Assembly (NCBI GenBank): GCA_949487135.1
Contig: CATAJQ010000001.1
Span: 1-37,173, forward strand
Reading direction: 5' to 3'
Length of the DNA: 37,173 bases
Source of the DNA: Cellvibrionales bacterium UBA7375
Lineage (GTDB): Bacteria; Pseudomonadota; Gammaproteobacteria; Pseudomonadales; Porticoccaceae
Under the pieces are notes generated by a model. That model was not told where the DNA came from and did not search any database. It saw only the letters and a list, made by a program, of their open reading frames with translations. Below are positions 1 through 37,173 of this stretch, one piece after another. Positions within the stretch are counted from its first letter, which is position 1; every line of letters starts with the position of its first letter. A program made the position numbers and the translations under genes.

Positions 1-44
1 AATATAAATAATAAAAAGATATTTTTCATGGCAAATGTTGGGAT

Positions 45-263
45 CTAATCGATATCATTCTTAAGATTTTGGGAGATTTCTCTTACGTCACTTGCAATCT
101 CAACAACCACTTTCATACTAGCCCATACTAAAAATGATGAAAGTATTATGAGCACTCCAGCCACCCAATGAGTAAAAGCTACAGCTATGCCAAGAACAAT
201 AGCTGCAAGAAGACAAAAAGACAATGCAAAATCAAGGATTTTCACTGCAGCGGATCGACTCAT
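45..263 (-). CDS. Small two-helix membrane protein, unknown function
   Basis: This 72-residue protein is not recognised. It has two hydrophobic stretches (about residues 9-29 and 31-48) separated by a short turn around HWVAG, so it is probably a small inner-membrane protein. The C-terminal third is charged and polar (VREISQNLKNDID) and probably lies outside the bilayer. The start is the ATG at 261-263, without a strong Shine-Dalgarno. It lies just left of the first tRNA-associated repeat site and on the same strand as the cassette genes to its right, so it may be the cargo of a further cassette whose far end is outside the window. It could also be a spurious short ORF, but the clear hydrophobic pattern argues for a real gene. 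Confidence 0.5.
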   Translation of the reverse strand: MSRSAAVKILDFALSFCLLAAIVLGIAVAFTHWVAGVLIILSSFLVWASMKVVVEIASDVREISQNLKNDID

Positions 264-361
264 TATTTAGAACCCCAAAACAAATGATGGACAAGGTATA
301 AAACTATCTACTTTTAAATAAGATGTCAAAATATCTTTGTAGTTAGCAAGAAAACTAAATG

Positions 362-424
362 TATCGATTGACTAACAAAAACCACCTAAATATGCTAACA
401 GATGGCTAAAACAGGGTCAGTCGA
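362..424 (+). repeat. Recombination-site-like repeat, copy A (arm only)
   Basis: This copy aligns without gaps to copies B and D over the whole arm, from TATCGATTGACTAAC to AAAACAGGGTCAGTCGA. Differences are only scattered substitutions. It stops matching just inside the sequence corresponding to a tRNA anticodon stem, so it lacks the tRNA 3' part seen in copies B and C. The stop codon of the NERD gene begins 12 bp to its right. I read it as an element end (att arm) whose tRNA core was lost or replaced. Confidence 0.75.
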
Positions 425-435
425 TATACAGCATT

Positions 436-1008
436 CTATTTAAATTGATCGATATGTTTAATACGATTTTTCAAGGTTTTTTCAAGCCTATTTCCGTTTA
501 TAGTTTTAATGATTTTTGATACTTTTTCATGACTGATCACTTGGTTATTATGAGATTTAACAAATCGAGAGGCTTGTCTTCCATATGTTACATTCAAGGG
601 CATCTGTGTCTTAAAAACACAATCACCCACAAAAACTATTAGCGAATGCATTTGATTTTCATCAAGATTTAATAGCTTCATTAGTGTTAATAAATGCAAA
701 TGATTTTGTTTTAAAGGATTGCTAAAACTGAACTTTTTTTTATAAATGACTTGGGTCCATGTTTTTTGATTTTTTGAACCAAAAATCCATCCTGTCATAT
801 TTTTTGTTTCAATGACGAATACACCATAAATAGATACTAAAATATGATCAACTTGAGTAGTTCCTTTTTCTGTGGGAAGTAAAACATCATTAAATAAATG
901 ATAGTTGCTATCTAAAGCCCACTTTAGTGAAAATGAAACTTTTTTTTCTCCAAAAGAACCCTTAACAGCTGAGGGACTAATAGATTTAAGAAAAGATGAC
1001 ATACCCAT
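436..1008 (-). CDS. NERD (nuclease-related) domain protein
   Basis: This 190-residue protein matches the nuclease-related NERD family. The core pattern is visible: GSFGEK near residues 18-22, then D54 in TTQVDHILVS, then VFVIETKN with E67 and K69. This D...ExK arrangement is typical of PD-(D/E)xK-like nucleases. No helicase, kinase or zinc-ribbon partner domain is attached, so this is a stand-alone NERD protein. The likely role is DNA cleavage or binding, possibly in defence or mobile-element biology; this is inferred, as many NERD proteins are uncharacterised. It is the only gene between repeat copies A and B, and its stop lies 12 bp from copy A. The alternative start Met3 would change little. 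Confidence 0.75.
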   Translation of the reverse strand: MGMSSFLKSISPSAVKGSFGEKKVSFSLKWALDSNYHLFNDVLLPTEKGTTQVDHILVSIYGVFVIETKNMTGWIFGSKNQKTWTQVIYKKKFSFSNPLKQNHLHLLTLMKLLNLDENQMHSLIVFVGDCVFKTQMPLNVTYGRQASRFVKSHNNQVISHEKVSKIIKTINGNRLEKTLKNRIKHIDQFK

Positions 1009-1065
1009 TATTAAAACCAGTGTGATACTTTAAAAAAACATATTACATGGTTTTTGCTTTTAAAA

Positions 1066-1173
1066 TATCGATTTACTAACAAAAACTACCTAAATGTGAT
1101 AAGAAATGCCCAAAACAGGGTCAGTCGGCTCATAATCGATTGGTCGTAGGTTCAAGTCCAACTGGGCCCACCA
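1066..1173 (+). repeat. Recombination-site-like repeat, copy B (arm plus tRNA-Ile2(CAT) 3' fragment)
   Basis: The left part (1066 to about 1122) is the shared arm. The right part reads as the 3' two-thirds of a tRNA: anticodon loop CTCATAA, variable region TTGGTC, T-loop TTCAAGT, acceptor 3' strand GGGCCC, then ACCA ending at 1173. The D-arm and 5' acceptor strand are missing, so it is not a functional tRNA. One T-stem base pair is broken (GTAGG opposite CCAAC). The closest tRNA in memory is tRNA-Ile2, whose CAT anticodon is modified by TilS. This is what a tyrosine-integrase att site in a tRNA gene leaves behind. Confidence 0.88.
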
Positions 1174-1263
1174 TTCGCTTATAAATCAATAGCTCACATA
1201 TTTATCTAGATCATATTCACACATCAGGTACAGTAGAAGCTGTTGATGGCAAAGCATCATGCG

Positions 1264-1998
1264 CTATAATATTTTCCAGTAAACAAGCTCAATCTCTCCA
1301 GAGAGTGTCTCTACCAGTGCAGAATTACTATCAACCCAATCACCATCATTATAATATTGGATGCCACCAAGAATTTTCTTAGCAGGCTGATGGATGTGCC
1401 CACAAACTACACCTGAATAGCCTTTTTTCTGCGTTTCCTCTGCCATAAGTCTTTCAAAACGCTCGACATACTTAATAGCATTTTTTGCTTTACCTTTTAA
1501 ATAAGTCGCGAGTGACCAGTGCTTATAACCAGCTGCTTGCCTAATTTTATGAATTATCCTGCTCGCTAAAGTTACCATCTCATAAAGAAAATCGCCTATT
1601 TTCGAAAACCATTTTGCATGAAACATAAGCGCATCCATCTGATCACCGTGAGTGACCCATAACCTTTGACCAGATACCGTCACGTGAATATCATCCGTTT
1701 TAATCGGTATTTCACCGAAAGCCAAACCTGTAAATTGTCTTGCTACTTCATCATGATTACCAGGGATGTATATTACATTCGTGCCGTTTCTTGCCTTTCG
1801 CAATAACTTTTGGATAACATCATTATGTTCTTGGGGCCAATACCATTTATTTTTTAGCCTCCACCCATCAATTATGTCGCCAACCAGGTAGATTTTTTCC
1901 GCATCATTATGTTTTAAAAAATCCAGCAACTCACTAGCTCTGCAATTAACGGAGCCTAAATGTATATCTGAAATCCAAACAGTTTTATAATAATTCAT
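1264..1998 (-). CDS. LpxH-family UDP-2,3-diacylglucosamine diphosphatase-like metallophosphoesterase
   Basis: This is a calcineurin-like metallophosphoesterase of 244 residues, the usual size for LpxH. Metal-binding motifs are complete and in order: SDIHLG (D11, H13), VGDIIDGW (D41), PGNHDE (N81, H82), THGDQMD, and GHIHQPA near residue 200. The family hydrolyses UDP-2,3-diacylglucosamine to lipid X in lipid A synthesis at the inner-membrane face. This member may be a paralogue acting on a related pyrophosphate substrate, because it lies alone in an accessory cassette rather than near lipid A genes. The start is the ATG at 1996-1998. A plausible AT-rich promoter lies upstream (TTAACA at 2042-2037, TATAAA at 2021-2016, short spacer). 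It sits between repeat copies B and C, with its stop 90 bp from copy B. Confidence 0.8.
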   Translation of the reverse strand: MNYYKTVWISDIHLGSVNCRASELLDFLKHNDAEKIYLVGDIIDGWRLKNKWYWPQEHNDVIQKLLRKARNGTNVIYIPGNHDEVARQFTGLAFGEIPIKTDDIHVTVSGQRLWVTHGDQMDALMFHAKWFSKIGDFLYEMVTLASRIIHKIRQAAGYKHWSLATYLKGKAKNAIKYVERFERLMAEETQKKGYSGVVCGHIHQPAKKILGGIQYYNDGDWVDSNSALVETLSGEIELVYWKIL

Positions 1999-2205
1999 TT
2001 ATCTTTCTATTTGTTTTTATAAATATGTAACAGAATTGTTAAATAATTATGACGAAGATCCTTATTCGCCAAGGAAAAACAAAATAATTTAGGTACAAAT
2101 GAGATAACAGTTGTCATGACTTGGCAACAATTATCTTCATTATCGAGACATCAGCGAATCGTAATTGAATTTTTAACTTACTGTTTTATATAGAGACATA
2201 ATTTC

Positions 2206-2310
2206 GTCGATTGCCCTTCAGAAAAAATCAACCCCAAGAAAGACCATTAAAATACCGTCAGTCGACTCATAATCGATTGGTCATAGGTTCAAGTCCTACT
2301 GGGCCCACCA
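2206..2310 (+). repeat. Recombination-site-like repeat, copy C (diverged arm plus tRNA-Ile2(CAT) 3' fragment)
   Basis: From about 2259 to 2310 this carries the same tRNA 3' fragment as copy B, with anticodon loop CTCATAA, a perfect T-loop and CCA at 2308-2310. It has a single T-stem mismatch at the first pair (ATAGG opposite CCTAC). The arm to its left does not match copies A, B and D well, yet a CGATTG lies about 49 bp before GTCAG, almost the spacing seen in the others (51 bp in copy A). This suggests the end of a related but distinct element using the same tRNA target. Confidence 0.85.
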
Positions 2311-2347
2311 TTATTTCTACCAAATAGGTCAATCGATGAATAAGTTT

Positions 2348-2780
2348 TTATGGGCAACGAATATTGTTTGTCCTGTAACACAAATCGGCTAGTAAAAGCA
2401 GAGTACCCTCGTGCCCTTGTTCAGCTGCTTTTATGTACCATTTAATTGCCTTATTAAGGTTGACAGGACCTCCCTTTCCTTCTTCGTACATTATGGCTAG
2501 AAAAAACTGTGATTGTGGATGGCCTTGCTCGGCTGCTTTTTTGTGCCATTTTTTCGCATTTGAATAGCTTACAGGAACACCTTCACCAGATTCATACATA
2601 ATACCTAAGTAAGACTGAGCATCAGCATCACCAGCTTCTGCCATAGATATTATTAGCTGTTGGTCAACACCAAGAGCTTTAAGCGAAACATGCAAATCTT
2701 TTTTCTGGGTTGTGGCACAACCTGCAAGCAGGAAAAAAGATTAGAAGTAAATTTAGACAAATTGAAGTTAGAAGTCTCAT
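2348..2780 (-). pseudogene. Sel1-repeat lipoprotein with a frameshift in its signal peptide
   Basis: The readable C-terminal frame (2348 to about 2755) encodes the lipobox LAGC followed by ATTQKKD, then at least two Sel1/TPR-like repeats (ADAQSYLGIMYESGEGVPVS and QSQFFLAIMYEEGKGG). Sel1 repeats are protein-protein interaction solenoids often found in secreted or periplasmic proteins. The natural start appears to be ATG at 2778-2780, giving MRLLTSICLNLLLIF, but this frame does not join the LAGC frame. One base too many lies in the run of six A (plus strand 2733-2738); five would give a continuous lipoprotein. Without the frameshift the only in-frame start near the mature part is a TTG at 2693-2695, which would remove the signal peptide. 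A sequencing error or phase variation cannot be excluded. It lies between copies C and D. Confidence 0.7.
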
Positions 2781-2827
2781 GAATAAAGCCTGCAAATTAT
2801 TTACATTAGAATAAATCAACTAAAGTA

Positions 2828-2919
2828 TATCAATTGACTTACAAAAACCACCTCAATGTGCTGACAAAGGCCCAAAACAGGGTCAGTCAACTCATCATCG
2901 ATTGGTCGCAGGCTTAATC
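2828..2919 (+). repeat. Recombination-site-like repeat, copy D (arm plus decayed tRNA fragment)
   Basis: The arm aligns without gaps to copies A and B. The tRNA part is recognisable from CAGTCAACTCATCATCGATT through GGTCGCAGG, but has a substitution in the anticodon loop (CTCATCA for CTCATAA). It loses the T-loop and acceptor end after about 2912. It is the most decayed of the tRNA-bearing copies and the farthest right, as expected for the oldest insertion if new elements enter at an intact tRNA on the left. The stop codon of the GH16 gene follows within about 20-30 bp. Confidence 0.78.
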
Positions 2920-2938
2920 TAGGCTAATTCAATTAGGC

Positions 2939-5035
2939 TTAGGGCATATGAGATTCAATATAAGATTCAATCTCACTTGCACTGGTCCTTTCAGCTGCCT
3001 CATCAACAGCGCCATCAATTAGGTCATCACTTATAAAATTAAATAAATATCTCAACAAAATAAGCACATCAGATAGAGCATCAACCTGACCATTACCGTC
3101 AATATCTGCGATCTGTTCAACATTGGCAATATTTTCAATTACTTGCTCATTTGAAATACCAGATTCTGAGGAAATAGCCCCGCTGACAAGATCATCTCCC
3201 GTTAATTTGAACGTACCTCTTAATATTAGAACCCCATCAGACAGGGCATCAACACTTCCATCTCCATCTACATCCCAAGATATCTGGTCTACAACCTCAT
3301 TATCCGCTGTAGCATCAAACTCATCTGAGAAAATTAACTGATTATTAAGGTCATGTACCCGGATATAGTCAATTTCCATGGCACTTTCAATAAACTCAGA
3401 ATCAATAAACGGTTCTATGGCTATATTGAGAAGTAAGAAAAACTCAGAGTCGTAAGGCCAAGTATTGGCATTCTTAACACTGGGGTTATAACGATAATGC
3501 TCTATACCATCGATGCTAAAAATTATTCGATCTGAATTCCAGTCCATACTATAGGTATGAAATTCAGATGAAATAGTTGGTATATAACGACCCCCATGAT
3601 TTTGCGTTGCTCCATGACTAGAAGTCGTATGCAAAGCACTCTGAGCATAACCTTGATTTTTACCCCAGTGCTCTAAAATATCGATCTCACCAACCGCAGG
3701 CCATGATGTATTCCCAAACCCTTGACCAGCCCAGTAAGTACCTGATTCGCTGATATTTTTACCCAACATCCAAACCGCAGGCCATGTGCCATAACCGCTG
3801 GGCATTTTAGCCCTAAATTCTACACGACCATACTTGAAAGCAAATTTAGAATTTAGTCTAGCGGAAGTATATTCTTTGGTAACACCCTGATCGGTAAACG
3901 ACTCTTTTCTTGCGACAATTTTAAGGGTGCCATCACTAACATAGGAGTTACTGACACGATCAGTGTAATGTTGTATTTCACCATTAAACCAGCTATTACC
4001 ATTAGGCAATTTTGTTTGATGAAACCATTTAGTCGAATCTATTGCGACACCATCAACCTCAATATCAGCATTGGTGATACTGGGCAATTCATCGGCTGGC
4101 TCATTGGTTGGCGTTAGACTAAACCAGTTTAAATTTATTCCCGCTGAAGCTGCTTCAAATCTAAATGAATGAATACTTGCATTTAAGGTAACTACACGAC
4201 CTTGTTGCGTCTGCCAACTTTGCCATCCACCCGTCGCTGGAACAGAAAAAAGATCTGAGTACTGATTATCTACAAAAACCCTGAATCCAGGGCTACTGCC
4301 ACTTTGGCTGGCCACACGATAATTAAGACGATAATTGCCCGTGCTAGGTACATTAACAGCGTAGGTCAAAGAATCAGAGGCATCTACGTAAGCTACATTT
4401 TCACCACCACCGGTATCGCTGGTGCTTTCTGTTTCAATGCCATCGGCAAGACTGTAGCACTCTGCTTCAATTTGCATAACACCACTAGACTGCGGCGAAA
4501 AGTCACAACCATTTTGATCGTTTCCGTAGGGTGTCACTTGAACGTTTTTTAGGGTTACTGGAGTATCTAAATTATCGATATAAAGAATAAGAGAACGATA
4601 AATATTCGTCCCCTGTTCAGGAATCTCGATTGAGTATGTGGCTTCGGTCGTCCCGGTAACAATGACTGAATCAGTATTAAAGGCTGGATCTACATCTGGA
4701 TGGGGGAGCCGTTCTAGTCGAAAACGCACCGATGCTGATCCACTAACGGATGCGGTAAATGTTATTACCCCGCCACTGGATAAGCTAATTGGGTAAAGAG
4801 TGTCATTGGTATTAGCATAACCTGCCCAGACTAGCGCTCCAGATGGAACTTCTAGCACATCTTGGTCGCTGACATTAGCGCCACCAAAACCAGCCCAAGA
4901 GGCTGCATTGGCAAAGACTTTGCCACTCAATGTAATCGCTAGAATTACAATAAATAGCCTTGCAGTATTTTTAGGTTTGAATGTAATGAAAAAATGATTT
5001 TTTAATTTGTAAAAAATATGATCAATAAATGACAC
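2939..5035 (-). CDS. Secreted GH16 beta-glucanase (laminarinase-like) with CBM6 and dockerin-like repeats
   Basis: This 698-residue modular exoenzyme begins with a long charged N-region, a hydrophobic segment (about residues 27-40) and a likely signal cleavage after VFA near residue 43. A beta-rich segment (about 50-170) is unassigned. A CBM6-type carbohydrate-binding module follows (about 187-308, starting MQIEAECYSL). The GH16 catalytic domain (about 325-565) contains GEIDILEHWG, with E450 as nucleophile, D452 and E455 as acid/base. The C-terminus has two calcium-loop dockerin-like repeats (DVDGDGSVDALSDG and DIDGNGQVDALSD) and ends in EIESYIESHMP. GH16 enzymes of this type cut beta-1,3-glucans such as laminarin; the exact substrate is inferred. 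No polysaccharide-utilisation genes adjoin it. It follows repeat copy D and is probably cassette cargo. Confidence 0.88.
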   Translation of the reverse strand: MSFIDHIFYKLKNHFFITFKPKNTARLFIVILAITLSGKVFANAASWAGFGGANVSDQDVLEVPSGALVWAGYANTNDTLYPISLSSGGVITFTASVSGSASVRFRLERLPHPDVDPAFNTDSVIVTGTTEATYSIEIPEQGTNIYRSLILYIDNLDTPVTLKNVQVTPYGNDQNGCDFSPQSSGVMQIEAECYSLADGIETESTSDTGGGENVAYVDASDSLTYAVNVPSTGNYRLNYRVASQSGSSPGFRVFVDNQYSDLFSVPATGGWQSWQTQQGRVVTLNASIHSFRFEAASAGINLNWFSLTPTNEPADELPSITNADIEVDGVAIDSTKWFHQTKLPNGNSWFNGEIQHYTDRVSNSYVSDGTLKIVARKESFTDQGVTKEYTSARLNSKFAFKYGRVEFRAKMPSGYGTWPAVWMLGKNISESGTYWAGQGFGNTSWPAVGEIDILEHWGKNQGYAQSALHTTSSHGATQNHGGRYIPTISSEFHTYSMDWNSDRIIFSIDGIEHYRYNPSVKNANTWPYDSEFFLLLNIAIEPFIDSEFIESAMEIDYIRVHDLNNQLIFSDEFDATADNEVVDQISWDVDGDGSVDALSDGVLILRGTFKLTGDDLVSGAISSESGISNEQVIENIANVEQIADIDGNGQVDALSDVLILLRYLFNFISDDLIDGAVDEAAERTSASEIESYIESHMP

Positions 5036-5436
5036 TTGTAAGCCCCTACCTTAAATTTTATTACTATATTTAATTCTATGTTGTATCAATAATCATCAAT
5101 GACTTTTCAGCGCTGACGATCACCGAAGGTCACGCATTGTATACCAATTCATTGCATTTGATTGGCGCGACTGCTCAAAAAATAAATAAATTTCTAAATA
5201 GTGGCGCTTCGAGCAACAAAGTTGGTATGAAAGTGTTTTTAGGCGAAGGGCAAAAAGGCTAAGGTAAATTAACTATGTGGCAAAGCAAATCCATTAGCAC
5301 GCATTATCTTCATCACGTCTAATCAACAGTAAAGATAATGCGCCTATTTATTTTTGCTTTAAAATTAGCGGCTGCTAAAATTTCACATTTAACTCTTGTA
5401 TTTTACAAGACATAATTTATTAAAAATTAAGTGCAA
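5036..5436. other. Gene-poor spacer with inverted repeats
   Basis: No credible gene is seen in these 401 bp. Three palindromic structures are visible. ATACCAA at 5141-5147 pairs with TTGGTAT at 5222-5228, bounding an 88-bp segment. A perfect 11-bp inverted repeat (CGCATTATCTT at 5300-5310, AAGATAATGCG at 5332-5342) has a 21-nt loop. A compact hairpin lies at 5394-5410 (TCTTGTA, loop TTT, TACAAGA), just past the 3' end of the next minus-strand gene; it may act as a weak terminator or transcript stabiliser. No tRNA-fragment repeat was found here. Confidence 0.55.
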
Positions 5437-5907
5437 TTAGCCTTCTTTGCCCTGATCAGAAGTCATATGGTTAATTTTAATAAAATCTGAAATGGCATTT
5501 TGAACACTAACCTTGATACTATTTAAGGCTATCGATTTTGACTCCATACCCAATCGAGAATATTCTTTACTTAAAACTGCGTGCATGAACTTTGTTGAAG
5601 GGCTGTAATCAACAAAAACCGCATTGGTTATGAATACTGGGTAATTATTTGGTGTTGCCAGACAACGGATAGATACACGAAGGTGTATAGCATCGCTGTA
5701 CCAAGTGTCGTTTTTTGGCTTGATTCCAGAGCTAAGAAAAACATCCTCAACCACTCTCTCTATGTCTCTTTGCTCTACAAGACAGTCCGAGCTTATTATT
5801 ACGCTGAAGGACAATTCTTTAGGATCAAATTTTTTCAATAATTCATTTGCGTTTGTGTGACTGCTAACAAATAGGGCTGCCGAAATAAGTAAAAACCTCA
5901 TAGTCAT
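5437..5907 (-). CDS. Small secreted protein of unknown function
   Basis: This 156-residue protein is not recognised. Residues 1-20 (MTMRFLLISAALFVSSHTNA) form a clear Sec signal peptide with cleavage expected after TNA, so the protein is probably periplasmic. The mature part has two cysteines, in SDCLVEQRD and IRCLATPNN, which could form a disulfide. Its alternating beta-like segments end in a charged tail. The start at 5905-5907 has a good Shine-Dalgarno (AAGGA, 4 nt before the ATG). It is divergent from the M48 protease lipoprotein gene, and the two might share a control region, but no functional link can be shown. Confidence 0.7.
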   Translation of the reverse strand: MTMRFLLISAALFVSSHTNANELLKKFDPKELSFSVIISSDCLVEQRDIERVVEDVFLSSGIKPKNDTWYSDAIHLRVSIRCLATPNNYPVFITNAVFVDYSPSTKFMHAVLSKEYSRLGMESKSIALNSIKVSVQNAISDFIKINHMTSDQGKEG

Positions 5908-6052
5908 TCAATCCTTTTTAAATTTAACTCGAATTAAGATTAGTCTAATTTAGAGCCGACTCTTAGTTATATCGCTCCTTTCTTTTGTAAATAAGCTACA
6001 AGCTGATACAGTAGATCCAGCAATCAAAAAAAATTTCATCAAAGGAAATGGG

Positions 6053-7108
6053 ATGTTTAGGCTAAATAGTATTTTAGTTATTTTTTTATTTCTCGCTGCC
6101 TGTGCAGCACCAAGCACGACGCGAATGCAATACGATGCTGCTGAACTCAATACAGAAGCGGCTCTCCAAAGAGAACTCGCTCTCAAAAAAGACCTTAGCT
6201 ACAAGCAGCGATTACATAAGGTATCCTACCCTATTCTTAGCTCCGCAAATCAATTTTGCACTGAAAACCAAATCAACTCCCCAGGTGCTCAAGGCACCGC
6301 GAGCGGGGATTATGAGGGTTACTGGAAAAAAACCGCTGAAAAAATCTTAGGTAGCAATGAATTTACCATTACTTGGGTTGCCAAAAATGGGCCTGCTGCT
6401 AGAAGTGGGCTTCTAGTCAACGATAAAGTCCTAGCGGTTAATGATATACCTTATGGCAACCATCATCCGCAGCATACAAAATTCTATGCTGAGACTTCTC
6501 GCATCCAAACATCTGATTCTTCTGTTATCAATTTAAAAATTAGACGTGACGAACAGGTTTTTAACCTAAGGATTAACCAAGAAAAAATTTGTGGTTACCC
6601 TGTTGTGCTTCAAGGAAGCGATGCGGTTAATGCCTATGCTGATGGTAAAAGAATTATAATTACTAAAGGTATGATGAGATTCGCCAGAGACGATCAAGAT
6701 CTTGCCTTAGTTATCGCCCATGAGCTGGGGCATAACCTGATGGGTCATATTGATAAAAAACAGACCAATACTATGTTTGGCACATTGCTTGATCTTGCCG
6801 CAGCAGCCAATGGCTTCGACACTCAGGGTATTTTTGGCAGTGCCGGTGCCAGTGCATTCTCACAGGATTTTGAAGCCGAGGCTGACTATGTGGCCCTGTA
6901 CTATATGAATGCCGCAGGATTGCCGTTGGAGGGTGTTGCAGACTTCTGGCGCGATATGGCAGCAGAACATCCAGGCAACATAGGCTCTAATCACTCTGCT
7001 TCTCACCCCGCCTCATCTGAGCGATTTTTAGCTATTTCTAAGACCATCGATGAAATCAATCATAAAATTGCCCATGGTTTACCAGTGAAGCCTACTCTTA
7101 AAGATTAA
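6053..7108 (+). CDS. M48-family zinc metalloprotease lipoprotein with PDZ domain
   Basis: This 351-residue protein has a lipoprotein signal peptide (FLFLAACAAP, lipid-modified Cys17). A PDZ-like segment follows at about residues 105-180, with VAKNGPAARSGLLVNDKVLA, and then an M48 peptidase domain with HELGH (H223 and H227 as zinc ligands, E224 catalytic). FEAEADYVALYYM near residue 275 supplies the third ligand. Such proteins are envelope proteases for quality control, related to LoiP and BepA, though the PDZ-M48 order differs from those and the substrate is unknown. The start ATG at 6053 follows GGAAATGG. It converges with the alkaline phosphatase gene, and the two stops overlap by 4 bp, so there is no terminator between them. 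Confidence 0.88.
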   Translation: MFRLNSILVIFLFLAACAAPSTTRMQYDAAELNTEAALQRELALKKDLSYKQRLHKVSYPILSSANQFCTENQINSPGAQGTASGDYEGYWKKTAEKILGSNEFTITWVAKNGPAARSGLLVNDKVLAVNDIPYGNHHPQHTKFYAETSRIQTSDSSVINLKIRRDEQVFNLRINQEKICGYPVVLQGSDAVNAYADGKRIIITKGMMRFARDDQDLALVIAHELGHNLMGHIDKKQTNTMFGTLLDLAAAANGFDTQGIFGSAGASAFSQDFEAEADYVALYYMNAAGLPLEGVADFWRDMAAEHPGNIGSNHSASHPASSERFLAISKTIDEINHKIAHGLPVKPTLKD

Positions 7109-8730
7109 TCTTCAAGGGCTTTTTTTGCCTTGGTTAGTAAACCACCCGCATGGTTCATTGCATGAAAGATGAGTGTTTGTTCATTGCTTCCAGAAATTAA
7201 ATGCGCCCCCGGACCTGATGCATAAATTGGTACATCCTCACCGGAGTGAGTTTCCGATTCTAACGGCACCAATGACTCTTGAAAAAACCCTGACTGAGTG
7301 GTATCCACCTGACTAAGATTGGCTCGCCCCGGAGCACCCTGCTCCTTATAACCCTGATCTGCATCTGTCTCTGAGCCCAAGTGCCGATGTCCAATACCAT
7401 TGGTATAACCCAACGTTGTATACGGCAAGTTATCATTAGCTAACTGAGGCTTTTTATCACCCACAGAAACAACCTTACCCATAATAGGATTACCACGCTT
7501 GGGGTATCCCGCCATGGTAAAGACATGACTGTGGTCTGCTGTGACAATAATTAAAGTGTCCTTAGCATTGGTATTTTTAAGCGCAACCTCCACTGCTTTG
7601 GATAGCTCAATAGTATCTGATAATGCATTGAATGCATTGCCTACATGATGAGCATGATCAATACGCCCTCCCTCAACCATCAAAAAGAACCCTTTTGGAT
7701 TTTTGGACAGTACCTGCAGTGCTTTTTCAGTCATCTGACTTAATGAAGGCTCTTTGACAGTCTTCGATTTCCTATTGGCATCAAATCGCATATGGGTCTT
7801 ATTAAACAATCCCAACACATTAGTTGCTTCCGCAAAATTTGCACGATCAAAACTCGAGCGGCTATCCATATAAAGCCCGTCGGGATAAATGCTTTTCCAT
7901 TCAACGATTAAATTGCGACCGTCTGGGCGCTGACCAACAGTATCCTCTTGATTGTCATCAACGGATGCCTGCGGAAGAAAGTGTCGACTACCGCCGCCCA
8001 TTACCACCTCAATACCATTACTATTAGCCCCTTTATAGCGTGAATTAAGGTTGGCTTTATATTCGATAAGTTGAGTCGCAATATCAACACAGCCATCTTT
8101 AAGCGCCTGCTGAGGCATATCAGAGGGGTCCTCCCATTTTCTATCCGCCGATTTGGCATAGGTTGCCGCCGGTGTTGCATGGGTTACTCGGGTTGTTGTG
8201 ACTATACCTGTAGATAAACCAGCCAGTTCTGCCAAATCTAGCGCTGAAATAACCTCATTACCCCTCTGAGTGCTGCATTCACCACGAACAACCGATTCGT
8301 TAATACCAACGATGCCTTTGTTCGTCTTCACTCCGCTCATTAATGCAGTCATAGTGTTTGCAGAGTCTGCAACCTGAGCATCAACCGCATAGGTTTTTGA
8401 CAATCCAGAGAAAGGGAAATTATCAAAACTAAGGTTATTTTCTTCGCCCAATAAGCCCCGCTGTTGACCCTCAAGAATCCGTGAGGCTGTCACCGTGGTT
8501 AAACTCATTCCATCGCCAATAAATAAGATAATATTTTTTGCCGCACCCTCATCATTTTGAATGGCATTGGCAATTAAGCGTTGCTGCTGAATCTGCTGAG
8601 ATGCAGACTGATACCAATCATTACTCTGATCGACCAGAGGCGTAATAGCCCCGCTCGCGCTGGGTTGATTCGTGTTAGCCACATCACAGCCTATCAAAAT
8701 AACAAACGCAGCCATCAATAAATGTCTCAT
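7105..8730 (-). CDS. Alkaline phosphatase (PhoA superfamily), lipoprotein
   Basis: This phosphomonoesterase has the complete PhoA active-site set. LFIGDGMSL carries a metal-binding Asp, ADSANTMTALMSG the nucleophilic Ser, and VEGGRIDHAHH and VTADHSHVF the zinc and magnesium ligands. It would release phosphate from organic esters outside the inner membrane. I place the start at the ATG at 8728-8730, giving a compact lipoprotein signal MRHLLMAAFVILIGC with lipobox LIGC and a GGGA-like ribosome site. An upstream in-frame ATG at 8782-8784 would add 18 residues and an unusually long N-region. The length of about 541 residues is close to the long marine PhoA-type enzymes. No Pho box was seen upstream, so phosphate control is not evident from sequence. 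Confidence 0.9.
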   Translation of the reverse strand: MRHLLMAAFVILIGCDVANTNQPSASGAITPLVDQSNDWYQSASQQIQQQRLIANAIQNDEGAAKNIILFIGDGMSLTTVTASRILEGQQRGLLGEENNLSFDNFPFSGLSKTYAVDAQVADSANTMTALMSGVKTNKGIVGINESVVRGECSTQRGNEVISALDLAELAGLSTGIVTTTRVTHATPAATYAKSADRKWEDPSDMPQQALKDGCVDIATQLIEYKANLNSRYKGANSNGIEVVMGGGSRHFLPQASVDDNQEDTVGQRPDGRNLIVEWKSIYPDGLYMDSRSSFDRANFAEATNVLGLFNKTHMRFDANRKSKTVKEPSLSQMTEKALQVLSKNPKGFFLMVEGGRIDHAHHVGNAFNALSDTIELSKAVEVALKNTNAKDTLIIVTADHSHVFTMAGYPKRGNPIMGKVVSVGDKKPQLANDNLPYTTLGYTNGIGHRHLGSETDADQGYKEQGAPGRANLSQVDTTQSGFFQESLVPLESETHSGEDVPIYASGPGAHLISGSNEQTLIFHAMNHAGGLLTKAKKALED

Positions 8731-8854
8731 TCTTGATCCCAAATAGCTAAATACCAAACAGTGGCCTATGATAACAATATTCATTCTCTCTTTTAGGGTT
8801 TTATTTTCAATGATTGACGCTAGTTTTAAGTTTTAGGTCTATGCTAGTATTGTT

Positions 8855-8941
8855 GATGTTGTATAACCGAGTAATTTCTAAGTTGCCTCGCACTCACCAG
8901 CTTCCGCTTGATGTTAAGCAACTTTCAATTGTTACAACATC
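8855..8941. repeat. Nested inverted repeats between divergent genes
   Basis: An outer pair, GATGTTGTA (8855-8863) and TACAACATC (8933-8941), encloses an inner pair, AAGTTGC (8880-8886) and GCAACTT (8918-8924). A third GATGTT occurs at 8910-8915. The structure lies between the divergent alkaline phosphatase and kinase genes. It could be an operator region with several half-sites or a structured leader of the kinase transcript. Confidence 0.45.
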
Positions 8942-9007
8942 TTCTCAGCTGTACAGGATTCAATACTTTACATGACATCAAAATAGCATCGCTTTGGAAA
9001 AACATCT

Positions 9008-9907
9008 ATGAAAATGAGTTCAGAGGAAAAGGCATTTCTCGACCGCAATCAATTACCCCTTTCTTATTTACAAGCAGCAAACCAGTGGTTCTCGCCCCTA
9101 GTAGACAACCTAGTCAATAACTATAAACCGGACAATTCACCCCAAATCATAGGTATTAATGGCTGTCAGGGTTCAGGTAAATCTACCCTTGCTGATTATT
9201 TATGCACAGTGATTGCCGAGCGACTTGAGGTAACCACTGTATCCTTTTCCCTAGATGATTTTTATTTGACTAAGGCTGAACGCAGCTACTTAGGCGCCAC
9301 AGTTCACCCACTATTGGAGACTCGCGGTGTTCCCGGGACCCATGATGTGCAACTCGCTATCGACTCTATACAAAGTCTAGCCGCCGGGGAGAAAACAGTC
9401 ATTACTCGCTTTGATAAAAGTATCGATGATAGGGCCCCTGCTAATAGCCTCAAAACAACTGAGGGCAAAATTGGACTAATCGTTCTTGAGGGCTGGTGCC
9501 TAGGCGCTAAACCACAAAGCTCAGATAAGCTGGCTCAACCTATCAATAGCCTCGAAGAAAATGACGATAGAGATGGCCTCTGGCGCAACTATGTTAACCG
9601 CGCACTGGAACAAGATTATCCGCCATTATTTGAGTTATTGGATGAATTAATTATGTTGCAAGCCCCCACTTTTGACACCGTTTTTAATTGGCGCTTAGAG
9701 CAGGAGCAAAAAATGGTCAAACGACTTGAAAAAGAGGGTATTCAGGCAGGATCAGGGGTGATGTCTGAACCGCAAATACTTCGATTTATCAGTTATTTTC
9801 AGCGCGTTACAGAAAATATCTTAGAAGAAATGCCCAAGCGCGCTGACCACCTATTTAAGCTGGGTCAGTCGCGAGAGATTACTCACTATAGCCAACCAAA
9901 GGCTTAA
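9008..9907 (+). CDS. P-loop kinase of the D-glycerate 3-kinase (GLYK) / COG4240 type
   Basis: This 299-residue protein has a Walker A motif GCQGSGKSTLADYL near residues 51-64 and a downstream SLDDFYLT, a substrate-binding motif shared with uridine/pantothenate-kinase-like folds. It also has TRGVPGTHD and IVLEGWCLG. This set is typical of the plant/cyanobacterial glycerate 3-kinase family, which makes 3-phosphoglycerate from D-glycerate, but bacterial members vary and the substrate here is inferred. The start at 9008 has a weak upstream GGA; Met3 is an alternative. It is convergent with purA, with only 8 bp between stops. No photorespiratory or glycerate genes adjoin it. Confidence 0.75.
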   Translation: MKMSSEEKAFLDRNQLPLSYLQAANQWFSPLVDNLVNNYKPDNSPQIIGINGCQGSGKSTLADYLCTVIAERLEVTTVSFSLDDFYLTKAERSYLGATVHPLLETRGVPGTHDVQLAIDSIQSLAAGEKTVITRFDKSIDDRAPANSLKTTEGKIGLIVLEGWCLGAKPQSSDKLAQPINSLEENDDRDGLWRNYVNRALEQDYPPLFELLDELIMLQAPTFDTVFNWRLEQEQKMVKRLEKEGIQAGSGVMSEPQILRFISYFQRVTENILEEMPKRADHLFKLGQSREITHYSQPKA

Positions 9908-9915
9908 TCCATAAG

Positions 9916-11214
<1,299 letters not shown>

Positions 11215-11246
11215 TTATACTCTAAGTATTCAGCTAATTGATCAAA

Positions 11247-12434
11247 TTAGACGATTTTTTCGATAATGTATTGACCGCCTTTTTGTACCAGCTGACGATC
11301 ACAATTAATTTCTTGAAAATCCACAACCTGTCCTGCAAAACCTTGTACAACGCGTTCACCCTGTTGGCGAAGAGAGGCAATTTTTTCACGACATTCATTA
11401 TCAGCCGGTTGTGGCACAAAGATACCGGCCTGTGCTTGTTGATTAAATTGACCATTAGCAACCAAGGATTTTAAATCAAAAGCAAACCCAGTAGCGGTTC
11501 TAGCACGACCAAAGGCCTCACCAATATTATCGTAGCGTCCACCGTTACCCAGCGCCTTACCATAGCCTTGTTTATAGGCGGCAAAAACCACACCCGTGTG
11601 ATAACCAAAACCTGGAATATCACCTAAATCGATATAGATGGTTACCTGCTGACCCGTTTGCATAGTTAATGCATCAACAATTTGCTCTAACTGAGTTAAA
11701 GCATCGATAACTTGCTTGGGTGCACCGGCAAGACTTTGCTGCGCCTCAGCCAGTACCTCAGTGCCACCAGCTAGGGTCGGCAATGATTTGAGCCAATCAG
11801 CCAGTTTTGAATCACTAATATTACTGTTAATCCATACTTCGAGCTCAGTGCTTGCTTTGCGCTGAAGCAATTCAAATAGCTCCGCCTCCAGGTCTGTTGA
11901 AAGATTAGAACCCACCAGTAAGCCACGCATGATATCCACATGCCCAAGATCAAGATGAACTGCATCTACTCCGGCGACATCCAGAGTTTTCAAAAATAAT
12001 TCGATCACTTCAATATCAGCACTAATACCCGCCTCGCCAAACAGCTCGACACCCACCGATATAGGCGTGCGCGATTCAAGAGGACCCCTAGGCTTAGTTT
12101 GTAGCACTGTTCCGGCATAACAAAGTCTGCTTGGACCCTGACGATTAAGGCTGTGCGCATCAATACGTGCCGCCTGAGGAGTTATATCCGCACGAATGCC
12201 CATCATTCGACCGCTAAGCTGATCGGTCAGTCTAAATGTCATCAAATCTAGATCCGAGCCAAAACCACTCAACAGGGATTCGGTAAACTCAACCATGGGC
12301 GGAATAACTAAGTCATAGCCCCAACCATTATAAAGATCCAACAGTTCTCGCCGCGACCCTTCAATCAGGCGCGCTTGCTCGGGTAGCACCTCATCGATGC
12401 CATCTGGTAATAACCAACTGTCTACTTTTGACAC
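11247..12434 (-). CDS. hisZ: ATP phosphoribosyltransferase regulatory subunit
   Basis: HisZ is a catalytically inactive class II aminoacyl-tRNA-synthetase-like protein resembling HisS. It binds short-form HisG and is needed for the first step of histidine synthesis and its feedback control. The protein is 395 residues, starts MSKVDSWLLPDGIDEVLP and shows the HisS-like motif regions FTESLLSGFGSDLDLMTFRL and RADITPQAARIDAH, but ends without an anticodon-binding domain. The start is GTG at 12432-12434 with GAGG 5 nt upstream. Its presence implies that this genome uses short HisG. It sits between hflC and purA, as in Pseudomonas. Confidence 0.95.
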   Translation of the reverse strand: MSKVDSWLLPDGIDEVLPEQARLIEGSRRELLDLYNGWGYDLVIPPMVEFTESLLSGFGSDLDLMTFRLTDQLSGRMMGIRADITPQAARIDAHSLNRQGPSRLCYAGTVLQTKPRGPLESRTPISVGVELFGEAGISADIEVIELFLKTLDVAGVDAVHLDLGHVDIMRGLLVGSNLSTDLEAELFELLQRKASTELEVWINSNISDSKLADWLKSLPTLAGGTEVLAEAQQSLAGAPKQVIDALTQLEQIVDALTMQTGQQVTIYIDLGDIPGFGYHTGVVFAAYKQGYGKALGNGGRYDNIGEAFGRARTATGFAFDLKSLVANGQFNQQAQAGIFVPQPADNECREKIASLRQQGERVVQGFAGQVVDFQEINCDRQLVQKGGQYIIEKIV

Positions 12435-12540
12435 AGTATCCTCATAGGATTTAATCTTTAATTACATCAAATATGCAATTATAAGGATTAAACCAATCTT
12501 TGTGGCATTATTTCTGTAATTTTTACAACTTTAGACAAAT

Positions 12541-12568
12541 AAAAAAACCGAGTCGCCCCGGTTTTTTT
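12541..12568. terminator. Rho-independent terminator downstream of hflC
   Basis: A perfect 10-bp stem (AAAAAAACCG at 12541-12550, CGGTTTTTTT at 12559-12568) has an 8-nt loop. A- and T-tracts flank the GC part, so it can work in both directions. It lies between the end of hflC and the start of hisZ, separating hflKC transcription from hisZ-purA. Confidence 0.88.
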
Positions 12569-12630
12569 AATCTTAACAAAATAGCTGCTTTTGTGGCAGA
12601 AATTTTTAACCACAATCTCTTTTTATTTCT

Positions 12631-13500
12631 CTAATCTACATCCTGCTGTTTTAAATACTTAAAGAAATCACTATCAGGCTCCACAAGCATAATATCGCCC
12701 TTATTAGAAAAAGAGTTCTTGTAAGCATTCAAGCTTCTTACAAATGAATAAAACTCGGGATCTTTTTGGTATGCAGAGGCATAAATTTTTGCCGCTTCAG
12801 CGTCTCCTTCACCACGCAGTTCTTCAGCATCACGATAGGCGTTAGCCAGCTCAATGGTTCTCTCCCGATCAGCAGCCGCACGAATTTTCTCCGCTTTTTC
12901 TTTACCAGTTGAACGCAATTCACGCGCTTCTTTTTCACGCTCAGCTGTCATTCGTCTAAATACTGGACCGCTCACCTCTTGAGGTAGATCAATACGCTTG
13001 ACGCGAACATCAATTACTTCAATACCCAAGCTATCTAATACTGTGCGGTTGAGATCGGCAGTTATATTTTTCATTAGTAGATCGCGCTCACCAGAAACCA
13101 CTTCATGAAGTGTTCTAGTACCAAACTGATTTCGCAGCCCAGTATTAACCCGATTGGCAAGACGGTTATGAGCAACAGACTCAACACCACCGGTCGCCTT
13201 GTAGTAAGTCTCTACATTGGCGATACGCCATTTTGCATAAGAATCAACAATCAGACGCTTTTTCTCGATGGTAAAGAAACTAGCGGGCTGTGCATCAACC
13301 GTTAAAACACGGGCATCAAAGATTCGCACATCATCCACAAAGGGGATTTTGACATGTAAACCCGGCTGAATATCTGCTTCAATTAACTTACCAAAGCGCA
13401 ATTTAACACCGCGTTCAAATTCGCTTACTACATACAGGGTACTATTGACCGCAATAACAACAACAACCAATAAACCTAGTGCTTTAAATAGATTTTTCAT
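12631..13500 (-). CDS. hflC: HflC, SPFH-domain subunit of the FtsH-regulating HflKC complex
   Basis: HflC and HflK form a large membrane complex that cages and modulates the FtsH protease. This 289-residue protein has one N-terminal membrane anchor (about residues 5-25) followed by an SPFH/prohibitin domain with YVVSEFERGVKLRFGKL. A long charged helical segment follows, with ERE-KEARELRSTGKEKAEKI, and then a C-terminal hydrophilic tail, all located in the periplasm. The hflK stop overlaps its start by 4 bp (ATGA), so the two subunits are translationally coupled. A terminator follows about 60 bp beyond its stop. Confidence 0.96.
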   Translation of the reverse strand: MKNLFKALGLLVVVVIAVNSTLYVVSEFERGVKLRFGKLIEADIQPGLHVKIPFVDDVRIFDARVLTVDAQPASFFTIEKKRLIVDSYAKWRIANVETYYKATGGVESVAHNRLANRVNTGLRNQFGTRTLHEVVSGERDLLMKNITADLNRTVLDSLGIEVIDVRVKRIDLPQEVSGPVFRRMTAEREKEARELRSTGKEKAEKIRAAADRERTIELANAYRDAEELRGEGDAEAAKIYASAYQKDPEFYSFVRSLNAYKNSFSNKGDIMLVEPDSDFFKYLKQQDVD

Positions 13501-14621
13501 CGTCGTCTCTCCGATTGAATTCGATCATTGTTTCTCTGCAACCTTTCGATCACATCATTGGCGATACGGTCAACCATTTGATCGCTTGTAACACCTGAAT
13601 CTGATTGCCTACTGCTATTGCCCTGCTGAACAATCTTATCCAACGGCAAATACAACATATTATTGCCACCATCAGCATCCATCAGAATTTTAGTACTCTG
13701 AGTCATAACCTCTTCAACAGCATCAAGATAGAGCCGCTCACGTGTAACAACAGGAGCTTTTTTGTATTCCGTCAAAAGCTTGGTAAAACGTTTCGCCTCA
13801 CCTTCAGATTTAGAAACAACCTGAGACTTATATCCCTCAGCCTCTTCTCTAAGTCTTTGCGCCTCACCACGTGCCTCTGGAATAATGCCATTGGAATAGG
13901 CTTGGGCTTCATTGACTAAACGCTCAAGATCTTCTCGCGCTCTAATCACATCATCATAGGCAGCTTTAACTTCTGATGGCGGACGAGATTCCTCAATATT
14001 AATCTTAACAACGTTAATACCACTACCGTAAATATCGAGCAAATTTTGCAGCTTTTCGGCAGTGCCAAGTGCTACTTCTTCACGACCTGTCGATATCACA
14101 CCATCTAGCCCCGTACTACCTACGACGTGACGCAATGCACTATCTGTAGCACGTTTAAGGCTGGTTTCAGGATCCTTGATATTCAGAACAAAGTCTTTTG
14201 CATCGGCAATGTTGTACTGAACCGTGAGGGATATTTCGACAATATTTTCATCCTGCGTCAACATCAGACCACGAGCGGGATACTGCCGCTCTTCAGTGAC
14301 ACCAACCACTTTAATTGAATCAACAATAGGTGGATTCCAATGTAAACCTGAGCCATTGGTCTGGTGATATTTACCTAGCCTTAAAACCACCGCCTGTTCT
14401 TTTTCATCTACCTGATAGAAGCCCATAAGCCCCCAAAGGATCGCTAGAACAGCAAGTACAATAGGTAGCAAACCTTTAATGCTTCCACCACTGCCACCGC
14501 CGCCAAAAAATTGAAACTTTTCAGCTAATTTTTTTAGCGCTTCATCAATATCAGGTGGGCCATCGCTACCGCGATTACCGCCCCATGGATCTTTTCCGCC
14601 ACCAGGTTCATTCCAAGCCAT
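13497..14621 (-). CDS. hflK: HflK, SPFH-domain subunit of the FtsH-regulating HflKC complex
   Basis: This is the partner of HflC in the periplasmic FtsH-regulating assembly. The protein begins MAWNEPGGGKDPWGGN, the hallmark glycine-rich HflK N-terminus. It has one transmembrane helix (about residues 58-75), then an SPFH domain with VDEKEQAVVLRLGKYH and a coiled-coil-rich region. I choose the ATG at 14619-14621, which has GGAG 7 nt upstream; the longer ORF reaching 14681 adds 20 residues with no family match. The length of 374 residues is slightly below that of E. coli HflK. It is transcribed behind hflX, with 78 bp between. Confidence 0.95.
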   Translation of the reverse strand: MAWNEPGGGKDPWGGNRGSDGPPDIDEALKKLAEKFQFFGGGGSGGSIKGLLPIVLAVLAILWGLMGFYQVDEKEQAVVLRLGKYHQTNGSGLHWNPPIVDSIKVVGVTEERQYPARGLMLTQDENIVEISLTVQYNIADAKDFVLNIKDPETSLKRATDSALRHVVGSTGLDGVISTGREEVALGTAEKLQNLLDIYGSGINVVKINIEESRPPSEVKAAYDDVIRAREDLERLVNEAQAYSNGIIPEARGEAQRLREEAEGYKSQVVSKSEGEAKRFTKLLTEYKKAPVVTRERLYLDAVEEVMTQSTKILMDADGGNNMLYLPLDKIVQQGNSSRQSDSGVTSDQMVDRIANDVIERLQRNNDRIQSERRR

Positions 14622-14699
14622 AGTATTACTCCACATTAAAATATTAACAGCGCCATCAACAAAGGTGTGTGGCATCTGCATTTCATCTAGTATTGTCTA

Positions 14700-15995
14700 C
14701 TAGATGGTGTCTAAATCCTCTAATTTCAACCCCGATTGCTTAACCAAGCGAAAAAAATCGCTTTCAGGCAACTGCACTTCGAGATTTGCCCCGCCATAAT
14801 CATCATAAGTTTCACTCAATACTGCTTTGTGACTGTAGAGAGCCGCTCTTAACGAGCCATGACTGGGTTGCAATTGTATATGTTTATGAATCAGTTTTCT
14901 TGGCAAATACTCGGACACGGCCTCAAGTAGCATGTCCACACCTGCCCCTGTTAAAGCGGACAACCATACTGCTGTTGGCCGACCCTCTTGATCGCGCTCT
15001 ATCTTTGCAGCGCCATCTTCCATAAGGTCGATCTTGTTGTACACCATTAGTGTTGGTAGTGCATGAGCATCAATCTCTTTTAACACGTCATTCACTCGGT
15101 CTATATTAATCGACCTATCCTCAGCTGAAGCATCAACTATGTGCAACAGTACATTTGCCGCAGCCGCTTCTTCAAGAGTTGCACGAAAGGCATCAATTAA
15201 TCGGTGTGGCAAATGACTGATAAAACCCACCGTATCGGCAAAAATCACTGGTCCCTGTTCAGGAATATCCAAGCGCCGCATGGTTGGATCTAAGGTTGCA
15301 AATAGCTGATCTGCTGCATATACATCGGACTCAGTTACCCTGTTAAAAAGCGTCGATTTTCCCGCGTTTGTATAGCCAACCAAAGAGATCGTTGGTGTAT
15401 CAGATTTTAGACGAGATTGTCGCCCCTGATCACGCTGAATTCTTACCTTTTCAAGACGTTTTTCGATCGACTTAATTCGATCTCGAACCATACGCCGATC
15501 AGACTCAAGCTGAGTCTCACCCGGCCCGCGCATACCAATACCACCCTTTTGACGCTCAAGGTGTGTCCAACCTCGCACCAAGCGCGATGAAAGATGATGT
15601 AACTGTGCCAACTCTACCTGCAATTTACCCTCATGAGTACGAGCGCGCATAGCAAAGATATCCAGAATAAGACCGGTTCTATCAAGCACTCGGCACCCAA
15701 GGGACGCCTCTAGGTTACGCTCCTGACTGGGTGAGAGATTATGGTTAAAGATAATCAACTCTGCGCATTCACGCTTAACCACTTCAGCAATTTCATCTAA
15801 CTTGCCAGTGCCAACAAAAAATTTGGCATTGGGGGCAGTGCGAGACCCGCGGATAAGCTTTACAACTTCACCGCCTGCAGATCTCACTAGCTCCTCAAAT
15901 TCTCCAACATCCTCGGGTTCAGATTCACTGTTTAGTTTCAAGTGAACTAAAACAGCGCGCTCACCGAAATCCGGACGATCAAAGAATAACGACAC
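14700..15995 (-). CDS. hflX: HflX, ribosome-associated GTPase
   Basis: HflX is a translation-factor-like GTPase that splits stalled ribosomes, especially under stress. This 431-residue protein has an N-terminal HflX domain with GGIGMRGPGETQLE. The GTPase domain has G1 GYTNAGKST, G3 DTVGF and G4 NKIDL. The start is GTG at 15993-15995, only 5 bp after the hfq stop, so it is probably translated from an hfq-hflX transcript. It continues into hflK. Confidence 0.97.
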   Translation of the reverse strand: MSLFFDRPDFGERAVLVHLKLNSESEPEDVGEFEELVRSAGGEVVKLIRGSRTAPNAKFFVGTGKLDEIAEVVKRECAELIIFNHNLSPSQERNLEASLGCRVLDRTGLILDIFAMRARTHEGKLQVELAQLHHLSSRLVRGWTHLERQKGGIGMRGPGETQLESDRRMVRDRIKSIEKRLEKVRIQRDQGRQSRLKSDTPTISLVGYTNAGKSTLFNRVTESDVYAADQLFATLDPTMRRLDIPEQGPVIFADTVGFISHLPHRLIDAFRATLEEAAAANVLLHIVDASAEDRSINIDRVNDVLKEIDAHALPTLMVYNKIDLMEDGAAKIERDQEGRPTAVWLSALTGAGVDMLLEAVSEYLPRKLIHKHIQLQPSHGSLRAALYSHKAVLSETYDDYGGANLEVQLPESDFFRLVKQSGLKLEDLDTI

Positions 15996-16000
15996 GTGTC

Positions 16001-16261
16001 TTAGAAAACATCTCCGTTGTTTGCACCCTGACCCGATGTGCTCCCAGCCTGATAATTAACTGACTTAGAGGGGACGATGGTAGAAATAGCATGCTTGTAC
16101 ACCATCTGGCTAACGGTACTTTTGAGCATGACAACGAATTGGTCAAATGAATCAACGGTACCCTGTAACTTTATACCATTGACTAAAAAAATTGAGACTG
16201 GAACACGCTCTTTTCTCAGCGCGTTTAAAAATGGGTCCTGAATGTTCTGTCCTTTTGACAT
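16001..16261 (-). CDS. hfq: Hfq RNA chaperone
   Basis: Hfq is a hexameric Sm-like protein that pairs small RNAs with mRNAs and affects RNA stability. The 86-residue protein starts [20 protein letters not shown], with the Sm1 segment [20 protein letters not shown] and the Sm2 segment [12 protein letters not shown]. The start at 16259-16261 has a strong AGGAG 8 nt upstream. The longer reading to 16336 adds 25 hydrophobic residues unlike any Hfq and runs through a terminator-like hairpin, so it is rejected. The C-terminal tail is short and disordered. It probably has its own promoter just past miaA. Confidence 0.98.
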
Positions 16262-16295
16262 TGTTATTTCTCCTAGTATTGAAAATTCAATAATT

Positions 16296-16344
16296 GTTGC
16301 AATAATCGCAACCAAAAAAGCAAGGTGGGATTGCAACTCACCTT
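16296..16344 (-). terminator. Terminator-like hairpin (possible attenuator) in the hfq leader
   Basis: On the minus strand an 8-bp stem (16344-16337 with 16329-16322, one G-T pair) has a 7-nt loop TTGCAAT and is followed by GCTTTTTTGG. This fits an intrinsic terminator. It lies between miaA and hfq but downstream of a candidate hfq promoter, so it may be a leader attenuator rather than a simple miaA terminator. The loop with one flanking base (GTTGCAAT) is perfectly complementary to ATTGCAAC further downstream (minus strand, 16303-16296). Confidence 0.65.
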
Positions 16345-16374
16345 AGATGTTATTCTACCTAACCACTACGATTT

Positions 16375-16404
16375 AGTATACGGAACGTATCACTGTTATC
16401 ACAA
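16375..16404 (-). promoter_or_regulatory. Candidate hfq promoter
   Basis: On the minus strand TTGTGA (16404-16399) and TATACT (16380-16375) are 18 bp apart, a fair sigma70-type match. The -35 overlaps the miaA stop codon. Transcription would begin near 16368 and give a leader of roughly 105 nt containing the hairpin at 16344-16322. Confidence 0.5.
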
Positions 16405-17352
16405 AAAGTTCTTGTAGAGATCCTTTTGATCTAGGTAACCCTGTTGGTTGTCGACCTGTATCTGTTGACAGTTGGGCCAGTTACGCAACCAAGTCTGCTG
16501 TCTTTTGGCTAATTGCCTAGTGGCAATAATAGCCTTTTCAACCGCTTCATCTAACCCGCAATAACCTTCAAAATAATCCCACAACTGTCTGTAGCCTGCA
16601 GCTCTAATTGAGGGTAAATCAGCATGCAGATCACCACGCTGAAATAACTGCTCTACCTCAGAGGCAAAACCCGCCTCCATCATAGCCATAAAACGCTGTT
16701 CTATACGTTGATGAAGCAAGGCTCTATTTTGCAGCACTAGCGCATATTGGCGAACATCATAATCTTGTTCGATACCGCCTTGAGATTGACTTTGCAATTC
16801 TGAAAGCGGTGTACCGGTAATTTTGTAGACCTCAAGGGCTCGCTGAATACGTTGCGAATGATTTGGATGCAATTTTTCTGCAGTTATTGAATCAACTAAC
16901 TGCAACTGCTGGTGAACACTTGCCCAACCTTCCCTGTCTGCCTGCTCCTGAATACCTTTTCGGATATCTGCATCTGCGGATGGCAAATCAGATAGTCCCT
17001 CAAGTAACACTTTAAAGTATAGCATGCTACCGCCAACTAGCAGGGGTATTCGCCCCATACTGTGGATATCGGCTATTTCTTTTTTGGCATCATTAGCAAA
17101 GTCAGCGGCACTGTAAGCATCGGCAGGATCACAAAAGCTAAGTAATCGATGTGGTGCTTTGCTTAAGGTTTCGGAATCAGGTTTGGCGGTACCTATATCC
17201 ATCTGCTGATATATTTGCGCCGAATCGACATTAATAAGCTCAACTGGCAGGGGTTCAAGCAATGAAATAGCAAGATCAGTCTTGCCACTTGCTGTTGGCC
17301 CCATCAAAAAGATAACCGGTAGTTGCTGTTGCTTAGCCAAGTTAATTCTCAA
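16399..17352 (-). CDS. miaA: tRNA dimethylallyltransferase
   Basis: MiaA transfers a dimethylallyl group to A37 of tRNAs that read UNN codons, the first step to ms2i6A. This 317-residue protein has the P-loop [11 protein letters not shown] near residues 18-28, [18 protein letters not shown], and the catalytic-region blocks [11 protein letters not shown] and [10 protein letters not shown]. It starts at TTG (17350-17352), which overlaps the mutL TGA stop as TTGA, so translation is probably coupled. Its stop adjoins the candidate hfq promoter. Confidence 0.97.
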
Positions 17353-19139
17353 CGCCCGCGCAAAAAGAGCTTGTCTAGCTCGTCGAGGCTAAGCTGAAAG
17401 TAGGTAGGTCGCCCGTGATTACATTGACCACTGCGCTCGGTGGCCTCCATGTCGCGCAACAGCGCATTCATTTCTGGGATACTGAGTTTACGGTTTGCTC
17501 GCACTGAGCCATGACAGGCCATGGTTGAAAGTATTTCATTGATTTGATGCCTGATTCGCTCTGAAGTGCCATGCTCAAGCACATCTGATATAACATCACG
17601 CAACAAACTTTCAACTTGGGTTCCACGCAATAGTGCTGGGATTTCTCGAACAACTATATTTTCCGCGGCTGCTCGCTCAACTAAAAAGCCCAACCGCTTA
17701 AAAACTTCGGGGTTTTGCTCTACAGCATCGGCTTCTCGCTGACTGACAGACAGACTTTCTGGCACTAGTAACGGCTGAGATATTAGCCCTTCTTTATCAA
17801 AATCTATTTTCATTTGCTCATAGGTTATGCGCTCATGAGCAGCATGCATATCGACAACGATCATTCCCTGTTCATTTTCGGCCAGAATATATATGCCCTT
17901 TAATTGCGCTATAGCAAACCCTAATGGCGGAATAGTGGCGGATTCTTGGTATGCGTTATCGCCGTACAGCGATTGATAGGCATGCATTGGCGTATTAACC
18001 GACTGCCCTTGAAAACCTGAAGTCTGGGGCGAGAAACTATAGCCGCTTGAGGCTGGCGCCAAGCCCATTGATGATTGAGTGGGAATGGTTTCTTCTGCTA
18101 ACAGACTCTGGCCTTCATTTGACTGAAGATGATCCTGTGGTCGGTCTTTGGCCAAAACTTTTTGCAGGGTACCTGAAACAAAACCATGTATTGATCGACT
18201 GTCTCTAAAGCGAACCTCATGTTTGGTAGGATGCACGTTTACATCCACATCTTTGGGTTCAATTTCTAAAAATAAAACAAAGGCGGGATGACGACCATGA
18301 TAGAGAACATCTTGATAAGCCTGTCGCACCGCATGGGACACCACCTTATCTCGAATACTGCGACCATTGACAAAAAAGTGTTGCAGATCGGTCTGACTTC
18401 TTGAAAAAGTCGGCAGGCCAATCCAACCCCAAAGCCGAATTCCAGCTCGCTCGTAATCTATATACAGCGCCTGCTCCATAAAAGGTTTGCCACAGATATC
18501 AGCAACCCGCTTTTCTTGTTCAAGTACAGTTTCTGCAGGCTGAAGATTAAGGTTAACTCGCTGATTATGTTTTAGGCTAAAAGCCACCTGCATATGACTC
18601 AGCGCGAGCTTTTTGGCGTAGTCGTCAATTCGATTATATTCGGTGGTTTCGGTACGCAAAAATTTTCGTCTGGCAGGCGTATTAAAGAACAGATCTCGCA
18701 CATCAACGCTTGTCCCGACTGGATGGGCGGCCGGCTGAACATCAACCGCCATATCTCTGCCTTCACTAACTGCTTTCCACGCCTGACTTTCTCCGTTATT
18801 AGAGATCAGGGATAGACGTGAGACTGAGGCTATACTAGCCAGCGCCTCACCTCTAAAACCCAGTGTACCAACCGCTTCTAAATCATCGATATCTGAGATT
18901 TTACTGGTAGCGTGACGACTTAGCGCCAATGCCATATCTGACTGCTCTATGCCACAGCCATTGTCGCGAACACAGAGTCGCTTAACACCACCCTGCTCAA
19001 CTTCTATATCTATTCGCGTGGCACCGGCATCGAGACTGTTTTCTACTAGCTCTTTAAGCACTGATGCCGGACGCTCAACCACTTCACCTGCCGCTATCTG
19101 GTTAGCGAGTTGTGGGCTTAGGGTATTAATTGTTGGCAT
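17349..19139 (-). CDS. mutL: DNA mismatch repair protein MutL
   Basis: MutL couples MutS mismatch recognition to strand removal. The N-terminal GHKL ATPase has [26 protein letters not shown] and [10 protein letters not shown]. The C-terminal dimerisation domain carries [12 protein letters not shown] near residue 428, which fits the DQHA(x)2E(x)4E endonuclease motif of MutL proteins from bacteria without MutH. The length of 596 residues is normal. It lies between amiB and miaA in the usual order, with a 4-bp overlap with miaA. Confidence 0.97.
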
Positions 19140-19163
19140 AGCCTAGTGTCCGTTTTAAGTGTT

Positions 19164-20504
19164 TTAGCGACCGGGAATCGCGATTTCCTGGCCTACGCGA
19201 ATTTTACTGGATGACATATTATTGTAGCGCATAAGTTTGCTCATTGAGATTTTATACTGAGCTGATATTTCTGACAGTGTATCGCCTCGAGCAACAATAT
19301 AACGCAATGGTTTACCGCTCATCACTTTAGCCAGCTTCGTACCTTCTGGCGGATGCTCGGAATAATATTGATCCAGCCCATTATAAATAGCTTTTGCCAT
19401 TCGCTGCTGATAATTGGCACTGGCAAGTTTGCGCGCTTCTTTGGGGTTAGAAATAAAACCTGTTTCGATCAATAAAGAGGGAATATCTGGCGACTTTAAA
19501 ACCAAAAAGTTAGCTTGCTCGACTTTCTTTTTATGCAATCTTGCCACCGAGCCCATTTGTTTTAGTACCTGCTTACCCGCATCAAGGCTAGTACTCATAG
19601 TGGCAGTCATGGATAAATCTAGAAGAACACCGGCTAACATCTCATCCTTATCTTCCAGATTTAATGCCGTACCACCACCAATTAAATCGGCACTATTTTG
19701 TTTTTTTGCCAAAAATCTGGCAGCTTCACTGGATGCACCTCTATTAGACAACGCATAGACTGAGGCGCCGTTGGCGCGGGGATCGGTAAACGCATCAGCG
19801 TGTATAGAAATGAAAAAATCAGCCTTATTATCTCGCGCTATTTGCGTGCGCTTACGATGAGCCAAAAAGTAGTCACCGGTTCGAATCAAAACACCTTTAT
19901 AGTTGGGGTCTTTATCGAATAGTTTTTTAAGGCGTTGTGAAATTTGTAAAACCACAATCTTTTCTCGCATACGATTTGGGCCCAGTGCACCAGGATCCAC
20001 ACCGCCATGACCCGCGTCAATTGCGATTACAATTTCACGATCCGTTTGCTCGACTACCTCTTCAACCGAACGACTTTTACTCAGTTGTTTAGCCTTGAGA
20101 TCAACCACCAAACGGTTACTGTATTGCTCATTTGCCGCAAGCGTAAATGACTTATGGCTAACTGCCTGTTTTAAGTCTAAAACGATACGTATATCGTCGC
20201 CCTTGCGGTGGGCAGCTCGCATTTTACTAATTGGGGTATCCTTAAGCTTTAGATGTGACAACGAGGGTTTTTGAGGCACATTTGCCACATCGACCACTAG
20301 CCGCCTTGGGTTATCTAATTGAAAAACTCTGTAGTCTATGGCGCCCCTTATATCGAACACAATTCGGGTTTTTTCTGAAATCTGTGATAAGCGAACCGAA
20401 CTTATTTCTGCGGCATTCACTGAGGTGATAAACGCCCCACTGAATAGAAGCGTCAAAATACTTAGGGTAGCGAAAACTATTTTTAATGGTTTTAGAAATT
20501 GCAC
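19164..20504 (-). CDS. amiB: N-acetylmuramoyl-L-alanine amidase AmiB-type with AMIN and LysM domains
   Basis: This periplasmic zinc amidase cleaves the peptide from MurNAc in septal peptidoglycan during daughter-cell separation. The protein has a signal peptide ending near VNA, an N-terminal AMIN domain (about residues 33-130) that targets the septum, and an Amidase_3 domain (about 160-385). The Amidase_3 domain carries IAIDAGHGGVDPGA, FISIHADAF and LLIETGFISN. A C-terminal LysM repeat follows (about 400-444, YIVARGDTLSEISAQYKIS). I prefer the GTG at 20502-20504, which is 8 nt after AGGG; a TTG one codon upstream is closer to the ribosome site. It is located between tsaE and mutL, as in most relatives. 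Confidence 0.95.
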   Translation of the reverse strand: MQFLKPLKIVFATLSILTLLFSGAFITSVNAAEISSVRLSQISEKTRIVFDIRGAIDYRVFQLDNPRRLVVDVANVPQKPSLSHLKLKDTPISKMRAAHRKGDDIRIVLDLKQAVSHKSFTLAANEQYSNRLVVDLKAKQLSKSRSVEEVVEQTDREIVIAIDAGHGGVDPGALGPNRMREKIVVLQISQRLKKLFDKDPNYKGVLIRTGDYFLAHRKRTQIARDNKADFFISIHADAFTDPRANGASVYALSNRGASSEAARFLAKKQNSADLIGGGTALNLEDKDEMLAGVLLDLSMTATMSTSLDAGKQVLKQMGSVARLHKKKVEQANFLVLKSPDIPSLLIETGFISNPKEARKLASANYQQRMAKAIYNGLDQYYSEHPPEGTKLAKVMSGKPLRYIVARGDTLSEISAQYKISMSKLMRYNNMSSSKIRVGQEIAIPGR

Positions 20505-20525
20505 CAACTTTACCCTAAATAATGT

Positions 20526-21017
20526 TTACTGTTGCTGTAATAAATTTATACATTGCTTACCAGACTCAGTACTTGAATCAAGGGTCACTTGGCGACCAGA
20601 TCCATTAAGCTGTATACCAATTGATAGATCCGGCAGAGGAATATAGCTTCCTCCGTTTTCTGGCCACTCTATTATGCACAACTTAGCCTCTGATAGGTAA
20701 TCAGAAAAACCAATATGCTCTAGCTCTTCTGGGTCTATTAAACGGTATAAGTCAAAATGGTAAATTTTACCTATTGCGAGCTGATAGGGCTCTACCAAGG
20801 TATAGGTCGGGCTTTTTACGGCGCCTTGATGACCAAGCCCCTGCAATATGCCCCGGCTAATGGTTGTTTTTCCCGCACCTAGGTCCCCATTTAGCAAAAT
20901 GAGTAATGGCGAATCTATTTTGCCAATTGCTGCCGCCAGTTGCGCCCCAAAATCTACCATCTTGGACTCACCTTCAAGGGCTACTGATCGCTGTATATCA
21001 GCATTGGCTAAAGCCAT
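20526..21017 (-). CDS. tsaE: tRNA threonylcarbamoyladenosine biosynthesis ATPase TsaE
   Basis: TsaE is the ATPase that drives the TsaB-TsaD complex to make t6A37 in tRNAs that read ANN codons. This 163-residue protein has the P-loop GDLGAGKTTISRG at residues 44-56, SPTYTLVEPY, HFDLYRL and a conserved IEWPE block, all typical of TsaE. Its ATG overlaps the nnr stop by one base, so the genes are translationally coupled. Confidence 0.96.
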   Translation of the reverse strand: MALANADIQRSVALEGESKMVDFGAQLAAAIGKIDSPLLILLNGDLGAGKTTISRGILQGLGHQGAVKSPTYTLVEPYQLAIGKIYHFDLYRLIDPEELEHIGFSDYLSEAKLCIIEWPENGGSYIPLPDLSIGIQLNGSGRQVTLDSSTESGKQCINLLQQQ

Positions 21018-22534
21018 TATTGGTACTCCTGATTGAGTAACTTTTGCAAATAAGGTAAAAGATCTGTGGCCGCAATACCTCGGTAACCCGAATCGTCAAC
21101 TAGCCTATCCGCCGCCGCTGAGTGCAAACAACACCCTAGTTCTGTGGCATCTTGTAGGCTTAGACCCTGAGCAACTAGGCTGCCAATTATACCGCTTAAT
21201 AGGTCGCCCATTCCGGCTGTTGCCATACCGGGATTACCATAGGGGCAAACCTTAATTATTTGATCGGCACCTGCTATTAAAGTTCCTGGCCCTTTTAATA
21301 AAACCACAGCGTTGTATTTTTGCTGTAATTGTTGCACTGCCGAGAAGCGATCTGCCTCAATTTCAGCGACGCTGACACCTAATAAGCGCGCGGCTTCAGC
21401 AGCATGCGGGGTTATAACCCATGAGTGATCGGTGGTTTTGACCACTCGCCCGTCTGCAAGAATATTTAGGGCATCGGCATCCAGCACCATAGGCAAACCT
21501 GATGCGACGGCTTTTTGCAGCAATTGCTCTGACCAAGATGAGCGTCCAAGACCAGGACCTACCACTAGCACCGATGGTTTATCTAACCAGGGTTCTAGCT
21601 GCTGACCTGAAGTTACACCACAGGCCATAATTTCTGGGCGGCGAGCCAGTATATTGGGTACGTGTTGTGGCTGGGTCGCCACCGAGGTAAGACCACTGCC
21701 AGTTCTTACGCTTGCTTCAGCAGCCATAGATGCCGCACCGCCATAGCCCTGATCACCACCTATTACCATGCAGTGACCTCTTTTGTTTTTGTACTCATCG
21801 CCAACAAAATGTGGCATCAATTCGAGCAATTCAAATAGATCCAATAATTTAGCTGCGGGCTGATATTGTGCAAATATATGCTCAGAAATATCCAGTGAGT
21901 GATAGATCACCTCACCGCAAAGTGCTGGCCCTTTAGCAGTAAATAATCCCTGTTTAGCAGCGACAAAGGTTACTGTTAGATCTGCTGATACTGCATTGTC
22001 TTGAACCGCGCCAGTATCTGCATTGAGCCCTGAGGGTATATCCATGGATAAAACCGGCAATTCAGCGGCATTAATTAGCTCGATTGCTTGATCGAAGGAT
22101 TTACGCAGCTGGCCTTTGTAACCAATACCTAAAAGGCAATCGACAACAACCCCTTCTTGAAGGACTAAATTGGCATTAAAGTCGGTAACAGGTACATTAT
22201 TTTCTTGAGCATATTGTCGCGCTTGAAGTGTCTCAGCAGACATTTTTTTAGTTCCTGCCAACTCAACTATTTGCACTGGAATAAGCTTCTGTGCCGCTCG
22301 AGCGGCTAAGATATAACCATCACCCGCATTATTACCCGAACCACAGAATATTGTGATTAAGCTGGGCTGACCAAAGGCCTCTAGTAATTCATCGAATGCG
22401 GCCATGCCGGCACGATTCATTAGTTTTATGGCCTTATTGTTTAGTTGTGCAATGGCTTCTTGATCAATTTCTCGAATAGTTTGGGCAGTGTAAAGGTTAT
22501 CTTGTATTTGGCTATCTAATAGAAAATGCGACAT
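21017..22534 (-). CDS. nnr: Bifunctional NAD(P)HX repair enzyme (epimerase and ADP/ATP-dependent dehydratase)
   Basis: Nnr repairs hydrated NADH and NADPH: the N-terminal YjeF_N domain epimerises NAD(P)HX, and the C-terminal ribokinase-like domain dehydrates it. The N-terminal half (about residues 15-220) has CGSGNNAGDGYILAR-like sequence and LSMDIPSGLNADTG. The C-terminal half (about 240-500) has GDQGYGGAASMAAEA, VLDADALNIL and GNPGMATAGMGDLLSGIIG, including the catalytic GMGD. The length of 505 residues matches the fused form. It is the first gene of the minus-strand superoperon, divergent from queG with 56 bp between starts, so the promoters of both must lie in that gap. Confidence 0.96.
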   Translation of the reverse strand: MSHFLLDSQIQDNLYTAQTIREIDQEAIAQLNNKAIKLMNRAGMAAFDELLEAFGQPSLITIFCGSGNNAGDGYILAARAAQKLIPVQIVELAGTKKMSAETLQARQYAQENNVPVTDFNANLVLQEGVVVDCLLGIGYKGQLRKSFDQAIELINAAELPVLSMDIPSGLNADTGAVQDNAVSADLTVTFVAAKQGLFTAKGPALCGEVIYHSLDISEHIFAQYQPAAKLLDLFELLELMPHFVGDEYKNKRGHCMVIGGDQGYGGAASMAAEASVRTGSGLTSVATQPQHVPNILARRPEIMACGVTSGQQLEPWLDKPSVLVVGPGLGRSSWSEQLLQKAVASGLPMVLDADALNILADGRVVKTTDHSWVITPHAAEAARLLGVSVAEIEADRFSAVQQLQQKYNAVVLLKGPGTLIAGADQIIKVCPYGNPGMATAGMGDLLSGIIGSLVAQGLSLQDATELGCCLHSAAADRLVDDSGYRGIAATDLLPYLQKLLNQEYQ

Positions 22535-22590
22535 TTTGTTTATATCTCAGTAAAATTGCAGCAATTATAAGTTAGATTGACCGAGAACAC

Positions 22591-23697
22591 ATGCCCGAAA
22601 CTACGCAATTCGACAACTTAGATGCCGCGTCTCTGCAGCAACTTGCCACCAATATCAAACATTGGGGTAAGGATTTAGGGTTTCAGCAAGTTGCCATTGT
22701 TAAGCCTAACTTAGATGAGGCATCGCAACGCCTGCGTTTATGGCTTGATAACAGCTATCAGGGCAGTATGAATTGGATGTCGGAGCATGGCGATAAACGC
22801 TTTAAAATTGATAAGTTGGTGGCTCGCACTTTAAGGGTAATTTCGGTGCGTATGGACTATTTAGCCGATGAAAATATGGTGGCTGTTCTAAAGGATAATA
22901 ATAAAGCTTATATTTCTCGTTACGCTCTAGGCCGTGATTATCATAAGTTAATTCGTAAGCGACTAGCTGAATTAACCCGAAAAATAGAAGAGCAATTACC
23001 CGATTTAAATCTTTCTCAGCGACCTTTTGTCGACAGCGCTCCAGTGATGGAAAAACCGCTAGCAGAACAGGCTGGGCTGGGTTGGATTGGCAAAAATAGT
23101 CTTTTGATTAATAACAAAGTCGGCTCTTGGTTTTTTCTTGGGGAAATATACACCTCGGTGCCTCTCCCAGTAGACAATCTTGAACAACCTAATCGATGTG
23201 GTAATTGTCGCGCCTGCCTCAAGGTGTGCCCTACTGATGCTTTTCCAGAGCCCTATGTGCTGGATGCTAGAAAGTGTATCTCTTATCAAACGATTGAGAA
23301 CAAAGAGGCTATCCCTGAAGCATTTCGCCCGCTAATGGGCAATCGCGTTTTTGGCTGTGATGATTGTCAGATTATCTGCCCATGGAACCGCGGGGCGCCA
23401 AAAACCAAGGAAATGGATTTTTCGCCGCGTCACAATTTAGATAATTCTGATCTATTAACCCTTTTTCAATGGACCGAAGATGAGTTTTTAAGCAAGACAG
23501 AAGGCTCAGCCATTCGCCGTATAGGGTATCAGCGCTGGCTGCGCAATCTTGCGGTGGGGCTTGGCAATGCCGATGGCTCTCCAGCAATTTTGCAACAGCT
23601 GGAACAAACAGTTCAGGATTCTTCAGAATTGGTAAAAGAACATGTGGATTGGGCCATACAGCAACAGCGCCAAAAAATAGCGGCTATGGCTGAATAA
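22591..23697 (+). CDS. queG: Epoxyqueuosine reductase
   Basis: QueG carries out the last step of queuosine synthesis, reducing epoxyqueuosine in tRNA with cobalamin and two [4Fe-4S] clusters. This 368-residue protein has [36 protein letters not shown] and GKNSLLI. Cluster ligands are visible as [12 protein letters not shown] near residue 203 and [11 protein letters not shown] near residue 256. The C-terminal end has the HEAT-like tail of the family. It converges on orn, and the two coding regions overlap by 14 bp at their 3' ends. Confidence 0.96.
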
Positions 23698-24229
23698 ATA
23701 CTTTTCGGTAATAGGCTAACTCAGCGATAGAGTCATGGATATCATCCATCGCAAGATGAGAGCCCTTTTTATTAAACCCATTCATTAGCTCCGGCTTCCA
23801 GCGCCGAACGAGTTCTTTTAAAGTGCTGACATCAAGGTTACGGTAGTGAAAATAGTTGGCTAATTCAGGCATATACCGCACTAAAAAACGACGATCTTGA
23901 CCAATAGAATTACCACACATAGGTGACATACCCTCAGGAACCCATCGCTTTAGAAAATCCAGTGTAGCTAATTCAGCCTGCGCCTCAGTAACAGTGCTGT
24001 TAAGCACTCGTTCGGTAAGACCTGATTTACCGTGCTGATTGGTGTTCCATTCATCCATCGCTTGAATAAGCTCATTGGATTGATTAATTACTATGGACGG
24101 TCCCTCGGCTAGAACATTGAGTTCAGAGTCTGTTACCACCGTGGCAATTTCAATAATCCGCTCCTTTTGTGGATCTAAACCGGTCATTTCGAGGTCGATC
24201 CAAATTAGATTAAGGTTTTGATGTGTCAT
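23684..24229 (-). CDS. orn: Oligoribonuclease
   Basis: Orn is a DEDDh exoribonuclease that degrades di- to short oligoribonucleotides, including pGpG from cyclic-di-GMP breakdown. This 181-residue protein shows [11 protein letters not shown] (D and E), [13 protein letters not shown] (D), [11 protein letters not shown] and [12 protein letters not shown] (final H and D). It is convergent with queG and divergent from rsgA, the same three-gene neighbourhood as in E. coli. Confidence 0.97.
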
Positions 24230-24346
24230 TTACCCAGTTCCCTAGCTGTGCGCTAAATTTCTATTGCGGTGATTATGCTATATGCTTACCCGCTAGACCA
24301 CCAGAAATGATATGGTATAGGTGTGAATAATAATGGTTCGTAATAA

Positions 24347-25369
24347 ATGAGCAATCGAAAACTGAGCAAACGCCAGCAGGAACGAATTAAATCGATCCAA
24401 AATCGTCGGCGTGAGCAAGCAGAATCGAAAAAAAACCTTTACGATAAGGCGCTTGAAAGCCTTGATGGACTAGGCACTGAAACCAGCGGCTCGGTAATCA
24501 CTAACTATGGAAGCCAAGTCGATATTGAGGGGCATTCTGAACCCTTTACTGGGCAGATAGTACGCTGTTTTGTAAGAGCTAATATTCCAACCCTAGTCAC
24601 TGGCGATAATATTGTCTGGAGACCAGCTGAGCCGCAGGGTGTTGTGGTCGCCTTAGAGCCTCGCCAATCCGAATTAATTAGACCAGACAACTACGGTAAA
24701 TTGCGCCCTGTGGCAGCTAATATAGACCGTATTGGCGTGGTTTTTGCGGTTCAACCTGAGCCTAAATGTAATCTTATAGATCGTTATTTGGTTGCCGCTG
24801 AAGCACAGGGAATTGAACCCTTTCTGATACTCAATAAAATCGATCTTTTAAATCAACAAACAAATTCAGATATTGATTCTATAGTGTCTAGCTATCAAGC
24901 AATTGGCTATAAGGTTATTTGTGTATCGGCCATAGACAACGGCGGTATGGATCAACTGCAAGATTATTTAACCGATAAAAGCTGCATCTTTGTCGGTCAA
25001 TCTGGGGTTGGCAAATCGTCATTGATAAATCAGCTTGTTCCCGATAATAACAGTGCCGTAGGCCCTTTATCCGAAGCTACAAACGAGGGAACTCATACGA
25101 CCACTGCCTCAAAGCTAATTCATTTGGATAAAGGCGGTGTCATTATTGATTCACCGGGAATCAGAGAGTTTGCCCTCACCCACTTAAACCAAGAAGAAAT
25201 TATTCAAGGTTTTAAAGATTTTCGGCCTTTCTTGGGTCACTGTAAGTTTCGCGACTGCAAACATGAAAATGACGCTGGCTGTGCATTGGTTGCAGCTGTT
25301 GCCGCTGGCAAGCTTCAGCAACAACGACTGGATAACTATCGACAGATTATTAATAGTTTGGATAATTAA
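24347..25369 (+). CDS. rsgA: Ribosome small-subunit biogenesis GTPase RsgA
   Basis: RsgA is a circularly permuted GTPase that checks late 30S assembly. This 340-residue protein has an N-terminal OB fold, then the permuted order G4 NKIDLL, G1 GQSGVGKSSLI (about residues 217-227) and G3 DSPGIREF. The C-terminal zinc-binding region HCKFRDCKHENDAGCAL lies near residue 298. The basic N-terminus (SKRQQERIKSIQNRRRE) fits rRNA binding. It is followed by a rhodanese gene and psd. Confidence 0.97.
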   Translation: MSNRKLSKRQQERIKSIQNRRREQAESKKNLYDKALESLDGLGTETSGSVITNYGSQVDIEGHSEPFTGQIVRCFVRANIPTLVTGDNIVWRPAEPQGVVVALEPRQSELIRPDNYGKLRPVAANIDRIGVVFAVQPEPKCNLIDRYLVAAEAQGIEPFLILNKIDLLNQQTNSDIDSIVSSYQAIGYKVICVSAIDNGGMDQLQDYLTDKSCIFVGQSGVGKSSLINQLVPDNNSAVGPLSEATNEGTHTTTASKLIHLDKGGVIIDSPGIREFALTHLNQEEIIQGFKDFRPFLGHCKFRDCKHENDAGCALVAAVAAGKLQQQRLDNYRQIINSLDN

Positions 25370-25440
25370 TTTTATCTGTGATTAAACTATCGTGAAATCT
25401 GTTAAAATTTATCTTTTTATTTATCATCTAAATAATCACT

Positions 25441-26253
25441 ATGAACCATCTTATTGAACCCGAAACGCTAAAAGATCAATTGGGCACGCCAGACTTAATC
25501 ATTGTCGATTTGTGTAATCCATCGCTGTATCAACAGCAACATGTGCCCGGGGCTGTACATCTCTCTGGTCAGCACTTGATTGCCGGCATTCCTCCCGTGC
25601 CTGGTGCCTGCCCAGAAATATCCAAACTATCCGCAGTGATGGCTTATTTGGGGATAGATCATTCAAAAAAAGTGGTCCTATACGATGATGAAGGCGGCGG
25701 CTGGGCCGGAAGAATGGCGTGGTCGATGGATCTTTTGGGTTTGGACAATTGGCAATACCTAAATGGAGGCATTGTGCCTTGGATTAAAGAGGGTTTTCCC
25801 ACTGAGTCAAGCGCTAACCAACCCAATAGTATTGAGGTTGATGCGCTAATTGTGCCCTGCGCTAAAACAAGAATTGTGGCTGATGAAATTATTGCCTCAA
25901 TAGATAATGCTGACTTTGCGGTATGGGATGCACGAAGCCCTGGAGAATACACCGGTGATACTATTCGTTCTTCTCGTGGTGGGCATATACCCAATGCCAT
26001 TAACCTCGAGTGGACAATGCTAATGGACAGAGAAAAGAATTTACGCATCCGCGATGATGCTCAACAAATTCTCGATAATTTAGGGCTGAGCAAAGACAAA
26101 GAAATTGCGACACACTGTCAAAGTCATCACCGCTCCAGCTTTACATATATGGTGGCAAAGATTCTTGGTTATGACCGTATTCGCGGCTATGATGGCTCGT
26201 GGGGCGAATGGGGAAACCTAGAGCACACCCCAGTTGAAATAGGCCCTAAATAA
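25441..26253 (+). CDS. rhdA: Two-domain rhodanese (thiosulfate sulfurtransferase)
   Basis: This sulfurtransferase moves sulfane sulfur from thiosulfate or another donor to an acceptor such as cyanide or a thiol. The 270-residue protein has an inactive N-terminal rhodanese domain (with QQHVPGAVHLS) and an active C-terminal domain. Catalytic Cys226 lies in HCQSHHRSSF, close to the CQTHHRS loop of Azotobacter RhdA; E. coli SseA-type loops differ. The gene lies 14 bp before psd, an adjacency also known from Pseudomonas (rhdA-psd). I use rhdA on these grounds. Confidence 0.88.
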   Translation: MNHLIEPETLKDQLGTPDLIIVDLCNPSLYQQQHVPGAVHLSGQHLIAGIPPVPGACPEISKLSAVMAYLGIDHSKKVVLYDDEGGGWAGRMAWSMDLLGLDNWQYLNGGIVPWIKEGFPTESSANQPNSIEVDALIVPCAKTRIVADEIIASIDNADFAVWDARSPGEYTGDTIRSSRGGHIPNAINLEWTMLMDREKNLRIRDDAQQILDNLGLSKDKEIATHCQSHHRSSFTYMVAKILGYDRIRGYDGSWGEWGNLEHTPVEIGPK

Positions 26254-26267
26254 TAGAGAAGAAGACT

Positions 26268-27125
26268 ATGGATCATCGCGCTGAATTATTTGTCGCATTG
26301 CAACGCCTGCTGCCAAAGCATGCACTCTCAAGGCTAATCGCCAAACTAGCAGAATCTAAAAATATTTGGTTAAAAAATCTACTGATCAATCGTGCTATTA
26401 AAACCTTTGATATTAATATGGATGAGGCGATTAGCGACGATTTAGCTAGCTATGATAGCTTTAATACTTTTTTTACTCGTCAATTAAAGCCAGAAGTTAG
26501 ACCCTTAGATAAGGGCACAAAGGTTATTACATCGCCGGCTGATGGCGTTATCAGTCAAGCCGGAAAAATAGTCAAAAATAAAGTATTGCAGGCGAAAAAT
26601 GTAGATTACTCACTCGCCCGTTTGGTGGGTGATTCAAACCAAGCAAAGCACTATGAAAATGGCATTTTTTCAACTATTTACCTATCACCAAAAGACTACC
26701 ATCGGGTACATATACCGGCGGATGGTCAGCTTTTAAACTCAAGGTATATTCCGGGTGAGCTATTTTCAGTAAATCAGCAAACCGCAGAGATGGTACCTAA
26801 CTTGTTTGCTCGCAACGAACGACTGGTATGCGAATTCAAATCGGCCCAGCTTGGATATTTTTCAGTGATTTTTGTCGGCGCTATGCTAGTAGCGGGAATT
26901 GAAACTGTATGGGGCGGCATGGAAAAACCGGGTCCCGGCGCAGTGAGAGAAACCGATCATAGCGATCAGGAAATATACTTTTCTAAGGGCGATGAACTTG
27001 GGCGATTTAAATTTGGCTCTACGGTTATCTTATTATTCCCAGAGAACTCGCTCACTCTCAATAAAAATATTGCAGCGACAAACCCAGTGAATGTGGCAGA
27101 AAAGTTCGCGCTAGTTAATGGCTAA
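26268..27125 (+). CDS. psd: Phosphatidylserine decarboxylase proenzyme
   Basis: Psd converts phosphatidylserine to phosphatidylethanolamine at the inner membrane. The 285-residue proenzyme cleaves itself at KFGSTV: Gly250 ends the beta chain and Ser251 becomes the pyruvoyl group of the alpha chain. Other blocks are FFTRQLKPEVRP, SPADGVIS with its catalytic Asp, and YLSPKDYHRVHIPADG with the conserved His. The start has GAGAAGAAG upstream, and rhdA lies 14 bp before it. It converges on hemE; no clear terminator is seen in the 28-bp gap. Confidence 0.97.
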   Translation: MDHRAELFVALQRLLPKHALSRLIAKLAESKNIWLKNLLINRAIKTFDINMDEAISDDLASYDSFNTFFTRQLKPEVRPLDKGTKVITSPADGVISQAGKIVKNKVLQAKNVDYSLARLVGDSNQAKHYENGIFSTIYLSPKDYHRVHIPADGQLLNSRYIPGELFSVNQQTAEMVPNLFARNERLVCEFKSAQLGYFSVIFVGAMLVAGIETVWGGMEKPGPGAVRETDHSDQEIYFSKGDELGRFKFGSTVILLFPENSLTLNKNIAATNPVNVAEKFALVNG

Positions 27126-27153
27126 AAACTTTTTATTAGAATCGTTATAAAGG

Positions 27154-28209
27154 TTATTTAGCGGAGTGTGTTTGAACCGCATCCACCAGAACCTTAACCT
27201 TATCAGGATTAATATCTGGGGTAATACCATGGCCAAGATTGAAAATATGCCCTGGATTATTACCAAATGATGCCAGAATAGTTTTCGCCTCAGCTTCTAT
27301 AGAGCTATCGCTGCCACGCAGAACCGACGGATCCATATTGCCCTGCAAGGCAACACGGTCTCCCACTAAGTGACGCGCAACACCTATATTGGTTGTCCAA
27401 TCCAAGCCTAAACAGTTACAGCCAGTATCAGCCATTGCAGACAACCATTGACCACCACCTTTGGTAAATAGAATAACCGGTACCTGACGCCCCTCAGATT
27501 GCGTATTTAATCCAGCGACAATCTTTTGCATATAGGCCAGTGAAAACTCTTGATAGGCAGCGTGGCTAAGCACTCCGCCCCAGGTATCAAAAATTTGAAC
27601 CGCTTGGGCACCACTGGCAATCTGGGCATTGAGATAATCAATCACTGACAGAGCTAACTTATCGAGCAGTTGATGCAGTAATTCAGGTTGGGTATAGAGC
27701 ATAGTTTTGGCACGGGCAAAATCTCTACTACTTTGGCCCTCAATCATATAGGTTGCCAGCGTCCAAGGGCTGCCAGAAAAGCCTATAAGTGGCACTCGAC
27801 CATTGAGCTCACGACGAATTGTCGATACCGCATCGGTAACATAGGTTAAATCAGAGGCGGTATTGATCACTTCAAGCCGTTCAACATCTTTTTCCGTGCG
27901 AAGAGGCTTGTGAAATTTTGGACCTTCACCCTCGGCAAAGTACAGCCCCAAACCCATAGCATCGGGAATAGTAAGGATATCGGAGAATAGAATAGCTGCA
28001 TCGAGCTCAAAACGTTCGAGAGGCTGAAGCGTTACCTCGCAAGCCAACTCGGTATTTTTACAGAGACTCATAAAGTCCCCTGCCTGAGATCTTGTTGCTC
28101 TGTATTCAGGCAAATAACGCCCAGCTTGGCGCATAATCCAGATAGGTGTTCTATCCACCGGCTGACGCATCAACGCTTTTAGAAAGCGATCGTTTTTAAG
28201 CTCTGTCAT
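27154..28209 (-). CDS. hemE: Uroporphyrinogen decarboxylase
   Basis: HemE decarboxylates the four acetate groups of uroporphyrinogen III to give coproporphyrinogen III in heme synthesis. The 351-residue protein opens with [20 protein letters not shown], the substrate-binding signature with its two conserved Arg residues. It continues with [29 protein letters not shown] and [15 protein letters not shown]. It lies 37 bp downstream of gltD, as in Pseudomonas (gltB-gltD-hemE). Confidence 0.98.
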
Positions 28210-28246
28210 TAACTACTCTACCAGTAAAGTGTTGGCTGCTAGGCGT

Positions 28247-29689
<1,443 letters not shown>

Positions 29690-29693
29690 TTAC

Positions 29694-32600
29694 TTATTTG
29701 GACACAGCGTTAGCTTGCGCCAATAGACTTTGTAGACTCGATGCTTTTGGCTTAACCAGCCAGAATTGTGAGGCAAAGTCTGAAAAATTATCTAATATAT
29801 GTTGTGCCCAAGGACTTCCAGTCTCACGCACATGATCTTCAATCGTCGAAATAAGGAAGCCACGATGGGATTCAAGTGCTTCTGTGGTCACACGTTGAAT
29901 ATCAATTAACTCCATATTATAACGATCGACAAATTTACGCTCTGTGTCTAATACATAGGCAAAACCACCGGTCATACCAGCACCAAAATTATACCCTGTA
30001 GAACCTAACACGGTAATAATTCCGCCGGTCATATACTCACAACAGTGATCACCGGCACCTTCCACTACCGCCATAGCACCAGAGTTTCGCACACCAAACC
30101 GCTCACCCACAGATCCCGCGGCATACAGCGAGCCGCCAGTGGCACCGTACAGACAGGTGTTACCCATAATCGGCGTTGCCTTGGCTTCAAAGCCGCTCTC
30201 TTTCGGTGGACTTAGTACTAGTTTACCACCAGACATACCCTTACCGACATAGTCATTGGCATCACCCTCAAGGTAGATATTCAAACCACCAGCGTTCCAA
30301 ACACCTAGAGACTGACCTGCAACCCCTCGAAGATTAACTGTCACTGGGTTATCTATCATTCCGGCATTGCCATGTCTTACCGCAATTTCACCGGAGATAC
30401 GCGCGCCGATAGAGCGATCGCAATTACAGATATCGTAGTCATAGCTACCGCCAGTTTTAGCTTCAATGGCCGGCAACATATCCTTGACCATTTGTTCCGC
30501 AAGCAGACCCTTATCAAATGGGTCATTTTGCGCCACACCACAAAATTGTGGTTTATGACTAATTTCTGGACGATCTTCGATGAGTGGACTTAAATCAAGA
30601 TTCTTTTGCTTACTGGTTTCGCCAGGCAGTAATTCAAGCAGATCGACACGCCCGATCAACTCTTCAAGAGAGCGAATACCTAAGCTAGCCATCCATTCGC
30701 GCGTCTCCATTGCCATAAACTTGAAGAAGTTAGTGGCCATAGCGACGGTACCGCGATAGTGATCATTACGCAGACGATCATTCTGCGTAGCAACACCGGT
30801 TGCACAGTTATTAAGGTGACAAATTCGCAGGTATTTACACCCTAGCGCCACCATTGGGCCAGTACCAAAACCAAAGCTTTCAGCACCGAGAATAGCTGCT
30901 TTAACAACATCTAGTCCGGTTTTTAAACCACCGTCAGTTTGAACCCGGACCTTGTCACGCAGATCATTGGCACGCAGTGTTTGATGAGTCTCAGTTAGAC
31001 CGAGCTCCCACGGCGATCCCGCATAGCGAATTGAGCTAACAGGACTGGCGGCGGTACCACCGTCGTATCCCGAGATTGTAATCAGATCAGCATAGGCCTT
31101 AGCCACACCGGCAGCAATGGTTCCTACGCCAGGTCTAGACACAAGCTTGACCGAGATTAACGCATCGGGGTTAACCTGCTTTAAATCAAAGATTAGCTGG
31201 GCTAAATCTTCGATAGAATAAATATCATGGTGTGGCGGCGGTGAAATAAGTGTTACACCAGGCACGGAATAACGCAGTCGAGCAATTAGATCATTGACCT
31301 TACCACCCGGAAGCTGTCCACCCTCGCCGGGCTTAGCACCCTGAGCCACTTTAATCTGAATCACTTCAGCACTTCTTAGGTAAGCTGGGGTAACACCAAA
31401 GCGACCCGAAGCAACCTGCTTAATCTTCGATGATTTAATGGTGCCATAGCGCGACGGATCTTCACCGCCCTCACCTGAGTTAGATCGACCGCCAAGACCA
31501 TTCATTGCCTCTGCTAGAGATTCGTGAGCCTCTGGCGATAGCGCACCAAGAGACATACCCGCAGAATCAAAACGCTTAACGATTTCTGAATAGGATTCAA
31601 CTTCAGAAATATCGATGGGCTGAACATCATCCTTAAGCTTTAACAGATCTCGCAGGGCAGCTGTGGGTCTCTCATTAACTGTGGCTGCATAGTCTAACCA
31701 TGCACTGTAATCATCATGCTGAACCGCTTTATGCATGGTTTGCACCACATCGGGGTTGTAAGCGTGATATTCCTCGCCATGAACATACTTAAGTAAGCCA
31801 CCCTGATTAATTGGTTTGCGCATTTTCCATGCCGTATTACTTAACTCAAGCTGATCCTGCTGGAGGTCTGCAAAACTAGCACCTTGAATTCGACTAGTTA
31901 ATCCGGGGAAACAAAGATTAATAATCTCTTCACTGAGTCCCACCGCTTCAAATAACAATGCACCACGGTATGAAGCAATGGTTGAGATACCCATCTTCGA
32001 AAGAATTTTTAATAGCCCTTTATTGATACCTTTGCGGTAATGTCTAAACGCTGTATCTACATCAACCAGAGTCTCGCCACTACTAATTAGGTCACACAGC
32101 ACATGGTAACTGAGGTATGGATAAACCAGAGAAGCACCACAGCCAATCAGAGTTGCAATTTGATGAGAATCTCTAGCATAACCGGTACTAGCCAAAATAT
32201 TGGCATCACAGCGCAAACCCTTAACCGTAAGATGGTTATGCACTGCACCCACAGCTAGCAATATATGTATTGGCAACTTTGGTTGAGCTATATCATGGTC
32301 AGAAAGAATACACACAGAGACGCCTGATTTAACCGCCGCTTCAACCTCAGAGCAAATTCTCTGGATAGCGGAGGCTAAATTTTCCTGTGCCGGATCAAAA
32401 TTCAAATCAAATTTTTGAACCGGAAATTCTTCAAATTCATTGGCCTTAAGAGCGTAATATTTTTTAGGAGAAAGTACTGGGCTAGACAGGCCGATACGGC
32501 AAGCTAGATCAGCTTTTTCTTCAAAAATACTCCCTTCGCGACCCAGTTCAACTCCCAGAGACATCACAATAGATTCTCTCAGCGGATCGATTGGCGGGTT

Positions 32601-34151
32601 AGTCACCTGCGCAAATTGTTGTCTGAAGTAATCGAAAACATTGCGATGCTTGGCTGACAGCACTGCCATTGGGGTATCGTCACCCATGGATGCAGTAGCT
32701 TCTTGACCACCCTCAGCCAGAGGACGTAAAACCTGATCTCTCTCTTCAAAAGAAACCTGGAACATTTTCATATAGGTACGAATCTGCTCACGGGATAATG
32801 TCCCCTCAAGCTCGATACTATCCATATCAAAGGTTGATGCTATGGAGAAGTGCCCATCTCGCAACCATTGTTTGTAAGGGTTACGAGCGGCCAATTCAGT
32901 TTCGACCTCGTCGCGGAACTTGATCTGCCCTTTTTCTGTATCAATCGACAGAATATCACCCGGTCCTAATCGACCCTTGGCTACCACTGATTCAGGCGCA
33001 TAATCATAAACACCCACCTCAGAGGCTACAGTGATAACGTCATCGTCAGTCATTACCCAACGCGATGGACGCAGACCATTTCTATCTAGAGTACACACAG
33101 CAAATCGACCGTCGGTAATTACCAAACCGGCCGGACCATCCCAAGGCTCTTGGTGCATTGAAATATAGTCATACAATGCGCGGAGATCTGGATCTATATC
33201 TTCAACATTCTGCCACGCTGGTGGAACCAGTGCGCGCACCGCTAAATGTAAATCCATACCACCGGTAACCAACATTTCTAGCATATTATCTAAGCTAGAT
33301 GAGTCAGAACCAGTGCGGTTTACTAGGGGTGCTGCCTCGGTAAGATCTGGCAGCAAATCTGTCTTAAATTTCGGCGTACGAGCCACAGACCAATTTCTAT
33401 TGCCGACAATAGTATTAATTTCACCATTGTGCGCCAGCATTCTAAACGGCTGAGCCAGCGGCCACTTAGGCATAGTGTTGGTTGAAAACCGCTGATGGAA
33501 TACACAGATTGCAGTTTCAAGGCGAGGATCGGCCAAATCAGTATAAAACTGCGGCAAATCAACCGGCATCATTAAGCCCTTGTAGCTAAGGACATTGATA
33601 CCAAGGCTAGCAATATGGAAGGTGTCATCATTGTCTAGACGATTTTCAGCTTTGCGACGACCCATATAAAGTCTAGCAGCAAAAATATTCTGCTCAGTAA
33701 TCTTGCCTGACGCAACAAATACCTGCTCAAACGCCGGCAGGGATTCAATCGCAATAGGACCAAGACAGCTTTCATCGGTTGGTACTTCACGCCACCCTAT
33801 AATCTCAAGGCCTTGGGCCGTTAATTCCTGTTCAATAATTGCTTTGGATTGATCGCGAAGATCACTATCACTGTTTAGCATAATTGCTCCGACCGCATAG
33901 AGGTCTGGCAATTCTTTATCCAGGGATTCTTTAACAACAGCACGCAAAAAGGAATCAGGCTTCTGTAGTAATAAACCACAACCATCGCCTGTTTTACCAT
34001 CTGCTGCCACACCGCCACGGTGAGTCATACAGGTGAGTGCTTTAATAGCATTTTGCAGTAACTGGTGGTTGGCTTTACCCTTGGTATGGGCAATTAGTCC
34101 AAAACCGCAGTTATCTTTGAAATCATCAAGCCGACATAAGCTTTGAGTCAT
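29694..34151 (-). CDS. gltB: Glutamate synthase (NADPH) large subunit
   Basis: GltB makes two glutamates from glutamine and 2-oxoglutarate. Its N-terminal glutamine amidotransferase domain starts after a short propeptide, [14 protein letters not shown], exposing Cys15 of CGFG as nucleophile. A central domain, an FMN-binding synthase domain ([31 protein letters not shown]) and a [3Fe-4S] site [15 protein letters not shown] follow. The C-terminal glycine-rich beta-helix (GXXG repeats) is also present. The length of 1485 residues is normal. A good promoter and a leader hairpin lie upstream. Confidence 0.98.
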
Positions 34152-34185
34152 ATTTAAACTCTGAAAATTAACAGGTGGATTTTGA

Positions 34186-34208
34186 GCCCAGGTTCAGCTC
34201 ATCTGGGC
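34186..34208 (-). promoter_or_regulatory. Leader hairpin of gltB
   Basis: A 6-bp stem (GCCCAG at 34186-34191, CTGGGC at 34203-34208) with an 11-nt loop lies at the very beginning of the predicted gltB transcript. It has no T-run, so it is not an intrinsic terminator. It could stabilise the 5' end or be a protein-binding site. Confidence 0.45.
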
Positions 34209-34220
34209 GAAAAGGCGCAC

Positions 34221-34249
34221 ATTTTACACTTGAGACACTGTTTCGACAA
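34221..34249 (-). promoter_or_regulatory. gltB promoter (sigma70-type)
   Basis: On the minus strand TTGTCG (34249-34244) and TAAAAT (34226-34221) are exactly 17 bp apart. The predicted start near 34214 gives a leader of about 63 nt before the gltB ATG. Confidence 0.65.
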
Positions 34250-34319
34250 ACACTTATACGCAAACATGAAAACGGGTAGTTTATTCAGGCGTAAAATTAA
34301 TGCAAAAAAACCCTTATTG

Positions 34320-35426
34320 TTACTCTGAAAAACTGCTAGAAAGCACTTTTTGTAGGCTTTCAACAGAATAGTCACTGGTAACCTCTGCATCGCCAAGGGC
34401 ACGCAATAAAACTAAACGTAATTCGCCATCTAATACTTTTTTATCTCTATACATCAACTTATTAAAATCTTCAGCGGTCATATCTGTGGGTGGAGCTACA
34501 GGTAAGGACCAACTTTTAATAAGGTTTTTAATGCGGTCAAACTCAGATTGAGTTATTCCACCCATGATTAATGACAGTTTGGATGCCATAACCATCCCAG
34601 CAGCTACAGCTTCACCATGGAGCCAGCCAGAGTAGTTTTGAAAGGTCTCAATCGCATGACCAAAGGTATGGCCCAAGTTAAGGATTGCGCGAATACCCTG
34701 CTCAGTCTCATCGGCACTGACTACCTTAGCCTTATTGAGACAGGATCTTTCGATGGCATAGGTCAATGCCGCCTGATCACCCTGCTTTAAAGGGGCAGAA
34801 TTTTGTTCCAACCAGCCAAAAAAGTCGGCATCGGCAATCAACCCATATTTAATCACCTCAGCCATACCTGCACTAAACTCACGCTTTGGCAGGGTCGCAA
34901 GGCTATCGGTATCAATTACCACTGCTTGCGGCTGATAAAAAGCGCCTATCATATTTTTACCCAGTGGATGATTGACTGCAGTTTTACCGCCTACAGAAGA
35001 ATCAACCTGAGATAAAAGCGTGGTTGGCACCTGAATAAATGGCACCCCGCGTTGGTAGCAAGCGGCGGCAAAGCCGGTGATATCGCCAACCACTCCGCCA
35101 CCCAAGGCAATTAGTGTGGTTTTTCGATCATGTTTACTATCGAGCAACTTGGTTAGAATACTATTAAGCGTATCAAGATTTTTAAACTGTTCGCCATCTT
35201 GCAAAACAATTGAATCAACTTGCTTATCACTAAGCTCGGCTTCAAGAGTAGGCAAATAAAGTTTAGCGACTGTTGTATTGGTGACAATCAGTACCTTTTT
35301 ACCCTGAACAAAACGCGAAATACCCACAGCCGCCAACTGGCCGGAACCAATAAATATAGGGTAGCTGCGATCTTCGAGTTCCACATTAATCTGTGCGGTT
35401 GAAGGGCTATTATTTTGCTCGTTCAT
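34320..35426 (-). CDS. aroB: 3-dehydroquinate synthase
   Basis: AroB cyclises DAHP to 3-dehydroquinate, step two of the shikimate pathway, using NAD+ and a metal ion. The 368-residue protein contains [40 protein letters not shown] and the metal ligands in [11 protein letters not shown] and [12 protein letters not shown]. It lies 57 bp after aroK on the same strand and just upstream of gltB. The DamX/SPOR-type gene often found between aroB and gltB in relatives is absent. Confidence 0.97.
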
Positions 35427-35483
35427 CTGTACAAATACTCTTAACAGTTTTGGGTTTACATTATGCTTGGGTCGAATAAATTA

Positions 35484-36002
35484 TCAATGCTTTGATAATT
35501 CGTCCAACAATACCTTGGCCACTCTTGCCGCAGAGCCACCCTCGGAAGAAAATACAACATCGGCCACTTCTCGATAAAGCGGGTCGCGCACCTCAAGCAG
35601 CTGGTTAATCACCTGCTCACGATCTTCAACCTGCAATAGGGGTCTAGATTTATCGCGGCGCATTCTTTCATATAACTGTTCTTTAGAGGCGCAGAGGTAT
35701 ATTACCTGACCATTCGAATGTAAAAGTTGTCGATTATTGGCCGACACAACAACCCCACCGCCGGTCGCGATCACCGAACTGGGATTGCTCTCAATAATAT
35801 CTTGCAAAACCTTTGATTCTCTCTCACGGAAGCCCTTCTCGCCTTCCATATCGAATATCCACTGAATATCCGCACCACATCGGGTTTCAATTTCAGCATC
35901 TATATCTACAAAAGGTCGATGCAGAAGACTGGCTAATTGTTTTCCTACAGTGGTTTTGCCCACACCCATGGGACCTACTAAAAAAATATGTTGTTCACTC
36001 AT
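35484..36002 (-). CDS. aroK: Shikimate kinase
   Basis: AroK phosphorylates shikimate at the 3-hydroxyl. The protein has the Walker A motif GPMGVGKTTVGKQLA, the shikimate-binding DIDAEIE and FRERE, GGGVV, and the lid-region Arg in RDKSRPLL. I use the ATG at 36000-36002, giving 172 residues, the normal family length; an upstream GTG (36030-36032) would add ten residues without a ribosome site. It is divergent from the PBP1A gene. In many relatives pilMNOPQ lies between these two genes. Confidence 0.96.
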   Translation of the reverse strand: MSEQHIFLVGPMGVGKTTVGKQLASLLHRPFVDIDAEIETRCGADIQWIFDMEGEKGFRERESKVLQDIIESNPSSVIATGGGVVVSANNRQLLHSNGQVIYLCASKEQLYERMRRDKSRPLLQVEDREQVINQLLEVRDPLYREVADVVFSSEGGSAARVAKVLLDELSKH

Positions 36003-36163
36003 GTTAACTTTAAAAACCGGTTGGTTAATCACAGTGCTAATTATAAGGGTTATTATTCTTTACTCTCACCACAACAGACATTGTGATTACACTTTCTACA
36101 GGTACGCATCCTAAGTAGCAACCTAAAAGTGGGCTGAGTAATTTCAAATGCACAAACAAATAA

Positions 36164-36192
36164 TACAAAACAGCGTCTTAAGGCTCTATAAT
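36164..36192 (+). promoter_or_regulatory. Candidate promoter of the PBP1A gene
   Basis: A perfect -10 TATAAT lies at 36187-36192, with a poor -35 (TACAAA at 36164-36169) at 17-bp spacing. Transcription would begin near 36199 and leave only about 25 nt before the proposed TTG start. Confidence 0.5.
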
Positions 36193-36223
36193 ACACTGGA
36201 AGAAACCTTGGCGTCTGCAGACC

Positions 36224-37173
36224 TTGCTTAAAAGACATAAAAAATTAATAAAAGGCATACTTACCCTCACAATTCTTGGTGTGGGCGGTTTTCTTATAGT
36301 GGCGTCTTGCCTATTTTTATACCTCAGCCCCAAGCTCCCATCGGTAGAGGAGCTTAAGCGGGTTGAATTACAGATCCCCCTAAAAGTTTATTCCGAAGAT
36401 TTACAAATAATTGCCGAATTTGGTGAAAAAAAACGCTCGCCCGTCAACTTTAATCAAATACCGCCAGCCATGGTAGATGCCTTTCTGGCCGCGGAAGATG
36501 ATAGCTTTTTCAAACACGGTGGTATTGTTGTCTCAGGTCTAGCCAGAGCGGCAATGGAGCTGATTACTACCGGATCAATCCGCAGTGGCGGAAGCACCAT
36601 CACCATGCAAGTAGCGCGCAACTTCTTTTTGACTAAACGTCAGGAATTTACCCGTAAATTTAATGAAATTTTATTAGCGTTTAAAATTGAAGAAGAGCTC
36701 ACCAAAGAAGAGATACTGTCCCTCTACACCAATAAAATTTATATGGGTAATAGAGCCTATGGGGTTGGCGCCGCAGCACAGGTTTATTACGGCAAAAATC
36801 TCGATCAATTAACGCTGGCGGAGATGGCTATGATTGCCGGTCTGCCCAAAGCACCCTCAAAATACAATCCTATCGCAAATCCAGAACGAGCACTGCAACG
36901 CAGAGACTGGATTCTCGGCAGAATGCTAAGTCTCAAGAAAATCAGCAAGAGTGAATATCACACCGCGGTGAACGAGCAAGATAAAGCGACTTATCACGGT
37001 TCAATTGCCAAGATTGATGCCGCCTACGCCGCAGAGATGGTTCGCCAACAGGTGATTGCCAAGTATGGTCTTAAAGCCTATACCGAAGGCTATACCGCAA
37101 TCACTACTATAGACTCTAAGCTGCAGGCTAAGGCTACAAAATCAGTTCAGGCGGGATTAATTGCCTATGATAA
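36224..37173 (+). CDS. mrcA: Penicillin-binding protein 1A, N-terminal part (cut by the window edge)
   Basis: PBP1A polymerises and cross-links peptidoglycan. The visible part has a cytoplasmic basic start, one membrane helix (GILTLTILGVGGFLIVASCL), and the GT51 glycosyltransferase motifs in order: EDDSFFKHGG with the catalytic Glu, RSGGSTITMQVARN, KIEEELTKEEIL, NKIYMGNRAYGVGAAA and MIAGLPKAPSKYNP. The reading frame is open to the right edge, so the transpeptidase domain lies outside. No ATG exists in the frame before the membrane helix, and a stop at 36179-36181 limits extension. TTG at 36224-36226 is the best start. Aliases are ponA/mrcA. Confidence 0.94.
   Translation, partial: MLKRHKKLIKGILTLTILGVGGFLIVASCLFLYLSPKLPSVEELKRVELQIPLKVYSEDLQIIAEFGEKKRSPVNFNQIPPAMVDAFLAAEDDSFFKHGGIVVSGLARAAMELITTGSIRSGGSTITMQVARNFFLTKRQEFTRKFNEILLAFKIEEELTKEEILSLYTNKIYMGNRAYGVGAAAQVYYGKNLDQLTLAEMAMIAGLPKAPSKYNPIANPERALQRRDWILGRMLSLKKISKSEYHTAVNEQDKATYHGSIAKIDAAYAAEMVRQQVIAKYGLKAYTEGYTAITTIDSKLQAKATKSVQAGLIAYD

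Follow-up and report, generated by a model that had tools for sequence, protein, structure and literature searches.

The locus and its setting

The window, a stretch of 37,173 nucleotides (nt), is the left end of one contig (C1) of a SAR92-type (Porticoccaceae) marine metagenome-assembled genome (MAG), and close to its outer end lies an array of four related sites accompanied by cassette genes (Table 1). The array, first noted from the sequence, is real. All four cassette genes lie on the minus strand and end near a site, at distances of 12 nt for the gene of the NERD-domain protein, 89 nt for the metallophosphoesterase, 36 nt for the Sel1-repeat protein and ~22 nt for the glycoside hydrolase (GH16), as the preliminary description held. 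Its picture of genes standing between sites applies to the first three and not to GH16, which has a site on one side only in the window; in the relative G074, the GH16 gene has a site on its right, the side that lacks one here. For the gene that was called LpxH-like, the Pfam match is to Metallophos. The Sel1 open reading frame (ORF) has an in-frame stop just upstream, and the 156-aa ORF has no adjoining site, no Pfam match and no match in 21 compared loci.

Table 1. Features of the array and its flanks in the window
Feature	Position	Strand	Description
72-aa ORF	45..263	-	Left of site 1; belongs as cargo to the leftmost element, of which the left part falls in the assembly gap
Site 1	361..424	+	P-arm type 1 (TCGATTGAC ... 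GGGTCAGTCGA); core missing beyond GTCGA
Cassette gene 1, NERD-domain protein	436..1008	-	190 aa; PF08378, 2.9e-31
Site 2	1065..1175	+	P-arm type 1 and full tRNA anticodon-to-3' half
Integrase leader remnant (P'1)	1176..1252	+	Stops just past the integrase start codon
Cassette gene 2, calcineurin-like metallophosphoesterase (LpxH-like)	1264..1998	-	244 aa; PF00149, 1.3e-10
Site 3	2207..2337	+	Complete attP-like: P2 arm 2207-2263, tRNA-half core, P'2 arm GTCAATCGA at 2328
Cassette gene 3, Sel1-repeat protein	2348..2695	-	115-aa ORF; PF08238, 6.7e-25
Site 4	2827..2917	+	P-arm type 1 and truncated, decayed core
GH16 glycoside hydrolase with CBM6	2939..5035	-	PF00722, 6.8e-21; PF03422, 9.3e-19
156-aa ORF	5437..5907	-	Between GH16 and the conserved flank
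M48 peptidase	6053..7108	+	PF01435, 2.9e-21; nearest conserved gene on the array's right side

The left end of another contig, C29, has rpoD, a tyrosine integrase and a CAT tRNA (Ile2-like) that is intact. The order rpoD, tRNA, variable region, AlkP and PurA is found on single contigs of G009, G015, G016 and G017, with M48 also present in G009, and this synteny in relatives suggests that the ends of C29 and C1 face each other and are probably adjacent. Both the intact tRNA(CAT) and the tyrosine recombinase that had been expected leftward of the array are found, on what is probably the facing contig end.

Structure of the sites

The four sites are copies of an attachment site in which a ~60-nt arm is joined to the anticodon-to-3' half of a tRNA. 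A model-free repeat search groups sites 1, 2 and 4 together and, separately, sites 2, 3 and 4. An ungapped arm of ~60 nt is common to sites 1, 2 and 4 (pairwise 84-87%), and the CAT tRNA part is present in sites 2 and 3 and partly in site 4. BLAST of the sites against their own genome gives E values of 7e-45 to 1e-21 with a query consensus made from these same copies. With a hidden Markov model (HMM) of the core, sites 2 and 3, both among its training sequences, score E 7e-21 and 8e-21, and site 4, which lies outside the training set, scores E 1.4e-7 against 1.1 for the best match in reversed sequence. Site 3, whose core was earlier placed at 2249-2312, is the most complete attP-like site, and its arm pair differs from that of the other sites. 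Cassette arms fall into two or more types. In the 37 kb there are four occurrences of the motif TCGAYTGAC/GTCARTCGA, every one of them at site 1 or site 3. The window copy of the array is partly decayed, at sites 1 and 4. A role of the P-arm as promoter was rejected, as a scan gives 10 promoter-like sites versus 12.6 in shuffles, and a search of IMG/VR with one IUPAC pattern of the P-arm returned no exact match.

Sites and cassettes in relatives

As had been predicted, the arm recurs in other genomes: arm and core occur with other cargo in G075 (a full site related to site 2, 93% identical to the consensus), in G070 (82%) and, weakly, in G074. Related ~60-nt arms are joined to unrelated genes. 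Cassettes vary at the site boundaries between species, the level at which G003/G027/G023 and G074/G000/G009/G075 were compared. For example, G027 and G003 are 94-95% identical on both sides of a segment that begins at the tRNA end and stops at the core copy; this segment measures 459 nt and holds one gene in G003, and measures 39 nt in G027. The two genomes also differ by about 1.8 kb where no site stands. A glutathione S-transferase (GST) cassette of 1.2 kb is 91-92% identical in G058, G131 and G057, which represent two genera. Its right end lies at the core, its left side continues as a common stretch for ~130 nt beyond the tRNA copy, and the 3.3-kb insert that follows it in G058 has a right end without a core. 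Cargo-free units of 39-91 nt also exist; those of 87-91 nt are conserved in three species, and the arms of site 3 also flank cargo-free units in G119, G126 and G131.

Among the window's own cassette genes, NERD has matches at E <= 1e-12 in four of the 111 other genomes of the family and in none within the genus, and the metallophosphoesterase has a homologue 77% identical in G057; a search of G074, a 90% complete genome in which GH16 is present, found matches to neither. When the window's cassette genes were sought at the corresponding loci elsewhere, GH16 alone was found, in G074; other GH16 hits were C-terminal pieces of ~55 residues. No site stands beside NERD or metallophosphoesterase relatives elsewhere in 27 stretches, most with ~1.5 kb of flank, which cover all four other NERD matches and 14 of the 32 other metallophosphoesterase matches.

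In a census of 41 loci, cassette intervals measure 0.46-3.6 kb, single-gene units of about 0.5-1.6 kb being common, and 15 of the 25 intervals of up to 4 kb contain one ORF, and no more, of 100 aa or longer. These 25 intervals hold 24 such ORFs, with five homologous pairs; integrase, recombinase, relaxase and transfer families are matched by none of the 24 (Pfam, E <= 0.01), and tblastn finds no integrase match inside the intervals. Longer intervals, of 6.4-8.9 kb, occur in G105 and G131. At least two same-strand site copies lie within 4 kb in 16 of 66 genomes, and no contig among them has copies on both strands. The single orientation of all site copies does not separate site-specific insertion from shuffling by RecA.

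In the latter scenario, homologous recombination between the ~50-110-nt repeats would have duplicated, deleted and exchanged cassettes after a few insertions, with no part for an integrase. The repeats are long and similar enough to be consistent with it, as are the lipoprotein cassette common to G009 and G075 at the same locus and the 372-nt stretch of G025, which is present in two 99% identical copies, one after each core. However, such recombination is unable to make new units of gene and arm, and the arms reach ~60 nt past the tRNA part to borders with genes that are unrelated. RecA shuffling is an unlikely explanation of the array, and it may act jointly with site-specific insertion.

The integrase and its leader

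Integrase matches at E <= 1e-40 occur in only 9 of 112 family genomes, implying that many arrays are without an integrase now. In the window (after site 2), in G007 and in G009, the integrase leader is retained and the body is gone, with the break at most ~10 nt from the start codon; no integrase body follows the remnant in the window. Counted from the tRNA end, G015 and G028 share 99.2% identity over 970 nt of integrase stretch, against 86% for their rpoD stretches; for G004 and CPC310 the two values are 93% and 81%, and in the other pairs compared the gap is small or reversed. Judging by these identities, the integrase beside the tRNA is exchanged between species, and a fixed resident integrase as platform is rejected for these recent cases. 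Given that there are at least two arm types and that the integrase's own leader is without the TCGAYTGAC motif of the cassette arms, the matching enzyme is uncertain. A ~105-nt repeat (R) after the integrase was rejected as a general cassette site, since it is likewise present behind other integrase-like ORFs.

A rival account is erosion, according to which ordinary large tRNA islands were inserted successively and random deletion left single genes and site copies. Truncation of sites 1 and 4, the stop upstream of Sel1, a ~210-nt integrase fragment retained in AG-907-E05 and the long intervals of G105 and G131 would fit such decay, and cis-mobilizable elements (CIMEs) are described as decayed elements (PMC5704250). 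Yet none of the 25 short intervals holds an integrase piece, all three leaders break within ~10 nt of the integrase start codon, unrelated genes carry related arms, the 87-91-nt cargo-free units are conserved in three species, and one-gene cassettes recur between species. Erosion is regarded as improbable.

Proposed origin of the array

The likely explanation is accretion at the tRNA-Ile2(CAT)-type gene beside rpoD through serial site-specific insertion of tiny integrase-less elements. Each element would consist of essentially one gene and an attachment site, comprising a P arm, a core from the tRNA anticodon loop and a P' arm. Elements would enter one by one, presumably through a circular intermediate, by tyrosine-integrase recombination with the crossover in the core, and each insertion would regenerate the tRNA, or the tRNA half, on the left and leave a copy of P-arm and core on the right. 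The elements are integrase-free, and the enzyme would have to act on them in trans, supplied most plausibly by an element that sits at this tRNA with an integrase of its own, as on C29, or by phages using this tRNA. Genome comparison establishes the structure of the sites, the varied cargo on one kind of site, insertion borders at the tRNA end and the core, and the lack of integrase in the units. Serial insertion of integrase-less elements had been put forward in the preliminary description, and the tRNA with its integrase, the recurring arm and core, the boundary differences and the integrase-free units agree with it. Its further proposal, that one recombinase acts in trans, is more tentative; the integrase is exchanged between species and its leader lacks the motif of the cassette arms.

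Relation to known systems

The comparison with published systems draws on parts of the cited sources. Cassettes that are inserted at a tRNA gene and bounded by repeats of its 3' end have a precedent in the additive flexible genomic islands of Alteromonas, Ca. Actinomarinales and Methylophilaceae (PMC4119200, PMC7771536, PMC10872708), those of Methylophilaceae going down to 330 bp and one gene. In common with these islands, which have serial cassettes and strain-variable content, the array has a conserved tRNA target with 3'-end repeats between cassettes and, between species, presence or absence of cassettes at the same place. It differs in its mostly single-gene, short units and in the related arm and core found in several species; the parts of those papers drawn upon make no mention of an arm beyond the tRNA repeat, of integrase-leader remnants or of cargo-free units. 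CIMEs are likewise att-flanked, form tandem stacks at one site and are without integrase or transfer genes (PMC5704250), as are the units here, with att sites at both ends and no such gene among the 24 ORFs of the 25 intervals. In contrast to CIMEs, described as decayed ICEs or IMEs, units of ~0.5-1.6 kb with a single gene are common here and none of the 24 ORFs has a transfer domain. The array represents an extreme case of the additive islands known at tRNAs and of accretion as in CIMEs.

Ccr-type recombinases are of the serine type. The ssrA islands of Dehalococcoides are also in tandem at an RNA gene, with 28 direct repeats, an adjoining conserved 15-bp motif and 15 islands without an integration module, but have Ccr-type recombinases, 20-bp repeats, rdhA cargo and, in vcr islands, integration modules of 9-11 kb (PMC3146451). 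Tycheposons share a border tRNA, an adjoining tyrosine recombinase and cargo; as described in part of the source, they measure 4-200 kb and contain the recombinase (PMC10872708), whereas the intervals here, at 0.46-3.6 kb, are smaller and integrase-free, and membership is rejected.

The array works like an integron on a tRNA fragment, as was proposed at the outset, and is not one. A true integron or integron relative, with attC sites that happen to hold a tRNA half, would account for single-gene cassettes on a common ~110-nt site type (one ORF in most intervals, related arms beside unrelated genes) and for an integrase beside the primary site; site 3, moreover, folds somewhat better than shuffles (z of -1.93 and -1.95, with 6 and 7 of 200 shuffles folding equally well). 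However, the integrase of the relative G015 scores 43.9 bits with TIGR02249 (cut-off 265) and 22.1 bits with NF011946 (cut-off 435), phage integrase families match best, and the integron-integrase test gives 35.9 for the relative G033 and 21.3 for the C29 fragment; membership is rejected by this score. As for an attC fold, the values are mixed and no clear fold emerges: site 2 (z of 0.98 and 0.40) and the G075 site (-0.43 and -0.93) fold no better than shuffles, and site 1 gives -1.72 on the + strand. Cassettes are not transcribed from a shared promoter in the direction away from the integrase: 14 of the 17 cassette ORFs of 100 aa or longer in the genus point toward the tRNA/integrase end, and promoter-like sites do not exceed those in shuffles. 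An integron origin is hardly credible.

Implications

If the proposed accretion is right, phage-type integrases collect genes singly by way of integrase-less units hardly larger than a gene, which would help to explain how small-genome ocean bacteria gain single genes, such as those for a glucanase, a nuclease or a transferase, at one conserved place. The arm-core-arm structure would be a concrete minimal mobile unit and a route by which an integron analogue could arise from tRNA attachment sites. More tentatively, cassette capture may be family-wide in SAR92/Porticoccaceae, with a gene and its ~110-130-nt attP-like site as the whole mobile unit, integrases coming and going on separate elements that also use this tRNA, and sites without cargo serving as landing platforms. 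Such a system, if it exists, would have arrived at the function of integrons a second time, by independent evolution.

Organization of the attachment sites

Three of the four sites have in common a 60-nt arm, TCGATTGAC ... GGGTCAGTCGA, which continues into tRNA sequence running from the anticodon stem to the CCA. The common arm of the preliminary description is thereby confirmed, with a tRNA part that is complete in one of these sites and partial in another. Site 3 carries a different pair: its left arm is identical to the sequence preceding the second core (a further copy of the tRNA half) in the comparison genomes G119, G126 and G131 at 48, 45 and 47 of 56 positions, respectively, and its right arm resembles the sequence right behind their tRNA (87–91% over 31–33 nt). 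In these genomes the tRNA and a slightly decayed second core are separated by 87–91 nt, that is, by arms without cargo; the spacing is 39 nt in G027 and 42 nt in G070. All four window occurrences of the inverted motif TCGAYTGAC/GTCARTCGA are at sites 1 and 3. This layout is the attP anatomy of a tyrosine integrase, and we infer that crossover takes place in the anticodon loop. On IMG/VR contigs L169, L170, L175, L177, L178 and L182–L185, the tRNA half occurs without the remaining tRNA and represents attP or attR of phages at the same tRNA; GTCARTCGA lies near it in L182, L183, L184 and L185.

Sites of the array and arm-bearing loci in other genomes
Feature	Position (nt)	Description
Site 1	361–424	shared 60-nt arm; tRNA part stops at GTCGA
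Site 2	1065–1175	shared 60-nt arm; complete tRNA part, anticodon stem to CCA
Site 3	2207–2337	different arm pair
Site 4	2827–2917	shared 60-nt arm; partial tRNA part
G070		arm precedes 140-aa DUF805 gene
G075		arm precedes 169-aa gene without Pfam match
G074		arm precedes GH16

The tRNA locus and its integrase

The window spans the whole of contig C1 of a 1.44-Mb genome (92% complete, 47 contigs), and ARAGORN detects no tRNA in its 37 kb. The intact CAT tRNA and tyrosine recombinase predicted to its left were both found at the end of another contig, C29, where an integrase ORF running off the contig (297 aa, PF00589 1.5e-21) is followed by an 88-nt gap, the tRNA and the sigma-70 gene rpoD. ARAGORN calls this tRNA Met(CAT); its body resembles tRNA-Ile2. 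Given that rpoD, the tRNA, alkaline phosphatase and purA follow one another on single contigs in G009, G015, G016 and G017, and that site copies stand immediately left of the M48 gene in G075 and G074, C29 and C1 probably adjoin at these ends, separated by an assembly gap. Right behind the same tRNA, 113–121-bp tandem repeats occur in G018 (L050, 1794–2290), G002 (L051), G016 (L036) and G017 (L040), each holding the last ~17 nt of the tRNA, exact in the first two and degraded in the others; they are reminiscent of the rtT repeats of Escherichia coli tyrT.

Integrase relatives (E <= 1e-40) are present in 9 of 112 family genomes and in 17 of 390 order genomes, the latter an even draw from a larger group. 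They begin 88–90 nt past the tRNA in G000, G004 and G015 (the last two from the window's genus), G028, G033, CPC310 (G071) and MED584 (G123), and full-length members carry R, HxxR, H and Y, the residues expected for the family. From the tRNA end onward, G015 and G028 are 99.2% identical, versus 86% in rpoD, and G004 and CPC310 93% versus 81%; integrase stretches so much closer than rpoD indicate, on sequence comparison, that some integrases moved recently between species. For the other pairs compared, identity in the integrase exceeds that in rpoD by no more than about 5 points, or falls below it. The integrase leader also occurs without the integrase: at site 2 of the window it follows the core, and in G007 and G009 it follows the tRNA, each time broken no more than about 10 nt from the start codon; it breaks earlier in G025, and about 210 nt of the gene remain in AG-907-E05 (G131). 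A repeat of ~105 nt is present at L037 (G004; about 2819–2921 and 3378–3480), L053 (G015), L190 (G010) and L192 (G015 contig C77). It stands behind the integrase, flanks a 121-aa gene in G004 and elsewhere also stands behind other integrase-like ORFs.

Cassettes in the window and in related genomes

The description of single genes between sites holds for the NERD protein, the metallophosphoesterase and the Sel1 ORF, which has an in-frame stop upstream, but not for GH16, to the right of site 4, beyond which the window contains no other site. The GH16 homologue of G074 (81% over 2148 nt) has an arm-plus-core remnant behind it, and M48 comes next. G+C is 31–37% in the first 3 kb of the window versus 42–47% at 6 to 12 kb. 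Of 111 other genomes in the family, 4 have NERD matches (E <= 1e-12), all outside the genus, and the closest metallophosphoesterase relative (77% identical) belongs to another genus; searches of G074 at the thresholds applied detected neither gene, and none of 27 stretches around their relatives elsewhere holds a site.

Copies of the full site are present in G075, with 93% identity to the consensus, and in G070, with 82%; over 59 nt the window arm by itself is 86% identical to G075. When a profile of the arm only was built from G075 and the three copies in the window, G070 reached E 4e-4 and G074 just E 0.1; when reversed, the same 132 loci gave no hit up to E 5. The arm anticipated in relatives is thus found beside other genes in G075 and G070, and weakly in G074, with sequence likeness ending at its outer end in all three. 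Among 66 genomes with a match taken from the tRNA-half/site search, at least two copies on the same strand lie within 4 kb in 16 and within 15 kb in 20, and none has copies on both strands of one contig. Mechanical calling of ORFs of at least 100 aa in the 25 between-copy intervals of up to 4 kb at 41 loci gave exactly one in 15, two or three in 4 and none in 6. The minus strand carries 16 of these 24, including 14 of the 17 from the window's genus, and BLASTP comparison of all 24 finds five homologous pairs. The proposed lack of an integrase in the units is borne out: no ORF (0/24) has a Pfam integrase or transfer domain, and no integrase match falls inside any of the 25 intervals.

In G025 (L054, 1775–5345, tRNA on +), an integrase-less 3.6-kb element between two cores carries a pyridine nucleotide-disulphide oxidoreductase, an ArsP-type permease and an ArsR-type regulator, and a 372-nt stretch behind both cores is 99% identical. 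G105 contig C2 (L245/L246, about 40.7–61.4 kb) bears the tRNA half five or six times over 21 kb, the longest interval being 7.2 kb, and an RND-type efflux cluster seems to make up one of the units.

Differences between species

All cassette differences compared are between species. Presence and absence follow site boundaries in G003 and G027, which are 94–95% identical on both sides of the tRNA/core interval: similarity breaks at the tRNA 3′ end and resumes at the core copy, G003 having 459 nt with one gene (G023 has a 45% identical homologue in the same place) and G027 just 39 nt. Because these 39 nt are arm-like, G027 is not a clean empty site. A further difference of about 1.8 kb between G003 and G027 lies where no site stands. 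A GST-like cassette is 91–92% identical in G058, AG-907-E05 and G057; its right-hand similarity stops at the core, and on the left that between G058 and AG-907-E05 extends about 130 nt beyond the tRNA copy. G058 next carries 3.3 kb absent from G057, with no recognisable core at the right end. In AG-907-E05 the cassette piece (L081/L241: decayed tRNA-Ile2 copy, GST cassette, core, integrase fragment) is at another locus, where its neighbours are a different CAT tRNA and an additional integrase-like ORF.

Interpretation and relation to known systems

It is quite probable that the array grew by serial site-specific insertion. Tiny integrase-less elements would be inserted one after another at the tRNA, the integrase being supplied in trans; a member of the C29 integrase family is tentatively proposed as this enzyme. 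Larger islands that eroded, and RecA-driven shuffling, are less probable alternatives, and both may have contributed. Passages on additive islands of Alteromonas, Ca. Actinomarinales and Methylophilaceae describe tRNA-targeted cassettes bounded by tRNA 3′ repeats, as here (PMC4119200, PMC7771536, PMC10872708). Dehalococcoides has tandem islands at ssrA in which a conserved motif adjoins the repeat and of which 15 lack an integration module (PMC3146451). CIMEs and accretion are the subject of a review (PMC5704250). SAR92 is absent among the listed matches on tRNA, genomic islands and integrases in openly licensed PMC papers, and passages of one paper there that mentions both SAR92 and integrons describe no such array. 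Unlike in the cited passages, which do not mention them, an arm recurring across species at unrelated genes, cargo-free units and leader remnants are found here. Judged against these passages, tRNA-anchored cassette collecting is already known, and the array is a variant of this kind whose new features are the shared arm, the cargo-free units and the leader remnants.
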